Assembly (NCBI GenBank): GCA_016744795.1
Contig: JADGDR010000004.1
Location: 1 to 64,000, forward strand
Direction: 5' to 3'
Origin: Sulfurospirillum sp.
GTDB taxonomy: Bacteria > Campylobacterota > Campylobacteria > Campylobacterales > Sulfurospirillaceae
Length of the DNA: 64,000 nucleotides
The position numbers were made by a program, and so were the translations under genes. Shown here in pieces: positions 1 through 64,000 of this stretch; within the stretch, counting starts at the first letter, position 1, and the number at the start of each line of letters is the position of its first letter. Below the pieces are notes generated by a model. That model had not been told where the DNA came from, ran no database searches, and saw only the letters and a list, made by a program, of their open reading frames with translations.

Positions 1-98
1 GTGGTAACAAAATTATACCTAAATGTGCCTATTTATGGGCTTTAATACTTATATTAACTTCATGGATTTACTGGAATCTATGTGCGAAAGTTGAGTAA
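1..98 (+). CDS. 3' end of a gene cut by the window start, probably a membrane protein
   Basis: The frame starting at base 3 is open from the window edge to a TAA at 96-98. The 31 visible residues contain a hydrophobic segment rich in Leu, Ile and Trp (around AYLWALILILTSWIYW), as expected for the last membrane helix of an integral membrane protein. No domain can be named from so short a tail. The other two forward frames stop early. The following 226 bases up to yajQ hold no gene that I can see; an AT-rich TAAAAT at about 294-299 could be the -10 box for yajQ. Confidence 0.45.
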   Translation, partial: GNKIIPKCAYLWALILILTSWIYWNLCAKVE

Positions 99-324
99 AG
101 TTATATATTATGTTGTAAGTGTTTATTGACTATCATATAATTATAAAGAATATCTGATAATTTGAGGCTACCCATTTAAATTCAAAGCAAGAAAGTACAG
201 ATAATTCAGTAAGGTATTACTGTAATATTTGTGATAATCATTATTGTATATAATGCCATTATCAAATATTGTTTCTCTTTAACACAAATTTAGATAAAAT
301 ATCTAAAATTACAAAGGTAAACAG

Positions 325-822
325 ATGGCAAAAGAGCATAGTTTTGATATTACAGCAGAGATAGAAAAGCAGTACCTAAAAGATGCGTATGAGCAAGCGA
401 AAAAAATCATCACAAATCGTTGGGATTTTAAGGGTGTAACTTGTGAGTTTGATTATAATGAAAAAGGAAAAACTATTACACTTGTTAGTGCAAACGACTC
501 AAAAGTAGATGCAATGTTTGATACACTCGTTAGTGAAGTTATTAAGCGTGATATCAGTTCAAAAGGTGTTAAGGAAACTAGTCGTGATACTGTTGGTGGA
601 GGTAACACAAAGGTTGTTGTTAGCATTAATGATACACTTAGTAAAGAAGATGCAAAAGCAATAGTAAAGAAGATAAAAGACTTGGGTCTAAAAGTAAAAT
701 CTTCTATTCGTGGAGATGAAGTTAGAGTTGTTGGAAAGTCAATAGATGACCTTCAATCTGCAATGAAAGCTATTCGTGAAGCAGATATGGAAATGCCTCT
801 TAATTTTATAAACATCAAGTAA
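325..822 (+). CDS. yajQ: YajQ-family nucleotide-binding protein
   Basis: A 165-residue protein with the whole YajQ (UPF0234) fold, close to the family's usual length of about 163 residues. The start HSFDI, the central ISSKGVKE and the C-terminal DLQSAMKAIREAD with PLNFINIK are typical. Members bind cyclic di-GMP or nucleotides in the cytoplasm and act as signalling adaptors in some bacteria; which ligand applies here is not visible. The start ATG follows an AAAGG ribosome-binding site at 313-317. The stop codon overlaps the start of the next gene by one base (TAATG), so the two are translationally coupled. Confidence 0.9.
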   Translation: MAKEHSFDITAEIEKQYLKDAYEQAKKIITNRWDFKGVTCEFDYNEKGKTITLVSANDSKVDAMFDTLVSEVIKRDISSKGVKETSRDTVGGGNTKVVVSINDTLSKEDAKAIVKKIKDLGLKVKSSIRGDEVRVVGKSIDDLQSAMKAIREADMEMPLNFINIK

Positions 823-1130
823 TGGAACATGACGAAACACTATTCCAAATAGAAGTTATGCCAAAAATCGAAGGTTTTTGGTGTAATTTAGCTCTATATG
901 CTATCTATCTGGCCATCATTTTGACTCCTTTTTTAGTTGGAGTATTTTTTTGGTGGTATTTACATAGTGCGTGGATAGGATTTTTGTTTTTTCTTTTTGC
1001 AGTTTTAGCAAGTGGCATTGTCACTTCAAAGCTAAGAGTAAGCTCAATTCCATTTTCTCAACGAGAAATGGATTACAGTACAATCTCTGTGGTAAGATGG
1101 TATGTTGGTAAAAATATATGTATAAAATAG
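822..1130 (+). CDS. small two-helix membrane protein of unknown function
   Basis: A 102-residue protein that I do not recognise. It has a charged N-terminus and two adjacent hydrophobic segments at about residues 22-45 and 50-68, then a hydrophilic tail, suggesting a small inner-membrane protein with both ends in the cytoplasm. It starts inside the yajQ stop codon and is followed ten bases later by the MarC-family gene, so it sits in an apparent yajQ-marC-EamA operon. An opposite-strand open frame over its end is a shadow. Confidence 0.6.
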   Translation: MEHDETLFQIEVMPKIEGFWCNLALYAIYLAIILTPFLVGVFFWWYLHSAWIGFLFFLFAVLASGIVTSKLRVSSIPFSQREMDYSTISVVRWYVGKNICIK

Positions 1131-1140
1131 GGGTAAAAGG

Positions 1141-1737
1141 ATGGGAGCAGAATTTTCTATAATTGGAACAGCCGTTCTTCTAATGTTTATATTAGACCCG
1201 TTTGGAAATGTTCCTCTTCTTTTAGCTATATTAAAAGATGTAGAAAAAAAAAGAAAAAAAATTATCATCATTAGAGAGTCCATTTTTGGTTTAGGCATAC
1301 TTCTTATGTTTTTCTTTTTTGGAAAAGCTTTTTTAAATATTTTTCATCTCGAAACCGCTTCAGTGACCATAGCTGGAGGAGTTATATTTTTTGTTATCGC
1401 CTTAAAGATGATTTTTCCCGGAGAGAAGGGCAACATTTCACTTTTTGGAGTAGATGACCCTTTTATAGTTCCTATTGCTATACCACTTATTGCAGGACCT
1501 TCTGCACTTGCTACGATTATGATTATGACAAAATCTTATAATGAACATTTTTGGGCACTTTTTGCTTCGGTTATGTTAGCTTGGGCCTGCTCGACATTTA
1601 TACTTTATATGTCTCCATTTTTATATAAAGTTTTACGCGAGAAAGGATTAAGTGCTTTGGAAAAGCTGATGGGGATGTTACTTCTAATGTTGTCTGTTCA
1701 AATGTTTGTGGATGGCATAAGGGCTTTAGTTGCTTAA
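1141..1737 (+). CDS. MarC-family inner-membrane protein
   Basis: A 198-residue protein with six hydrophobic segments over its whole length and the MarC family hallmarks FxxxDPFGNxP near residue 20 (FILDPFGNVPLLLAI) and PIAIPLIAGPSALATIM around residue 118, where the second repeat begins. Length agrees with the family (about 200-220). MarC proteins are integral inner-membrane proteins of uncertain transport function; the old link to multiple antibiotic resistance was not supported. It begins after a GGGG-rich ribosome-binding site and its end overlaps the next gene by eight bases. Confidence 0.88.
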   Translation: MGAEFSIIGTAVLLMFILDPFGNVPLLLAILKDVEKKRKKIIIIRESIFGLGILLMFFFFGKAFLNIFHLETASVTIAGGVIFFVIALKMIFPGEKGNISLFGVDDPFIVPIAIPLIAGPSALATIMIMTKSYNEHFWALFASVMLAWACSTFILYMSPFLYKVLREKGLSALEKLMGMLLLMLSVQMFVDGIRALVA

Positions 1738-2593
1738 TCAAAAACTAAAAGGAATGTTTCTTGCCGCAGCAGGCGTTGGAGTCATTAGTTTTGACGCACT
1801 TTTAGTGAGACTTGCCGATGCAGACGCTTCTGTAATTGCTTTTTATAGAGGTTTCTTTATGGGAATAATTATGCTTTTTGTGTGGCTTATAAAGGGCGAG
1901 AAAGATGTAATCCCAAAAGCTAAAAAAGAACTTTTTATGATACTTGTTATAGCCCTTATATCTGGTGTTGGGACATCTTTGTTTGTTTTTTCAGTCAAAT
2001 ATACAATTGCAGCAAATACTGTGGTTTTTTTAGCTACGTCTTCATTTTTTGGGGCTGTTTTTTCTTATCTTATTTTAAAAGAAAAAATACGAAAAGAGAC
2101 AGCAATTGCTATTGCCGTTTCCTTGTTCGGAATTATAGTTATCTTTGGAAACTCCTTTAGTATAGGAGGGAATCTTTTAGGGGATTTTTTAGGTATTTTA
2201 TTAGCTGTTTTTATGGGACTTCAGTTAACACTTCTTAGAAAGTTTACTCACTTTTCTCACTATTTTATCATATCTGCGAGTGGATTCTTTTTGATGTTCA
2301 TTATGTATTTTATTGCTGATAATGTTTTTGATATATCTTTGAAAAGTCTTTTTTGGCTCTTCTTAATGGGACTTATGCAAGTTGTAGCTATGTTTCTTAT
2401 ATATGGCTCAACAAAGTTCATTAGTTCGGCAGAAGTTGGAGTTTTTTCTACAATAGAAACCATTTTTGCACCTATATGGTTATGGCTTTTTATAGGAGAA
2501 ATTCCTCCTAGTTTAACTCTCATGGGAGGCTTATTTGTTGTTTGTGCAATTTTTATTAATGCATATCCACAAATAAAACGTAAAAACTTATAA
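1730..2593 (+). CDS. EamA/DMT-family permease
   Basis: A 287-residue protein with about ten hydrophobic segments arranged as two EamA repeats, as in the drug/metabolite transporter superfamily. Features include RGFFMG after helix two, AANTVVFLATSSFFGAVFSYLILKE closing the first repeat and STIETIFAPIWLWLFIGE in the second. The substrate cannot be read from sequence. The predicted start is a TTG overlapping the end of the MarC gene by eight bases; an internal ATG at residue 8 is an alternative. The 269 bases after it hold no gene and are probably the Sox promoter region; AT-rich boxes are present but none is decisive. Confidence 0.85.
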   Translation: MLNQKLKGMFLAAAGVGVISFDALLVRLADADASVIAFYRGFFMGIIMLFVWLIKGEKDVIPKAKKELFMILVIALISGVGTSLFVFSVKYTIAANTVVFLATSSFFGAVFSYLILKEKIRKETAIAIAVSLFGIIVIFGNSFSIGGNLLGDFLGILLAVFMGLQLTLLRKFTHFSHYFIISASGFFLMFIMYFIADNVFDISLKSLFWLFLMGLMQVVAMFLIYGSTKFISSAEVGVFSTIETIFAPIWLWLFIGEIPPSLTLMGGLFVVCAIFINAYPQIKRKNL

Positions 2594-2862
2594 TGCTTAT
2601 ATGTATTATTATAAAAAAATATAATAATTCAATTTCACCAAAATAGATTGCTACAACTTGTAACGTTAAATAACTACTAAAAAAAATATGCCTAAAAAAA
2701 TATTTCATTAAAATGATATTTTAAGCCCATAAATAGCTTATATAAACCATTTATTCTAAAATAATATTACACATACTAAATCAAAATAATAATTCTTTCT
2801 TAAGACTAAAATGACAACATAGTGTTAGTTTAATTTTTATTTAAATTATATAGGAGGTAGTA

Positions 2863-4224
2863 TTGAGAGATATAACAGTAGGAAATAAACATAACTTTTC
2901 AACTTCAGAGCTAATAATAGAAGTAGCAAATGAGATTGAGAATATTCCTAAAAAGAGTAGAAGAGACTTTTTAAAAAAAGGTTTTTTGATTTCTGTATCA
3001 GCTGCAGCTGCATTGGGTAGTGCAACACAGTTGACTGCTGCATCACCAATTAACCCAAAAAACTTGCCTCCAAATAATCCTGAATGGGGATTAAAATGGG
3101 GAAGAGATAACAACGACTCACCTTATGGTACACCTTCAAAATATGAAGCAAATGTAGTTAGAAGATTTGTTCCTTGGTTAACAGCAGACCAAAAAGCTTC
3201 TATCAGTTTTACTCCTTGGCAAGATCTTAAAGGTATTATTGTCCCAAATGGTCTTCATTTTACAAGAAGTCATGGTGGAGTCATAGATATAAATCCAAAA
3301 GAGTATAGACTTTTGATTCATGGTTTAGTTAAAAAAGAAGTGGTGCTTACTTTAGAAGATATTATGAGATACCCAAGTATTAGTGTAATTCACGCTTTTG
3401 AGTGTGCTGCTAACAATGGTATGGAGTGGAGAGGACCAGGAATGAACTCTCTACAAATTACTCATGGAATGCTCAGCTGTTCCGAGTGGACGGGTGTTCC
3501 ACTAAAAGTTATTCTTGAAGATCTTGGTTTGAAAGAAAATGCAAAGTGGATGTTCCCTGAGGGTTCAGATCCAGCTGGAGTTGGAAGAAGTGTCCCCATA
3601 GAAAAAGTTCTCGATGATGCTATGCTTGTTTATGCCATGAATGGTGAAGCTCTTCGCCCAGAACAAGGTTATCCTGTTAGGCTTTTTCTTCCTGGTTGGG
3701 AAGGTGCCATACAAGTAAAATGGCTTAAGAGATTAAAGTTTGATGATAAATCGTGGATGGTAAGAGAAGAGAGTACTAAGTATACGATGCTTCAGGCTGA
3801 TGGTCATGCAAAAATGTATAACTGGTCATTTGAAGCAAACTCATTTATAACTTCTCCTTGTCCTGAACGTGATTGGAAAGAACAAAAACACGGAATCATA
3901 AAAGTAGAAGGAATTGCATGGTCAGGAAAAGGGGCTATCTCTCACGTAGATGTTTCGACTGATGGTGGAAACACATGGAAACAAGCTAGATTTACTAGCG
4001 TAGTTCTTCCAAAAGCAGTTACAAGATTTGCTATAGAGGTGGAGTGGAATGGAAAACCTATGTTGCTTCAAAGCAGAGCAACTGATGAAACTGGATATAC
4101 CCAACCTAATGCAAAAGAGTTGGTAGCAGCTCGTGGAAAAGAATCAGTCTATCATAGAAATGCAATCCAAACTTGGGAAGTTAAAGCTGATGGGGAGGTG
4201 AACAATGTACATGTATATGCGTAA
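2863..4224 (+). CDS. soxC: SoxC, molybdenum subunit of sulfane dehydrogenase SoxCD
   Basis: A 453-residue molybdopterin protein of the sulfite-oxidase family. A twin-arginine signal (SRRDFLKK, residues 32-39) followed by an Ala-rich segment sends the folded cofactor enzyme to the periplasm. Cys181 in HAFECAANNG is the molybdenum ligand, and the C-terminal part has the Mo-co dimerisation fold (VDVSTDGGNTW). SoxCD oxidises the sulfane sulfur left on SoxY, giving complete thiosulfate oxidation without sulfur globules. The start is TTG, chosen because it lies seven bases after a strong AGGAGG site at 2853-2858. The N-terminal stretch before the Tat motif is unusually long. The end overlaps soxD by 20 bases. 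Confidence 0.95.
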   Translation: MRDITVGNKHNFSTSELIIEVANEIENIPKKSRRDFLKKGFLISVSAAAALGSATQLTAASPINPKNLPPNNPEWGLKWGRDNNDSPYGTPSKYEANVVRRFVPWLTADQKASISFTPWQDLKGIIVPNGLHFTRSHGGVIDINPKEYRLLIHGLVKKEVVLTLEDIMRYPSISVIHAFECAANNGMEWRGPGMNSLQITHGMLSCSEWTGVPLKVILEDLGLKENAKWMFPEGSDPAGVGRSVPIEKVLDDAMLVYAMNGEALRPEQGYPVRLFLPGWEGAIQVKWLKRLKFDDKSWMVREESTKYTMLQADGHAKMYNWSFEANSFITSPCPERDWKEQKHGIIKVEGIAWSGKGAISHVDVSTDGGNTWKQARFTSVVLPKAVTRFAIEVEWNGKPMLLQSRATDETGYTQPNAKELVAARGKESVYHRNAIQTWEVKADGEVNNVHVYA

Positions 4225-5311
4225 ACTAACAATTCTAGCAAGTATGTTTTTACTGGTTTCGAGTTTATCTGCGGCAAGTCATACTTTTGCAAATCCAGAC
4301 TACTATCCGTATCCAAGTGTAACAACAGATAAAGATGGAAGAAAGATAAACAACGATGGTGCAATAATCCTTCCACAAAAGTTCAAAGTTACTCATGTTT
4401 ATCATTCTCCTTTTAGTGGAAAAAATCATAATTTTGGAACTAAAGCGACTAAAGAACAGATAAAAGCTTGGGATACAGATACAAGACCTGATGGAAAAGG
4501 ACTTCCAAGGGAAGGAAAGATGAGTGTCTTAGCAGGCTCTGAAATATATGCCGATAAATGTGCTACCTGTCATGGTGATTTTGGTGAAGGTGTTGATAGA
4601 TTTCCAGTTCTTGCAGGTGGAGAAGACACGCTTACTCTTCATCCCCAAACAGGAGGAGATCCAGGACCATTAAAGACCATAGGAAGTTATGCTCCTTATA
4701 TATCTCCATTTTTTTGGTACATTCAAACGGCTATGCCTCTCTCCGCTCCAAAATCACTTACAAATAGTGAAGTATACGGAATCCTTGGTTATATATTGCA
4801 ACTAAGTGAAATTCAAGTAAATGGTGAAGATATAGATGATGACACGATTATAAATAGAGATTTTATTCTTGCAGTTCATATGCCAAATGAAAAAGGTTTT
4901 GAATATAACAATCTTAGAGTAAGTGATACAGCAAATACAAGATGTATGAAAAACTGTATAGATATAAAAAAAATGAAGGTTATGCATATAGTAACTGATG
5001 GAACTGAAGTTGAACCAGAATTTGGTGAAGAGAGATGGTTTTATGGTAAAGCTAAAGTTCAAGAAGTTGGAGGAGTAACAAAAGCTGCCTATGAAATTTC
5101 TTGTGCAGGTTGTCACGATAGTGGCATAGCAGGTTCTCCAAAAGTAGGAGATAAAGAAGCTTGGGTAGATATATCAAAACAAAGTTTAAAAGATGTTTTT
5201 GATCACGCTATTAACGGTTTTAACTCAATGCCCCCAAAAGGTGGAGATAGCTCTTTGAGTGATGAGTTGGTTGAAAATATAGTTAAATACATGATAGAAG
5301 AAAGCGATTAG
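4205..5311 (+). CDS. soxD: SoxD, diheme cytochrome c subunit of sulfane dehydrogenase
   Basis: A 368-residue exported cytochrome with two heme motifs, CATCH at residues 119-123 and CAGCH at 300-304, separated as in SoxD. The N-terminal domain (CHGDFGEGVDRFPVLAGG) is the typical SoxD cytochrome domain. A signal peptide follows the start. Three in-frame ATGs (4205, 4211, 4217) are possible; 4205 has the best distance to the GGGGAGG site at 4192-4198. The protein forms a periplasmic complex with SoxC and passes electrons to small cytochromes. A TACATGTA octamer lies in the first codons. Confidence 0.94.
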   Translation: MYMYMRKLTILASMFLLVSSLSAASHTFANPDYYPYPSVTTDKDGRKINNDGAIILPQKFKVTHVYHSPFSGKNHNFGTKATKEQIKAWDTDTRPDGKGLPREGKMSVLAGSEIYADKCATCHGDFGEGVDRFPVLAGGEDTLTLHPQTGGDPGPLKTIGSYAPYISPFFWYIQTAMPLSAPKSLTNSEVYGILGYILQLSEIQVNGEDIDDDTIINRDFILAVHMPNEKGFEYNNLRVSDTANTRCMKNCIDIKKMKVMHIVTDGTEVEPEFGEERWFYGKAKVQEVGGVTKAAYEISCAGCHDSGIAGSPKVGDKEAWVDISKQSLKDVFDHAINGFNSMPPKGGDSSLSDELVENIVKYMIEESD

Positions 5312-5330
5312 ACGACCGTAAGGTTATGCT

Positions 5331-5390
5331 TTCTCGAAGAGAGTGAAAGGAATTTTTAAGGGATGTGTTCCTTGAAAAGGAAAATTAAAT
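5331..5390 (+). promoter_or_regulatory. structured leader element, copy A, upstream of soxX
   Basis: This intergenic stretch matches 58027-58096 closely over its 3' part (AGTGAAAGGAATTTTT, then TTCCTTGAAAAGGA). It has a 5' hairpin TTCTC-GAA-GAGAG at 5331-5343. The central TTCCTT (5368-5373) can pair with AAGGAA upstream (5347-5352) or AAGGAA immediately downstream (5377-5382), two mutually exclusive hairpins. The soxX ATG follows 19 bases later with its own AAAGGAG site. Repetition plus compensating changes in the 5' hairpin make an RNA element likely; ligand and function are unknown. Confidence 0.6.
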
Positions 5391-5409
5391 AAGTGGTAAA
5401 GGAGAAAAT

Positions 5410-5778
5410 ATGGAATTGATAAAAAAAGTTGCTGTGGTTGTTTTAATGACAACTCTGTTTTCAGGGTCTGTATATGCTGCTGATAAAGCGGCTATGGTGA
5501 AAGAAGGTCGTAAAATTTTTATAACTAAATCACAAGGTAACTGTTTGGCATGTCATTCGGTTCAAGGAGATGAGAGTATTCCACAAACAGGAACATTAGG
5601 ACCAAGGTTGGCAAACATGGATACTTATCCAAAAGATTATTTGATAGAAAAGATTATGGATCCAAATATAACGAATCCAATAACAATCATGCCACCATTG
5701 GGTAGAAATCATAAGATAACAAAAGCACAAGTAGAAGCTGTTGTTGTATATCTTCAAGAAATAACAAAAGCAAAATAA
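5410..5778 (+). CDS. soxX: SoxX, monoheme cytochrome c
   Basis: A 122-residue exported cytochrome c: signal peptide ending near VYAADKA, one heme motif CLACH at residues 45-49 and a candidate axial Met in TIMPPLGRNHKI near the C-terminus, the usual SoxX layout. SoxX pairs with SoxA; SoxAX couples thiosulfate to the carrier protein SoxYZ. The gene begins a tight run soxXYZA-K-B. Its upstream region carries the structured leader described separately, so it may be controlled apart from soxCD. The ribosome-binding site is AAAGGAG six bases before ATG. Confidence 0.93.
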   Translation: MELIKKVAVVVLMTTLFSGSVYAADKAAMVKEGRKIFITKSQGNCLACHSVQGDESIPQTGTLGPRLANMDTYPKDYLIEKIMDPNITNPITIMPPLGRNHKITKAQVEAVVVYLQEITKAK

Positions 5779-5790
5779 GGAGAATTGACA

Positions 5791-6237
5791 ATGAAAAGAA
5801 GAAAATTTTTGGGACTAGGACTCTCAGCGGTAGCTTTTTCAACAGTGGCTAGTGCAAACATATTAAAAGAACATCCTCAAGCATTTGATGCAAAGAGTAT
5901 TGAGGAAGCTATAAAAGGTCTATATGGAACATCAGAGACTTTAAATGATGGAAAAGCTAAGTTAAAAGCTCCAGATATTGCTGAAAATGGTGCAGCTGTG
6001 CCTGTGACAGTATCTACAACTTTGGAAAATCCAAAAACAATGGTTATCACAGTTGACGGTAACCCTCATCCATTAGTTGCTGCTTGGGAAGTTCAACCAG
6101 GAACAATACCTAAGTTTTCAACAAGAATCAAGATGAGAAAAACAGCAAATGTAACTTTGATTGTAGAAGATGAAAATGGAAAATTGCACTCTGTAACAAA
6201 ACAAGTAAAAGTAACTGTTGGTGGATGTGGTGGTTGA
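5791..6237 (+). CDS. soxY: SoxY, sulfur-carrier subunit
   Basis: A 148-residue exported protein. The C-terminus ends VGGCGG, the swinging arm whose Cys carries the sulfur substrate through the Sox cycle. A Tat-like signal (KRRKFLGLGLSAVAF) is at the N-terminus. The ATG at 5791 is chosen over an in-frame TTG at 5785 because it lies eight bases after the TAAGGAG site at 5776-5782. It forms a heterodimer with SoxZ, encoded next. Only one soxY and one soxZ are seen here, although some Campylobacterota carry second copies elsewhere. Confidence 0.95.
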   Translation: MKRRKFLGLGLSAVAFSTVASANILKEHPQAFDAKSIEEAIKGLYGTSETLNDGKAKLKAPDIAENGAAVPVTVSTTLENPKTMVITVDGNPHPLVAAWEVQPGTIPKFSTRIKMRKTANVTLIVEDENGKLHSVTKQVKVTVGGCGG

Positions 6238-6285
6238 TACAATCTTGAATAATTTAAAGAATAAAATAATAGTAGGAGAATAGAT

Positions 6286-6582
6286 ATGGGAATAAAAGCA
6301 ATAGCAAAAGTAAAAAAAAGTATAGCGACAGTTAAACTTTTGGTAAAACATCCAATGGAACCAGGTGCTATAGCAGGTGGTAAAAAACCAACTAAATATA
6401 TAAATCATATGACTGTTAAGCATGGAGATAAATTGGTATTTGATATGTACCCAACTTCAGCCATAGCAAAAAATCCATATATAAAGTTTGCATTTAAAGG
6501 TGCAAAAAAGGGTGATATGATTACGGTAGAGTGGTTTGACAATACTGGTGCATCAGAGAAAAAAGATATTAAATTAAAATAG
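6286..6582 (+). CDS. soxZ: SoxZ, partner of the sulfur-carrier protein
   Basis: A 98-residue immunoglobulin-like protein of the SoxZ family: HPMEPG near residue 25, INHMTVKHGDKLVFD in the middle and ITVEWFDNTG near the end are characteristic. It lacks its own signal peptide; SoxZ is known to cross the membrane in complex with SoxY's Tat signal. A GTAGGAG ribosome-binding site precedes the ATG. It follows soxY by 48 bases. Confidence 0.94.
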   Translation: MGIKAIAKVKKSIATVKLLVKHPMEPGAIAGGKKPTKYINHMTVKHGDKLVFDMYPTSAIAKNPYIKFAFKGAKKGDMITVEWFDNTGASEKKDIKLK

Positions 6583-6609
6583 TATCTTTGTAAAATATAA
6601 GGAGATTAC

Positions 6610-7518
6610 ATGTTAGGTAAAATTATAAAAGCTTCTACTATAGTATTGATACTCAGTGGTGTTTTGTATGCTGGTAATTTTAACAAGCAAGCTGAAATTG
6701 ATAGACTTGCAATGCAAAAATACTTTTTAAAGAAATTTGAAGATCCGATTAAAAACCAAAATGAGTACTTTCCTTATGTGGAAGAGGCTGAATTAAAGAA
6801 AAACTATATCTTTCCATTAAAATTAGAAGATTTTGTAAATGGAACAGCTGCATGGTATAAACCAACAAGAGATCAGATGGAAGAGATTAATGAGTTTGCT
6901 CCATATGAAATACCCTTAGATGAAGGTAGAGAGTTATGGGTTAAAGCATTTGCAAATGGTAAAACATACTCTTCATGTTTTCCTGATGCTGCAATTAAAC
7001 AAAATTTTCCATATTATGATACAAAAAGAGATGAGGTTGTAACTATAGGACAAGCCATTAATGAATGTAGAGTAGGTAATGGTGAAAAAGCACTTAAGTA
7101 TGGTAAAGGTGATATTGCTAAGCTTGCAGCTTATGTAGCTTTTGAGTCTCGTGGCAAAGCAATTAATGTACAGATTCCCAATGCAAAAGCTGCTATGGCT
7201 TATGAAGCTGGTAAAAAAATGTTCTATAAACAAAGAGGATATTTTTATATGAACTGTACTGAGTGTCATGTTCAAGGAGCAGGTAAAAAAATTAGACAAG
7301 AGGCATTAAGCCCTATTTTGGGTTCTGTTTCTCATTTCCCTGTATATAGAATTAAATGGGGTGGTTTAGGTACTCTTCAAAGAAGACTCGTTGCTTGTGT
7401 TAGAGATACTGGTTCTGAAAAACCAAAAATGCAATCAAAATCTGCAAAAGAGCTTGAGTATTTTGTAACATATATGTCCAATGGTCTAATTTTAAATGGA
7501 CCAGATACAAGAAAATAA
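6610..7518 (+). CDS. soxA: SoxA, monoheme-type L-cysteine S-thiosulfotransferase subunit
   Basis: A 302-residue exported cytochrome. Only one CXXCH motif remains (CTECH, residues 216-220). At the place of the N-terminal heme of diheme SoxA there is YSSCFPDA, a single Cys without the second Cys and His. The active-site Cys263 in LVACVRDTG, which becomes the heme persulfide ligand, is intact. SoxA and SoxX attach thiosulfate to SoxY Cys. The single heme agrees with monoheme SoxA types; the nearby soxK-like gene fits a three-part SoxAXK complex. A signal peptide precedes AGNFNKQ. Ribosome-binding site AAGGAG is eight bases from ATG. Confidence 0.93.
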   Translation: MLGKIIKASTIVLILSGVLYAGNFNKQAEIDRLAMQKYFLKKFEDPIKNQNEYFPYVEEAELKKNYIFPLKLEDFVNGTAAWYKPTRDQMEEINEFAPYEIPLDEGRELWVKAFANGKTYSSCFPDAAIKQNFPYYDTKRDEVVTIGQAINECRVGNGEKALKYGKGDIAKLAAYVAFESRGKAINVQIPNAKAAMAYEAGKKMFYKQRGYFYMNCTECHVQGAGKKIRQEALSPILGSVSHFPVYRIKWGGLGTLQRRLVACVRDTGSEKPKMQSKSAKELEYFVTYMSNGLILNGPDTRK

Positions 7519-7527
7519 GGATAAAAA

Positions 7528-7842
7528 ATGAAAAAAATACTTTTATTAATAATAGTTGCAAGTACACTACTATTGACAGGTTGTGCTCATATGGATGGTT
7601 ATAGCTCATCAAGTAATAGCATGCAAAATGTAAATCAAGTAATAAAAACTGCACAAATGAAATATGACAAAGTTCATGCTGATGGAATTGCATGGAAAGA
7701 TACAAAAGCAAAAATTACAAAAGCAAAAAAACTTGTCAAAGAGGCAATGGCTTTAGCTACTGAAGCTATATATGAAGCGGACCAAGCAACTATGCAATCA
7801 GCAGAAGCAGATAAAACTTGGCATTCAGCCGTGCCACAATAG
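7528..7842 (+). CDS. SoxK/SAXB-like SoxAX-binding lipoprotein
   Basis: A 104-residue lipoprotein with signal peptide and lipobox LLTGC (Cys at residue 19). The C-terminal half (GIAWKDT followed by an Ala/Lys-rich helix with LVKEAMALATEAIYEADQ) resembles SoxK, the small SoxAX-binding protein of type III SoxAX that stimulates the transferase. Position between soxA and soxB supports this. The symbol is left empty because the match rests on a short pattern recalled from the family and on context. If right, lipidation would anchor the SoxAX complex to a membrane, whereas classical SoxK is soluble. Confidence 0.6.
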   Translation: MKKILLLIIVASTLLLTGCAHMDGYSSSSNSMQNVNQVIKTAQMKYDKVHADGIAWKDTKAKITKAKKLVKEAMALATEAIYEADQATMQSAEADKTWHSAVPQ

Positions 7843-7855
7843 TAAAGGGAAAATA

Positions 7856-9634
7856 ATGAGTTCATTAAATAGAAGAGAATTTCTATATATGATGTCACTT
7901 TTAGGGACTTCGCAGATGTTTGCGAAGTCTCATGAGAAGGCTTATGATGTTGCTGATGTAGAAGATTATTATAAAATCAAAAATTTTGGTAATGCTAGAT
8001 TTTTACATATAACTGATACTCATGCACAGCTTTTGCCAGTTCACTTTAGAGAGCCAAGTGTAAACTTGGGCTTTTACTCAAACTTTGGAAAACCACCCCA
8101 TGTAGTTGGGCATCATTTTAATAAGCGTTATGGAATTAAATCTAACTCAAGAGCAGAATTTGCACTTAGTAGTGTTAACTATGTTCAAAATGCTAATAGA
8201 TTTCATAAAATAGGTGGATTTTCTCACATAAAAACTATGACGGACTATCTTAGAGGTACTTTTGGAGCAGACAAAACTCTATTTTTAGATGGTGGAGATA
8301 CTTGGCAAGGAAGTGCAACCTCACTTTACACTAGAGGTAAAGACATGGTTGAAGCACTTAATATACTTGGTGTTGATGTCTGTACAGGTCATTGGGAATT
8401 TACATATAAAGACAAAGAGATTTTAGCGAATATTAAACTTCTTAAGGCTGATTTTGTTGCACAAAATGTTTATGTCAAAGATGAGTCTTTAATGGATGGA
8501 GTAGAAGCATATGATGAAGATACGGGACATGCTTTTAAGCCTTATGTTATGAAAAAGATGGGTGATAATATGGTTGCAGTCATTGGACAAGCTTTTCCAT
8601 ATACTACCATAGCTAATCCTCAGAGATTTATTCCTGATTGGAGCTTTGGGATTCGTCCTGAAGAGATGCAAGAGTTAGTTGATGAGATTAGGGAGACTAA
8701 AAACCCTGACGCAGTTATAGTTATATCTCATAACGGTTATGATGTCGATAAAAAGATGGCATCTGTTGTTAGTGGTATTGATTTTATCTTAGGTGGTCAT
8801 ACACACGACGCTGTACCAGAAGCTTACCCTGTTAAAAATTCAAAAGGTGTTACTCACGTTATTAACTCTGGTTCTAACGGTAAGTTTGTTGGTGTTCTTG
8901 ATCTTGATATATCTGATAAAAAAGTAAGAGATTTTAAATTTACTCTTTTGCCAGTATTTTCTGATTTAGTTCCTGCAGATAAAATAATGAAAAAACATAT
9001 CGAAGACGTAAGAGCTCCTTTTATAGATAAGCTTACTCGTCCTTTAGCTACAACGGATGAACTTCTTTATCGTCGTGGTAACTTTAATGGTACATTTGAT
9101 CAAATTATCTGTAATGCTCTTCGTGAAGTTAAGGGTGCTGACATATCTATGAGTCCAGGTTTTAGATGGGGAACTTCAATCCTTCCTGGAGGAACTATAA
9201 CATTTGATGATTTGATGAATCAAACATCTATGACTTATCCTGAAACTTATATTCGAGAAGTGAAAGGGAGTGATTTGCATATAATTCTTGAAGATGTAGC
9301 AGATAACCTTTTTAATGCTGATCCCTTTTTACAACAAGGTGGAGATATGGTAAGAACAGGAGGACTTTCTTATAAGATTGACCCAATGCAGAAGATGGGT
9401 AAAAGAATCACTAACTTGGAGCTAACAAATGGTATGCATATTGAAGCTAATAAAATGTACAAATTAGCTGGTTGGTCGACTGTTGGAAGTCAAAGTGAAG
9501 GTGAGCCTATCTGGGACACTGTTATAACTTATCTTGAAGAGCATAAACATATAAAAAATATAAAACTAGAGACTCCTGATATTATTGGAGTAAAAGATAA
9601 TCCTGGGATTGATCTCTCTATGTATAAACACTAA
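7856..9634 (+). CDS. soxB: SoxB, dimanganese sulfate thiol esterase
   Basis: A 592-residue periplasmic enzyme of the 5'-nucleotidase/metallophosphatase family. Metal motifs are all present: HITDTHAQLLP near the start of the mature protein, DGGDTWQGS, HNGYDVD and GGHTHDAVP. SoxB hydrolyses the SoxY-bound sulfonate to release sulfate. A Tat-like NRREFLYMM starts the protein. The ATG at 7856 is chosen, although the frame stays open to 7772, because it has an AAAGGGAAA site nearby and starts directly before the signal. A terminator hairpin follows. Confidence 0.96.
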   Translation: MSSLNRREFLYMMSLLGTSQMFAKSHEKAYDVADVEDYYKIKNFGNARFLHITDTHAQLLPVHFREPSVNLGFYSNFGKPPHVVGHHFNKRYGIKSNSRAEFALSSVNYVQNANRFHKIGGFSHIKTMTDYLRGTFGADKTLFLDGGDTWQGSATSLYTRGKDMVEALNILGVDVCTGHWEFTYKDKEILANIKLLKADFVAQNVYVKDESLMDGVEAYDEDTGHAFKPYVMKKMGDNMVAVIGQAFPYTTIANPQRFIPDWSFGIRPEEMQELVDEIRETKNPDAVIVISHNGYDVDKKMASVVSGIDFILGGHTHDAVPEAYPVKNSKGVTHVINSGSNGKFVGVLDLDISDKKVRDFKFTLLPVFSDLVPADKIMKKHIEDVRAPFIDKLTRPLATTDELLYRRGNFNGTFDQIICNALREVKGADISMSPGFRWGTSILPGGTITFDDLMNQTSMTYPETYIREVKGSDLHIILEDVADNLFNADPFLQQGGDMVRTGGLSYKIDPMQKMGKRITNLELTNGMHIEANKMYKLAGWSTVGSQSEGEPIWDTVITYLEEHKHIKNIKLETPDIIGVKDNPGIDLSMYKH

Positions 9635-9638
9635 CAAG

Positions 9639-9665
9639 CAGGGTATTTTGACCCTGTTTTATTTT
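9639..9665 (+). terminator. rho-independent terminator after soxB
   Basis: CAGGGT (9639-9644) pairs with ACCCTG (9651-9656) around a six-base loop, followed by a T-rich run TTTTATTTT. It ends the main soxXYZAKB transcript; the accessory genes downstream need read-through or their own promoter. Confidence 0.75.
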
Positions 9666-9716
9666 ACAAAGGCAAAAAATTATTATAAACAACTAGAGTG
9701 CCAATAAGGAAACAAA

Positions 9717-10157
9717 ATGAAAAAAATTATATTGATTTTACTACTAAGTGTTTTTGCTTTTGCAAAAGTTAATTATGCTGAGCCTATACCAGATTTTGAA
9801 AATCCTAGAAAATGGTTAATTAGAGTAAACAGTAGTGAACCTGAGAAACTAAATCACATCTTAAATGCAATCAACAATGTTTTAAAAGGTTATCCTCAAG
9901 AGGCTCTTCAAATCGAAATTATTTTTTATGCTAATGGTGTAAGAGCTACTAGAAAAGATTATGATAAAAAGATTCTTGCAAGAATTAAGTCTTTGATGAT
10001 ATATGACACTATTGATTTTATAGTTTGTAAAAACACCATAGATACAATGGGTTGGAAAACAAGTGAGTTTATGGATGGTGTAGATTATGTGCAAATTGGT
10101 ATCGCTGAAGTGATAGAAAAAGTAGCAGATGGATGGATAGATGTTTCGCCTTATTAG
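9717..10157 (+). CDS. exported DsrE/DsrF-like protein
   Basis: A 146-residue protein with a signal peptide ending near AFAKVNYAEP and a DsrE-like body: KWLIRVNSSEPEKLNHILNAINNVL as the first strand-helix unit, IEIIFYANGVRA as the second, and a Cys in IDFIVCKNTIDTMG at the family's conserved place. DsrE-like proteins transfer sulfur or resemble subunits that do; this exported form sits in the Sox accessory operon, so a periplasmic role on sulfur intermediates is an inference. It overlaps the next gene by 17 bases. Its signal peptide end resembles that of the small protein at 63609. Confidence 0.7.
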   Translation: MKKIILILLLSVFAFAKVNYAEPIPDFENPRKWLIRVNSSEPEKLNHILNAINNVLKGYPQEALQIEIIFYANGVRATRKDYDKKILARIKSLMIYDTIDFIVCKNTIDTMGWKTSEFMDGVDYVQIGIAEVIEKVADGWIDVSPY

Positions 10158-10944
10158 TCTATTTACTTTGATTTTGCTCTTTACATGTAACTCTCTTTGG
10201 GCAGATTATGAGAATGGTGAAAAGATATTTAAAGCTAAATGTTCAATTTGCCACGTAGGGTATATTTCCGGGGAAATTATTAGAGAGAATTTTTATAATA
10301 AAAATAATAAGCTATTGCATTTAAAATCTCCCACTGTAAATATGATGGCATATTCTTTAAAAGACAGTCCTTTACATGTAGGTGAAAAAGATGACCCTGA
10401 GATGCAAAAAATAGAGATTGAAGAGTTTTTAAAAGATTTTCTCTATAATCCAGATATTAAAAATAGTATTTGTGATCCAGTTATCTTAAAGTACTATGAT
10501 AAAAAAGAGAGTATGAGAGGAAAAGTTAGTGAAGAAGAGATAACACAGATAACAGATTATCTTTTTGAGTATCAAAGCAAAAGACAAAAGAGTAATTCTA
10601 AAAAAGTCTTGAGCAGTATTGATGATGTATCACTTCTGTTAACTCAAGCAAAAAAAGAGAATAAAATTATATTAATTGAGGCAATGAGTGAAACTTGTCA
10701 TTTTTGTAAAACTATGGAAACAAATGTTTTTTCTAAAAAAGATATACAAGAGAAGTTAGATAAATATTTTATATTTGTTATTGTAGATATAGACAAGACA
10801 AAGTTGCCTTTTGGTTTGGATGTAACCTACAAAGGTTTTACACCATCTTTTTTCATGATTGATTCACAGGGTAAACTTAAAAACAAGTATCCTGGAAGTT
10901 GGACAAAAGAAGATTTTATAGAGATATTAAATGAAAACAAATAA
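10141..10944 (+). CDS. cytochrome c-thioredoxin fusion protein, SoxW-like
   Basis: A 267-residue exported protein of two parts. Residues about 20-130 hold a cytochrome c domain with heme motif CSICH (34-38). Residues about 150-267 hold a thioredoxin-like domain with CHFC (186-189) and the cis-Pro loop GFTPSFFMID. SoxW thioredoxins keep SoxYZ thiols active; an attached heme domain could link that thiol chemistry to electron transfer, which is inference. No clear distal Met ligand is seen for the heme. It overlaps both neighbours (17 and 14 bases), so it is part of one operon with the DsrE-like and MOSC genes. Confidence 0.8.
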   Translation: MFRLISLFTLILLFTCNSLWADYENGEKIFKAKCSICHVGYISGEIIRENFYNKNNKLLHLKSPTVNMMAYSLKDSPLHVGEKDDPEMQKIEIEEFLKDFLYNPDIKNSICDPVILKYYDKKESMRGKVSEEEITQITDYLFEYQSKRQKSNSKKVLSSIDDVSLLLTQAKKENKIILIEAMSETCHFCKTMETNVFSKKDIQEKLDKYFIFVIVDIDKTKLPFGLDVTYKGFTPSFFMIDSQGKLKNKYPGSWTKEDFIEILNENK

Positions 10945-11461
10945 AAAACTAGGAATGGTACAAGGTACTTTTAGTGCAAGTAAAAGTTGTAGTGGACTTC
11001 CCAGACCAACAGTTGAAGAGCTTAGTCTTATTGAGGGATATGGGATAGAAAATGATAAATTTGCTGGTAATGATTTAGAGAAAACTGTGATGATTATAGG
11101 GCATAATTCTTATGATATTGCCAAAGAAAATGGCATGGATTTGGAATACGGAAGTTATGGAGAAAATATACTGTTTGATTTTAATCCACATCAGCTTCAA
11201 ATAGCAGACATAATTCAAATAGGAAATACTCAAATAGAGGTGACACAAAAGTGCACTATTTGCAAACATTTAAGTGTTTTTGGTGCAAAATTACCTAAAC
11301 TTATAAAAAATCATAGAGGACTATACTGCAAAATTATAAAAGGTGGCAGTATAACAAAAAACGATAGAGCTTACGCTATAAAGGAAAAAAATGAAAAAGA
11401 TTATTTTTGTTCTACTATTGCTATTAAATCAGAGTTTAAACGCAAATCAAAAAGTGCATAG
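10931..11461 (+). CDS. MOSC-domain protein
   Basis: A 176-residue cytoplasmic protein. The N-terminal KSCSGLPRPTVEEL, GIENDKFAG and EYGSYGENILFDF, and the Cys-bearing VTQKCTICKHL, match the MOSC domain (molybdenum cofactor sulfurase C-terminal-like; YiiM type), which binds or transfers Moco or sulfur. The last 24 residues overlap the next gene by 71 bases, an unusual length; they look like a non-domain tail, so a lost stop codon is possible. Context suggests a link to Sox sulfur chemistry or to Moco of SoxC. Confidence 0.75.
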   Translation: MKTNKKLGMVQGTFSASKSCSGLPRPTVEELSLIEGYGIENDKFAGNDLEKTVMIIGHNSYDIAKENGMDLEYGSYGENILFDFNPHQLQIADIIQIGNTQIEVTQKCTICKHLSVFGAKLPKLIKNHRGLYCKIIKGGSITKNDRAYAIKEKNEKDYFCSTIAIKSEFKRKSKSA

Positions 11462-12656
11462 CATTGATACAGATGAGCTTCTAGGATTATTAAAAGACAA
11501 TCCAAATATGCAGATTATAGATGTACGAGCACGTGGGGATATTCTTTTAGAGGGTGGATACATTAAAGCAAATAAAGTCACCAATATCCCTAGGGGAGAG
11601 TTGGAATTTTTAATTGCAGATAGTGTAAAAAAAGATGAAAAGTTTGTAGTTCATTGTAGCCGCGGAAATAGAAGTTTTTTAGCTGCAAAAACACTATTAA
11701 ATATGGGCTATAAAAATGTTCTTCATTATAAAGATAGCTACCAAGGTTGGTTAAAAAAAGGCTTAGCTATAAGCTCACTTGATAAGGCATTAAATTCCAT
11801 GCTGTATTCAGGTATCAAAAAAGTTGCCAAAGGTGTTTATGCCTCAATTGGAGCTACGCAACCAAGTACTTATGAAAACTCTGGACATAATAACAACTTG
11901 GGATTTGTTATAGGAGATGATAGTGTATTAGTATGGAATGCTTCGTCTAGTTATCTTCTTGCAAAAGCTTTACATGTAGAGATTAAAAAGATTACAGATA
12001 AACCCATAAAATATGTTGTTTTAGAGAATTCTCAAGGTCATGCAATGCTTGGGTCAAATTACTGGGCTGAACAAGGTGTTAAAATTATTTCACAAGAGAT
12101 AGCAAAAGAAGAGATTATTAATGAGGGTGAAGATATATTTGAGCGTCAAAAAAAATCTTCAAGAGATAAGTTCTTAGGAACGGTCATAAAAGTACCAGAT
12201 GAAACTTTTAAAGACAAGATGACGATAGACCTTGGGAATCGTAAAGTAGAACTTTTGTATTTTGGACATGCCCATGAGTATAGCGACATAGTTTTATGGC
12301 TTCCAAAAGAGAAAATTGTTTTTGCTGGTGATATTGCTTTTAATCAACGAATGGCTCCGATTCTAGAAAAAACTGATACCTTGTCTTGGTTAGCTGCTTG
12401 GGATAAGTTTGCTAAACTTAAAGCGAAGATAGTCATTCCTGGGCATGGTGACGTAACTGATATGCCAACAACTACAAAAGTGACTAAGGGTTATATAATT
12501 CATTTACGCGCTCAAATACAAGAGCTATTAGATAAAGATGGAGAACTAAAAGATGCTTATTATGTAGACCAATCACCTTTTGAGCACCTAGATACATTCA
12601 AAGAGTTAGCAAAACATAATGCAGGAAGACTCTTTGAACAGATGGAGTTTGAATAA
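11391..12656 (+). CDS. periplasmic rhodanese-MBL-fold protein
   Basis: A 421-residue exported protein with two domains. Residues about 25-125 are a rhodanese domain with active-site Cys89 in VVHCSRGNRS. Residues about 145-360 are a metallo-beta-lactamase fold with FGHAHEYSDIVLWLP, VFAGDIAFN and VIPGHGDVTD. The usual first metal motif HxHxDH is replaced by NSQGHA, so the metal site is altered. It resembles SoxH-like hydrolases of sox operons. The ATG is chosen for its AAAGGA site, though it lies inside the MOSC frame. Signal peptide: residues 1-18. Confidence 0.78.
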   Translation: MKKIIFVLLLLLNQSLNANQKVHSIDTDELLGLLKDNPNMQIIDVRARGDILLEGGYIKANKVTNIPRGELEFLIADSVKKDEKFVVHCSRGNRSFLAAKTLLNMGYKNVLHYKDSYQGWLKKGLAISSLDKALNSMLYSGIKKVAKGVYASIGATQPSTYENSGHNNNLGFVIGDDSVLVWNASSSYLLAKALHVEIKKITDKPIKYVVLENSQGHAMLGSNYWAEQGVKIISQEIAKEEIINEGEDIFERQKKSSRDKFLGTVIKVPDETFKDKMTIDLGNRKVELLYFGHAHEYSDIVLWLPKEKIVFAGDIAFNQRMAPILEKTDTLSWLAAWDKFAKLKAKIVIPGHGDVTDMPTTTKVTKGYIIHLRAQIQELLDKDGELKDAYYVDQSPFEHLDTFKELAKHNAGRLFEQMEFE

Positions 12657-12658
12657 GA

Positions 12659-14548
12659 TTAGTTTAAAAACTTATCGATTATCTCTTTGTATTTTTTCTC
12701 AATAATATGTCTTTTTTTCTTAAAAGTGTTGGTTAACTCTTCTCCTTGTTTGAACTCATGTTCTAAAAAGTGAATGTTTTGGAGTTTTTCAAAAGGTTTA
12801 AATCCTTTTTTGTAATTAAGCAGTTCATTCATATCGCTTTTTAATTTTTGGAGTATTTTTTGGTCTTCCAAAACGTGTTCCATAGTGTGTACTACTTTAT
12901 CAAAGTTTTCTTGTATGTACACTTTTAATTTTTCAAAGTCAGGAACAATTAGCATACCAAGACCTTTTTTATCTTGTCCAACTAAAACAGTATCGGTTAT
13001 AAAAGGCAACATTCCTATAGCAGACTCAATTTTACTTGGGTCAACGTTTTCACCATTGGCTAAGACTATTATCTCTTTAGAGCGACCTGTTAGAATGAGT
13101 TCTTTTCTTATAGTAAATTTTCCCAAATCACCAGTTCTAAAATAACCATCTTTTGTGAAAGATTTTATATTTTCTTCTTCATTATTATAGTATCCAGGGG
13201 ATACTTGATCTCCTTTTAGAATAATCTCACCAATTTGACCAATTTTACAATCTTTACCAGACTCATCAAGTATATGTAAATCAGTACCTTCTACAGGAAA
13301 ACCTACAGTAGAGAATGTATTACAATTTAAAGCACGTCCAGCTATTGCAGGAGCACACTCAGTCATTCCATACGCATTTACAATACGGATTCCAATAGCA
13401 TCTATCCATTCATCTAAAAAATCAGGTAGTGTACCACCGCCACTAATAGCAAGTTTTAAACGGCCACCAAATTTTTGTTGTACTAATTTTAATTTATTTT
13501 TTGCAAATTTATTGGGTAGGTATAGAAATAGTAGTTTTATATAAGCACTTAGTTTTTTACATGTAGTTGTGAAATTTTCTTTTTCAAAACGAGGCAGTTC
13601 ATCTTTTATGATTCGTAAATTGTAATTGTATTTAGCTGAAATTGCAATAAGTTTTTTAAATATTTTTGCTTTTTTAGGATCTTTTTTTTCTAAAGTATTG
13701 TTTATTTTAGCATACATAGATTCCCAAAGTCTTGGAACTGTTGCAACTAATGTTGGTTTAAATTCTTCTAAATCAGAAGCAAAAGTTTTAATAGTTGAGT
13801 AGACCATAGCACAGCCATATGAGAGTATGAGGTATTCACAAGTTCTTTCAAAAACATGCCAAGATGGTAGGATTGATACCCATAAGTCATCATCTCTTAA
13901 ATTTATTAATGTTGGTAAAATCTTAATATTTTTCATGACATTTTTATGCGTTAGTATAACACCTTTTGGTTTTCCTGTTGTTCCAGAAGTATAGATGAGG
14001 GTAAATATATCATCTTCATTAAGATTATCTTTTAGTTTTGTAAATTCTATTAGTTCGTTATCAAAAATTTTTTTATCGTTTAGTATGTCATTGTATGAGT
14101 AAATATTATCAAAAATAGTATGTATTTTTTCAGCTTCTATTACAAAGATAGATTTTAGTTTAAGAGTTTTTATCATCTCTTCATGAGTATGATATATTTT
14201 TTCATTTTCTATTATCAAAAAAGTAGAATCAGAGTCTTGCATAATAAATTCTAATTCATCTGTTGGAGTATCACTTCCCCTAGGTATACTAATAGCTCCC
14301 AAAGAGATTATCGCCATATCTGTAACCATCCAATCATATCTGTTGTCACAGACAAACATGATTTTATGACCTTTTTTTATGCCTTTTGATTTGAAAGCTC
14401 TTGAGAGGATAAGTACATCATCAAAAAATTTCTCGTAAGTAACCTTAAAAGTTTTATTGTTAAGTTTATATGTAAATGCTATTTTGTTTTTCTTTTTTTC
14501 ATGTGTATTTAGTAACATATGAAAAAGTGTATTATCCTGTTTTATCAA
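12659..14548 (-). CDS. long-chain acyl-CoA synthetase (AMP-forming)
   Basis: A 629-residue adenylate-forming enzyme. Motifs: P-loop-like TLIYTSGTTGKPKGV near residue 190, AYGMTECAP in the middle, GYFRTGDLG and TGRSKEIIVLANGENVDP towards the end. These are typical of FAA1-type long-chain fatty-acid:CoA ligases, which activate fatty acids for lipid synthesis. The start is TTG, chosen because AAAGGA lies seven bases upstream and no good ATG is near. It converges with the Sox accessory operon with a two-base gap and no visible terminator. Confidence 0.88.
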   Translation of the reverse strand: MIKQDNTLFHMLLNTHEKKKNKIAFTYKLNNKTFKVTYEKFFDDVLILSRAFKSKGIKKGHKIMFVCDNRYDWMVTDMAIISLGAISIPRGSDTPTDELEFIMQDSDSTFLIIENEKIYHTHEEMIKTLKLKSIFVIEAEKIHTIFDNIYSYNDILNDKKIFDNELIEFTKLKDNLNEDDIFTLIYTSGTTGKPKGVILTHKNVMKNIKILPTLINLRDDDLWVSILPSWHVFERTCEYLILSYGCAMVYSTIKTFASDLEEFKPTLVATVPRLWESMYAKINNTLEKKDPKKAKIFKKLIAISAKYNYNLRIIKDELPRFEKENFTTTCKKLSAYIKLLFLYLPNKFAKNKLKLVQQKFGGRLKLAISGGGTLPDFLDEWIDAIGIRIVNAYGMTECAPAIAGRALNCNTFSTVGFPVEGTDLHILDESGKDCKIGQIGEIILKGDQVSPGYYNNEEENIKSFTKDGYFRTGDLGKFTIRKELILTGRSKEIIVLANGENVDPSKIESAIGMLPFITDTVLVGQDKKGLGMLIVPDFEKLKVYIQENFDKVVHTMEHVLEDQKILQKLKSDMNELLNYKKGFKPFEKLQNIHFLEHEFKQGEELTNTFKKKRHIIEKKYKEIIDKFLN

Positions 14549-14631
14549 TCCATATCCTTTACTCGTCTTCTGTTGTATCTTAAAAGGATACCATTTGTAT
14601 GTTTGGAACCATTTTGGAGCACATTAAGAGA

Positions 14632-14662
14632 AAAAAGCATCACCTTTATGATGATGCTTTTT
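14632..14662 (-). terminator. rho-independent terminator after the sodium:alanine symporter gene
   Basis: AAAAAGCATCA (14632-14642) pairs with TGATGCTTTTT (14652-14662), an 11-bp stem with nine-base loop and U-rich ends on both strands. It begins directly after the symporter stop codon on the minus strand and may also stop transcripts arriving from the other side. Confidence 0.8.
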
Positions 14663-14665
14663 ATA

Positions 14666-16096
14666 TTAATCTTTGTGAATTTTTAAAAAGTTATCGTCGT
14701 TATCCCAACACTCAACATCTTTTAATTCAAGTATTTTACTTTTATGAAAAACAGGGTTTTTCCCCTCTTTTAATTGTGTAGTATAATCATCAAACAGAGC
14801 ATAAGCAATTTTTGATAACATAAATATAGCTATGATATTTAAAAGAGCCATTAGTGCCATAAACAAATCTGCTAAATTCCAAACTACACTAAGTTTTGCA
14901 ACACTTCCAAACATAACCATAAAAAGAACAAAAGCACGGAAAATATTCAAAAACAGTTTGTTTTTAGTGATAAAAGCTATATTGGTCTCTCCATAGTAGT
15001 AGTTACCAATGATAGAAGTAAATGAAAATAGAAGAACTGTTAAGGCTATAAAGATACTACCATTTTGTCCTAAAACAGTACTTACTGCATATTGTGTTAA
15101 TTGGATACCATTTAAATCTGCCTGACTAGTAGCACCTGTAACAAGAACCAAGAATGCCGTAGCACTACAGATAATAAGAGTATCTACAAAGACTCCTAAA
15201 GTTTGGATAAATCCTTGTTTAACAGGGTGAGATACATCTGCAGTTGCACCAGCATTAGGTGTACTACCCATACCAGCTTCGTTTGAAAAAAGTCCTCTTT
15301 TAATACCTTGCATAATCATATAACCCAAAGCTCCACTACCAGCTTGTTCAATTCCAAATGCCTGAGCAAAGATATGTCCAAACATTGCAGGTATTTGATC
15401 TATATTCACAAGTGTAACAAAAATAGCTATACCTACATATGCAATCGCCATAAATGGAAAGATGATTTGAGCAACATCTGCAATTCGTTTTAAACCACCA
15501 AAAATAACTATACCTGAAACGATTACTAATCCTATTCCTACTACGTTGTGATCTAATCCAAATGCAGCATTGAAAGCATTTGAAATAGTATTTGCTTGAA
15601 CTGAGTTAAAAACTAAACCAAAACTAACGATAATCAAAATAGAAAATAAAACACCCATTTTTTTAGAACCTAAACCTTGCTCCATATAATAAGCAGGTCC
15701 ACCTCTAAAAGTACCATCTTCATTCTTAACTTTATATGCTTGAGCTAAAGTATTTTCTATCATACTAGAAGCTGCTCCAACAAGAGCTAATATCCACATC
15801 CAAAAAACAGAACCAGCACCACCAAGGTAAATAGCCATTGCAACACCAGCTAAGTTACCAGTTCCAACTCTAGATGCAGAGCTTATAGCAAATGCTTGAA
15901 ATGAAGAAATCTTATTTTCCCCATTTTTTGTCTCGGTGCCTTCAATTAGTAATTTAATCATATGTTTGATGTATCTAAATTGTATGAATTTGATTTTATA
16001 ACTAAAATAAAGACCAACTCCTATTAAAACATAAATTAAAACATAACCCCATAATATTCCAGATAATGAGTCGACTATAGATTCAATAATTTCCAC
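14666..16096 (-). CDS. sodium:alanine (AGCS) symporter
   Basis: A 476-residue protein with about eleven hydrophobic segments and the AGCS signature: SSASRVGTGNLAGVAMAI near residue 75, GGPAYYMEQGLG near 135 and GLFSNEAGMGSTPNA near 275. These transporters take up alanine or glycine with Na+. The start is GTG, with AAAGGAAAA upstream. The promoter region contains a perfect 16-bp palindrome (16117-16132). Substrate (alanine versus another small amino acid) cannot be decided. Confidence 0.92.
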   Translation of the reverse strand: MEIIESIVDSLSGILWGYVLIYVLIGVGLYFSYKIKFIQFRYIKHMIKLLIEGTETKNGENKISSFQAFAISSASRVGTGNLAGVAMAIYLGGAGSVFWMWILALVGAASSMIENTLAQAYKVKNEDGTFRGGPAYYMEQGLGSKKMGVLFSILIIVSFGLVFNSVQANTISNAFNAAFGLDHNVVGIGLVIVSGIVIFGGLKRIADVAQIIFPFMAIAYVGIAIFVTLVNIDQIPAMFGHIFAQAFGIEQAGSGALGYMIMQGIKRGLFSNEAGMGSTPNAGATADVSHPVKQGFIQTLGVFVDTLIICSATAFLVLVTGATSQADLNGIQLTQYAVSTVLGQNGSIFIALTVLLFSFTSIIGNYYYGETNIAFITKNKLFLNIFRAFVLFMVMFGSVAKLSVVWNLADLFMALMALLNIIAIFMLSKIAYALFDDYTTQLKEGKNPVFHKSKILELKDVECWDNDDNFLKIHKD

Positions 16097-16116
16097 TGTT
16101 TTCCTTTGTAATAAAT

Positions 16117-16132
16117 TGTCTACATGTAGACA
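16117..16132. promoter_or_regulatory. 16-bp palindrome upstream of the symporter gene
   Basis: TGTCTACATGTAGACA is a perfect palindrome 21 bases upstream of the symporter start. It contains one of the many TACATGTA octamers of this window, so it may be either an operator or just another copy of that repeat. Confidence 0.35.
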
Positions 16133-16263
16133 TAAGGGCAGAGTATATCTAAAATCAGATTACTATTTAATTAATATTTTTTTTAAAGTTTATTATAATG
16201 TTTTGTTAGTAGTTATATTGGTTAAGTTTCTAAGGATTGATAGATAAAAATATTGATTTTTGA

Positions 16264-16302
16264 AAAAAATTTAAAAGGGCAAGATTTAACCTACCCTTTT
16301 AA
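16264..16302 (-). terminator. rho-independent terminator after nifU
   Basis: On the minus strand TTAAAAGGG (16302-16294) pairs with CCCTTTTAA (16279-16271), followed by AATTTTTTT. It lies four bases after the nifU stop codon. Confidence 0.75.
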
Positions 16303-16306
16303 TTCA

Positions 16307-17299
16307 TTAAATAGGTAAAACTCTTATTTTTTGTGAACACTCTTCTTTTAAAACTGACTCTATTGCAAAAAGAGTTCCCGTTGAGCTACTTGCACAGCCA
16401 GAACATGCACCCAAATATCTGATATATATATCTGTATTGCCTTCATCTGTATCTTTGATATCTAATATTTCTAAGTTTCCGCCATCCATAACTAACATTG
16501 GACGAATATCTTTATCTATAGCAGCTTCAACGGCTTTAAGTTTTTGAACCATAGTAAAGTCATCAAAAGATAGTTCATTTGTCGTACCAGCTATTTTTGC
16601 ATCAGCAAGTGCTGACATCTTTTCCATTTCCATCTCTGTTCTTGTATCTTTTAAAATATCTACAAGATAATAATCTTTATCTTCATGTCCACCAGGTTTG
16701 ATACATGATTTACAAAATGCACCAGCTTTTGTATAGTTTGTTATCTCTTCAACTGTATGAAGGTCATTAATTTTAATAACATCCTTTATAGTTCCTAAGC
16801 TAACTCTAGCACATTCACAAACTATAATTTCATCTTCAAAACTCTCAGCATCTACACCTTTATAACTTGCTGCAGCTGCTTTTATAACATCATAAGCCAT
16901 TACAGAACAGTGCATTTTTTGAGGTGGAACTGCTGGAGTATCTGGATTATCTCTCATTGCAAATTCTACATCTATGTTAGTTATTTTTATAGCTTCATCA
17001 ACAGTTTTCCCTTTACACAAATCAGCCATAGTATCACTACTTGCTATTGCCGTTCCACAGCCAAAACTTTTAAATTTTGCATCTTGAATTACATTTGTTT
17101 TTTCATTAACTGCCCAGTAAAGTCTAACCGCATCCCCACAGCTCTCAGCTCCAAAATCTGCAACTATAAGTTTAAGACCTTGTTTTGTTGCTTCATCCTC
17201 TGTTATTTCACCCATATTTTGTGGGTTATTCATTAAGTCTTGTACCTTTTGGCTATATTCTTCCCAAATTGAGCCACCAATTAAATCATTTTTTGCCAT
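16307..17299 (-). CDS. nifU: NifU iron-sulfur cluster scaffold
   Basis: A 330-residue three-domain NifU. Residues about 5-125 are the IscU-like scaffold with Cys in AESCGD, SFGCGTA and MHCSVMA. Residues about 155-205 are the [2Fe-2S] BFD-like domain with CECARVSLG and FCKSCIKPGG. Residues about 250-330 are the NifU C-terminal domain with GACSGCASS. It builds Fe-S clusters with sulfur from NifS, encoded 21 bases upstream. In Campylobacterota this Nif-type pair is the general housekeeping Fe-S system, and no nitrogenase genes are in view. Confidence 0.95.
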   Translation of the reverse strand: MAKNDLIGGSIWEEYSQKVQDLMNNPQNMGEITEDEATKQGLKLIVADFGAESCGDAVRLYWAVNEKTNVIQDAKFKSFGCGTAIASSDTMADLCKGKTVDEAIKITNIDVEFAMRDNPDTPAVPPQKMHCSVMAYDVIKAAAASYKGVDAESFEDEIIVCECARVSLGTIKDVIKINDLHTVEEITNYTKAGAFCKSCIKPGGHEDKDYYLVDILKDTRTEMEMEKMSALADAKIAGTTNELSFDDFTMVQKLKAVEAAIDKDIRPMLVMDGGNLEILDIKDTDEGNTDIYIRYLGACSGCASSSTGTLFAIESVLKEECSQKIRVLPI

Positions 17300-17320
17300 A
17301 TTGTTTTCCTACGTTATTTT

Positions 17321-18526
<1,206 letters not shown>

Positions 18527-18531
18527 TTAAT

Positions 18532-18550
18532 TAGGATACTTTTTATCCTA
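18532..18550. promoter_or_regulatory. inverted repeat upstream of nifSU
   Basis: TAGGATA and TATCCTA form a perfect 7-bp inverted repeat around CTTTT, 20 bases before the nifS start and just upstream of its GGAGAA site. It could be an operator for iron or Fe-S control, a 5'-leader hairpin or the end of the fliI transcript. On the minus strand no U-run follows, which argues against a fliI terminator. Confidence 0.4.
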
Positions 18551-18593
18551 TTTCTTTTTTTGAATACTATTCTTTTTTTTATTAAAAAAAGCT

Positions 18594-19901
18594 TTATTTT
18601 AAAATCAATTCTAACTTTTCAATACTTTCGATGAAATTAAATGCCTCTTCAGGTGACTGTCCTAGAAATTCTTCCATCACCTCTTTTTTCAATATTGCTT
18701 CATCTAGTTCTTTGTCATTTCCTTTTTGATAAGCCCCAATTCTTATTAGAACTTCATTTTCTTTGAGTATAGAGTTTAATCTTTTAAATTTCATTGCTAG
18801 TTTTTGATGTTTGTCATCTATAACATCACTCATAACCCTTGAAGCACTATTTTGTATGCTAATAGGTGGGTAAATTCCATAGTCAGTCATTTCACGAGAT
18901 AAAACTATATGACCATCAAGTATACTTCTTGATTGATCCGCAATTGGATCACTAAGATCATCTCCCTCAACTAAAACTGTAAAAAATGCTGTAATAGAAC
19001 CTTTTCCTTCTTCTTTTCCCGCTCTTTCCATAAGTTGAGGAAGAAGTGTAAGAACTGATGGTGGATAACCTTTTGAAGTTGGTGGTTCTCCTAGAGCAAG
19101 ACCAATTTCACGTTGAGCCATAGCAAAACGAGTAACAGAATCCATCATAAAAAGAACGTCCCTTCCTTGATTTTTAAAATATTCAGCAATACTCATAGCA
19201 CTAAATGCTCCATACTTTCTCATTAAAGGGGAGTCATCACTAGTGGCAACAACTAAAACAGTGTTATTTAAATCTCCACCTAGGTTTTTGTGTATAAATT
19301 CAGGAACTTCACGTCCCCGCTCACCGATAAGAGCAATGACTTTAATAGGAGCTTCAGACCCGCGGACAATCATACCCATAAGAGTTGATTTTCCTACCCC
19401 ACTTCCTGCGAATATACCTACTTTTTGTCCTTTTCCGCAAGTTAATAGTCCATCTATTGTTTTTACTCCTACACCAAAAGGTTCATCTATAAGCCCTCTT
19501 TTCATAGGGTCTAGTGGTGCTTTCATGATAGCAGAATAAGTGTTGGTTCTTACAGGAGGTTTGCCATCTTTAGGTCTTCCAAAAGGATCAAGTACCCGAC
19601 CCAAAAGCTCATCTCCAACAGGTATATTCATACCTTGTCCGCTTATAAAAACTTTATCTCCACTTTTAAAACCTTCTATAAAACCAAAAGGAGATATAAA
19701 AAATGAGTATTGGTCTATTTCCGTGACCATTCCAAGTTCACTTTTTGAAGCATCTTCAAGAGAAATAAGCTTCACAATATCACCTATGCTAGGACGAAGA
19801 CCTTGGGCTTCTACAGTTGTGGAGCTAATTTTTTTGATAGTTCCAAATTTAGGAGAGAGGTTCCCTTTTTTGAGTCTCTCTTTGAAACTATGCAGCGCCA
19901 T
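18594..19901 (-). CDS. fliI: flagellar export ATPase FliI
   Basis: A 435-residue F1-like ATPase. Walker A is GIFAGSGVGKSTLMGM near residue 160, Walker B DVLFMMDSVTRFA near 250, and SKGYPPSVLTLLPQLMERAG is the type III secretion ATPase signature. N-terminal LGRVLDPFGRPKDGK is also typical. It energises export of flagellar subunits across the inner membrane. Its start overlaps the folE stop by one base, a coupling of flagellar and folate genes; the nearby chemoreceptor gene fits a motile cell. Confidence 0.94.
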   Translation of the reverse strand: MALHSFKERLKKGNLSPKFGTIKKISSTTVEAQGLRPSIGDIVKLISLEDASKSELGMVTEIDQYSFFISPFGFIEGFKSGDKVFISGQGMNIPVGDELLGRVLDPFGRPKDGKPPVRTNTYSAIMKAPLDPMKRGLIDEPFGVGVKTIDGLLTCGKGQKVGIFAGSGVGKSTLMGMIVRGSEAPIKVIALIGERGREVPEFIHKNLGGDLNNTVLVVATSDDSPLMRKYGAFSAMSIAEYFKNQGRDVLFMMDSVTRFAMAQREIGLALGEPPTSKGYPPSVLTLLPQLMERAGKEEGKGSITAFFTVLVEGDDLSDPIADQSRSILDGHIVLSREMTDYGIYPPISIQNSASRVMSDVIDDKHQKLAMKFKRLNSILKENEVLIRIGAYQKGNDKELDEAILKKEVMEEFLGQSPEEAFNFIESIEKLELILK

Positions 19902-20479
19902 TAGTAACGAGCTTCTGTTGGTGAGTTTATAATGTCAAAAAACTCTTTTCTTGTATCTGATTTCAAAAATGCTCCACGAAGTGCAGATGTAGTGGTTGCT
20001 GAGTGAGTTTTTCCAACTCCTCTCATTTCCATGCACATGTGTCTGGCTTGAATTACAACCGCTACACCTTTTGGAGATATAACTTCGTTAATGGCACCAG
20101 CAATTTGTTCTGTTAATTGTTCTTGTATTTGTAATCTTTTAGCAAAGATATCTACCATACGAGGTATTTTAGAGAGTCCAACTACCTTTCCATCAGGAAT
20201 GTAAGCCACATGAGCACGCCCAATAATAGGAAGAAGATGATGTTCGCACATTGAGTAAAATTCTATATCTTTTATAAGTACCATTTGATTGTTGTCAGTC
20301 TCAAAAAGTGCGTCATTTAGTACTTGCATTGGGTCTTGATGATAACCTTGAGTCATCTCCATAAATGATTTCAATACCCTATTTGGAGTTTTAATCAAAC
20401 CTTCACGGTTAGTATTCTCACCTATGATTTCTAGCATTGTTTTAACTGCGTTTTCAAACTCTTTTTGTCTTTTTATCAT
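19901..20479 (-). CDS. folE: GTP cyclohydrolase I
   Basis: A 192-residue enzyme of the FolE family, first step from GTP to dihydroneopterin triphosphate in folate synthesis. Motifs: the zinc and active-site residues in [38 protein letters not shown] and [12 protein letters not shown]. Length is as usual for bacterial type IA enzymes, and the Zn ligands CEHH and HMC are present. It is the first gene of a minus-strand unit with fliI. Confidence 0.95.
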
Positions 20480-20793
20480 TTTATAATTTCTCTCATTAAA
20501 TCACGAAGTAACTTCATGTTTTCTATTTATTTTAAAGAATAGATTATATCTTTTATTTGCTTTTTTGTTGCTTTTAATTTATATATAAATTTTTTAAGTA
20601 TCAAGGCTGCTTTTAGTATAATAAAAACAAAAAATCATAGTTAAGGCTTAACCACTAGGCATTTTAAATATTGATATTTTACATTGTATTTATGAGCAAA
20701 TAATCATATGATAATAAAAATCATCTACATGTAATGTCATATAAAGTAAAATTTTGGTATATTAAGAAAAATTTTTTTAGAAAAAGGTAATGT
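20480..20793. other. intergenic region with divergent promoters (folE-fliI and tig-clpP)
   Basis: No gene is seen in these 314 bases. They must hold promoters for both neighbouring units. Two short perfect palindromes are visible, GTTAAGGCTTAAC at 20640-20652 and ATCATATGAT at 20703-20712, and one TACATGTA octamer at 20726-20733. TATATT near 20757 is a candidate -10 box for tig. Confidence 0.5.
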
Positions 20794-22089
20794 ATGCAAA
20801 TTAAAGTAGAACGCATAAATAGTGCAAATGCAAAAGCAGAAGCAAAGGTTTCAAAAGCATTTTTAGATGAAAAACAGAAGAAGATGGCAGCTGAAGTTGC
20901 AAAAACTATGAAAGTAGATGGTTTTAGAAAAGGAAAGGTCCCCTCACATGTAGTTATGGCTAGACATGGAGAACAAATTCAGCAAGATGTTGAACAAGAA
21001 GCTTTAAGACTGTTTTTAAATGATGCTTTAAAAGAATTAGGTGTTGAGAGTAGTACTGTTGTTGGAGAACCTAGTATTACTAAGATGGATAAAACTGATG
21101 ATGGACTTGATGTTGAGATTAAAATTTCTTTTCGTCCAGAGATAGATTTAGGTGATTATAAATCTCTTATTCCTGAGTATAAGACTCCTCGTATCTTGAA
21201 AAAAGACATTGATGAGAGAGTTAATAAAATGTTAAAACTTTCTGCTCCGTTAAAAGAATTAGCTAAAAAAAGAGCTGTAAAAGATGGCGATTTTGTAAAA
21301 ATTGATTTTGAAGGTTTTGTTGATGGTGTTGCATTTGAAGGTGGAAAAGCTGAAAACTATTCACTAGAGATTGGTAGTGGTTCTTTTATCCCAGGTTTTG
21401 AAGATGGCGTAGTTGGAATGAAGATAGATGAAGAAAAAGAGATTGAAGTTACTTTTCCAAAAGAGTACAACTCTAAAGATTTAGCTGGAAAAGATTCTGT
21501 TTTCAAAGTAACTCTTCATGGAATCGAAGTTAAAGATATTCCAAAAGAGCCTAGTGAAGAGACTCTGAAGCAACTTCTTCCAGGTGAGGAAGCTCCAACC
21601 TTAGAAAAACTAGAAGCACAGATAAAAGATCAGCTTAAAAATGAGAAACTTTCAAAAGTATTTGCTGAAGAAGTAAAACCAGCATTTGTTGAGACTGTTG
21701 TAGAAAAGATTGAATTTGCACTTCCTGAAAATATTGTAGAGCAAGAGATTGATATGCAAGTTCGTAATATTTTCCAAGGTTTAAGTGAAGATGAAATAAA
21801 AGAGTACTCTGAAAATCCAGAAAAAATTACTGAAAAAAGAGAAGAGTATAGAAAAGACGCTACAAATTCAGTTAAGTTGACATTTATTGTTGATGAGCTA
21901 GCTAAAGCTGAAAAGGTTAAAGTTGAAGATCAAGAAGTTATGCAGATGATTTATTTTGAAGCAATGCAACAAGGTCAAGACCCTAAAGCTTATTATGAGC
22001 AGTATGAAAAACAAGGTGTTCTTCCAGCTATAAAAATGTCTATCATTGAAGAGAAACTTTTTACTCAACTTTTTAGTAAAGATAAGTAA
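20794..22089 (+). CDS. tig: trigger factor, ribosome-associated chaperone and prolyl isomerase
   Basis: A 431-residue protein of three domains: ribosome-binding domain (residues 1-115, with [17 protein letters not shown] as the ribosome contact loop), FKBP-type isomerase domain (about 150-235, [15 protein letters not shown] and [14 protein letters not shown]) and helical C-terminal chaperone domain. It folds nascent proteins at the exit tunnel. It is followed by clpP with TAATG coupling, the common tig-clpP order. Confidence 0.96.
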
Positions 22090-22676
22090 TGAGTTACGTT
22101 CCAGTAGTAGTTGAAAAAACTGGTCGTGGCGAGAGAAGTTACGATATTTACTCTCGTCTTTTAAAAGACAGAATTATCATGCTAAGTGGAGAAGTTAATG
22201 ATCAAGTTGCGTCATCAATAGTGGCGCAACTTCTCTTTTTAGAGGCAGAAGATCCTGAAAAGGATATATATTTATACATAAACTCTCCAGGTGGAGTTAT
22301 AACAAGTGGTTTTAGTATTTTTGATACTATGAACTATATTCGACCAGATATTAGTACTATTTGTATTGGTCAAGCAGCTTCAATGGGTGCTTTTTTACTT
22401 AGTTGTGGAACGCCTGGGAAAAGGTATTCTTTGCCTAATTCAAGAATTATGATTCACCAACCTTCAGGTGGTGCTCAAGGTCAAGCCACTGATATAGAGA
22501 TACAAGCACAAGAAATTTTAAGAATGAAAAAATCTTTAAATGAGATTTTATCAAAAAATACAAAACAGACTATTAAGAAAATAGAAAAAGATACAGAACG
22601 TGATTTTTTTATGAGTTCTAAAGAAGCTATGGAGTATGGTCTAGTAGATAAAGTATTGGAAAAAAGCTTCAAATAA
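22089..22676 (+). CDS. clpP: ATP-dependent Clp protease proteolytic subunit
   Basis: A 195-residue serine peptidase. Catalytic Ser is in [11 protein letters not shown] and His in [10 protein letters not shown]; the Asp lies in the DTERDFFMS segment. IINSPGG-type loop is seen as [12 protein letters not shown]. It forms the barrel that degrades proteins delivered by ClpX or ClpA. It starts within the tig stop codon; no clpX follows here. Confidence 0.96.
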
Positions 22677-22698
22677 ACAATTTTAGGGAGAACATTTT

Positions 22699-23799
22699 AT
22701 GGTTCGTTTAGATAAAAACAAGATTCAAAGTGGGCTAGGACATCGTTCTCGTAATGGTACTGCTGGTACTGAGATAGACTCAGCAAAGTCACAAAGCTCA
22801 AATAGTGAATTAGAAAAATTCTCCCTATATGTTCTCAAGGTTCTTATGGACGAGAACATACCTCCTACACCAAATAATTTTCAAATATATTTTGAAAAAC
22901 TTTTAGATAATAAACCCCTATCTTTTAAAAAACGTATTAGTGATTTACTTGAAGCTGAAAATCTAAATGACGATGAACATCGTGCTAAGATGGAGATGGA
23001 AGTTAAAGAAGGTTTTGGTCAGATAAAAAGTATAATGAAAGTAGTATCAACTGTCTATAAAAATACAAATATCATGAAAGAGATAGTCAAAAAAAGAACA
23101 GCAGAATTAGAAGTAAGTTCAGGTCAACTTTCAGTAACAAATATAACCTCAGCACTAAATGAAGATTTGAAAAAACTATCTATGCTTATGAACAAACAGA
23201 TGGAAGTTTTGAAGGTTCACTATGAAAAAACAAGTACAATTTTAAAAGATGTAGAGAGTAAAGCTGTATTTGACTCACGTTTTGGGGTTTATAATAGAAG
23301 GTATTTTTTAAAGAACATAGAGAGTGAATGTAAATCAATAGAGCAGTTTAATCATAGAAGTACATTAGTATTAGCAAAAATAAAAGATAGTATTTTAAGC
23401 AGAATAGTTAATTCTAGAGATAGAATGGTTTTAACTAGAAATATAGCTAAATTGCTTTTAAAAACATCTCGTAGAAGTGATGTGGTTGCTCATTATGGCG
23501 ATGGTGTATTTGGGATGCTTATGAAGCATACAGATGTAAATAATGCAAAACGTGCATGTGAACGTATAAGTGATCTTATTTATGCAACGAGTTTTTTCAT
23601 AGGAGATATGGAAATGGATACAGATATAGAGCTAGCCATAGTGCCAATAGCACCTGGACATACAACAGAACTACTTGTATCTGTAGCATTAGATTCTTTA
23701 CCTAAAACTGGAAAAAGATTAGAGCCTTATATAGTGTGTGAACTTGAAGTAGAAGAAGAAGAGAGTGATGAAGATTCAAAGGATGAAAATGGTTCGTGA
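22699..23799 (+). CDS. protein with a degenerate GGDEF domain
   Basis: A 366-residue cytoplasmic protein. Residues about 195-345 follow a diguanylate cyclase fold (DSRFGVYNRRYFLKNIESE, then RRSDVVAHYGDGVFGMLM). The active-site GGDEF is replaced by GDGVF at residues about 267-271, so cyclase activity is unlikely; binding of c-di-GMP or GTP, or a scaffold role, is possible. The N-terminal 190 residues are helical with coiled-coil character. The C-terminus is very acidic. It overlaps the possible early starts of def and belongs to the tig-clpP-def group. Confidence 0.75.
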   Translation: MVRLDKNKIQSGLGHRSRNGTAGTEIDSAKSQSSNSELEKFSLYVLKVLMDENIPPTPNNFQIYFEKLLDNKPLSFKKRISDLLEAENLNDDEHRAKMEMEVKEGFGQIKSIMKVVSTVYKNTNIMKEIVKKRTAELEVSSGQLSVTNITSALNEDLKKLSMLMNKQMEVLKVHYEKTSTILKDVESKAVFDSRFGVYNRRYFLKNIESECKSIEQFNHRSTLVLAKIKDSILSRIVNSRDRMVLTRNIAKLLLKTSRRSDVVAHYGDGVFGMLMKHTDVNNAKRACERISDLIYATSFFIGDMEMDTDIELAIVPIAPGHTTELLVSVALDSLPKTGKRLEPYIVCELEVEEEESDEDSKDENGS

Positions 23800-24304
23800 G
23801 GTTCTTATCTATCCAGATAGACGTTTAAAATTAGTATCAAAAGACGTAGAAAATTTTGATGCACAATTACACTCTTTATTAGAAGATATGAAAGAGACTA
23901 TGTATGCAAGTGATGGTATAGGTTTAGCAGCTATTCAGATTGGTGTAGCTAAAAATGTACTTATTATTAACCTTGCAGATGAAGAAGGTGAGCAATCTCC
24001 AGAAGATTTACAAGAGATTATAAATCCTGTGATTTTAGAAGCCCATGGAAGTGTTACCTACCAAGAGGGTTGCTTGAGTATTCCTAGTGTATATGAAGAT
24101 ATTGAGAGAAAAAAAGAGATAAGAGTAAGGTATTTTAATAGAGATGGAGAGATGATAGAAAAAGATTTAGATAGTTTAATGTCTATAGCTTTTCAACATG
24201 AATTAGATCATCTTCAAGGGCATCTTTTTATAGAAAAACTCTCATATTTAAAGCGTAAAAAATTTGAAAAAGATTGGAAAAAGAAGATAAAAGAGGGTAA
24301 ATAG
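23789..24304 (+). CDS. def: peptide deformylase
   Basis: A 171-residue metallo-enzyme that removes N-formyl groups from new proteins. All three motifs are present: GIGLAAIQIGV, EGCLSIP and QHELDHLQG, giving the Cys-His-His metal site. In-frame starts also occur at 23765 and 23783; ATG 23789 is chosen because AAAGGA (23778-23783) is six bases upstream and MVREVLIYPDRRLK is the usual beginning. It overlaps the end of the GGDEF-like gene. Confidence 0.94.
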   Translation: MVREVLIYPDRRLKLVSKDVENFDAQLHSLLEDMKETMYASDGIGLAAIQIGVAKNVLIINLADEEGEQSPEDLQEIINPVILEAHGSVTYQEGCLSIPSVYEDIERKKEIRVRYFNRDGEMIEKDLDSLMSIAFQHELDHLQGHLFIEKLSYLKRKKFEKDWKKKIKEGK

Positions 24305-24305
24305 T

Positions 24306-25817
24306 TTGCGTAAAACTATCAAAAAATTTCTTTGTGCTACTTTAGCGGATAACCGTGCTTTAAGGGTTGATGTAGAATCAGCCTTTGTTAGGGCATTGCC
24401 TGGTTTTTCCATAGTAGGTATGACTAATCAATCTATTCAGGAATCACGTGAGCGTATAAAGTCCGCTCTAACATATATTAAATACAAATTTCCAGCACAA
24501 AAGATAACTGTTAGTATGTCACCAAGTGATTTGAAAAAAGAGGGAAGTCACTTTGATTTGGGTATAGCACTACTCCTTTATACGCAAAAAGAGAGCTTTA
24601 CATGTAAAGACTTTTATATCTTTGGAGAGTTAGGACTTGATGGAGATGTTCGCTCTACAACTTCTATATTTCCTATTTTACTTTCACTAGCTTCGCAAGA
24701 AAAATCATTAAAAGTCATAGTTCCCAAAAGAATCGTTAAAAAAATAAATCAGATACCAAATATAGAAGCTTTTGGAGTGGAGAGTTTGAGTGAAGCTATA
24801 GAGTTTATAAAGAGCGATATTAAGTCTTTACATGTAGAAGATTTTTCTTATAAAAATATGATAGAAATAGAGAATAAAAAGTATTTTTATGAGAAAGATT
24901 TTGAACTTGATTTTGATGATGTAAAAGGTCAAAACAGAGTCAAAAGAGCAATGGTAATAAGTGCCGTTGGTATGCATAATATACTTTTAGAGGGAAGTCC
25001 TGGGTGTGGAAAAAGCATGAGTATAAAAAGGCTTAGACACATCATGCCACCTATGAGTATGCAAGAGATGTTACAATCTAATGCCTATAGTTGTATGAGT
25101 GGAGAGGAAGAAGAGTTAAGTGCAAAAAGAGCTTTTAGAAGTCCTCATCACAGCTCATCTAAGCCAAGCATATTTGGGGGAGGAAGTGCCAAAGCCATGG
25201 CAGGAGAGAGTGCTTTAGCACACAATGGCATACTTTTTTTCGATGAGTTTCCTCACTTTTCAAAGAGCGTTTTAGAAGCTCTTCGTGAACCTCTTGAAGA
25301 TAATCAGATTCTTATTTCACGCGTAAATTCAAAAATAAAATATGAAACTAAATTTCTTTTTGCTGCTGCACAAAATCCTTGTCCTTGTGGAAATTTGCTT
25401 TCACCTTCCAAAGAGTGTAGATGTAACGAACTTGAAATAAAACGATATAAGAATAGAGTATCAGAACCCTTGATGGACAGAATAGATATTTATGTACAGA
25501 TGAGTGAAGATTATGATTCAAAAAGTCAAATGAGTTCCAGTGAAATGTTTGATGAGGTGCTAAAAGCATTTGTATTTCAAAAAAAACGTGGACAACGTGA
25601 ACTAAATGCAAAGTTGAGTGAAAAAAAGTTAGAAGAGGTTTCAAATTTGGACGAAGAAGCAAGAACTATACTAGAAAAAGCCTCAACACAGTTCGGTCTA
25701 AGTCATAGAAGTGTACGCAAGATAGAATCTATAGCAAGGACTATAGCAGATATAGATGAGAGTAAAAAAGTAAAAAAAGAGCACATACTTGAGGCACTTA
25801 GTTTTAGGAGGCGATAA
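24306..25817 (+). CDS. YifB/ComM-family AAA+ ATPase
   Basis: A 503-residue protein with the Mg-chelatase-like layout of ComM: N-terminal ChlI-like domain (VESAFVRALPGFSIVGM), Walker A EGSPGCGKSMS near residue 235, Walker B ILFFDEFPHF, sensor and a Cys cluster (CPCGNLLSPSKECRC), and a C-terminal helical domain with SHRSVRKIESIARTIAD. In naturally competent bacteria ComM is a branch-migration helicase in transformation. The start is a TTG one base after the def stop. Confidence 0.88.
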   Translation: MRKTIKKFLCATLADNRALRVDVESAFVRALPGFSIVGMTNQSIQESRERIKSALTYIKYKFPAQKITVSMSPSDLKKEGSHFDLGIALLLYTQKESFTCKDFYIFGELGLDGDVRSTTSIFPILLSLASQEKSLKVIVPKRIVKKINQIPNIEAFGVESLSEAIEFIKSDIKSLHVEDFSYKNMIEIENKKYFYEKDFELDFDDVKGQNRVKRAMVISAVGMHNILLEGSPGCGKSMSIKRLRHIMPPMSMQEMLQSNAYSCMSGEEEELSAKRAFRSPHHSSSKPSIFGGGSAKAMAGESALAHNGILFFDEFPHFSKSVLEALREPLEDNQILISRVNSKIKYETKFLFAAAQNPCPCGNLLSPSKECRCNELEIKRYKNRVSEPLMDRIDIYVQMSEDYDSKSQMSSSEMFDEVLKAFVFQKKRGQRELNAKLSEKKLEEVSNLDEEARTILEKASTQFGLSHRSVRKIESIARTIADIDESKKVKKEHILEALSFRRR

Positions 25818-27214
25818 TGCAAAAGATATTTAAAGAAGTTAAAAGTTTAGATAAAAGATGTTATGAAAAACTGCATCTGAGTGAAGATGTTTTAATGGAA
25901 CAAGCCTCTATGGCATTAGCCAACGAAGTAAGAAACAATGCAAAAAAGGGAGATAAAGTTCTTTTTGTGTGTGGTTCAGGGAATAATGGTGCAGATGGAA
26001 TAGCAGCAGCAAGAATATTAGTAGAAGAGTTAGATGTTAGTGTTTATATTCCTATAGGTATTAAATCGCAGATGGGAGAGCTTCAACTAAAGAGGCTTAG
26101 AGCTTTACATGTAAAGGTTGTCCCTAGCATCATTGATGCTGATATATATGTAGATGCCTTGTTTGGCTCTGGACTTGTGAGAGATTTGAGTGAAAATATT
26201 TCTTTGATTGTTAAGCAATTAAACTCTAAAAAAGCTATTAAAATAGCTTGTGATATTCCTACCGGCATAGACTTTGAAGGTAAGGTGAAATTTGTGTGTT
26301 TCGAAGCCGATATTACAGTTACGATGGGGGCTTTGAAAGAATCACTATTTAGTGATGATGCAAAAAACTTTGTAGGTGAAATAAAAGTAGCAAATCTAGG
26401 TGTAAGTAGAAAAAATTATGAAACAAAGCAGAGTAGTTTTTTTCTTGAAGAGTCTGATTTAAAGTTACCTTATAGGGATAAAAAAACAGTAAACAAAGGT
26501 GATTTTGGACATGTTGTTGTAATAAGTGGTCATAAAGAGGGCGCAAGTCGTTTGAGTGCATTAGCCTCTTTTAACTTTGGAGCTGGCTTAGTATCACTTA
26601 CTGGAAAAAATAGAAACAATATACCTCTTAGCATTATGAGTTGTGAAACTTTACCTAAAAAATTTAGTGTTCTAGTTGCTGGCATGGGATTGGGCAATAT
26701 TTATGGAGATGAAAAATTGCGTGATTTTTTACTTTTGCATGAAAAACCTTTAGTATTAGATGCAGATTTGTTACATAACAAGATAATAAAAGAGATTTTG
26801 CAGAGTAAAGATGAAGTTGTTTTGACTCCTCATCCAAAAGAGTTTGCTTCTTTACTAAAAGTATTGGGCATAGCTTCAATAGATGCAAATGACGTTCAAG
26901 AACAAAGATTTAGATGGGCAAGAGAGTTTTGTGAAGCATATCCAAAAGTAGTATTAGTTTTAAAAGGTGCTAACACAATCATAACACAAGGAGATAAGTT
27001 GTATATTAATTCCCTTGGTTCTGCAAAATTGGCAAAAGGCGGTAGTGGTGATGTTTTAGCAGGTATGATAGGCTCTTTGATAGCTCAAAACTACTCACCT
27101 CTTGATGCAGCCTTGAATGCATCGTTAGCTCATTCTAAAGTGGCAAACGAGTGTAAATGTGCAAGTTTTGGTTTAACTCCAGAAGATTTGTGTGAAGGTA
27201 TAAAATGGTTATAA
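25817..27214 (+). CDS. nnrD: bifunctional NAD(P)HX epimerase/dehydratase
   Basis: A 465-residue two-domain repair enzyme. The N-terminal half is the YjeF-N epimerase (VLFVCGSGNNGADGIAAARIL), the C-terminal half the ADP-dependent dehydratase of the ribokinase fold (TPHPKEFASLL and AKGGSGDVLAGMIGSLIAQ). It repairs hydrated NADH and NADPH. Fusion is the common bacterial form (Nnr). It starts in the stop codon of the upstream gene and overlaps purN by ten bases, so translation is coupled. Confidence 0.93.
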   Translation: MQKIFKEVKSLDKRCYEKLHLSEDVLMEQASMALANEVRNNAKKGDKVLFVCGSGNNGADGIAAARILVEELDVSVYIPIGIKSQMGELQLKRLRALHVKVVPSIIDADIYVDALFGSGLVRDLSENISLIVKQLNSKKAIKIACDIPTGIDFEGKVKFVCFEADITVTMGALKESLFSDDAKNFVGEIKVANLGVSRKNYETKQSSFFLEESDLKLPYRDKKTVNKGDFGHVVVISGHKEGASRLSALASFNFGAGLVSLTGKNRNNIPLSIMSCETLPKKFSVLVAGMGLGNIYGDEKLRDFLLLHEKPLVLDADLLHNKIIKEILQSKDEVVLTPHPKEFASLLKVLGIASIDANDVQEQRFRWAREFCEAYPKVVLVLKGANTIITQGDKLYINSLGSAKLAKGGSGDVLAGMIGSLIAQNYSPLDAALNASLAHSKVANECKCASFGLTPEDLCEGIKWL

Positions 27215-27783
27215 AAAAGATAGCAGTTCTTTTTAGTGGTTCAGGTTCCAACCTAGAGAAGATTTTAGAAAATGTTCATTGTAAAATTTTTTCTACATGT
27301 AAGATAGAAATTGCATGTTTGATTTGTAACAAAAAAGATGCCTATGGAATACAAAGAGCAAAAAAATATGGTTTAGAAACGACTATAATAGAACATATAA
27401 ACTATGATGATAGAGAGAGTTTTGATAAAAAGATGGTAGAAATTATCAAAAAAAGTGGTGCTGAGCTTGTTGTATTGGCTGGATTTATGCGAATTTTAAC
27501 TCCAGAGTTTACGAAAAATGTAAATGCAATTAATCTGCACCCTTCATTGCTCCCTCTTTTTAAAGGAGCGCATGCTATTGAAGAGAGTTATAATTCAGAC
27601 ATGAAAGTAGGGGGCATTAGTATTCATTATGTAAGTGAAGAACTTGATGGCGGAGAGATTATAGAACAAGAGTGTTTTAAAAAAGAAGATGGTATGACCC
27701 TAGAAGAGTTTAGAGCAAAAATACATGCACTAGAACATAAACTTTTGCCTAAGACAATAGTAGATATACTTGATAAAAATTAA
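27205..27783 (+). CDS. purN: phosphoribosylglycinamide formyltransferase
   Basis: A 192-residue formyltransferase of purine synthesis: VLFSGSGSNLEKIL at the substrate loop, LAGFMRILTPEF, and the catalytic NLHPSLLPLFKGAHAIEES with His and Asn. It transfers formyl from 10-formyl-THF to GAR. It overlaps nnrD by ten bases and precedes thiG by 12. Confidence 0.94.
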   Translation: MVIKKIAVLFSGSGSNLEKILENVHCKIFSTCKIEIACLICNKKDAYGIQRAKKYGLETTIIEHINYDDRESFDKKMVEIIKKSGAELVVLAGFMRILTPEFTKNVNAINLHPSLLPLFKGAHAIEESYNSDMKVGGISIHYVSEELDGGEIIEQECFKKEDGMTLEEFRAKIHALEHKLLPKTIVDILDKN

Positions 27784-27795
27784 GAGGATAAATAA

Positions 27796-28587
27796 ATGAG
27801 TAACGATATTTTAAGAGTAGGTGATATAGATTTTAGTAGTAGACTTATAGTAGGAAGTGGAAAATATCCCGATTTTCAAACTACAAGGGATGCTACAATA
27901 GCAAGTGGTTCAAAACTTATAACAGTAGCGGTAAGAAGAGTTAATATAACAAATCCAAATGAAGAGAACCTTATGGATTATTTTAAAGACACAGATATTA
28001 AACTTCTTCCAAATAGTGCTGGTTGTACGACGGCTGAAGACGCTATAACTCTTTTTAGAATGGTAAGAGAAGCTACGGGCTTAAATTTGATAAAATTAGA
28101 AGTTATTGGAGATACTGCAAAAACTCTTTACCCTGATGTGATGGAAACTTTAAAAGCGTGTGAAGTTTTGGCAAAAGATGGTTTTAACATAATGACATAT
28201 ACAAATGATGATCCAATTATGGCAAAAAGACTTGAAGATGCTGGAAGTAGTGCAGTAATGCCCCTAGCCTCACCCATAGGAAGTGGTTTAGGAATTCAAA
28301 ATAGATACAATGTTCTTTTTATAAAAGAGGCTGTAAATGTTCCTGTTATAGTTGATGCAGGTATAGGATGTGCAAGTGATGCTGCTATAGCTATGGAAAT
28401 AGGAGCTGATGGTATTTTAACAAATACAGCAATAGCACAAGCAAATAATCCAATTTTAATGGCTGAAGCAATGAAACATGCTGTGTTAGCAGGGAGAAAT
28501 AGCTTCCTAGCAGGTAGAATTGCAAAAAAACCTTTTGCAACTGCTAGCTCTCCAACTGAGGGTTTAGTGGAGTTTGGACAAAAATAA
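27796..28587 (+). CDS. thiG: thiazole synthase
   Basis: A 263-residue TIM-barrel enzyme. It has the Schiff-base Lys in [37 protein letters not shown] and [30 protein letters not shown], all typical of ThiG. It makes the thiazole phosphate of thiamine from DXP, ThiS thiocarboxylate and dehydroglycine. Partners thiS, thiF and thiH are not in view. Thiamine synthesis therefore coexists with the uptake operon at 41.8-45.7 kb. The start has AGAGGA upstream. Confidence 0.95.
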
Positions 28588-28608
28588 TCAAGAAATTTTA
28601 AATGTCTC

Positions 28609-28637
28609 TTGACAAAGAGTGATAATTTGGGTAAAAT
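28609..28637 (+). promoter_or_regulatory. sigma-70 type promoter of the tRNA cluster
   Basis: TTGACA at 28609-28614 and TAAAAT at 28632-28637 are separated by exactly 17 bases, close to the ideal housekeeping promoter. The first tRNA begins 43 bases after the -10 box. Confidence 0.75.
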
Positions 28638-28680
28638 TTCAGCCTTAAACACGGAAGCGTTTAGCTTTTATGTTGAGGTT

Positions 28681-28758
28681 CGGGGCGTAGCGCAGTCTGG
28701 TTAGCGCACCTGGTTTGGGACCAGGGGGCCGAAGGTTCGAATCCTTTCGCCCCGACCA
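28681..28758 (+). tRNA. tRNA-Pro (anticodon TGG)
   Basis: Cloverleaf with acceptor CGGGGCG/CGCCCCG, anticodon stem CCTGG/CCAGG around TTTGGGA, T-loop TTCGAAT and an encoded CCA end. First gene of a five-tRNA cluster. Confidence 0.97.
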
Positions 28759-28776
28759 TTTTTTAATTATATATAC

Positions 28777-28854
28777 GGTAGGTGTAGCTCAGTCGGTTAG
28801 AGCACCAGGTTGTGGTTCTGGGGGCCGTGGGTTCGATTCCCATCACTTACCCCA
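28777..28854 (+). tRNA. tRNA-His (anticodon GTG)
   Basis: Acceptor GTAGGTG/CACTTAC with the additional G at position -1 opposite C73, the identity feature of tRNA-His. Anticodon stem CCAGG/TCTGG around TTGTGGT. CCA is encoded. Confidence 0.97.
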
Positions 28855-28869
28855 TTTTTGTTAGGGTTT

Positions 28870-28946
28870 GCGCCCGTAGCTCAATTGGATAGAGCAACGG
28901 ACTTCGGATCCGTAGGTTGTAGGTTCGACTCCTGTCGGGCGCACCA
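28870..28946 (+). tRNA. tRNA-Arg (anticodon TCG)
   Basis: Acceptor GCGCCCG/CGGGCGC, anticodon stem ACGGA/TCCGT around CTTCGGA, T-loop TTCGACT, CCA encoded. Confidence 0.97.
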
Positions 28947-28957
28947 TTTTTTTTGAT

Positions 28958-29034
<77 letters not shown>

Positions 29035-29105
29035 CTTTTTTAGTCAGAAGTTTCGTTTTATCGAAACTTACTACCAACAGACTAAGAATATTTTATTATT
29101 GTTGT

Positions 29106-29190
29106 GCGGATGTGGTGGAATTGGTAGACACGCCAGACTTAGGATCTGGTGCTTCACGGCGTGAAAGTTCAAGTCTTTTCATCCGCACCA
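29106..29190 (+). tRNA. tRNA-Leu (anticodon TAG)
   Basis: Class II tRNA with a long variable arm (TGCTTCACGGCGT region), acceptor GCGGATG/CATCCGC, anticodon stem CCAGA/TCTGG around CTTAGGA, CCA encoded. Last gene of the cluster. Confidence 0.97.
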
Positions 29191-29199
29191 TTACTTCAA

Positions 29200-29217
29200 G
29201 CCTATAATAGGCATTTT
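29200..29217 (+). terminator. weak terminator after the tRNA cluster
   Basis: GCCTA (29200-29204) pairs with TAGGC (29208-29212), followed by ATTTTC. The rest of the 299-base gap before the chemoreceptor shows only a TATAAT (29415-29420) that may be its -10 box. Confidence 0.5.
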
Positions 29218-29489
29218 CAAAGCTTTTTAATATCATGGCTTATACTCTTGGATTTAAATTTGTTGTATTCTTGTTTAATAGTTTTAAAATATCCTATTTC
29301 AAAATAAAGTTATTGGTTGAATGCAGGCTACAAACATTAAAAAAGATGAAAATTAAAGAAAATCAATTTTACTAAATCTTAAAAAAAAATTAAACAAAAA
29401 TTAAAGATTATTATTATAATATGCTTAGATTATTTTAGTTGTGTTTTAATAACTATTAATAGCATAACTTCTTATTAAAGGGCATAAAT

Positions 29490-31430
29490 ATGACAATTAG
29501 AAAAAAACTTTTAGTATCATTCACTACTATAGTAATAACCATTGCTAGTTTAGCACTTTTTAGTACAAATGGCATAGAAAAAAATGGTGAAGGTTTTACT
29601 AATTATCGAGAGATGGCAAAAGATTCTGTACTTTCTGGGCGTGTTCAAGCAAATATGCTTATGCTTAGAATGAATGTTAAAGACTATTTAAAAACAACTT
29701 CAAAAAAAAATATAAAAGAGTTTGACAACTATTATAAGAAGACAACCAATTTTATAGATGAAGCTCTTGAAAAAATACAAAAACCTACTCGTGCTCCAAT
29801 AGTGAAAGAAATATCAAAAGATTTAATAGTTTATAAAAATGGATTTTATGATGTTGTAAAATATATGAATGATAGAAATGACATAGTTCACAATAACTTA
29901 GAAATCAACGGAAGAAAAATAGAACAACTTTTAACTTCTGTTATGAATAGTGCAGATAAAGATGGTGATAAAAGTTCCGCATTAGATACGGCAAAAGGTT
30001 TAAGAGGTCTATTGCTAGCAAGATTATATACGAATAAATATTTAGCTTCAAATGCAAATAGTGATGCACTAAGAGTAAAAGAAGAGTTTGACAAGCTAAG
30101 TGAAAATTTAACAATCATTAAGAGTGGTTTAGAAAATCCATTGAGAAGAAAACATCTAGAAAATGCAAAAGGGCTTATAGAAATATACAAAAAAGGTGTA
30201 GAAAAAATTGTAAATATTATTGAAAGTAGAAATGATATTATAAATAATAAGTTAAATATTATAGGTCCTAAGATTGGTAAGTTATCTGAAGATATTAAAT
30301 TATCTATTAAAAAAGATCAAAATACTATAGGTTCTATAGTTGCAGAACAACATTCTAGATTAATAACAATTATGAATATAATTAATAGCTTAGTAGTCTT
30401 ATTTATAATATTTTTAGCTATTTTTTTGCCAAAATCTATTGCAAGGTCACTTGAAAAAATAGAGAAAACTTCTACTGATTTGGCTCATGGAGAAGGTGAT
30501 TTAACCCAAAGATTAGAGATTACTGGGAATGATGAAATTACAACAGTAAGTCAAAACATTAATGCATTTATTCAAAAAGTTCAAATAACTGTTAAAGAGG
30601 CAAAAGAAAGCAGTGCAGAAAATAACTCTATATCTGAAGAGTTATCTCAAACATCATTTCAAATCGGTAAAAAAACAGAAGAGGAATCGAATATAGTTCA
30701 TATTGTTGCACAAAAAGGGAAAGAACTTCAAAAAGTTTTAGATAATTCAATTGCTGAAGCAAAAGAGACAAAAGAAGAGATTATGCAAACTGGATCAAAT
30801 CTAGAAATTGCAAAAGTAAAACTTTCTGAACTCTCAATTGGAGTACAAGAGAGTTCGGTAGCAGAGACACAGATGGCAGATAAGCTCCAACAATTAAGTA
30901 GTGATGCGGAACAAGTTAAAGATGTGCTAACAATAATAGCCGATATTGCAGACCAAACAAATTTACTAGCATTAAATGCAGCAATTGAGGCAGCGCGCGC
31001 TGGAGAACACGGACGAGGTTTTGCAGTAGTTGCAGATGAAGTAAGAAAACTTGCAGAACGTACACAAAAAAGTTTAGCCGAGATTAATGCAACTATAAAT
31101 GTTATTGTTCAAGCCATAGGTGACACAACTGAACAGATAACTCAAAATGCAACAAAAGCAACCATATTAGCTGATAACTCAAGCGAAGTTGAACGTGATA
31201 TTGACCAAAGTGTATATAATATGCACAATGCTATAGCTGATATAGAAAAAATAATCAATGGTTATATTAAAAATACAGATGACACAAATATAATAATCAC
31301 TGAAATAGAAAAGATAAATGATCTTTCAAGTGATAACGCAAGAAGCGTAGAAGAAATAGCAGGTGCTGCTGGCCATATGTCACAGATGAGTGCAAAACTA
31401 TCTAATTTACTTGAACAATACAAAGCATAA
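29490..31430 (+). CDS. methyl-accepting chemotaxis protein
   Basis: A 646-residue chemoreceptor. A first membrane segment at residues about 7-24, a helical periplasmic ligand domain to about residue 290, a second membrane segment ([18 protein letters not shown]), a HAMP domain with [19 protein letters not shown], then the signalling hairpin with the conserved tip [20 protein letters not shown] followed by [20 protein letters not shown]. Ligand is unknown. No CheR-binding pentapeptide is seen at the C-terminus. It is monocistronic. Confidence 0.93.
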
Positions 31431-31868
31431 TAAACTTATATGCAGAAGTAAGTGAATTTTTAACCAAAAGTTGACCGCAATTACATAGTAGCACTTTCAG
31501 TACTAATACTAAATGTATAAATTGTTATAACTGCGATATAGTAGAGTTATATTTAATATAATATAGATATTTGTGATGGTTAAAACAAAATAAAATCTCC
31601 TTTTAGTACCTTTCCTTTACACCAATAGAAGTAAGCTTTTACATGGTTGATTTTTTCCTGAGTTATTCAGCAATAAAGTTATTTTTTCAAAAAACTAATA
31701 TGTTAGATTGAAATATAAGCTTAGATAAATGTAAAAAATTCTATAATTGAAATAGTTTTAGTTTTGGATCTTAAGATTTTATATATTTTAGGTATAAAAT
31801 TATTTTAATTTTGTTAAAAATTTAGTTTATTCATTATATTGAATGAACTATCGAGGAGTTTATTAATT
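31431..31868. other. gene-free region before the glucarate island
   Basis: No coding frame or RNA is recognised in 438 bases. ATCTTAAGAT at about 31770-31780 and an imperfect palindrome TTCATTATATTGAATGAA at about 31829-31847 lie in the presumed gudD promoter zone and could be operator sites for the GntR regulator at 39640. A TTG-initiated extension of gudD at 31839 is considered unlikely. Confidence 0.45.
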
Positions 31869-33212
31869 ATGTCTACAAAAAATATTTCCGGAATACCGGT
31901 TATAACTGAACTACAAGTTATCCCTGTTGCAGGGTATGACAGTATGTTGCTCAACCTTAGTGGAGCTCATGGCCCTTTTTTTACTAGAAATATTGTGATA
32001 CTTACAGATAGTTCTGGTAATACTGGAGTGGGAGAAGTTCCAGGTGGAGAAAAAATAACGAAAACATTAGAGGCTACAAAAGATTATGTTATTGGAACCA
32101 GCATAGGATTATATAAAAATACATTAAAAGTTGTGCAAAAACAATTTGATAACCCTGATGATGTAAGAGGATCACAAACATTTGATCTTAGAACAACAAT
32201 ACATGTTGTTACAGCTATAGAAGCTGCATTATTAGATTTATTAGGCAAACATTTAAATGTACCTGCTTGTGCATTGTTAGGTGATGGACAAGTTAGAGAT
32301 AAAGCACTGGTATTAGGTTACCTTTTTTATGTAGGTGATCCTGATAAAGCAGATTTACCATATTTAAGAGAAAAAGATTCTGATTGTGAATGGTATAGAA
32401 TTCGTAGAGAAGAAGCTTTGAGCTCAGAATCAATTGTTAAATTAGCAGAGGTTTCAAAAGCAAAATATGGATTTAATGATTTTAAATTAAAAGGTGGAGT
32501 ACTATCAGCTAAAGAAGAAGCTAAAGCTGTACGCACTTTAAAACAAAAATTTCCTGATGCAAGAATAACCTTGGATCCAAATGGGGGATGGTTATTAAAA
32601 GAAGCAGTGGAAGTTGCAAATAGCTTAAAAGGTGTTTTAGCTTATTGTGAAGATCCTTGTGGAGCAGAAGGAAGATTTTCTGGAAGAGAGATTATGTCAG
32701 AATTTAAAAAACAAACAGGATTTCTAACCGCTACAAATATGATTGCTACTGATTGGAGAGAGATGGCTCATACAATAGCACTTAATTCAGTAGATATACC
32801 TTTAGCTGACCCTCATTTTTGGACAATGTCTGGTTCTGTAAGAGTTGGACAAATGTGTAATGATTTTGGATTAACTTGGGGATCACATTCAAATAACCAT
32901 TTTGACATATCATTAGCAATGCTTACACATGTAGCTTGTGCAGTACCTGGTAATGTTACGGCAATAGATACTCACTGGATTTGGCAAGAAGGTGTAGATA
33001 GACTAACTGTAGAATCTCCAAAAATAGAAGAAGGATATATAAAAATACCTGATAAACCAGGTCTTGGTATAGAAATTGATATGGAACAAGTAAAAAAAGC
33101 ACACGAATTATATAAAAAAGAATGTCTCGGAGCAAGAGATGATTCAATGGCTATGCAATACTTAATTCCAAGTTGGAAGTTTAATAATAAACGTCCATGT
33201 CTAGTACGTTAA
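31869..33212 (+). CDS. gudD: D-glucarate dehydratase
   Basis: A 447-residue enolase-superfamily enzyme, the size of E. coli GudD. Evidence: [20 protein letters not shown] at the substrate cap, the Lys pair FKLKGG, metal ligands in LDPNGGW, CEDPCG and the TNMIATDW segment, and the catalytic His in [10 protein letters not shown]. It dehydrates glucarate to 5-dehydro-4-deoxyglucarate. The ATG at 31869 is chosen with GAGGAG 12 bases before it; an in-frame TTG at 31839 would add ten residues. It begins an operon of seven or eight genes for glucarate use. Confidence 0.95.
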
Positions 33213-33228
33213 AAATATAGGAAATTTT

Positions 33229-34128
33229 ATGGATACAAATTTTATTCATGGTGTCATTACCCCAATTATTACACCTACTACTTCAGAAGATAGAGTTAAT
33301 GAGACTTGTTTAGGAGAAATTGTTGAACATGTTATAGCTGGAGGAGTTCATGGGATACTAGTACTTGGGAGTAATGGAGAGTTTTATGGCTTGGAGCGTG
33401 AAGAGCAAGAGAGAGCAGCAGTTATTACGATTGAAAAAGCAGCACAAAGAGTTCCAGTTTATTTGGGAATTGCAGATATTACAACTAGAGAGTGCGTTCG
33501 TTGGGCAAAACAGGCTGAAAAAATGGGAGCAAATGCTATTTCTATTTTACATCCTATGTTTCTCAGTCCAAGTGATGAGGAACTTTATCAACATTTTAAG
33601 GATGTTGCAGAAGCAACTCCTTTACCCGTATTGCTTTACAATAATCCTGATAGGATGTGTTGTGGTCTTTCAGTTAATTTAGTTGAGAGATTGGCAGATA
33701 TTCCGAATATAGTAGGAATTAAAGAGAGTAGTGGTGATATGACACTAACTGCTGAACTGATTAGAAGAACAAGAGATAAAGATTTCAAAGTGATAGCTGG
33801 TCGAGACATTCTTATTTTAAGTTCTTTGGTCTATGGTGGTGTTGGAGCTGTGGCAAGTTCGTCTAATGTTGTTCCTAAATTGGTTGTTGAAATTTATAAT
33901 AAATTTAAAGCAGGTGATTTTCAGGGTGCACTTGAAGCTCAGTATCGTTTAGCTCCAATGCGAATGGCTTATAACCTTGCTAGTTTCCCTGTGGTAACAA
34001 AGGATTATATGCGATTACTTGGCTTTGATGTTGGAGAACCAATACTACCAAATACTCGTAGTAATCCAGAAAATATGGCTAAGTTACAGGTATTGTTAGA
34101 TGAATTAGGTGCAAAAAAACTGGTTTAG
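33229..34128 (+). CDS. DapA-family aldolase, probable 5-dehydro-4-deoxyglucarate aldolase
   Basis: A 299-residue member of the DapA/N-acetylneuraminate lyase family. The GSNGEFYGL substrate loop, Tyr of VLLYNNP and the Schiff-base Lys of VGIKESSGD are present. The family includes KDG aldolases and the decarboxylating dehydratase KdgD. Because garR and garK follow and no semialdehyde dehydrogenase is present, the protein probably cleaves 5-dehydro-4-deoxyglucarate to pyruvate and tartronate semialdehyde, replacing GarL. The function comes from context; the family is certain. Confidence 0.8.
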   Translation: MDTNFIHGVITPIITPTTSEDRVNETCLGEIVEHVIAGGVHGILVLGSNGEFYGLEREEQERAAVITIEKAAQRVPVYLGIADITTRECVRWAKQAEKMGANAISILHPMFLSPSDEELYQHFKDVAEATPLPVLLYNNPDRMCCGLSVNLVERLADIPNIVGIKESSGDMTLTAELIRRTRDKDFKVIAGRDILILSSLVYGGVGAVASSSNVVPKLVVEIYNKFKAGDFQGALEAQYRLAPMRMAYNLASFPVVTKDYMRLLGFDVGEPILPNTRSNPENMAKLQVLLDELGAKKLV

Positions 34129-34162
34129 TCGGCTTTATAATTTTAAAAATGAAGGAAAAATA

Positions 34163-35047
34163 ATGAAAATTGGATTTATAGGACTTGGAATCATGGGGAA
34201 ACCTATGAGTAAAAATTTACTTAAAGCAGGATATGATCTTGTTGTTATGAATAGAAGTAAGGGGCCCGTTGAAGAGTTAATAGCTGCTGGTGCAACTGCT
34301 GCTACTACAATAAAGGAACTTGCACAGCAGACAGATATTATTATTACAATGTTACCAAATTCACCACAAGTTAAACAGGTTATTTTAGGCGAAGGTGGAG
34401 TTATTGAAAGTATTAAGTCTGGTAGTATAGTTATTGATATGAGCTCAATTGCTCCACTAGCTAGCCAAGAAATTTCAAAAGAATTAGCGAAAAAAGGTGT
34501 TGAGATGATTGATGCTCCTGTTAGTGGTGGTGAGCCTAAAGCAATCGATGCTACTTTGTCAGTAATGGTTGGTGGAAATAAAGAGATTTTTGATAAATGT
34601 TATGACGTTATGAAATCTATGGCGTGTTCTGTTGTTTACACTGGTAAAATTGGTGCAGGAAATACGACAAAATTAGCAAATCAAATCATAGTTGCATTAA
34701 ATATTGCTGCCATGTCAGAAGCGTTAGTTCTTGCAACTAAAGCAGGTGTAGAACCAGAATTAGTTTTTCAAGCAATTCGTGGTGGATTGGCAGGGAGTAC
34801 TGTTTTAGATGCTAAGGCTCCACTTGTAATGGATAGAAAATTTGATCCTGGTTTCCGAATTAATCTGCATATTAAAGATTTGCAAAATGCATTGGACACT
34901 GCACATGAACTTGGTGTACCGATTCAACTTACTGCAGGGGTTATGGAGATTATGCAAGCAATGAAATCTGATGGTTTAGATCATCTAGATCATGGTGCAT
35001 TAGTCCAATATTATGAAAAATTAGCAAATGTTGAAGTTAAACGATAA
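34163..35047 (+). CDS. garR: tartronate semialdehyde reductase
   Basis: A 294-residue beta-hydroxyacid dehydrogenase: Rossmann GFIGLGIMGKPMSKNLLKAG at the N-terminus, substrate motif DAPVSGGEPKA, catalytic Lys in GAGNTTKLANQII, and the late KDLQNALD. It reduces tartronate semialdehyde to D-glycerate with NAD(P)H. ATG 34163 is used, after AAGGAAAAA, although the frame stays open to 34109 inside the upstream gene. It lies between the aldolase and glycerate kinase genes, which fixes its role. Confidence 0.92.
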   Translation: MKIGFIGLGIMGKPMSKNLLKAGYDLVVMNRSKGPVEELIAAGATAATTIKELAQQTDIIITMLPNSPQVKQVILGEGGVIESIKSGSIVIDMSSIAPLASQEISKELAKKGVEMIDAPVSGGEPKAIDATLSVMVGGNKEIFDKCYDVMKSMACSVVYTGKIGAGNTTKLANQIIVALNIAAMSEALVLATKAGVEPELVFQAIRGGLAGSTVLDAKAPLVMDRKFDPGFRINLHIKDLQNALDTAHELGVPIQLTAGVMEIMQAMKSDGLDHLDHGALVQYYEKLANVEVKR

Positions 35048-35112
35048 TTTAAAATTTACAGAAGTATTTTACCACATGGTATTGCAAATACCTGTGGAAT
35101 AAGGTTGAGAGA

Positions 35113-36273
35113 ATGAAAATTATTATTGCCCCTGATTCTTTTAAGGAAAGCCTAACCTCTATTGAGGTTGCAACGGCGATTGAATTTGGTTTTAAAAAAG
35201 TCTATCCAAACGCTATATTTACTAAACTTCCGATTGCAGATGGGGGCGAAGGAACTGTTGAGGCACTTATAATTGCGACAGGAGGACATAAAGTTACTAC
35301 AAATGTTGTTGGACCACTAGGTGATAGAATTAAATCTTTTTATGGTGTATGTGGAGATGGTTTGACAGCAGTAATTGAAATGGCAGCTTCTAGTGGTTTG
35401 GATCTTGTTTCAATAGAAGAGCGAAATCCCCTTATTACAACTAGTTATGGCACAGGAGAACTAATCAAAATGGCTTTAGATTCAGGTTATCGCAAGTTTA
35501 TTATTGGGATTGGTGGAAGTGCAACTAATGATGCTGGAGCAGGAATGCTTCAAGCTCTTGGTGTTCAATTGCTTGACAAAAATAGCAAAGAGATTGGGTT
35601 TGGTGGTGAAAATCTTGCAGATTTGGCAAAGATTGATATCAGTGGGATTGATCCAAGGTTAGAAGAATCTAAAATTGAAGTTGCCTGTGATGTTAATAAT
35701 CCTCTTACTGGACATTGTGGTGCATCAGCAGTTTTTGCTCCTCAAAAAGGTGCGACACCGCAGATGGCTCAAATTCTAGATAATTGCTTGTGTCATTTTG
35801 TAAATATAGTAAAACGTGATCTTTGCAAAGAAATCGATAAGCAGCCTGGAGCTGGAGCTGCTGGAGGAATGGGTGCAGCTTTACAATCTTTTTTAAATGC
35901 ACAGTTACGTTCTGGGATTGAAATTGTTATTGAGCATACTAAGTTTAGAGATTTGGTGCAAGATGCCAATCTTGTTATTACAGGTGAAGGACGTATTGAT
36001 GGTCAATCTATTCTTGGCAAGGCTCCAGTTGGTATTGCTAAAATAGCCAGTGAGTATGATGTACCAGTAATTGCTTTTGCAGGTAGTCTAGGTTCTGATT
36101 CTTATGTTGTTAAGAATCATGGTATAAATGCAGTTTTTAGCGTTGTTAATAGTCCTTGTACCTTAAAGGATGCCTTAACTAATGCGATACAAAATGTTCG
36201 TTTAACGGCTGAAAATGTAGCTTCTGTTATTGAGTTGACAAGTAATTTTTCTGATTTAAAACATAAAATATAA
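35113..36273 (+). CDS. garK: glycerate kinase
   Basis: A 386-residue GarK-type kinase. Features: IIAPDSFKESLTSIEVA at the start, LPIADGGEGTVEAL, GIGGSATNDAGAGMLQALG, GAGAAGGMGAALQSFL and ITGEGRIDGQSILGKAP. It phosphorylates glycerate to 2-phosphoglycerate, feeding central carbon metabolism. It ends the catabolic part of the operon; a short hairpin (TGATAT 36287-36292 with ATATCA 36304-36309) follows before the transporter genes. Confidence 0.93.
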   Translation: MKIIIAPDSFKESLTSIEVATAIEFGFKKVYPNAIFTKLPIADGGEGTVEALIIATGGHKVTTNVVGPLGDRIKSFYGVCGDGLTAVIEMAASSGLDLVSIEERNPLITTSYGTGELIKMALDSGYRKFIIGIGGSATNDAGAGMLQALGVQLLDKNSKEIGFGGENLADLAKIDISGIDPRLEESKIEVACDVNNPLTGHCGASAVFAPQKGATPQMAQILDNCLCHFVNIVKRDLCKEIDKQPGAGAAGGMGAALQSFLNAQLRSGIEIVIEHTKFRDLVQDANLVITGEGRIDGQSILGKAPVGIAKIASEYDVPVIAFAGSLGSDSYVVKNHGINAVFSVVNSPCTLKDALTNAIQNVRLTAENVASVIELTSNFSDLKHKI

Positions 36274-36355
36274 AATGTTAAGATATTGATATATTATATT
36301 GACATATCAGTTTAATTTAGTTAAAGTTATGTATTATTAAACAAAAGGAGAAAAG

Positions 36356-37405
36356 ATGTTTAAATTAATGGTGAAGAAGGGTGCTTTTTTAGCAGCTGGA
36401 TTAATGATTTTATCTGCTAGTAATGCACTTGCCTCAGATAGTGTGATAAAAGGAAATCTAAGAATAGTTATTGGTTCAAAATCGACGGGTGGCGATACAT
36501 ACCAAAACTCAAGTATTGTTGCCAATGCTTTGGCAAAAAAACTAGGTATTAATGTTAAAGTTGATGCTGTTGGTAGTAGTGCAGGTTTTAAGGCAGTTGA
36601 TAGAGCTGGTGTTAAAGGTAATACAATTATGATATTCCATGATCAAGCGTATCTTGGATATTTATATGGTAAAAAAGGTTATTTTGATATATTTAATAAA
36701 TATATTATTGGTCCCTCAATTGCAATAAACCCAGGTAATGCTTACTTGGTTCCTAAAAATTCTCCATATCAAACAGCTGAAGATATAATTAATGCCTGTG
36801 GAAATGGAACGAAAGTTCGTGTAGCTATTCAACCTGGTGGGGTATCCGAAATTGGATATACAGCTTTAAAAAATGCAGTTAGTATTATATATCCTGGTAA
36901 AGAGAAAAACTTAGTAGCAGTAAATACAGGCTCTCAGTCAATGAAAAATCAATTATTATTTGATGGACAAGCTGATGTTATAAATGGTTCTGTTCAAGCT
37001 AATGAACAATATACAAGGCTTCCAGAAGAAGATCAAAAAGCAATGAGATTTGTATGGTTAACTGCAAGAAAAAACACTATTAATCAAGCTCCAAAAGCTG
37101 GTATGGGTGCAACTTCAAGAGATCAGTTACTTAAGTTTGTAGATCCAATAACAAATGTACCACTTGATAAAACAACTAATTTCACTTTTGATAAAGAATT
37201 CTTTTTCTTATATAACAAAGGATTAGATCCTAAAATTATTGCTGAAATCGATAACGCTTTAACTGAAATTTTTGCTTCCGGAGAGATTCAAAAAACTCAG
37301 AAAAAATCATTCTTTATTCCTGATTTTATGCCTTCAAAAGAAGCAGAAGTCTATTTTAAAGATAAGATGGAAAGATATAAAATAATTATTAATAGTATGC
37401 AATAA
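36356..37405 (+). CDS. TctC-family periplasmic binding protein
   Basis: A 349-residue exported protein: signal peptide ending at NALASDS, then a Bug/TctC fold with IGSKSTGGDTYQNSSIVANALAKKL and later VRVAIQPGGVSEIGYTALKN. It is the solute receptor of the tripartite tricarboxylate transporter encoded with the next two genes. The substrate is inferred to be glucarate or galactarate from the operon. AAAGGAG precedes the ATG. A strong intercistronic hairpin follows. Confidence 0.85.
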   Translation: MFKLMVKKGAFLAAGLMILSASNALASDSVIKGNLRIVIGSKSTGGDTYQNSSIVANALAKKLGINVKVDAVGSSAGFKAVDRAGVKGNTIMIFHDQAYLGYLYGKKGYFDIFNKYIIGPSIAINPGNAYLVPKNSPYQTAEDIINACGNGTKVRVAIQPGGVSEIGYTALKNAVSIIYPGKEKNLVAVNTGSQSMKNQLLFDGQADVINGSVQANEQYTRLPEEDQKAMRFVWLTARKNTINQAPKAGMGATSRDQLLKFVDPITNVPLDKTTNFTFDKEFFFLYNKGLDPKIIAEIDNALTEIFASGEIQKTQKKSFFIPDFMPSKEAEVYFKDKMERYKIIINSMQ

Positions 37406-37426
37406 TTTTTCATCTAAAACAAATAG

Positions 37427-37454
37427 AGCAAGCAATCTTTTATGATTGCTTGCT
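37427..37454 (+). promoter_or_regulatory. intercistronic stem-loop between the binding-protein and TctB genes
   Basis: AGCAAGCAATC (37427-37437) pairs perfectly with GATTGCTTGCT (37444-37454) around TTTTAT. No U-run follows, so it is more likely an mRNA-stabilising or processing element that lets the binding protein be made in excess, as in other transporter operons. Confidence 0.6.
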
Positions 37455-37481
37455 ATTAAATAAGTTAACAAAGGAATTTTC

Positions 37482-37925
37482 GTGGAGAACTCATCTTCAT
37501 CGCTATTAGCAATCAAAATTGATTTTGCACAATCACATATTTTTTTTCCAACTATTATTGTTTGGACTTTGGTAATTCTATTTGCATTAATTTTAATTTT
37601 TTATGGGATACCTTATTTGCGTTCATATTTAAGTGGTGAGCGTACTTTAAATTTATCACTTGAACATATAGATAAAATTAGATTACTCGGCACTTTAATT
37701 GTAACAGTCCTATATTTTATCTTAATGGATGAAGTAGGAACTTTTTTCCCAAATATGGGATATGGTTTCTTATTTGTCTCTATACCATTTATTTTTTTAA
37801 TTTCTATTCTTTATGTACATGATATCAATCGTAAAAAATTAATAACTATTACACTGAATGCTATTATCGCTCCTAGTTTGGCATGGTTTTTGTTAGCAAA
37901 AATGTTTAGTATAACACTACCATGA
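37482..37925 (+). CDS. TctB-family small transporter subunit
   Basis: A 147-residue membrane protein with four hydrophobic segments, the usual shape of TctB, the small subunit of tripartite tricarboxylate transporters. Sequence conservation in this subunit is low, so assignment depends on size, topology and its place between TctC and TctA. The start is GTG with AAGGAA six bases before. A long first cytosolic or periplasmic segment precedes the first helix. Confidence 0.75.
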   Translation: MENSSSSLLAIKIDFAQSHIFFPTIIVWTLVILFALILIFYGIPYLRSYLSGERTLNLSLEHIDKIRLLGTLIVTVLYFILMDEVGTFFPNMGYGFLFVSIPFIFLISILYVHDINRKKLITITLNAIIAPSLAWFLLAKMFSITLP

Positions 37926-37968
37926 CTCATATTTATATAAACTATTTTAAAAGTTAGAAAGGCGTTTT

Positions 37969-39477
37969 ATGGAGTTTCTTACTGATCTTTCAATGATGTA
38001 TTTTTTACTAATTCCTATTGGCGTAATTATTGGTATCTTTTTTGGTGCCATTCCAGGGATGACAGCAACAATGGCTGTTGCGGTATGTTTACCGTTAACT
38101 TATTCACTAAACCTTAATGAAGGTTTAGCACTATTGCTTGGACTTTATGTTGGAGGTATTTCTGGTGGGTTAGTCCCTGCTATATTACTAAATATCCCAG
38201 GGACTCCTTCATCTATAACTACAACATTTGATGGTTATCCTATGACGCAAAATAATCAAGGAGCAATAGCTTTAAAAACTGCTATTACTGCTTCACTATT
38301 TGGAGGAATTTTGAGTGCTGTAATTTTGTTTTTATTTGCACCTATCTTAGCAGATGTTGCTATTAAGTTTTCATATATTGAGAAATTTTTGATTATATTC
38401 TTAGCTTTAACAGTTATTGCTTCACTATCCACAAACCTTTTAGCAGGTATTTTTAGTGGTGTTTTAGGTGTACTTATAAGTTTAATTGGTGTGTATAGCA
38501 TTGATGTAGGTGGAAATGGTGAATTTCGTTTCGTCCCAGGAATTCTTGAATATTATTTAGAAACTGGATTTTCTTTGTTACCTGTACTTATTGGTCTTTT
38601 TGGATTGGGAGCAATCTTAAAAGAGGCTGAAAAGGGAACTAAAGAAGAGGATACTTCTCAAAAGGTTAATTTATCAAATCAACAGAAGTTTTCAATGAAA
38701 ATATTCAAAGGGCAATTCACTAACCTAACAAGATCTGGACTTATTGGTACTTTTGTTGGTATGTTACCTGGTGTTGGCGGTAGTGCGGCTTCAGTATTAT
38801 CTTATACACAAGCTAAAAACTTTTCAAAAGAACCAAAAAAGTTTGGTACAGGTGCTCCTCAAGGGGTTATAGCTTCAGAGGCAGCTAACAATGGTTTAAC
38901 TGGTGGTGCCTTAATTCCACTATTATCACTTGGTATCCCAGGAGACAGTACAACAGCAGTTTTAATTGGTGCATTTACACTGCAAGGTATTCAAGTTGGA
39001 CCACTGTTTATTGGTGAAAATCTTGGTACATGGAATACAATGATATTAGGTTTACTACTTGCAAATATTGTAATGTTTATAACTATGTTTTACGCAATTA
39101 AATATATTGCCAAAGTAGTTACAGTTCCTAAATATATTTTATATCCCATTATTATTATGATGTGTGTTGTTGGATCTTACGCTATTAACTATGGAAATAT
39201 GTTTGATGTTTGGACTTTATTAATTTTTGGTATTTTTGCTTATTTAGGTGGAAAAATTGGAATTGAAATGGCACCTTTTATTATAGGATTTATTCTAGGT
39301 AAGTCTGCAGAAATTTATTTTGTTAAAGCGTTAGAGTCATTTGGAACATTTGAAATATTTTTTACAAAAAGTCCAATTGCAATGTTCTTATGGGTATTAA
39401 TTATTATATCAGTTGGCTACTCAATTTATTCTGCCCTAAAAGGAAAAAAAATTAAAAAAGCTATAGAGAATAAATAG
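37969..39477 (+). CDS. TctA-family large transporter subunit
   Basis: A 502-residue permease with about twelve hydrophobic segments and both TctA motifs: GAIPGMTATMAVAVCLPLTY near residue 25 and LPGVGGSAASVLSYTQAK near 265, plus PGDSTTAVLIGAF. It carries the substrate with H+ or Na+. The stop codon TAG is part of an inverted repeat described next. Confidence 0.93.
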   Translation: MEFLTDLSMMYFLLIPIGVIIGIFFGAIPGMTATMAVAVCLPLTYSLNLNEGLALLLGLYVGGISGGLVPAILLNIPGTPSSITTTFDGYPMTQNNQGAIALKTAITASLFGGILSAVILFLFAPILADVAIKFSYIEKFLIIFLALTVIASLSTNLLAGIFSGVLGVLISLIGVYSIDVGGNGEFRFVPGILEYYLETGFSLLPVLIGLFGLGAILKEAEKGTKEEDTSQKVNLSNQQKFSMKIFKGQFTNLTRSGLIGTFVGMLPGVGGSAASVLSYTQAKNFSKEPKKFGTGAPQGVIASEAANNGLTGGALIPLLSLGIPGDSTTAVLIGAFTLQGIQVGPLFIGENLGTWNTMILGLLLANIVMFITMFYAIKYIAKVVTVPKYILYPIIIMMCVVGSYAINYGNMFDVWTLLIFGIFAYLGGKIGIEMAPFIIGFILGKSAEIYFVKALESFGTFEIFFTKSPIAMFLWVLIIISVGYSIYSALKGKKIKKAIENK

Positions 39478-39560
39478 CAGGTAAATTTTCATAATGATTC
39501 AGTCTACTAATGACAAGCATTGTTTAATTTTACCTGCTAACAGCAAGTTAGCATATTCTT
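39475..39560 (+). terminator. terminator with competing long-range stem after the transporter operon
   Basis: TGCTAAC (39535-39541) and GTTAGCA (39547-39553) form a hairpin followed by TATTCTTTAT, a terminator-like shape. A second pairing, TAGCAGGTAAA (39475-39485, starting with the tctA stop) with TTTACCTGCTA (39529-39539), shares bases 39535-39539 and cannot coexist with it. This could be attenuation between the transporter operon and the regulator gene, or simply a compound terminator. Confidence 0.5.
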
Positions 39561-39586
39561 TATAATCAAAATGAAGTAGTTATAAG

Positions 39587-39599
39587 TATCAATTTGATA
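39587..39599. promoter_or_regulatory. palindrome upstream of the GntR-family gene, candidate autoregulatory site
   Basis: TATCAATTTGATA is a perfect 13-bp palindrome 40 bases before the gntR start. Half-site TTGATAT also occurs at 36286-36292, between garK and the transporter genes, so the two may be bound by the same regulator. Confidence 0.4.
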
Positions 39600-39639
39600 T
39601 AATAATATGCTAAATTAATACTTATTGGAGAATAGAACG

Positions 39640-40296
39640 ATGATTACTGCTACAGAAAAAGCATATAATGAAATTTTAAGAAGAATTTTAATCTTAGAGT
39701 TACCACCTGGTATATATATTTCAAGAAACGAGATAGCAGAGCAGTTAAACATTAGTAAAACACCAATTAGAGAAGCACTACAACATTTAGAACAAGATGG
39801 ATTGGTTAAGATTTTTCCTCAATCTAAAACTTTAGTTACAAAAATAGATATAAATAAAATTAAAAGAACAAATTTTTTGAGAATTGCAATTGAAGCTGAA
39901 GTTGTTAGAGAAATGATTTTAAATTATGATGATGAAGCTATTATGGAACTAGGAAAAACATTAAAAAAACAAGAAGAAATATTAGATGATATAACAAGAC
40001 TTGAAGAATTTAATGAATTAGACAGAGCATTTCATAACATAATGTTCAAAGCAGTAGGACAAGAAGAATTAAACGATTTATTAAAATCAAAAATGGGACA
40101 TAAAATAAGAGCAAGAAGATTAGAATTACCAAGAAAAGGAAAAGCAAGAGAGATTTATGATGATCACAAAGCAGTTTATGAAGCTATAAAAGAAAAGAAT
40201 CTAAGACAAGCAGATAAATATATTCGAAAACATTTAACAGGAACTGTTTCAAAAATTGAAGATATAAAAAAAGAGAAACCTTATTTCTTTGATTAA
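39640..40296 (+). CDS. GntR-family (FCD) transcriptional regulator of the glucarate island
   Basis: A 218-residue regulator: winged helix-turn-helix in residues about 10-70 (ISRNEIAEQLNISKTPIREALQHLEQDGLV) and an FCD ligand domain in residues about 75-205 with metal-binding type His in the FHNIMFKA and DHKAVYEAI segments. It follows the transporter genes and probably senses a sugar acid. ATG 39640 is chosen over TTG 39625 because GGAG lies nine bases upstream. Confidence 0.88.
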   Translation: MITATEKAYNEILRRILILELPPGIYISRNEIAEQLNISKTPIREALQHLEQDGLVKIFPQSKTLVTKIDINKIKRTNFLRIAIEAEVVREMILNYDDEAIMELGKTLKKQEEILDDITRLEEFNELDRAFHNIMFKAVGQEELNDLLKSKMGHKIRARRLELPRKGKAREIYDDHKAVYEAIKEKNLRQADKYIRKHLTGTVSKIEDIKKEKPYFFD

Positions 40297-40406
40297 ATTT
40301 ACTCTAATATTATAGGAAATTGCTTAAAATTTCCTTATTATACAAATTCAAGTTTCCTCATTTTCATTATTCTAGATTTTAACTTTTATTTTGCTATTAT
40401 TGTTGT

Positions 40407-41801
40407 ATGAACTCTTATAAAAAATATGCTTTAGTAGCAGTACTTTTTTTCTTTATAGGATATAGTTTCCAAGCAAAATATATTGACATAATTGGGAAAT
40501 ATGTTCTTCCCTTTTCTAAGCTTCAACAAGTAAAAGATAAAAAATATTTAAGTGCTATTGTGACAAACTCTCCTATAGTATATTATTATGGACATGATGA
40601 AGATACAGGCTTTGAGTATGACCTCTTAAAAGCATATGCAAAAGATATTGGCGTAGAGTTAAAGATAACAGTAGTTGGTACAATATCAGAAGCTTTAGCG
40701 CTTAGTAGAGATGGAGTAGGAGACATAACTTCTGCTGCAATAACAAAGAATGACCAGAGGATAAAAAAGTATATTTTTGGACCATCATATTATCAGGTTC
40801 AGCAGCAGATGATTTGTAATAGAAATTTATACAAAAATGGTAATTTTCCTAGTTCTTTAGACGATTTGTCTGGTCTTAAAATAATTATAGGAAAAGATAC
40901 AAGTTATGAAAGTAGCATGTATGAAGCTAAGCAAAATGATAACAATTTATCTTATGAGGTGAACGAAGAGTATTCAACAGGACAACTTTTGGAAATGGTA
41001 TCGAAGCAGCAGATTGATTGTACTGTGGCAGATTCAAATATTTTTTCAATCAATCAAAGATATTATCCTAGTCTAGCTTTTGCATTTTCATTTGGTGAGC
41101 GTGAATCTTTAGCTTGGGTTATGAGAGAAGATAGCAAAACATTAAAAAACGATATGTACAGATGGCTCAATAGATTTATCCAATCAGGTGAGATGGCAAA
41201 ACTAAAAGATAAATATTATGGACATATCAATATATTTAACTACTACAATACCGTTGTTTTTCATAAACGGATTAAATCAAGACTTCCAAAATATAAAAAA
41301 TATTTTCAAGAAGCAGGAAAACAAAATGGAATATCTTGGATATATTTAGCGGCACAATCATATCAAGAATCGCATTGGAATCCAAGAGCAAAGAGTAATA
41401 CAGGGGTAAGAGGTATGATGATGTTAACTCTTCCAACTGCAAAAAGTATGGGTGTGAAAAGTCGAATAGACGCCAAACAAAGCATATACGGTGGAGCGAA
41501 ATATCTTGCTAAGATGATAAAAAATGTTTCTACGGATGTTGAAGGTAAAAATGAGAGAATGAAGTTTGCACTTGCTGCGTATAACATAGGTATGGGGCAT
41601 GTACAAGACGCACAAGTTTTGGCACAAAGACAGTATAAAGACCCAAGTTCTTGGTTAGATGTTAGAACAGTTTTACCACTTTTAACTCAAAAAAAATACT
41701 ATAAAACATTAAAATATGGATATGCAAGAGGACGTGAGCCAGTTCATTATGTTGATGGTATTAGCGAATATGTACAGATATTAGAACAGGTAATGAAATA
41801 A
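40407..41801 (+). CDS. MltF-like membrane-bound lytic transglycosylase
   Basis: A 464-residue protein with an N-terminal membrane anchor (residues about 6-22), a solute-binding-protein domain of family 3 (about 50-275) and a transglycosylase domain (about 305-450) whose catalytic Glu is in SYQESHWNPRAKSNTGVRG. LAAYNIGMGHVQDA is also conserved. MltF enzymes cleave peptidoglycan glycan strands to 1,6-anhydro products and are regulated through the binding domain. It ends four bases from the converging kinase gene, without a visible terminator. Confidence 0.92.
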   Translation: MNSYKKYALVAVLFFFIGYSFQAKYIDIIGKYVLPFSKLQQVKDKKYLSAIVTNSPIVYYYGHDEDTGFEYDLLKAYAKDIGVELKITVVGTISEALALSRDGVGDITSAAITKNDQRIKKYIFGPSYYQVQQQMICNRNLYKNGNFPSSLDDLSGLKIIIGKDTSYESSMYEAKQNDNNLSYEVNEEYSTGQLLEMVSKQQIDCTVADSNIFSINQRYYPSLAFAFSFGERESLAWVMREDSKTLKNDMYRWLNRFIQSGEMAKLKDKYYGHINIFNYYNTVVFHKRIKSRLPKYKKYFQEAGKQNGISWIYLAAQSYQESHWNPRAKSNTGVRGMMMLTLPTAKSMGVKSRIDAKQSIYGGAKYLAKMIKNVSTDVEGKNERMKFALAAYNIGMGHVQDAQVLAQRQYKDPSSWLDVRTVLPLLTQKKYYKTLKYGYARGREPVHYVDGISEYVQILEQVMK

Positions 41802-41804
41802 AAT

Positions 41805-42443
41805 TTAATTAAGCAATTTTTTCATATATTTTAATTTCTCTTTGTGATGATTCTGTTTTTTAAACCACTTTATACAGATATTGAGATATATTGTTTTAAA
41901 CGAAGAGATTTCTTTTGTGTTTACTTTAAAGCGGTTTTTAAAGTATGTGTTTAAAAAAACTTTCTGCTGGTATTTGTTTAAACTAAACTCAATTATAATT
42001 GTTGCTAAATCAAAATAGCGGTCATCAAGACGAGCATATTCCCAGTCTATTAGTTTGATACTATTTGAAAATATAAAGTTTTTAGGGTTCAAATCGTGAT
42101 GACATAAAACATAATCTTTTTTATAATTAAAGAGTTTTTTGTCTATTTTTATTTGGTGCAGTTTTTTTAGAAGTAAAGCTATATTATTTATATCTTTTAT
42201 TTTTAGTTTGTATTTATGCTTACCTTTTAAAAATTCACAAATCATAATGGAATTTTCTTCATCTAAGAAAATAGGTTTTGCGCCAATATCTTTTTTGTAA
42301 GCTTCTTCAGCCACTTCGAATTCAAATTTTCTGTTTACATGTAAAGATTTAAATACCTTTATAAGGTAGCTGTTTTTAGAGGTTTTGAGTAAGTAGTTAG
42401 TATTAGAAAAACCTTGCTTTTGAAGTAGCGTTAAACTTGGCAA
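41805..42443 (-). CDS. APH/choline-kinase-family kinase in the thiamine operon, probable thiamine kinase
   Basis: A 212-residue kinase with VLCHHDLNPKNFIF (catalytic HxDxxxxN) and KLIDWEYARLDDRYFDLA (metal-binding Asp). It is the fourth gene of an operon with thiBPQ. E. coli ThiK belongs to the same family, so phosphorylation of imported thiamine is a reasonable inference, not shown by the sequence alone. The start is TTG, overlapping thiQ by 13 bases. Confidence 0.7.
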   Translation of the reverse strand: MPSLTLLQKQGFSNTNYLLKTSKNSYLIKVFKSLHVNRKFEFEVAEEAYKKDIGAKPIFLDEENSIMICEFLKGKHKYKLKIKDINNIALLLKKLHQIKIDKKLFNYKKDYVLCHHDLNPKNFIFSNSIKLIDWEYARLDDRYFDLATIIIEFSLNKYQQKVFLNTYFKNRFKVNTKEISSFKTIYLNICIKWFKKQNHHKEKLKYMKKLLN

Positions 42444-43066
42444 AGTTTTCCATTTTCTACTTTATATACTCTATTTGCTATAAGTTTACAATCGTTGAGA
42501 TCATGAGTTACCATGATGGTAGACAGCTCTCTTTTTTTGGAAATCTTTTTTACTAAATCTAGCATTTTTACTCTAGTTTGTAAATCTAATCCTGTAAAAG
42601 GTTCATCTAAAAGTAAAATAGGTTTATTTCTTATAAGTGAACGAGCAAGAGCTACTCTTTGGCTTTGCCCTCCTGAAAGAGATGATGCTAATTTGTCTTC
42701 AAATCCTTCTAATCCTACCTCTTTTAAAATATCTTTTGCATTTTGTAGTTCATCTTTTTGGGGATTTAAAGAGGTGCTTATGCCAAGAAGAACATTTTTA
42801 ATTACTGAGAGATGTTCAAAAGTATTGTATTTTTGAAAGAGTATTGTTAACGGTCTATCTTCGGTATTTAATGAGCTAATTTGTCTATTTTCAAAGTCTA
42901 TACTACCACTTTGTGGTGTTAAAAATCCAGCTATTAAATCAAGTAGAGTAGATTTTCCACTTCCACTTTCTCCTATAATCCCAATAATTTCATTTTTCTT
43001 TACATGTAAAGAAAAATTATAAAGTGTTTTATCGTAACTATAAGTTAAATTATCTATGACGAGCAT
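42431..43066 (-). CDS. thiQ: thiamine ABC transporter ATPase
   Basis: A 211-residue ABC ATPase: Walker A IGESGSGKSTLLDLIAG near residue 33, signature SLSGGQSQRVALARSL near 130 and Walker B PILLLDEPFTGLD. Length and the short FE-type insertion fit ThiQ. It energises thiamine import through ThiP. It overlaps thiP by 17 bases on one side and the kinase gene on the other. Confidence 0.88.
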   Translation of the reverse strand: MLVIDNLTYSYDKTLYNFSLHVKKNEIIGIIGESGSGKSTLLDLIAGFLTPQSGSIDFENRQISSLNTEDRPLTILFQKYNTFEHLSVIKNVLLGISTSLNPQKDELQNAKDILKEVGLEGFEDKLASSLSGGQSQRVALARSLIRNKPILLLDEPFTGLDLQTRVKMLDLVKKISKKRELSTIMVTHDLNDCKLIANRVYKVENGKLCQV

Positions 43067-44681
43067 TTTTAAAAACCTTTGGTAAAAATATAAAAATACT
43101 AAGTGTTAAAACAAGAAGTATTAAAGCTACTCCCGCTCCATCTTTTGTTTGGTATGAACCCATAAGTTGGTACAGATACCATGGAAGCGTTGTTATTTCG
43201 TTACTTCCAAAAAGAGCAATTACACCTAAATCTCCAAGTGAAAGACAAAAAGAGAGTGCAAAAACATAAGAAATAGATGATTTCATATATGGCCACTCAC
43301 AATATAACCATCGTTTGCTTCCTCTTAGATTTAAAGCAAAAGCGAGTTTATCATATCTTTGTGCTATTTTTAGCATAGGAGAGTAAAGAATAGATATAGC
43401 AAAGGGTAAAGACATTAATACATTTGCACATAAAACTGCTAGCATAGCCCAAAATAGCAATGGAATTTGAGAATTTAATGAAAACATAAAAAATCCTAAT
43501 CCTAATATCAAAGATGGAATTGCTAAATATATGTTACCAGAAAAGGAAATGACTAAGTTGATTAAATTTCTAAATTTTGATTTTTTGATTCTATGATTAA
43601 TATTAAAGTTTCTTCTTGCATCACTAATTAAAAGAGCAAATAAAACGGACAATATACTTGAAACTGTGGCAATAGCTAAACTTGTAAACAATGATTTTAT
43701 AAATATCTCATCACTTATAATTCTTTTGAAATCAGCGCCTAAACCATCGATAAAAATTGATATTAATGGAAGAATAAAAAGTATTGTTGAAAAGAAAATA
43801 ATAAAAACTTGAAAATATTGTAATTTTTTTGGTTCATTCCAAGGTATTTTTGTTCCACTAGTTTTGATATTTGTTGCAGCAGCTTGAAAATTAGCCGAAA
43901 GAAATACTAAAACCATGGTTATAAGCAATTGAATTAGAGCTAATTTTAGAGCTAAAGGTATATTAAAATCAAGTTTTACAGCTTCATAGATAGCTACTTC
44001 TAAAGTGTTATATGAAGGAGATCCCCCAAGAGTTAAAACAATAGCAAAAGAAGTAAAGCATAGCAAAAATACAGTCGAAGAAATACTTTTTAGTGAGAGT
44101 TTTATGGCAGGAAATTCTATGAGCCAAAATCTATTAAATACAGAAAAATTTAAACTCTTAGCTAGTTTGTATCTCTCTTTGGGAATAGATTCAAAGACAT
44201 GAAGCAGACTTCTAGCTACAAAAGAGGCATTTAGATAAACATGAGCAATTAAGATGCCACTAAGCCCATAAACAAAACTTCCAAATGAGTAGTCAAAAAG
44301 GTACAAAAGGACTCTATTTATCCAGCCATTTTGTCCTAAAACTGAGATGATTCCAAAGACAACTATAAGAGTGGGAAGAACAAGAGAAGAAGAGAGAAGA
44401 GCCACAAGAAAATCACGACCACGAAATGTACTTTGATGGGCTAATGACCAAGCTAAAACGGTTCCTATTAGCATGGCTAAAATTGTAGATAAAAAAGCTT
44501 GAAAAATGGTAAATTTTATCAGTCCTATGATTCTATTTGTTATAAAAGCAGAAGATGAAGCATCATGATTTGAATTTAAAAATAGTATATAAAATATACC
44601 AAATGCCAAAAAAAGAATAGCTAAGGAGATAACACTTCCAGGTAATATGGATAGACGAAATCTCCAAATATTTTTTATCAT
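43050..44681 (-). CDS. thiP: thiamine ABC transporter permease
   Basis: A 543-residue permease with about twelve hydrophobic segments in two halves, each with a binding-protein-dependent transport loop (LVALLSSSLVLPTLIVVFGI region and YDKLAFALNLRGSKRWLYCEWP). The fused double-permease layout is the one seen in ThiP. It overlaps thiB by four bases (ATGA). Assignment depends mostly on strong recognition of ThiB and ThiQ next to it. Confidence 0.86.
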   Translation of the reverse strand: MIKNIWRFRLSILPGSVISLAILFLAFGIFYILFLNSNHDASSSAFITNRIIGLIKFTIFQAFLSTILAMLIGTVLAWSLAHQSTFRGRDFLVALLSSSLVLPTLIVVFGIISVLGQNGWINRVLLYLFDYSFGSFVYGLSGILIAHVYLNASFVARSLLHVFESIPKERYKLAKSLNFSVFNRFWLIEFPAIKLSLKSISSTVFLLCFTSFAIVLTLGGSPSYNTLEVAIYEAVKLDFNIPLALKLALIQLLITMVLVFLSANFQAAATNIKTSGTKIPWNEPKKLQYFQVFIIFFSTILFILPLISIFIDGLGADFKRIISDEIFIKSLFTSLAIATVSSILSVLFALLISDARRNFNINHRIKKSKFRNLINLVISFSGNIYLAIPSLILGLGFFMFSLNSQIPLLFWAMLAVLCANVLMSLPFAISILYSPMLKIAQRYDKLAFALNLRGSKRWLYCEWPYMKSSISYVFALSFCLSLGDLGVIALFGSNEITTLPWYLYQLMGSYQTKDGAGVALILLVLTLSIFIFLPKVFKNARHR

Positions 44682-45682
44682 TTTTTAATTGAATTTAACC
44701 ATTCGTTTAGATATTCTTTTCTATGTTTTTGTATAGTTTCATCATCAATAAGAAGCATTTTTGAAGGTACATGTAAAGAGTAAAATCCTTTAGGTAGACC
44801 ATTCTTGGTTTTCATTACAGGGTATGACCAATTTGTAGTTGGGATTATATTTGCAAAAGCCTCACTAATCGTGAATTCTAAAAATTCTTTTGCAAGTTTT
44901 TTATGTTGGGATGATTTTAATATAGCTGAAACTTCAATTTGACCATAATGTCCCTCTTTAAAATCTGCTGTTTTATAATTGGTTTTATTCTCAGCTATGA
45001 TGTGATAAGCAGGAGAAGTTGTATAAGAAAGAACCATATCAGCTTCACCTTTTAAAAACAGTCCATAAGCTTCTGACCAACCTTTGGTTATAGTTAATAT
45101 ATATGGAGATAGTTTTTTCCAATACTCACTTGCTTTTTCCTCATATATTTTTTTAATCCAGAGCATAAGCCCTAACCCTGGTGTTGATGATCTTGGGTCT
45201 TGAATGATGATTTTAAAATCTTTTGGCATTGCTATAAGTTCCTCAAAAGAGTTTGGAACTTTTTTTGTTTTGTCTGAGTCATAAACAAAGGCAAAGTAGC
45301 CATAATCATATGGTAAGAATTCTTTATCATTCCATGATATAGGCAAGTCAAGCTTTGAAGTATCTATATGGTGTTGCATAAAAAGACCAGTTTTTTTCGC
45401 TATATTTGCTGAACTTTTGTCTAATCCTAAAAGTATATCTGCTTTTGTGTTAGCACCTTCAAGTTGAATTTTTCTTAGAGCTCCTATGGCACTTGAAGTG
45501 GAAACAAACTCTAAATTACAACCACATACTTTTTCAAAAGCTTTTTTTACTTTGGGTGCAGGACCCCACGAAGCTGTGAATGAATCATATGCATATACAA
45601 CTAAAGTTGGCTTATTTGTTTGTGCTGGAAGAAGTGTTGTTAAAAATAGTATATAAAAACCGTATTTAAGTAATTTGTTCAC
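44678..45682 (-). CDS. thiB: thiamine-binding periplasmic protein
   Basis: A 334-residue exported protein. It closely follows E. coli ThiB: LVVYAYDSFTASWGPAPKVK, CGCNLEFVS, ADILLGLDKS, DYGYFAFVYD, QDPRSSTPGLGLMLW, TKGWSEAYGLFLKGEADMV and LSYTTSPAYH. It captures thiamine, TMP or TPP for ThiPQ. Signal peptide: residues 1-20. No TPP riboswitch is recognised upstream (45683-45856), which is unusual for the family and discussed in the findings. Confidence 0.94.
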   Translation of the reverse strand: MNKLLKYGFYILFLTTLLPAQTNKPTLVVYAYDSFTASWGPAPKVKKAFEKVCGCNLEFVSTSSAIGALRKIQLEGANTKADILLGLDKSSANIAKKTGLFMQHHIDTSKLDLPISWNDKEFLPYDYGYFAFVYDSDKTKKVPNSFEELIAMPKDFKIIIQDPRSSTPGLGLMLWIKKIYEEKASEYWKKLSPYILTITKGWSEAYGLFLKGEADMVLSYTTSPAYHIIAENKTNYKTADFKEGHYGQIEVSAILKSSQHKKLAKEFLEFTISEAFANIIPTTNWSYPVMKTKNGLPKGFYSLHVPSKMLLIDDETIQKHRKEYLNEWLNSIKK

Positions 45683-45856
45683 AAAAGTGTCCTTGTTCTT
45701 GAAAAGTGTTTATTAATTATTGCCATCTATTGCTTGATAACTATAATCTCTAATTTTACCATAATCAGAAGTATAGCTAATTTCAATAGGATAACAGAAT
45801 CTACATTCTTTTAAAATATTATTTTGGTACAATAGTAAATAAAAAGGAGTGTAGAA

Positions 45857-46381
45857 GTGCCCATTTTGAGACAAATATATTATATGGTAGGATTTACTAT
45901 AATTTTATCTGGCTGTAGTCAAAGTTACATGCAAAAAACCGCTGCTATTTCTACAAAACAAGTTCCAATTGTAAAAAAAGAGATAGAAATAATAACAAAA
46001 AAACCTAAAATTGAAAAAAATGAGATAAAAATAGTAACAAAAAAACCTAAAATTAAAAAATTAAAATATAAATATTGCAATAAACATAAAAAAATTATGA
46101 TTTATGCTTCTAAATATATTGAAAAAGAATTTTATGAAGGATACTTTTTAAAAAAAGATATTATTGGTGCTAAAGCTCAACTTTTTTTAATTAAAAATAA
46201 ATCTTTAACTCCTTTTGCAAAAAATATTAATGAAGCAGAAGATTCTTATACTTTACAATACAAATTAGCAAAAAAGAATAAATGTAATTTAAATAAATTC
46301 AAATTATCGCCTATTTCAAAAGTTAGAAATAGCATTAAAATTTTAGAAAAAAATCATAAAAATATTAAAGGTAAAAAATGA
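45857..46381 (+). CDS. lysine-rich lipoprotein with a tandem repeat
   Basis: A 174-residue protein of unknown function. Lipobox IILSGC puts the lipid Cys at residue 20. Residues 42-69 are two 14-residue repeats (EI(E/K)I(I/V)TKKPKI), encoded by a 42-base tandem repeat at 45980-46063. The rest is strongly basic. Start is GTG with AAAGGAG seven bases upstream. It overlaps the next gene by four bases and forms an operon with a small exported protein and a two-component system. Confidence 0.65.
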   Translation: MPILRQIYYMVGFTIILSGCSQSYMQKTAAISTKQVPIVKKEIEIITKKPKIEKNEIKIVTKKPKIKKLKYKYCNKHKKIMIYASKYIEKEFYEGYFLKKDIIGAKAQLFLIKNKSLTPFAKNINEAEDSYTLQYKLAKKNKCNLNKFKLSPISKVRNSIKILEKNHKNIKGKK

Positions 46382-46629
46382 TATTTCGTAAATATTTAAT
46401 AATCTTTTTTGTAGCAACAGTCATGTTTGCCCAAATGAATGAAGTAGATAATTTGCTAGAAAAAGTTAATCAAGCTCCTACTTCTAAACAGAAGAAAGAA
46501 CTCATTGAAAAATTAAAACAAAAACTAGCTATAACTAATAAAAAAGCACGTGAAGTATCAGATGCTATCATAAAAGCAAAACAAAAAATTCCTATTAGAA
46601 TTTATAACGATACAAAATTTGATAAATGA
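46378..46629 (+). CDS. small exported helical protein next to a two-component system
   Basis: An 83-residue protein: signal peptide ending FAQMNEV, then an amphipathic helical region with VDNLLEKVNQ and KELIEKLKQKL. It is a relative of the protein encoded at 48362-48604, which has the same helical pattern (TLVDKINH, SQLIEKLNADI). It overlaps the response regulator start (ATGA). It may be a target or periplasmic partner of the system, which is inference. Confidence 0.65.
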   Translation: MIFRKYLIIFFVATVMFAQMNEVDNLLEKVNQAPTSKQKKELIEKLKQKLAITNKKAREVSDAIIKAKQKIPIRIYNDTKFDK

Positions 46630-47270
46630 ATAATAAAATGAAAATTTTACTTTTAGAAGACGACACAATTTTAGCACAAACAATGGTACAAATTTTAGAG
46701 CAAGAAAATTATGATGTTACCTTGGTATGTGATGGTGAAGAAGTACTTGAGATGACTTATGAAAATAAGTTTGATTTGTATTTATTTGATATTAATGTTC
46801 CCTTACTTAATGGCATAGATACTTTAAAGCTTTTACGTGAAGCTAAAGATGATACTCCTACTTTTTTTATTACAGCTTTTATAGATATTAAATCAATTTT
46901 AAAAGGATTTAACTCAGGTTGTGATGATTACATAAAAAAGCCATTTGATTTGGATGAATTATTGGTACGAATCAAAGCAACATTAAAGCGAAAAAACCCT
47001 GTTATTCAATATGCTGATATAACATTTGATTTGTTAGACAATAGAGTATTAAAAGACAATAAAGAAGTGGCTTTAGGAAATGTTGAAAGAGATATTTTTG
47101 CATTACTGATACGCAATATAGCTATTACAGTTAATAAATCAACATTTTTTGACTGCATGAATAGACCTAGTGAAACTGGTCTTCGTGTTTTGATTAGCAA
47201 ATTAAAAAAAGTCCTAGATTTAGATATAACCAATATAAAAGGCATAGGATATAAACTTGAAAAACTATGA
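46626..47270 (+). CDS. OmpR/PhoB-type response regulator
   Basis: A 214-residue regulator. The receiver has LLEDDTIL near the start, phospho-acceptor Asp in LYLFDINVPLLNG, and the Lys of IKKPFDLDEL. The C-terminal about 90 residues are a winged helix with recognition region ETGLRVLISKLKKVL and IKGIGYKLEKL at the end. Start options are 46626 (coupled to the upstream stop) and 46638. It overlaps the kinase gene by 14 bases. It resembles the regulator starting at 63824. Confidence 0.9.
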   Translation: MNNKMKILLLEDDTILAQTMVQILEQENYDVTLVCDGEEVLEMTYENKFDLYLFDINVPLLNGIDTLKLLREAKDDTPTFFITAFIDIKSILKGFNSGCDDYIKKPFDLDELLVRIKATLKRKNPVIQYADITFDLLDNRVLKDNKEVALGNVERDIFALLIRNIAITVNKSTFFDCMNRPSETGLRVLISKLKKVLDLDITNIKGIGYKLEKL

Positions 47271-48291
47271 AAAAAAATCTTTTTTTACAACTGTAGCTCT
47301 TTTTTTTATTCCCCTTATTTTATTTGCTAGTATTGTTCTTTACATGTATTATGAAGATAAAATAAGAGATATGGAGCAAAATATTCTTTATCAAATGAAA
47401 GATTATACATTCGATTTCAAAGGTGATACTTTTTCTCTTGATATTGTACAAAATAATAAACAAGAAAAATTATTTAAAATTTATCATACAAAAAAAGAAC
47501 TTTATGCATATTTTCAAATACCTTCTACTTCACCTTATCTTTTAAAAGTAATTTACGATAAGTCAAAATTTGAAAAAATTTATCATGAATTTTTAATAAA
47601 AATTTTAAAATTTGGTATTATGGTTTTCTTCTTTTTACTTTTTATATCCATTGGATTTGCTATTTATTCTATGCGTCCTATGAAAGAAGCTCTCCATCTT
47701 TTAGAAGATTTTTTAAAAGATTTAATTCATGACTTAAATACACCAGCTACATCTATTTTGTTAAATGCAAAACTATTAAAAAAACGTGGTCATTTTGAAG
47801 AAATTGAACGTATAGAGCTTAGTGCAAAAAGTATTTCTTCGTTGTATAAGAATTTAGAATTTATGAGCCCTTATCAAATACAAAAGAGTGAGACGGTCTT
47901 GCTTAAAGAATTAATTAACGAAAAAGTAGAGGTTTTAAAGAAATTATATCCCAAAATACATTTTAGTACAGACTTGAACAATTTAATTATTCAAAGTAAC
48001 AAAAATGGGATTGATAGAATTATTGATAATTTATTAACTAATGCTTGTAAATATAATAAAAAGAATGGTTATGTCTATATAACGATAAAAAATCAAAAAC
48101 TCATTATTGAAGATACTGGCATAGGGATTAAAAATACAAAAAAAGTATTTCAACGATACTATAAAGAGAACAGTTGTGGACTTGGCATAGGTATGAGTAT
48201 TGTAAAAAAATTATGTGAAATTTTAAATATAAATATTGAGTTAGAGAGTGAGATTGGCAAGGGAACGAAAGTTATACTTTTATTTAAATAA
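47257..48291 (+). CDS. sensor histidine kinase
   Basis: A 344-residue kinase with two membrane segments (residues about 10-30 and 112-135) around a short periplasmic part. The H box is DLIHDLNTPATSILLNAKLL; the ATPase part has DNLLTNACKYNKKNG (N box), EDTGIGIKN (G1) and CGLGIGMSIVKKLC (G2). No HAMP domain is obvious between membrane and H box. It pairs with the regulator encoded just upstream. Confidence 0.9.
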   Translation: MKNYEKKSFFTTVALFFIPLILFASIVLYMYYEDKIRDMEQNILYQMKDYTFDFKGDTFSLDIVQNNKQEKLFKIYHTKKELYAYFQIPSTSPYLLKVIYDKSKFEKIYHEFLIKILKFGIMVFFFLLFISIGFAIYSMRPMKEALHLLEDFLKDLIHDLNTPATSILLNAKLLKKRGHFEEIERIELSAKSISSLYKNLEFMSPYQIQKSETVLLKELINEKVEVLKKLYPKIHFSTDLNNLIIQSNKNGIDRIIDNLLTNACKYNKKNGYVYITIKNQKLIIEDTGIGIKNTKKVFQRYYKENSCGLGIGMSIVKKLCEILNINIELESEIGKGTKVILLFK

Positions 48292-48308
48292 AAGTGTTTA
48301 CTAAAAGG

Positions 48309-48344
48309 TAAATTGTCTAGGCATTTCAATACTTAGACAATTTA
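48309..48344. terminator. bidirectional terminator between converging genes
   Basis: TAAATTGTCTA (48309-48319) pairs with TAGACAATTTA (48334-48344), an 11-bp stem with a 14-base loop, lying between the histidine kinase stop and the end of the minus-strand small gene. Confidence 0.65.
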
Positions 48345-48361
48345 TAGAAAAATAATTTACA

Positions 48362-48604
48362 TTATTTTTTAACAATTTTAGCTTTTTTTAGATTTGCATT
48401 AACAAATCTTTGTGCTTTTGGGAGCTCTTTTTTATCCATTGATAAAATGTCAGCATTAAGCTTTTCAATTAATTGACTTCTTGTTTTTAAATCATTAGTA
48501 TGGTTGATTTTATCTACTAATGTACTCACATCACTCATTCCTGTTGCAAACAGACCTGTTGCTCCTATGATAGCTAGAATTGCTATTTTCTTACGTAATT
48601 TCAT
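48362..48604 (-). CDS. small exported helical protein, relative of the one at 46378
   Basis: An 80-residue protein with a signal peptide (residues 1-22, ending at ATGMSD) and an amphipathic helical body with STLVDKINH and RSQLIEKLNADIL, the same pattern as at 46378-46629. Basic C-terminus. Its promoter has a perfect tandem 11-bp repeat directly in front of a -10 box, which is the binding-site shape of an OmpR/PhoB regulator. It is therefore a likely target of the neighbouring regulator. Confidence 0.65.
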   Translation of the reverse strand: MKLRKKIAILAIIGATGLFATGMSDVSTLVDKINHTNDLKTRSQLIEKLNADILSMDKKELPKAQRFVNANLKKAKIVKK

Positions 48605-48637
48605 GTTATACTCCTTGTTTTAGTTGAAATGTACGAA

Positions 48638-48671
48638 ATTATAAACCAAAAGTGTTAGTTAAGTGTTAGTT
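48638..48671 (-). promoter_or_regulatory. promoter with tandem 11-bp direct repeat, probable response-regulator site
   Basis: AAGTGTTAGTT occurs twice without spacing at 48650-48660 and 48661-48671 (plus-strand reading). On the minus strand it lies six bases upstream of TATAAT (48643-48638), filling the -35 zone. An 11-bp period with the same helix face is the normal layout for OmpR/PhoB dimers that activate transcription. Confidence 0.6.
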
Positions 48672-48719
48672 TTTATTTGCAAATTAAATAGTGTAGAAAA
48701 ATTCTAGTATAATGTTCTT

Positions 48720-49310
48720 ATGAAAATACCTATAACAACTAGAGATCATCTTATTAATGCTGCTTATGAAGAGATATACGAAAAAGGATATCAAGGGGCT
48801 AATACATCTAATATTTTAAAAATATTAGATATGAATAAAGGTTCAATGTACCATTTTTTCAAATCAAAAAAAGATTTGGCTCTTTGTGTAATAAATGAAA
48901 AACTAAAAAAGCGTATAGAGGCTAAGTATCATCCTTTTACAATTTATCAAAAAAATATAATCGATGAGTTAGTAAGTATGCTTGAAAATGTCAATATATT
49001 AAATATTAAATATGGATGTCCAGTAAACAATCTTATTCAAGAAATGTCTCCTTTAGATAAAGATTTTGCAATTGCTTTAGAATCCATATATGATTATATG
49101 GAGGCTTGCATTGAATCTGCTCTTGATAAAGCTGTTGAAATTAATGAAATATCTTCTTCAATAGACACAAGAAAATTAGCTATGTTTATTATCTCTTCCT
49201 TGGAAGGAAGTATGATAACAGCAAAAAAATCAAATTCTTATCAGCATTATCTAGATTCAATATCTGTATTAATTGAGTATCTAGAAAACTTAAAAAATAA
49301 CTCTTTATAA
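48720..49310 (+). CDS. TetR-family repressor
   Basis: A 196-residue regulator. The N-terminal helix-turn-helix is TSNILKILDMNKGSMYHFFKSKKDLALCVI; the C-terminal ligand domain ends with a helical dimer region, of the TetR C-terminal type with YGCPVNNLIQEMSPLD. It lies upstream of the TorA-like gene, and two palindromic sites flank that gene's promoter, so it probably represses torA. The inducer is unknown. Confidence 0.9.
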   Translation: MKIPITTRDHLINAAYEEIYEKGYQGANTSNILKILDMNKGSMYHFFKSKKDLALCVINEKLKKRIEAKYHPFTIYQKNIIDELVSMLENVNILNIKYGCPVNNLIQEMSPLDKDFAIALESIYDYMEACIESALDKAVEINEISSSIDTRKLAMFIISSLEGSMITAKKSNSYQHYLDSISVLIEYLENLKNNSL

Positions 49311-49386
49311 CTTAAACAAAAATTAAAATACCCGTATTCTTTATCTAAACTAAAATAAATATAATAAATATAAATTTTATTTTTTC

Positions 49387-49437
49387 ATTGACTTCAAAGT
49401 AAAATACTGTTATTATGCATTTGACTTTGAAGTCAAT
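49387..49437 (+). promoter_or_regulatory. promoter with two operator palindromes in front of the TorA-like gene
   Basis: A perfect 14-bp inverted repeat, ATTGACTTCAAAGT (49387-49400) and its complement (49424-49437). Each arm lies in a TTGACTT-NN-AAGTCAA-like 16-bp palindrome. TTGACT (49388-49393) and TATTAT (49411-49416) form -35 and -10 boxes with 17-base spacing; the left palindrome covers -35 and the right one lies just after -10. This is a typical repressor layout. Confidence 0.65.
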
Positions 49438-49457
49438 TAAATTTTAAAGGGTGTTTT

Positions 49458-51863
49458 ATGAAAGTTTCAAGAAGGTCGTTTCTTAAGGGTACATCGTTGG
49501 GTTTAGGTGGAATAGCACTTGCTCCATTAAGTGTAAATGCAACTTCTAATGTATTACTTGCTCAAACAAAAAGAATTCCTCATGCAAATCATTATGGGCC
49601 ATTTTTTGCATATGTGAAAGACAATAAGATATTTGATATTGTTCCAAGAAGTGATTTGGACAAGAAACCTCTTGTAATGCTTCAAGGACTGACTGACCGT
49701 GTTGAAACAAGAAGTAGGATAAAATATCCATATGTTAGAAAAAGTTATTTGGAAGGAAAAGATGCTAAATCTCTTCGTGGACGTGAAGAATTTGTCCGTG
49801 TAAGTTGGAAAGAGGCACTAGATTTGATACATAAAAAAATAGATACAATTAGAAAAGAAGATGGAAATAAAGCTCTATACAATGCAAGTTACGGTGGTTG
49901 GGCACATCCTGGTAAATTAGGTAAAGTAAATACACTTGCAGGTCGTTTTTTCAATACCATTGGTGGTGCAGTTAAAACTTCAGGTGATTACTCAACAGGC
50001 TCTTCAACACCTGTGCTTCCTTCTATTATGGGAAATATTGAAGTATATTCAAAACAAACTACTCATGAACAAATCGTTGCAAATACAAAAGTTATGATTC
50101 TTTGGGGAAGTGATTTATACAAAACAAACCGCATAGGTTATATGGTTCCAAATCATAAAAATGAAGAGTGGTATGAAAAGTATAAAAAAGCTGGAATTAA
50201 ATTTATCAGTATTGACCCTATCAATACGCAAAGTGCTCAAAAATTTGGAGCACAATGGATAAAAATAAGACCAGGAAGTGATCTTGCATTTATGCTTGGT
50301 ATTATGAACTACCTATACAAAAACAAGTTATATAATAGTGATTTTATTGAAAAGTATACTGTTGGATTTGATAAATTTTTACCTTATTTATTGGGTGAAA
50401 CTGATGGTATTGATAAAACTCCTGAGTGGGCTGAAAAAAAGACTGATGTACCTGCGTCAGTAATGAAAGAATTAGCTAAAGTTATGGTTGAAAACAGAAC
50501 TCTCATTTCAGGAAACTGGGCAATTCAAAGAGCAGATAATGGTGATCAGATGCATTGGATGATGATTGTTCTTGCTTCTATGGTTGGTCAAATTGGACTC
50601 TCCGGAGGAGGTTTCGGTTTTGCAATGCATTGGGCTGGTGCTGGTCAAGCAAACTCTATGCAAAGAAGTGTTGGTGGACTTAGCATGGGTGGTGGAGACA
50701 AGGTGAGAATATCAATTCCAGCATCAAGAATGAGTGATTTAATACTGAAACCTGGACAGAGCATTACTTTTAAGGGCAATAAATTAACATATCCAAAAGT
50801 AAAATTAATGTACGTGGCTGGTTGTTCACCTATTGGGCATCAACCAAATACTAATGAGATACTTAAAGCCTTTAGAACACTTGAAACATTGGTTGTTCAA
50901 GAGCCTTGGTGGACACCAACAGCAAAAATGGCAGATATTGTTTTGCCTGTTACAACTACCCTTGAAAGAGATGACATAACAGCCGGACAGTTTTATTCTC
51001 AAGATAAAATATTTGCAATGCAAAAAGTTGTTGATAATGCCTATGAAGCAAAAGATGATTTTTGGATTTTTGAACAACTTGCAGAAAGATTTGATAAAAA
51101 GAGTAAATTTACTGGTAAAAAGACACAAATGCAATGGATTAAAAGTCTATATGCTAAAACAGATGCTGCAAAAAAAATGAAAATTTCATTTGAAGACTTT
51201 TGGTCTAAAGGTGTTGTTGAATATAAAATACCTGAAGCTGCTAAGAAGTATGTACGTCACCAAGCATTTAGAAATGACCCTGTGAAAAATAAGTTAAAAA
51301 CACCTAGTGGAAAAATTGAGATTTTTTCTAAAAAATTTAAAGACCTTGGTTATGTTGGATACCCAACTTGGATGGAACCAAAAGAGTGGTTAGGTTCAAA
51401 AGAGGTTAGTAAATATCCTTTCCATATGGTATCACCTCACCCAGCATATCGTTTACATACGCAAATGGATAATACTTGGGTTGCAAATGCTTTTAAAGTA
51501 AATGGTAGAGAACCAGTTAGTATAAATACTATGGATGCAAAAAAATTGGGCATTAGTGATGGTGATGTTGTAGAAGTTTACAATGCAAGAGGTAAACTAT
51601 TGGCAGGTGCTGTTGTTACGGATGAAATTCGTTCAGGAGTATTAGCCATATGTGAAGGAGCTTGGTATTGTCCTCAAAATGCAAATGATGAAAATTCAAT
51701 ATGTGTTAGTGGGCATGTAAATGTACTTTCACCTTCACGTGCTTCATCTTCATATGCACATGCGGCTGCAACAAATTCAATGTTAGTAGGAATCAAAAAA
51801 GCAGAAGGGATTATACCTCCAAATAGAGCTTATGAGTCTCCACTGGTTATAAATAAGGTATAA
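49458..51863 (+). CDS. TorA-like molybdopterin reductase (TMAO/DMSO/sulfoxide reductase family)
   Basis: An 801-residue periplasmic molybdo-enzyme of the DMSO-reductase family. Tat signal SRRSFLKG at residues 4-11. Ser179 in GDYSTGSS is placed like the molybdenum Ser ligand. No N-terminal Fe-S Cys cluster is seen, as in TorA, DorA and BisC. WGSDLYKTNRIG, GLSGGGFGFAMHW and SPHPAYRLHTQMDN are also TorA-like. It reduces TMAO or other N- or S-oxides. A cytochrome c gene follows at once, as in the Campylobacter Cj0264/Cj0265-type pair. No torD-like chaperone is nearby. Confidence 0.88.
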   Translation: MKVSRRSFLKGTSLGLGGIALAPLSVNATSNVLLAQTKRIPHANHYGPFFAYVKDNKIFDIVPRSDLDKKPLVMLQGLTDRVETRSRIKYPYVRKSYLEGKDAKSLRGREEFVRVSWKEALDLIHKKIDTIRKEDGNKALYNASYGGWAHPGKLGKVNTLAGRFFNTIGGAVKTSGDYSTGSSTPVLPSIMGNIEVYSKQTTHEQIVANTKVMILWGSDLYKTNRIGYMVPNHKNEEWYEKYKKAGIKFISIDPINTQSAQKFGAQWIKIRPGSDLAFMLGIMNYLYKNKLYNSDFIEKYTVGFDKFLPYLLGETDGIDKTPEWAEKKTDVPASVMKELAKVMVENRTLISGNWAIQRADNGDQMHWMMIVLASMVGQIGLSGGGFGFAMHWAGAGQANSMQRSVGGLSMGGGDKVRISIPASRMSDLILKPGQSITFKGNKLTYPKVKLMYVAGCSPIGHQPNTNEILKAFRTLETLVVQEPWWTPTAKMADIVLPVTTTLERDDITAGQFYSQDKIFAMQKVVDNAYEAKDDFWIFEQLAERFDKKSKFTGKKTQMQWIKSLYAKTDAAKKMKISFEDFWSKGVVEYKIPEAAKKYVRHQAFRNDPVKNKLKTPSGKIEIFSKKFKDLGYVGYPTWMEPKEWLGSKEVSKYPFHMVSPHPAYRLHTQMDNTWVANAFKVNGREPVSINTMDAKKLGISDGDVVEVYNARGKLLAGAVVTDEIRSGVLAICEGAWYCPQNANDENSICVSGHVNVLSPSRASSSYAHAAATNSMLVGIKKAEGIIPPNRAYESPLVINKV

Positions 51864-51864
51864 A

Positions 51865-52365
51865 ATGAAAAAAATGGTAGTTATTCTATTTATCAGTTGC
51901 AAATTAATATTTGCAGCTGATTTTGGATATGTTTTAAAAAATGTGGATAATGCAGATATTTTGTTATATAAAGGCAGTAAAATTGAAGTTGTGGATTCTT
52001 CAAAAGTTATGTTAAAAGCCTTTGTTAATTCAAAGAATGAATTTTTCTTTGACAAAAATTTTGTTTTTAAAATTGGAAAATTAAAGAATAATTCTTTAGT
52101 AAATAAAACTAATGAATATATTTTTAAATTAGAAAAAGATAAATTTAGTAAAGACCCTCTTGAATCTTGGGAAGAATATGAAGAGTTATACTATGAAGCA
52201 TGTACACAGTGTCACTCTGCACATGAACCAGTCGAGCATACTATGCTGGAATGGGAAGGATTATATAGTTCTATGGCAGAACAAAGTCAATTAGATAAGG
52301 AAATTGGCGAGAAAGTCCTAAGATATTTAAAAAGCCATGCAAAAAATGGATTTGTTACTCCTTAG
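51865..52365 (+). CDS. monoheme cytochrome c, TorC C-terminal-domain-like partner
   Basis: A 166-residue exported protein with one heme motif CTQCHSAHEP at residues 113-117. The C-terminal part (HTMLEWEGLYSSMAEQ then VLRYLKSHAKN) resembles the fifth-heme domain of TorC. The N-terminal about 90 residues are not recognised. It probably donates electrons to the TorA-like enzyme, starting one base after its stop. The classical NapC/NirT part of TorC is absent, so its own electron donor must be another protein. Confidence 0.8.
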   Translation: MKKMVVILFISCKLIFAADFGYVLKNVDNADILLYKGSKIEVVDSSKVMLKAFVNSKNEFFFDKNFVFKIGKLKNNSLVNKTNEYIFKLEKDKFSKDPLESWEEYEELYYEACTQCHSAHEPVEHTMLEWEGLYSSMAEQSQLDKEIGEKVLRYLKSHAKNGFVTP

Positions 52366-52390
52366 TAACAAATCCACTTCTTTTTTCATA
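52348..52390 (+). terminator. terminator overlapping the end of the cytochrome gene
   Basis: GGATTTGTTAC (52348-52358) pairs with GTAACAAATCC (52365-52375) around a six-base loop, followed by ACTTCTTTTTTC. The left arm and loop encode the last residues and stop codon. Confidence 0.85.
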
Positions 52391-52448
52391 TACATATAAT
52401 CTTCTTTTTTAACAACAAATGTTAGAATCAATAAAAATTGGAGATAAA

Positions 52449-52733
52449 ATGACAATCACAAAACAAGTAACATTTATAGCTAAAGAAAATGACATAGAGA
52501 AAATGAAAGAGCTTTTAACAGCGATGGCAGAGGCTTCAAAATCAGAAGATGGTTGTTTATTTTATCATATATGCCAATTAAAAGAAGAACCTAAAAAGTT
52601 TATAGTTCTTGAATCATGGAGAGATGAAGCAGCACTCGATGGTCATAAACTCTCAGCTCATTACGCTTATTATAAATCAAATTTTGAGCCATATTGTGAG
52701 CAGAAATTTTCTGATGGTTTAGAAGTATTATGA
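52449..52733 (+). CDS. antibiotic-biosynthesis-monooxygenase (ABM) domain protein
   Basis: A 94-residue ferredoxin-like fold: KQVTFIAKENDIEKMKELL, SEDGCLFYHICQLKEEPKKFIVLESWRDEAALDGHKLSAHYAYY. The ABM family includes YgiN (quinol monooxygenase) and LsrG (AI-2 phosphate isomerase). Neither function can be chosen; the LsrK-like gene in the same region makes LsrG-like activity worth testing. ATG 52449 is chosen over 52419 because GGAGAT lies directly upstream. It overlaps the aldolase start (ATGA). Confidence 0.75.
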   Translation: MTITKQVTFIAKENDIEKMKELLTAMAEASKSEDGCLFYHICQLKEEPKKFIVLESWRDEAALDGHKLSAHYAYYKSNFEPYCEQKFSDGLEVL

Positions 52734-53890
52734 AAAACTTATGGAACGATATAAATCTTAGAGTATTTACATCTAACTTACTTGGGCAGAGTGATGAGCT
52801 TGTTCTTCATGGCGGTGGAAATACTTCTGTTAAAAGTATGGTTAATGGTGAAGAGATTTTATTTGTAAAAGGGAGTGGCTGGGATTTAGTTTCTATCAAA
52901 GCCGAAGGTTTTGCCCCTGTAAAGATGAAAACTCTTTTAGAGATGGCAAGTCTAAAAACCCTAAGTGATACCGATATGGTAAGTGGACAAAAAGCTGCAA
53001 TGATCGACAAGAGCGCACCAAATCCTTCGGTTGAAGCCATACTTCATGCACTCATACCTTTTAAGTTTGTTGACCATACTCACGCAGATGCGGTGGTGAG
53101 TATATCTAATTCAAAAGATGGAATTGAGCTTATAAAAAAAGTCTATCCTGCTTTTCTTATAGTTCCTTATGTGATGCCTGGGTTTATTTTGGCTAAGACT
53201 ATATATGAAATGACACAAAATTTTGATTGGTCAAAATGCAAAGGAATTATCCTTCATAATCACGGTATATTTACCTTTGATAATGATGCTAAAAAATCAT
53301 ATGACAAGATGATAGAAGCAGTAAGCACGGCGGAAGAGTTTTTAAAAACTAATGCAGCAGTAGATATGAAAACTTTACATGTAAATAAACAAATAGATAT
53401 AAATGAGTTAAAACAACTCATACAAAAAGCAAAAGGGCATGAAATATGTTTACATGTAAACCAAACTCCACTTGCTTTATACTATAGTTCACAAGATAAT
53501 CTCTCAGAATTTGCCACTCGTGGTGTTTTAACTCCAGAGCACATTATAAGAACAAAAAGAGTTCCTTTGATAGTTGAAAATGAGAGTTTAGAACAATCAA
53601 TAGAAAATTTTAAAATAGAGTATAAAAACTACTTTGATGAGTTTAGTAAAGATGAAATCTGTTTGAATACTGCCCCAAATTATGCTGTTATAAAAGATTT
53701 TGGTATAGTGACTTTTGGTAAAAATGAAAAAGAAGCGAATATATTAAATGATATAGTAGAACACACAATGTTAGCTATTCTCAAAGCAGATCAGCTTGGA
53801 GGTTATCAAGGAATTAGCTTGAAAGACTGTTTTGAGATGGAGTACTGGGAGCTTGAACAGGCAAAAGTAAAAAAGTGTCACAATATTTGA
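52730..53890 (+). CDS. class II aldolase/adducin-like protein without the usual dehydrogenase partner domain
   Basis: A 386-residue protein like the N-terminal aldolase half of the bifunctional rhamnulose-1-phosphate aldolase/dehydrogenase proteins: HGGGNTSVK, FVKGSGWDL, PSVEAILHALIP (catalytic Glu), VDHTHADAVV and LHNHGIFTF (zinc His). The dehydrogenase half is missing; the last 130 residues are a separate part with IRTKRVPLI. It probably acts on a sugar phosphate; the substrate is unknown. Confidence 0.75.
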   Translation: MKNLWNDINLRVFTSNLLGQSDELVLHGGGNTSVKSMVNGEEILFVKGSGWDLVSIKAEGFAPVKMKTLLEMASLKTLSDTDMVSGQKAAMIDKSAPNPSVEAILHALIPFKFVDHTHADAVVSISNSKDGIELIKKVYPAFLIVPYVMPGFILAKTIYEMTQNFDWSKCKGIILHNHGIFTFDNDAKKSYDKMIEAVSTAEEFLKTNAAVDMKTLHVNKQIDINELKQLIQKAKGHEICLHVNQTPLALYYSSQDNLSEFATRGVLTPEHIIRTKRVPLIVENESLEQSIENFKIEYKNYFDEFSKDEICLNTAPNYAVIKDFGIVTFGKNEKEANILNDIVEHTMLAILKADQLGGYQGISLKDCFEMEYWELEQAKVKKCHNI

Positions 53891-53929
53891 TGATATAGAC
53901 AGGAATAATATGAATATTTAAGGTAAGAA

Positions 53930-54730
53930 ATGAAATTTAAACGTGTAAAAATGGTGTATTTTTCGCCAACAAAAACAACTCAAAAAGTGCTAGAAAGTAT
54001 TGCTAATGGAATTGATGTTGAAGAAGTTGTTCATTTTGATTTGACATATCCAAAAAATATTGAGCAAACCATAGCACCCTTTTTAGATGAAATTGTTATT
54101 ATTGGAGCACCTGTGTATGCTGGTCGCTTACCTGTTGTGGCAGTTGAGCGTTTTAAGCAATTAAGAGCAAATAATACTCTGGCTATTATCGTTGTTGTAT
54201 ATGGAAATAGAGGATTTGATGATGCTTTATTAGAGTTAAAAAATCTTGTGATTGAATTAGGATTTATTCCAATCGCAGGTGCTGCTTTTGTAGGAGAACA
54301 CTCATTTTCAACACATGATACTCCTGTTGCACAAGGAAGACCAGATAGTTTAGATATTCAAGATACAATGGAATTTGCTCAAAAAATTAATGATAAAATC
54401 AAAACTTTGTTAACTTTTAAAATCCAAAACAATTTAGAAATTTCTGGTAATTTTCCATATAAAGATGAAATGCCACCTAATAAAGTTACTCCAGTAGTAA
54501 ACGAAAAGCTTTGTAATGAATGTGGTATGTGTATTGATGTTTGTCCAACAGGAGCTATCTCTTTTGAAGAAGGTATCATAACTAAAACGGAGTTATGTAT
54601 TCGCTGTTGTGCTTGTGTTAAGAGCTGTCCTAATGAAGCAAGAGTGGTTGAAAATAGTGCGTGGAAAGCAATAAGTCATACATTAAATGCAAATTGTAAC
54701 ATACGAAAAGAGCCAGAACTTTTTCTATAA
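53930..54730 (+). CDS. EFR1-type flavodoxin-ferredoxin protein
   Basis: A 266-residue protein: an N-terminal flavodoxin-like domain (residues 5-155, FSPTKTTQKVLESIANG as the FMN phosphate loop, then GAPVYAGRLPVVAVERF) and a C-terminal ferredoxin domain with two [4Fe-4S] motifs, CNECGMCIDVCP and CIRCCACVKSCP (the second has CxxCxxC with an added Cys). These proteins are electron carriers of unknown pathway in anaerobes and microaerophiles. It has an AAGG ribosome-binding site. Confidence 0.85.
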   Translation: MKFKRVKMVYFSPTKTTQKVLESIANGIDVEEVVHFDLTYPKNIEQTIAPFLDEIVIIGAPVYAGRLPVVAVERFKQLRANNTLAIIVVVYGNRGFDDALLELKNLVIELGFIPIAGAAFVGEHSFSTHDTPVAQGRPDSLDIQDTMEFAQKINDKIKTLLTFKIQNNLEISGNFPYKDEMPPNKVTPVVNEKLCNECGMCIDVCPTGAISFEEGIITKTELCIRCCACVKSCPNEARVVENSAWKAISHTLNANCNIRKEPELFL

Positions 54731-54740
54731 AGTAACATAT

Positions 54741-54764
54741 AACATCTTTACATGTAAAGATGTT
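54741..54764. terminator. palindromic terminator between converging genes, built on TACATGTA
   Basis: A perfect 24-bp palindrome without a spacer, reading AACATCTTTACA then its complement. It lies between the EFR1 gene and the minus-strand DUF1499 gene. The plus strand continues TTATTTATTG. The central TACATGTA suggests that the repeat element has been used as a terminator. Confidence 0.6.
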
Positions 54765-54767
54765 TAT

Positions 54768-55211
54768 TTATTGTTTAAATCTACTTCTTATTTCTTCAAT
54801 TCTTTTTCTGTTTACTCCAAAATCTGAGTGTCCTAGTCTTGAAGCTGAGCGCATATGTATGGTTGTTGTGTTTGATTTAGTATCTGGGAAATAAAATTCT
54901 ACATCATCAACAAAACCAAATAGTTTTGATGAAAACTCGGTTCTTATATAATTGTCTTTTGTTTCTATAATTTTTGCATTATTTAATTTACCTAATATTT
55001 TCAATAGAGATTCTTTTACATGTAACTGTGAGTTTTGAGTTTTTATAGGCTCTATAAAATGTTCTTTATTTTTTGCTTGAGTACTCACACAATTGGGCGT
55101 TGATGGGCATAGTGTTAGTTTTAAATCTTCTATTCCCAATTTTGGTTTTGTACCTGAACATCCTAATAGAAATATTGAGAGTATTGAGATGATATAAATA
55201 TTTTTATTGAT
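54768..55211 (-). CDS. DUF1499 lipoprotein with an apparent ATC start codon
   Basis: About 147 residues. The body has LCPSTPNCVSTQA, EFYFPDTKSNTTTIHMRSASRLGHSDFG and VNRKRIEEIRSRF, typical of DUF1499. A TTG at 55139 would give only 123 residues and would discard, in frame, a full lipoprotein signal (NKNIYIISILSIFLLGCSG) that has AAAGGA six bases before ATC at 55211-55209. Therefore the gene probably starts with this non-standard codon, or carries a mutated ATG. Confidence 0.65.
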   Translation of the reverse strand: MNKNIYIISILSIFLLGCSGTKPKLGIEDLKLTLCPSTPNCVSTQAKNKEHFIEPIKTQNSQLHVKESLLKILGKLNNAKIIETKDNYIRTEFSSKLFGFVDDVEFYFPDTKSNTTTIHMRSASRLGHSDFGVNRKRIEEIRSRFKQ

Positions 55212-55283
55212 TGTTTTTCCTTTATTTAGACGATAAACATTTATAGTTAGAGTTTGATTTCTAATTTGTTATTTTGTTAATAG

Positions 55284-55688
55284 TTAAATAACGTCTGTGT
55301 AAATAAAATCAGAAAACTTTAGTTGTGTTTTTTCATTTAAATCTTTTCGCATAGCTAATACAATAGTTCCAATAACCTTTCTCCCCTGTTGTGCATCAGG
55401 AGTATTTCCTTTGGAGTCTATTACTAATTTTACCATTTCATTTATTGCTTTTATAACTTCATCTGAACTATATATCCAAGATTTATACTGTTCTTCAAAA
55501 AACTTACGTTTTGTTTCAGAAGTTGATGTTGAACCAACAAATCCTTGTAACAAAACAAGTAAATTTGCATACTTCTCTTCTTTATATTTTAAGATAGATT
55601 CTTCACGTTTTGTACGATTAGCAAAAAGGTAAGTTAAATAAGAACCAATTATTGCAGTTAAAATTGGTAATATTGCATTCGTTTCCAA
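55284..55688 (-). CDS. membrane-anchored protein of unknown function
   Basis: A 134-residue protein. One N-terminal membrane segment (residues about 5-24, ILPILTAIIGSYLTYLFANR) is followed by a soluble, helical and charged domain with KRKFFEEQYKSWIYSS and KVIGTIVLAMRKDLNEK. I know no matching family. The start is TTG with AAAGGA six bases upstream. It lies between a lipoprotein gene and a toxin-antitoxin pair, all minus strand, so a recent mixed insertion is possible. Confidence 0.55.
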   Translation of the reverse strand: METNAILPILTAIIGSYLTYLFANRTKREESILKYKEEKYANLLVLLQGFVGSTSTSETKRKFFEEQYKSWIYSSDEVIKAINEMVKLVIDSKGNTPDAQQGRKVIGTIVLAMRKDLNEKTQLKFSDFIYTDVI

Positions 55689-55746
55689 ACATATTCCTTT
55701 GCTACTTATTAATGAACATTATAACACAATAAATTCTTATTTAAGT

Positions 55747-56076
55747 TCATTTATTTTTAATCAATCTTTGAAATAATACATCTTCCAAATTACGACTAGA
55801 ATCTACTACCAACAATATATATACTTTTTTATTATCAATTTTATATATTATTCTCCATCTTTTGTGGATTATTTCTCTGTATTTTAAAATACCGATTTGC
55901 TGTAACTCTGGTACTATTCTTTTTCTTTGAGGTGAACAGTATAGCTCATCGCACTCTTTTTTGATTTCAAAAAATATTTTTTTAGCCGTAGTTAAACTAT
56001 CGGTTTTAATATACTCTATGATTGACTCTAAATCAAATTGGGCACTTTTTGTCCATATAACTTCAAATTGCTTCAT
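55747..56076 (-). CDS. RelE/ParE-family toxin
   Basis: A 109-residue toxin: EVIWTKSAQFDLESIIEYI at the N-terminus, then PELQQIGILKYREIIHKRWRIIYKIDNKKVYILLVVDSSRNLEDVL. The Tyr-Arg-rich strand pattern is typical of the family. Members cleave ribosome-bound mRNA (RelE) or poison gyrase (ParE); which applies is unclear. It lies eight bases downstream of its antitoxin gene. Confidence 0.88.
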   Translation of the reverse strand: MKQFEVIWTKSAQFDLESIIEYIKTDSLTTAKKIFFEIKKECDELYCSPQRKRIVPELQQIGILKYREIIHKRWRIIYKIDNKKVYILLVVDSSRNLEDVLFQRLIKNK

Positions 56077-56084
56077 TATATTTC

Positions 56085-56354
56085 TTAAAATAACTTCTGT
56101 TCTAATTGCTTGAACATATCTTCTTGTTCAATAGTATGATTGTTTTCAATATCATTTTCACTTTGGACAATTAATTTTAATAGATTTAAAGAATTTTGGA
56201 GATTTTCATAGCTTTTTATATCTTGAACAACTGCTTTAGCTTCGCCATTTTGTGTTATGATTACAGCTCTTTGATTTTCATTTACATTGTTTATTACATC
56301 AGCTGTTTTAGCTTTTAGGTAACTAATAGGTTTTATATCTTGGCTTAAATTCAT
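56085..56354 (-). CDS. Phd/YefM-family antitoxin
   Basis: An 89-residue antitoxin: IKPISYLKAKTADVINNVNENQRAVIITQNGEAKAVVQDIKSYENLQ gives the DNA-binding Phd/YefM fold, and the acidic C-terminal tail neutralises the toxin. It is upstream of the RelE/ParE gene, the normal order, and is expected to repress the pair. Confidence 0.88.
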   Translation of the reverse strand: MNLSQDIKPISYLKAKTADVINNVNENQRAVIITQNGEAKAVVQDIKSYENLQNSLNLLKLIVQSENDIENNHTIEQEDMFKQLEQKLF

Positions 56355-56456
56355 ACTATTAACCTTTCTGGTTTTTATTAATTGTACCTAATTTAGATTT
56401 AATTTAGTATTAAATAGTTTTGCTATAATTTCAAAACATATAAATATAGGATTACA

Positions 56457-58010
56457 ATGAAATACTTGATGGCAATAGATGCAGGAACAGGAAGTGTGCG
56501 AGCGGTTGTTTTTGATACCTTGGGTAATCAGATAAGCGTAGGACAACGAGAGTGGACACATTTAGAAGAAAAAGATATTCCAAACTCTATGAGCTTTGAC
56601 TGTGAAACTAACTGGGCTTTGGTTTGTGAGTGCATCAAAGAGTCTTTACACGTAGCTAATCTTAAAGGTGAAGATATTGTGGCTTTGAGTGCAACTAGTA
56701 TGCGTGAGGGCATTGTACTTTATGATGAGTTTGGCTTGGAGCTTTGGGCGGTTGCCAATGTAGATGCTAGAGCCGATAAAGAGGTTAGGTACCTTAAAGA
56801 TAATGTTAAAGGTATTGAAGAGGAGTTTTATGAACTCTCTGGTCAGACATTTGCTCTTGGGGCTTTGCCTCGTATTTTGTGGCTTAAAAACAATAAGCCA
56901 GAAGTTTATGAAAATGTAGCAAAAATCGCCATGATAGGTGATTGGATTTTGGCACGTTTGAGTGGAGTGATAGCGACTGACCCAAGCAATGGCGGGACTA
57001 CCGGAATATTTTCTTTGAAAAACCGTGATTGGGTTCCTTTGATGGCTAAAAAAATAGGCATCAAAGATGACATTTTTCCACATACTTTAGAAGTCGGAAC
57101 TCTTATGGGGAGCGTTACATGTAAAGAGTCTGGTCTTAGTGAAAACACAAAAGTAGTTATGGGTGGTGGTGATGTTCAGCTTGGATCTGCTGGACTTGGT
57201 GTGGTCGAAGAGGGGCAAGTAGCAATTCTTGGCGGTTCTTTTTGGCAACAAGTGGTAAACATAGCAAGTGAAACTCTACCTCCAAAAAACATGGGCATAC
57301 GAGTAAACCCTCATGTGATTGACGGACTTTCTCAAGCAGAAGGGATCACTTTTTTTAGTGGTCTTGTGATGAGATGGTTTAGAGATGCTTTTTGTGATTT
57401 GGAAAAACTTGAAGCAAAAAAACGAAACATAGATGTTTATACGCTATTAGAAGAAAAAGCAAAAGATGTACCAGTGGGTGCTTACGGAATCATACCTATT
57501 TTTTCAGATAGCATGAAATATGGTAAATGGTATCATGCAAGTCCAAGTTTTTTAAATTTTTCGCTTGACTCATCTACATGTAATAAGTATTCTATGTTCA
57601 AATCTCTTCAAGAAAATGCGTGCATAGTCTCTGCAATAAATCTAAAAAAGATAGAAGAGTTCACTAATATGAAGTTTGGTGAAATTGTTTTTGCAGGAGG
57701 TGCAAGTAAGGGTGAACTTTGGAGTCAGACTCTCTCAGATGTGACAGGCTGCGTTATAAGAATTCCAAAAGTTACAGAAGCAACAGCTCTTGGAGCGAGC
57801 ATGGCGGCTGGGGTTGGAGTAGGGATTTATAAGGACTTAAAAACAGCTGCAAAAGAGTTGGTAGTATGGAATAAAACCTATGAACCAAATATGAAAAATC
57901 ATAAATTATATAATGAAATACAGTTAAATTGGCAAAAAGCTTATGAAATACAGCTAAAATTAGTAGATGAAAATATAACTCAATCAATGTGGAAGGCACC
58001 AGGATTGTAA
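56457..58010 (+). CDS. lsrK: LsrK-like autoinducer-2 kinase
   Basis: A 517-residue FGGY kinase that follows E. coli LsrK over its whole length: YLMAIDAGTGSVRAVVFD, ATSMREGIVLYDEFG, NVDARADKEV, DPSNGGTTGIFSL, VVMGGGDVQLGSAGLG (catalytic Asp239), GGSFWQQVVNIAS, RVNPHVIDGL, FSGLVMRWFRDAF, FSDSMKYGKWYHASPSF and the end SMWKAPGL. It would phosphorylate AI-2 (DPD). No LsrACDB importer, LsrR or LsrF is in this window. Two TACATGTA octamers suggest long residence. A cupin gene and structured leader follow. Confidence 0.9.
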   Translation: MKYLMAIDAGTGSVRAVVFDTLGNQISVGQREWTHLEEKDIPNSMSFDCETNWALVCECIKESLHVANLKGEDIVALSATSMREGIVLYDEFGLELWAVANVDARADKEVRYLKDNVKGIEEEFYELSGQTFALGALPRILWLKNNKPEVYENVAKIAMIGDWILARLSGVIATDPSNGGTTGIFSLKNRDWVPLMAKKIGIKDDIFPHTLEVGTLMGSVTCKESGLSENTKVVMGGGDVQLGSAGLGVVEEGQVAILGGSFWQQVVNIASETLPPKNMGIRVNPHVIDGLSQAEGITFFSGLVMRWFRDAFCDLEKLEAKKRNIDVYTLLEEKAKDVPVGAYGIIPIFSDSMKYGKWYHASPSFLNFSLDSSTCNKYSMFKSLQENACIVSAINLKKIEEFTNMKFGEIVFAGGASKGELWSQTLSDVTGCVIRIPKVTEATALGASMAAGVGVGIYKDLKTAAKELVVWNKTYEPNMKNHKLYNEIQLNWQKAYEIQLKLVDENITQSMWKAPGL

Positions 58011-58026
58011 AAACTAAAAGTTTTTC

Positions 58027-58096
58027 TTGCTAAAAGCAAAGCTTCAGTGAGAGGAATTTTTTAGGAATTTACTTCCTTGAAAAGGAGAAATTAAAT
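58027..58096 (+). promoter_or_regulatory. structured leader element, copy B, between lsrK and the cupin gene
   Basis: Matches copy A at 5331-5390. The 5' hairpin is TTGCT-AAA-AGCAA (58027-58039), sharing shape but not sequence with copy A. TTCCTT (58073-58078) can pair with upstream AGGAA (58052-58056) or with AAGGAG (58082-58087), which is the ribosome-binding site of the cupin gene. The element runs directly to the ATG at 58095, so a translational on/off switch is easy to draw. Confidence 0.65.
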
Positions 58097-58469
58097 GAAA
58101 TTAACAAACGAGAGCGACCATGAATACAGATATAAAACACATGGACCAAAGTATTTAACAAAAGGACCCAAAGTAGATATGGGAGTTGTTGTGATAGGCG
58201 TAGGAGAAGAGCATCCATGTCACAAGCATGAGCGCCAAGAAGAGTCATTTTTGGTTCTTGAGGGACAATGTGCAGTTTACTTAGATGGAGAACGCATAGT
58301 TATAAAAGAGGGAGATTATCTTCAATGTGATTTAGGTGAAGCTCATATGTTTATCAATGAGTTTGATAAGCCTTTTAAATCAGTATTTATCAAAGCCCCT
58401 CATTTAGAAAAAAAGGATTCTGTCTATATAGATTGGAAACCTGGAGAAGTATTTGATAAAAATTGTTGA
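58095..58469 (+). CDS. small cupin, probable partner of the AI-2 kinase
   Basis: A 124-residue single-domain cupin. Metal motif 1 is HPCHKHERQEESFLVLEG, motif 2 is YLQCDLGEAHMFIN, giving a likely His-His-Glu-His metal site. Cupins include sugar isomerases and dioxygenases. It is the only gene after lsrK and its start is embedded in the structured leader, so a shared role in AI-2 or DPD-phosphate processing is an inference. Confidence 0.8.
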   Translation: MKLTNESDHEYRYKTHGPKYLTKGPKVDMGVVVIGVGEEHPCHKHERQEESFLVLEGQCAVYLDGERIVIKEGDYLQCDLGEAHMFINEFDKPFKSVFIKAPHLEKKDSVYIDWKPGEVFDKNC

Positions 58470-58560
58470 TTAAGTTAACCAACTGTTTACTTTGCTTTAG
58501 TACAATTTTGCTAAGCGAAAAATTCATATTTAGACTTAAGTCTAACTTCAATAATAAAAC

Positions 58561-58600
58561 TGGAAGAGATAAGCCAAGCATCTCTTCCAAACTTTTTATA
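58561..58600 (+). terminator. terminator after the cupin gene
   Basis: TGGAAGAGAT (58561-58570) pairs with ATCTCTTCCA (58580-58589) around a nine-base loop, followed by AACTTTTTAT. Confidence 0.85.
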
Positions 58601-58620
58601 TTACATTTCAAGGTTATATC

Positions 58621-59133
58621 ATGAAAAATTATTTATTAGCATTAATCAGCATTGTACTTTTTACAGGATGTGCCGTTAAAATGGATTCAACATATATAAA
58701 TAAAGAGATTCTTCCTCAAAAAAGTGACAATGTTACACACTTTTTAGCTTCAAAAACATACAATACCTATGATGAAAAAGAGGGGAAATTAACATCTTAC
58801 TTTTTTAAAGAAAAAGATGGCAAATTAACTGCAACACATTCTATAATGTATCTTCCAATGGATTCTACTGAGCAGCTATATAGCCCTTTTTCGCAAGTTA
58901 CATTTACTCTAAAGAGATTAACGCAAGGTAAGGCAAAGAGTATAGAAGAAGCTTTGGTTATGGAAGTTAAAAAGAACGGTTTTAAAAAACTATTTAATGA
59001 CAAAGAAGAGTATATCATTGGAAACGATTTTGCACGAGATTTAAAGTTTTGCATTAAAGAATTTGAAGATATGATACAAAGACAAGAAGACAATGATGAC
59101 AATGGTTTAGGTTTAGTTTTACCAATACCATAA
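58621..59133 (+). CDS. lipoprotein of unknown function
   Basis: A 170-residue protein with signal peptide and lipobox LFTGC (Cys at residue 17), then a beta-rich body (YNTYDEKEGKLTSYFFKEKDGKLTATHSIMYLP) and a helical acidic C-terminus ending DDNGLGLVLPIP. I do not recognise the family. It stands between the cupin terminator and the Mla operon, with a short gap to the latter. Confidence 0.6.
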   Translation: MKNYLLALISIVLFTGCAVKMDSTYINKEILPQKSDNVTHFLASKTYNTYDEKEGKLTSYFFKEKDGKLTATHSIMYLPMDSTEQLYSPFSQVTFTLKRLTQGKAKSIEEALVMEVKKNGFKKLFNDKEEYIIGNDFARDLKFCIKEFEDMIQRQEDNDDNGLGLVLPIP

Positions 59134-59168
59134 TTTTAGCTATAATGACTAAAAACTAGGGTCATTAT

Positions 59169-60287
59169 ATGAGTGCGAGCATCAATATTTTTACCACTAA
59201 TAACACTATAACCTTTACATGTAAAGGTTCATGGACACTCGAATATGTTACACAACTTTCAAGAAAGCTAACTTCTACATGTAAAGATAAAAATGTTGTT
59301 TTTGATTTAACTTCACTTAGTGATTTTGATACACATGGTATACTTCTTATCATTGAAACTATTAAAAAATTACAATTACAAAACTGTCAAATTAAAAAAG
59401 TAGGAGAGAGTGAAAAATTCATCTCTTTGTATGAAGTTTGTTTGAGTAATTTTCCAAAAGAGATTAAGCATCCTGATAAACATGGAACAATTGGGCAGTT
59501 TTTTTATACATTTGGGAAAAATATAGTTGAGTCAAAAAGAACATTAATAAACTTTTTTTCTTTTGTTGGAGGACTTACTGAAGCTGTTGGTAAACTTACG
59601 ATTAACCCAAGCCAAATTAGATTTAAAGCTATGTTTTATCATCTTGAAAACAGTGGACTCAAAGCACTCCCAATTATATTGCTTACCTCTTTTCTTATTG
59701 GGGTTGTTATAGCTTTTCAAGGAGCAGTGCAATTAGAAAAGTTTGGAGCCAATATTTTTATAGTAGAGATGGTTAGTATTTCAGTTACGAGGGAACTCGC
59801 CCCTCTTCTTACTGCTATTGTAATTGCAGGGCGTAGTGCCTCAGCTTATACGGCGGAAATAGGCGTAATGAAGATAACTGAAGAGATAGATGCTATGAAG
59901 ACTATGGGTTTTTCAGTATGGAATTTTTTGATAATTCCTAGAGTTTTTGCTCTTATGATTTCACTTCCTTTAGTTGTCTTTTTTGCAGATATTGTTTCTA
60001 TTTTTGGAGGCATGGTTGTTGCCTCACTTCAACTTGGGATTAGTTTTGAAGAGTTTGCAAATCGAATGCAAGAGAGTGTTGAGATAAAACACGTCATCAT
60101 AGGACTGGTAAAAGCACCTATTTTTGGATGGATTATTGCCGTAATTGGTTGTTTTAGGGGTTTTCAAATAAGTAGCAGTACTGAAAGCGTTGGTAAATAT
60201 ACAACTATAAGCGTAGTTAATGCCATTTTTTGGGTTATTGCAATGGATGCTATAGTATCTGTATTTTTGACGGAGTTGGGATTATGA
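59169..60287 (+). CDS. STAS-MlaE fusion permease of an MCE lipid transporter
   Basis: A 372-residue protein: residues 1-100 are a STAS-like domain (CKDKNVVFDLTSLSDFDTHGILLIIETI) as in MlaB; residues 120-372 are the MlaE permease with five hydrophobic segments and the VSISVTRELAPLLTAIVIAGRSASA loop. It forms an inner-membrane ABC complex moving phospholipids between the membranes. The fused MlaB-like domain replaces a separate mlaB gene. It overlaps the ATPase gene by four bases. Confidence 0.92.
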   Translation: MSASINIFTTNNTITFTCKGSWTLEYVTQLSRKLTSTCKDKNVVFDLTSLSDFDTHGILLIIETIKKLQLQNCQIKKVGESEKFISLYEVCLSNFPKEIKHPDKHGTIGQFFYTFGKNIVESKRTLINFFSFVGGLTEAVGKLTINPSQIRFKAMFYHLENSGLKALPIILLTSFLIGVVIAFQGAVQLEKFGANIFIVEMVSISVTRELAPLLTAIVIAGRSASAYTAEIGVMKITEEIDAMKTMGFSVWNFLIIPRVFALMISLPLVVFFADIVSIFGGMVVASLQLGISFEEFANRMQESVEIKHVIIGLVKAPIFGWIIAVIGCFRGFQISSSTESVGKYTTISVVNAIFWVIAMDAIVSVFLTELGL

Positions 60288-61018
60288 GTAGTGTTATAGT
60301 TGCTAAAAACATAGTGACCAGGTTTGGTTCAAATATAGTTCATGATGGATTAAGTTTTGAAATAAAAAAAGGTGAAATTTTTGGTTTGCTTGGGGGCAGT
60401 GGTAGCGGAAAAACCACCCTTCTTAGAGAGATGATACTTCTACAAAAATATAGTTCAGGCTCTTTAAAAGTTCTTGATATTGATGTAAAAAAACTAAAAG
60501 ACAAAAAAGCTAATGAACTTCGGAGTAGATGGGGAGTTTTGTTTCAGTTTGGAGCACTTTTTAGCTCTTTAAGTGTGTTAGAAAATATTTCAATTGCTTT
60601 AAAAGAGTATACAAATCTATCTAATAGTGCTATTGAAAAAGCAGCACTTATGAAGTTAAAAATGGTAGGACTTCCTCAAAGTGCGGCTCATTTGTATCCG
60701 AGTGAGCTTAGTGGTGGTATGAAAAAACGTGCAGGTCTTGCAAGAGCGTTGATTCGTGATCCCAAGCTTCTTTTTTTAGATGAGCCTACGAGTGGGTTGG
60801 ATCCCAAGAGTGCAAGAGATTTTGATGAGCTTATAGTGGCACTTCGTGATGCATTAGGAATAACTGTTATAATGGTAACTCATGATAAAGATACTATTAG
60901 CTCAGTCCTAGATAGATTTGTCATTTTAGGTAACAAAAAGATACAATTTTTAGGTGATATAGAAGAGTTAAGAACTAGTGATAATGAGAACTTAAAGGAA
61001 TTTACTAATGGAAAATAG
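60284..61018 (+). CDS. MlaF-type ABC ATPase
   Basis: A 244-residue ABC ATPase: Walker A GLLGGSGSGKTTLLREM, signature ELSGGMKKRAGLARAL, Walker B LLFLDEPTSGLDP, H-loop VTHDKD. LFQFGALFSSLSVLENI is the MlaF-type Q-loop region. ATG 60284 (ATGA overlap) is used; the frame is open to 60230. It powers the MlaE permease. Confidence 0.93.
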   Translation: MSSVIVAKNIVTRFGSNIVHDGLSFEIKKGEIFGLLGGSGSGKTTLLREMILLQKYSSGSLKVLDIDVKKLKDKKANELRSRWGVLFQFGALFSSLSVLENISIALKEYTNLSNSAIEKAALMKLKMVGLPQSAAHLYPSELSGGMKKRAGLARALIRDPKLLFLDEPTSGLDPKSARDFDELIVALRDALGITVIMVTHDKDTISSVLDRFVILGNKKIQFLGDIEELRTSDNENLKEFTNGK

Positions 61019-61979
61019 GGTTAGTTATATACTAATTGGGCTTTTTGTATTTGTACTTGGTTTTTCTATTGTGGGATTTATCCTTTGGTTAGGTAAATAT
61101 GCACACAATGAAGACTATAACTATTACAAAGTAGTTACTACTTTGAGTGTTTCAGGGCTTAATCCAAAAGCACCAGTTAAATTAAGAGGGGTAAGTGTAG
61201 GTGAAGTAAAAGATATCTACATAAACCGTGAAAACTCAGAAGAAGTTGTAGCACTTATAAAAGTAAAAGAAGGCACTCCCATAAAAGAAGATACGCATGC
61301 ACTTATAAATCTTCAAGGTATTACAGGACTTAGTTATATAGAACTTGAAGGTGGCACACATGATTCTACTTTATTAAAAACTGGCTATCTTAGTAAAGAC
61401 TATGGAATCATTAAAACTCAAGACTCTATCATAGGAAGAGTTGATAAGACGTTAACAACAATAGGAAATAAAACTAAAAAAATATTAGATAAAACAAGTA
61501 AGGTAATGAGTCAAAAAAATTTAGATAACTTTGAGAAGATATTAGCAAATCTTGTAGAAGTAACAAAGTCTATGAATAAAACTTTAGAGATGATTCATTC
61601 AAAAGATAAGCAAATAGATAAAGTACTCAATAGAGCACATGAATTTGAAGTTGCAGTTATTCAATCAGCTGATGAAGTTAAAAAAATGGCAGCAAATCTA
61701 GGTAAATCTGGACATGAAACACTTGTTAGTATGCAAGAAGCTTCTGCAACAACGTCAAGAGTTATGGGCGCACTTGATGACAAGCTAAATGAGGGAGCAT
61801 TGGATATAGATGTGATTGTAAGAGAAAATTTACTTCCTTTTCAGAACGATTTAAATGATTTAAGAACACTTATAGTAGAAACAAAAGAGTTTGTGGGAGA
61901 GCTTCGAGATAGTCCTAGTGATATCTTTTTTAAAGAGACAAATTTAGAGATGGCACCTTCTGAGGAGAGAGAAAAATGA
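61008..61979 (+). CDS. MlaD-type MCE-domain protein
   Basis: A 323-residue protein with one N-terminal membrane helix (residues about 8-28) and one MCE domain (about 38-118, VSGLNPKAPVKLRGVSVGEV and LINLQGITGLSYIEL). The remaining 200 residues are helical. It binds lipids in the periplasm as a ring on top of MlaE. It overlaps both neighbours by a few bases. Confidence 0.92.
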   Translation: MENRVSYILIGLFVFVLGFSIVGFILWLGKYAHNEDYNYYKVVTTLSVSGLNPKAPVKLRGVSVGEVKDIYINRENSEEVVALIKVKEGTPIKEDTHALINLQGITGLSYIELEGGTHDSTLLKTGYLSKDYGIIKTQDSIIGRVDKTLTTIGNKTKKILDKTSKVMSQKNLDNFEKILANLVEVTKSMNKTLEMIHSKDKQIDKVLNRAHEFEVAVIQSADEVKKMAANLGKSGHETLVSMQEASATTSRVMGALDDKLNEGALDIDVIVRENLLPFQNDLNDLRTLIVETKEFVGELRDSPSDIFFKETNLEMAPSEEREK

Positions 61980-62560
61980 GATATATTGTTTTAATAACTG
62001 TACTATTGTTTACAGGGTGTAGTATGAAAAATATAGAAAAAAGACCGCAGAATTACCGTCTTGAACCACAACATAGTTTACATGTAAAGAAACATCAAGA
62101 TGATAGAGTCCTAAGAGTTCAAAGAGTAGAGGGCGATAGTGCTGTTATGACTCGCTCTATTTTATACAAAAAAGATGGTGCGTTAAAACCGTACAAATAC
62201 GGTAGATGGAGTGAACTTCCAGCAACAAGACTTCAAGAGATTTTCACTGAAGCCATAGAATCACAAAAAATATTTAAAGCAACAGTCAATAGCCGTTCGT
62301 TTGCCTTAGCCGATTTGATTTTAGAGAGTAGCTTAGAAAACTTTGAGGAGCTCTATAGCGTCCAGAGTTCGAGTGTACATGTAAAGATACGTTTTAGGCT
62401 TATTCAAAGAAAAAGAGGAAAGGTGCTAGATACTATTTTAATTGATGTTATTAAGCCAGTAAAGCAAAAAGGTGCAAGTGGAGTTGTTCTAGCATTCAAT
62501 AGTGCTGTTGAAGAGCTAGTAGCAAAATTAGGTGAGTGGTTAGATGAACAATCAAAATAG
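61976..62560 (+). CDS. PqiC-like auxiliary lipoprotein of the MCE transporter
   Basis: A 194-residue lipoprotein with LLFTGC lipobox (Cys at residue 15). The body resembles the ABC-type transport auxiliary (PqiC/DUF330) family: YRLEP, VLRVQRVEGDSAV, WSELPATRLQEIFTEAIESQKIF and VAKLGEWLDEQ. It probably connects the MCE protein to the outer membrane. It starts with ATGA overlap to MlaD and overlaps the next gene by 17 bases. Confidence 0.8.
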   Translation: MRYIVLITVLLFTGCSMKNIEKRPQNYRLEPQHSLHVKKHQDDRVLRVQRVEGDSAVMTRSILYKKDGALKPYKYGRWSELPATRLQEIFTEAIESQKIFKATVNSRSFALADLILESSLENFEELYSVQSSSVHVKIRFRLIQRKRGKVLDTILIDVIKPVKQKGASGVVLAFNSAVEELVAKLGEWLDEQSK

Positions 62561-63581
62561 TTTTGACATACATAAGGTCTGGGTTAGTTTAGCCGCATTT
62601 GTAGTTATTGTTGCTGGGTTAAAAGCTGCATCTTCAATTGTTATTCCTTTTTTATTGTCTATTTTTATTGCCACTGTTAGTGCCCCTGCTATTTTTTGGT
62701 TGGAAAGATTAAAAATTCCTCGCATTATTGCATTTTTGATTGTTCTTTTGGCTGTTGTCGTGATGCTTTTAGGCTTTGGATATGTTTTATCTACTTCAGT
62801 AGATAGTTTTTTATCAAATACACCTCAATACACAGCAAAAATTATGGATATGATAGGTTCTTTTAAAGATGTATTGAACAGATTTGGCATAGAAATATCA
62901 AAAGGTGATTTAGAAGCCATGTTTGATCCTTCTGGGCTACTTAACTTTGCTGGAGGATTTTTAAAATCTTTTAGTACTGTTCTTTCAAAATCATTTATAA
63001 TCTTTTTAGGTGTAACATTTATGCTTTTTGAAACTTCAAGTTTAAAAACAAAAATGTATCTTCTTGCAAAAAGAGATGAATCAAAAGAGAATCCATTTGA
63101 AATATTTAGCCAAAAACTAAATAATTATCTTGCAATAAAAACAGTCATTAGCCTTATAACCGGAGTTTTAGTGACCATTGGTCTTAGTATTATAGGAGTT
63201 GATTTTGCACTTCTTTTAGGTGTAATAGTCTTTTTGTTAAACTATATACCTAGCATTGGTTCAGTCATAGCCGCTGTTCCTGCCGTTCTTGTGGCACTTG
63301 TAGGACTCGACATGAGTAGTGTTTTTTGGGTTATTGCCCTCTATCTCACTATAAACATAATAATGGGAAATGTAGTAGAACCTCGTTACATGGGAAGAGG
63401 TTTAGGATTATCAGTAGTAGTAATTTTCTTCTCCCTCATCTTTTGGGGATGGGTTTTAGGCTCTGTAGGCATGTTTTTAGCAATCCCTCTAAGCATGACC
63501 ATAAAAATAGCATTTGAATCACACCCATCAACAAAAGCAATAGCAATGCTACTAAGTTCGGTCGATAAAGATTCACTTTAA
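62544..63581 (+). CDS. AI-2E-family (PerM/YdiK) membrane protein
   Basis: A 345-residue protein with about eight hydrophobic segments. Typical features: SIVIPFLLSIFIATVSAPAIFWLE near the start, LLGVIVFLLNYIPSIGSVIAAVPAVLVAL and NIIMGNVVEPRYMGRGLGLS near the end. The family name comes from TqsA, reported to export AI-2, but members have varied functions including ion transport. It overlaps the lipoprotein gene by 17 bases, so it belongs to the Mla operon. Confidence 0.9.
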   Translation: MNNQNSFDIHKVWVSLAAFVVIVAGLKAASSIVIPFLLSIFIATVSAPAIFWLERLKIPRIIAFLIVLLAVVVMLLGFGYVLSTSVDSFLSNTPQYTAKIMDMIGSFKDVLNRFGIEISKGDLEAMFDPSGLLNFAGGFLKSFSTVLSKSFIIFLGVTFMLFETSSLKTKMYLLAKRDESKENPFEIFSQKLNNYLAIKTVISLITGVLVTIGLSIIGVDFALLLGVIVFLLNYIPSIGSVIAAVPAVLVALVGLDMSSVFWVIALYLTINIIMGNVVEPRYMGRGLGLSVVVIFFSLIFWGWVLGSVGMFLAIPLSMTIKIAFESHPSTKAIAMLLSSVDKDSL

Positions 63582-63608
63582 ATTCACAGTTGTAAGGTAC
63601 GATAAATT

Positions 63609-63827
63609 ATGAAAAAAATTATATTTGGCTTGGTTCTTTTACTAGTGTCACTGTTTGCAAAAGTTAATTATTCAGAAATGAGCACAGAAGAACTTTTAGC
63701 GATGATTGGTTATGTAAAACCAGTAAACCAAAAGAGTTTTAACAAAGAATTACAACTAAGATACCCTAGAATGAGTCAAAATGAGAAGAGTATTTATGTT
63801 AAAAATATGAAAAAGTTAAAACAATGA
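63609..63827 (+). CDS. DUF1104-like small exported protein
   Basis: A 72-residue protein: signal peptide ending at LFAKVNYSE, then a short helical domain STEELLAMIGYVKPVNQKSFNKEL, resembling DUF1104 proteins of Campylobacterota. It overlaps the following response regulator by four bases (ATGA), the same arrangement as at 46378-46629. Confidence 0.65.
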   Translation: MKKIIFGLVLLLVSLFAKVNYSEMSTEELLAMIGYVKPVNQKSFNKELQLRYPRMSQNEKSIYVKNMKKLKQ

Positions 63828-64000
63828 AATCTTACAAAATACTTTTTTTAGAAGACGACACAAATTTAAATGAGACTGTAACAGAGTTTTTGCAAGAGCA
63901 TGGTTATGATGTTCAAAGTGTTTATGATGGAAACGAAGCTGAGGCGAAGATGTATGAAAACGCTTATGACTTGTTTTTGTTAGATGTTAATGTTCCTGAA
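63824..64000 (+). CDS. response regulator, N-terminal part, cut by the window end
   Basis: The first 59 residues of a receiver domain: KILFLEDDTNLNETV, DGNEAEAKMYENAYDLFLLDVNVPE. The phospho-acceptor Asp (LLDVNVP) is present. It resembles the regulator at 46626 closely (LLEDDTIL, LYLFDINVP). The rest, and probably a histidine kinase gene, lies beyond the window. Confidence 0.88.
   Translation, partial: MKSYKILFLEDDTNLNETVTEFLQEHGYDVQSVYDGNEAEAKMYENAYDLFLLDVNVPE

Follow-up and report, generated by a model that had tools for sequence, protein, structure and literature searches.

LuxS is widespread, and it has long been disputed whether AI-2 acts as a signal or arises as a by-product of the activated methyl cycle. 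To our knowledge, most bacteria with LuxS lack an Lsr system. In the enteric route LsrK generates phospho-DPD, LsrG converts it to 3-hydroxy-2,4-pentanedione-5-phosphate, and LsrF moves the acetyl group to CoA, leaving DHAP; the annotation of E. coli was consistent with these enzyme names. The window analysed here is a stretch of 64,000 nucleotides from a Sulfurospirillum-like bacterium (contig C22 of a genome of 30 contigs and 2.68 Mb, rated 100% complete). It contains an lsrK gene outside of a typical lsr operon, and this raises the question of how phospho-DPD would be processed in such a cell. The features of the locus are summarized in Table 1.

Table 1. Features of the lsrK locus, with positions in the window.
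Feature	Positions	Strand	Basis
Terminator-like hairpin 5′ of the ABM-aldolase pair	52347..52376	+	Pattern scan; number found about equal to chance expectation
ABM-fold protein, LsrG-like candidate phospho-DPD isomerase	52449..52733	+	Pfam ABM, NF007791, AF2/Foldseek
Class II (metal-dependent) DHAP-type aldolase, candidate LsrF replacement	52730..53890	+	Pfam Aldolase_II, conserved residues, Foldseek
Genes splitting the module: EFR1-type flavodoxin/ferredoxin, DUF1499, small ORF, Phd/ParE-like toxin-antitoxin pair (named by eye)	53930..56354	.	ORFs and families
lsrK, autoinducer-2 (DPD) kinase	56457..58010	+	NF008187 score, PDB 5ya0, E. coli LsrK identity, pocket residues
Two-hairpin intergenic element ending in AAAAGGAGA ribosome-binding site	58009..58097	+	Covariance model
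Small metal-binding-type cupin, accessory in a minority of lsrK loci	58095..58469	+	Pfam Cupin_2

The kinase had been described in a first-pass annotation as a full-length LsrK-like protein with the C-terminal end SMWKAPGL, and this was confirmed. The translated open reading frame has 517 residues and ends in TQSMWKAPGL. Its score with the NCBIfam model for autoinducer-2 kinases (NF008187) was 846.1 bits over residues 1-517 of 517, compared with an equivalog cut-off of 528 bits, and the remaining FGGY kinase families scored far lower. The protein was 54% identical to E. coli LsrK from end to end (519 columns), and the latter was also the top solved relative (PDB 5ya0, E 1e-187). Among the residues that have been proposed to form the substrate and ATP pocket of the E. 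coli enzyme (PMC10056567, PMC8028047), T21, W43, W277, F312, G315, R319, W320, R322, Y341, K431, and W435 were identical in both proteins. The majority of the proposed pocket residues was retained in nearly all of 114 relatives, which were 51-58% identical to E. coli LsrK, and T21, W43, F312, and W320 were kept across the whole set. The identity of the window protein as LsrK is thus well supported, with a predicted role in the phosphorylation of DPD.

The view that this kinase is an orphan was ruled out, because an ABM gene and a class II aldolase gene are situated 2.6-4 kb upstream of lsrK, and in the close relative L004 the ABM, aldolase, lsrK, and cupin genes form an unbroken series. The genes that make up the insert of about 2.5 kb in the window are absent from L004. 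The aldolase gene overlaps the end of the ABM gene, the mechanical open reading frame of which begins at 52419, by 4 bases. The 80 nearest lsrK loci, one genome per species, were surveyed, and nearly all of them are labelled Campylobacterota (Sulfurospirillum, Sulfurimonas, Sulfurovum, Arcobacter), the nearest named loci belonging to Sulfurospirillum. An ABM gene was found near lsrK and on the same strand in 53 of the 80 loci, and the same number was obtained for the class II aldolase. The typical order is ABM-aldolase-lsrK, with the genes overlapping or only a few bases apart. When only loci with 5 kb or more of sequence on each side were considered (42 loci), the ABM gene was present in 35 and the aldolase gene in 33; 30 loci had both genes, and 38 had one or both.

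Several further features of the surroundings were observed. A Phd/ParE-like toxin-antitoxin pair adjoins lsrK both in the window (55747-56354) and in an S. arcachonense-type locus (L003:198-796), and the two pairs are 47-49% identical and have opposite orientations relative to lsrK. Directly upstream of the ABM gene (49458-52365), a TorA-like molybdopterin reductase gene is followed by a gene for a small protein that resembles the C-terminus of TorC. Downstream of the cupin gene (59169-62560) lies a run of genes for a permease, an ATPase, an MCE protein, and a lipoprotein, similar to those of Mla-type phospholipid ABC transporters.

The three genes are also linked across genomes. One related family was represented by 130 genomes, all at least 90% complete, of which 103 contained lsrK, 105 the aldolase gene, and 99 the ABM gene. 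The distributions of lsrK and the aldolase agreed in 126 genomes (102 with both and 24 with neither; one had only lsrK and three only the aldolase), and the same total was found for lsrK and ABM (99 with both and 27 with neither; four had only lsrK and none only ABM). The Fisher values of 8e-22 for lsrK/aldolase and 5e-24 for lsrK/ABM are overstated, because genomes of one family are not independent. In genera such as g11, g38, and g46, members with the full set occur side by side with members that have none of it, and therefore joint gain or loss of the whole set seems to have occurred more than once. In a sample of 160 genomes from the phylum, lsrK was present in 11, and all 11 also contained luxS, which is weak evidence because luxS occurred in 130 of the 160.

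ABM proteins form a large family, and the window protein is a member of it (Pfam ABM, 52 bits). The LsrG isomerase family NF007791 was the sole NCBIfam family that was matched by all 42 ABM relatives, in each case below the cut-off; the window protein reached 27.9 bits compared with the required 135, and membership in the LsrG equivalog is therefore not claimed. An AF2 model was obtained with a pLDDT of 97. In a Foldseek comparison, PA3566 ranked first and E. coli LsrG (3qmq) second, with a TM score of 0.93 and an rmsd of 1.4, so that the model has the LsrG fold, which further ABM proteins match about equally well. By sequence and by fold alike, PA3566 or a similar PDB entry is closer than LsrG. 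The ABM protein is likely to be the isomerase of phospho-DPD.

The aldolase has 386 residues and matches the N-terminal part of the PRK08324 group with 436 bits (NCBIfam); the dehydrogenase half of that group is absent, and the score is under every curated NCBIfam cut-off. H27-GGGNTS, K47-GSG, E102, H116-x-H118, and H178 were invariant across 55 relatives. The residues of a class II DHAP aldolase are therefore in place, i.e. H116, H118, and H178 for the metal, E102 for catalysis, and G28-N31 together with S49 for the phosphate, which we take from knowledge of the family to be equivalent to those of FucA. The AF2 model had a pLDDT of 83, although the prediction was poor for residues 5-30 and 48-60, and matched class II aldolases in Foldseek, among them 3m4r, FucA, and DrdA (6btd/6btg). 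A tree of 92 aldolases resolved three groups, namely short forms linked to luxS, short forms linked to lsrK/ABM, and long aldolase/short-chain dehydrogenase (SDR) forms; the placement of a few long branches was unsure. Each group has members that adjoin lsrK or ABM. It is plausible that the enzyme cleaves the isomerized product of phospho-DPD in place of LsrF. We know of no class II aldolase that cleaves a beta-diketone phosphate. The first-pass annotation had suggested the ABM protein and the aldolase as analogues of LsrG and LsrF, and this proposal gained strong support from neighbourhood, co-occurrence, and fold, while both roles are predicted ones.

Components of the enteric system that were reported missing from the window, i.e. 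LsrACDB, LsrR, and LsrF, were also searched for in the whole genome. No LsrF-type class I TIM-barrel protein (PF01791) was found in the host genome at E 0.1, while 14 of 14 control genomes were positive, and no LsrR-type protein (PF04198) was found in the entire 2.68 Mb. A recognizable LsrACDB importer was likewise absent. The genome encodes one LuxS and one clear Peripla_BP_4 protein (PF13407), which lies beside an ABC transporter. The latter protein is not LsrB-like; its PDB matches were generic sugar-binding proteins, and with E. coli LsrB it shared only a BLAST match of 142 residues with 27% identity. The sugar ABC cluster on contig C29 was rejected as an AI-2 importer because it lacked support.

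A link to the source of DPD was found in relatives. luxS adjoins the aldolase-ABM-lsrK set in 15 loci, which belong to four genera (g38, g45, g47, g48). In genus g38 (L088) luxS, aldolase-ABM, and lsrK are neighbours, the pair being on the opposite strand from luxS and lsrK. The aldolases and ABM proteins of the luxS-linked loci are about 50% identical to those of the window and their gene order is reversed, and therefore these loci carry the same set in a different arrangement. The locus L111 (6856-7494) carries two ABM genes, one beside lsrK with a product 66% identical to that of the window and one beside the aldolase and luxS with 51%, an arrangement that looks like the meeting of two module versions. 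Further neighbours of lsrK are metK, mqnE, mtnK, and mtnA, which are all SAM-linked. metK was found near lsrK in 21 of the 80 loci, as a rule directly 3′, and mqnE-like genes in 33, both names having been assigned by eye from the sequence and without a curated search.

We infer the substrates, the order of the steps, and the products as follows. LuxS would release DPD inside the cell, and LsrK would phosphorylate DPD at the primary alcohol. The ABM protein would act like LsrG and shift the carbonyl group to yield 3-hydroxy-2,4-pentanedione-5-phosphate. The class II aldolase would then substitute for the CoA-dependent class I enzyme LsrF and split the carbon-carbon bond adjoining the DHAP part, with DHAP held as a metal enediolate. 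Water or another nucleophile would take the acetyl end, so that the two-carbon end would leave as acetate or an equivalent. DrdA is a 5-deoxyribulose-1-phosphate aldolase that forms DHAP and acetaldehyde via a metal-bound enediolate (PMC6079011). The intermediate 3-hydroxy-2,4-pentanedione-5-phosphate, i.e. 4-keto-5-deoxypentulose-1-phosphate, is the 4-keto form of the DrdA substrate, and therefore a class II aldolase could cleave it via the same DHAP enediolate. Neither an importer nor a repressor would be required, because DPD would be made inside the cell.

Taken together, gene identities, linkage, co-occurrence, predicted folds, and active-site residues were observed that define a real and conserved, LsrF-less candidate AI-2 processing module in Campylobacterota. 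We read it as a module for the intracellular salvage of DPD via LsrK, ABM protein, and class II aldolase, a counterpart of the 5-deoxyribose DHAP shunt, and assign a probability of about 0.6 to this reading. The results suggest that a marine Sulfurospirillum-like bacterium and many free-living relatives use a previously undescribed route to recycle the AI-2 precursor that they make themselves. Whether free-living Campylobacterota in general degrade their own LuxS-made DPD by such a further DHAP shunt, with an ABM-fold isomerase following LsrK and a class II aldolase performing the cleavage of LsrF, and whether AI-2 chemistry thus means carbon salvage and detoxification instead of Lsr-type signalling, is in our estimate a matter of even odds.

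Alternatively, the aldolase could function in the DHAP shunt that is already known for 5-deoxyribose and methylthioribose; in that case LsrK and ABM would only make and isomerize phospho-DPD, which would be disposed of otherwise, and the genes would cluster because all of them deal with SAM by-products. The order ABM-lsrK-metK-mtnK-mtnA-aldolase/SDR-mqnE, or close variants of it, in several Sulfurimonas-type loci (L115-L117, L119, L122) is in line with this explanation, as is the presence of mtnK-mtnA-aldolase/SDR away from lsrK in L124, L126-L129, and L132. The long aldolase/SDR form is frequently linked to mtnK-mtnA and not to lsrK, and it may therefore serve methylthioribose and 5-deoxyribose. 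However, the window genome has its own cluster of mtnK-mtnA and a separate class II aldolase of 202 residues (G000:C26:46196-49076, L086:4197-7077), which probably represents the methylthioribose/5-deoxyribose DHAP shunt or an MtnB-type salvage, and thus the lsrK-linked aldolase is a second enzyme. In this genome no MtnK/DrdK kinase and MtnA/DrdI isomerase were linked to the aldolase on the lsrK side. In addition, the short lsrK-linked and luxS-linked aldolases usually have no mtnK or mtnA nearby, and the aldolase family is missing from 24 of the 27 genomes without lsrK. This alternative is therefore regarded as doubtful. The clustering of metK, mtnK, mtnA, aldolase/SDR, and mqnE with lsrK-ABM in L115, L116, L117, L119, and L122 was also noted as a possible hub for the salvage of SAM by-products.

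The cupin could be an enzyme that works alongside LsrK, either as phospho-DPD isomerase or in another handling of DPD, e.g. ring opening. It has 124 residues, matches Pfam Cupin_2 with 60 bits, and has no NCBIfam equivalog. In the window 84 bases separate it from lsrK. The proposed kinase-cupin pairing held insofar as a cupin gene does directly follow lsrK in Sulfurospirillum/Arcobacter-type loci, but it is confined to a minority (8 of the 80 loci, plus L109, L112, and the Arcobacter-like genome G122). In the phylum sample the cupin occurred in only two genomes, both with lsrK and in both directly after it. The luxS-linked locus L112 encodes, between ABM and lsrK, a cupin that shares 67% identity with that of the window; this locus holds both genes, and hence the cupin is not simply a substitute for ABM. 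As most lsrK loci lack the cupin while ABM is nearly universal, an enzymatic role in this step is unlikely. The cupin is an accessory, and its association with lsrK is real but limited.

The intergenic element between lsrK and the cupin gene had been described as a structured leader; it does recur, but it is not specific for AI-2 genes. The window copy matched the covariance model with 91.9 bits, being itself one of the training rows, and its fold by itself is modest (z -2.1). Sequence and hairpins recur 5′ of the cupin gene in L002, L005, and L050, with conservation despite changing hairpins. Elements that are about 85 bases long, in which a GCTTYAGTGAGAGGAATT core is conserved and a ribosome-binding site is present, were found inside operons before unrelated genes: 5′ of lsrK in L058 (224-313), in tandem 5′ of aroC in L004 (13121-13217, minus strand), and 5′ of an oxidoreductase gene in L002 (21117-21206). 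The leader is therefore regarded as a dispersed intergenic element, and an AI-2-specific riboswitch was rejected, also because Rfam contained no match. A weak additional match is located at 5312-5391 of the window.

In enterics phospho-AI-2 is the inducer that is bound by LsrR (PMC2728841). By analogy, the module could be a signalling device, in which phospho-DPD is an internal signal with a level set by kinase and ABM protein and sensed by the cupin, the gene of which lies 3′ of lsrK in some genomes, or by another protein. Against this speak the lack of an LsrR-type protein and of a convincing LsrB in the host genome, the absence of a recurring adjacent regulator gene from the 80 lsrK loci, and the rarity of the cupin, in which Pfam recognized no DNA-binding domain, so that signalling is quite improbable. 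FGGY kinases readily change specificity and we know of no kinase assay for the phylum, but an LsrK paralogue that naturally acts on another substrate, e.g. a deoxypentulose, is very improbable in view of the far exceeded NF008187 cut-off, the residues kept in all 114 relatives and their identity to E. coli LsrK, and the luxS adjacency in four genera.

Intracellular salvage of DPD thus remains the preferred reading. In a full-text search of open-licence papers, lsrK and lsrG were named together with a class II aldolase only in the LsrF structure paper, and an earlier description elsewhere is possible. An importer-less, compact set of kinase, isomerase, and aldolase, which is present in roughly four fifths of the genomes sampled from one family and physically joined to luxS in some genera, makes the question of signal versus by-product testable in non-pathogenic marine bacteria. 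The module predicts an unrecorded enzyme reaction, i.e. the action of a class II aldolase on a phospho-diketone, and it offers a rule for the annotation of lsrK, ABM, and aldolase genes that would otherwise have no explanation.

Several known systems can be compared with the module. It shares with the enteric lsr operon (LsrK, LsrG, LsrF, LsrACDB, LsrR; E. coli, L114) the kinase family, with 54% identity, an ABM partner that resembles LsrG, and the presumed substrate DPD. In contrast to that operon, it has a class II metal aldolase instead of the LsrF-type class I enzyme, it lacks LsrR and a recognizable LsrACDB, and its relatives are linked to luxS, metK, or mqnE. The plasmid-borne lsrK of Sinorhizobium meliloti encodes a kinase about 54% identical to that of the window. 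The bifunctional aldolase/short-chain dehydrogenase (RhaD-ADH-like, PRK08324), long forms of which occur in related genomes with lsrK, matches the window aldolase with its N-terminal part, but the latter is devoid of the dehydrogenase half. The DHAP shunt for 5-deoxyribose salvage, encoded by drdK-drdI-drdA or mtnK-mtnA-ald2 (PMC6079011), has the same chemical order of kinase, isomerase, and class II aldolase, also starts from a SAM by-product, and yields DHAP, which is likewise expected here. It differs in that its kinase is MtnK and not the FGGY kinase LsrK, its isomerase is MtnA/DrdI and not an ABM-fold protein, and the presumed substrate of the window module is DPD; the second carbon product would have a different oxidation state.
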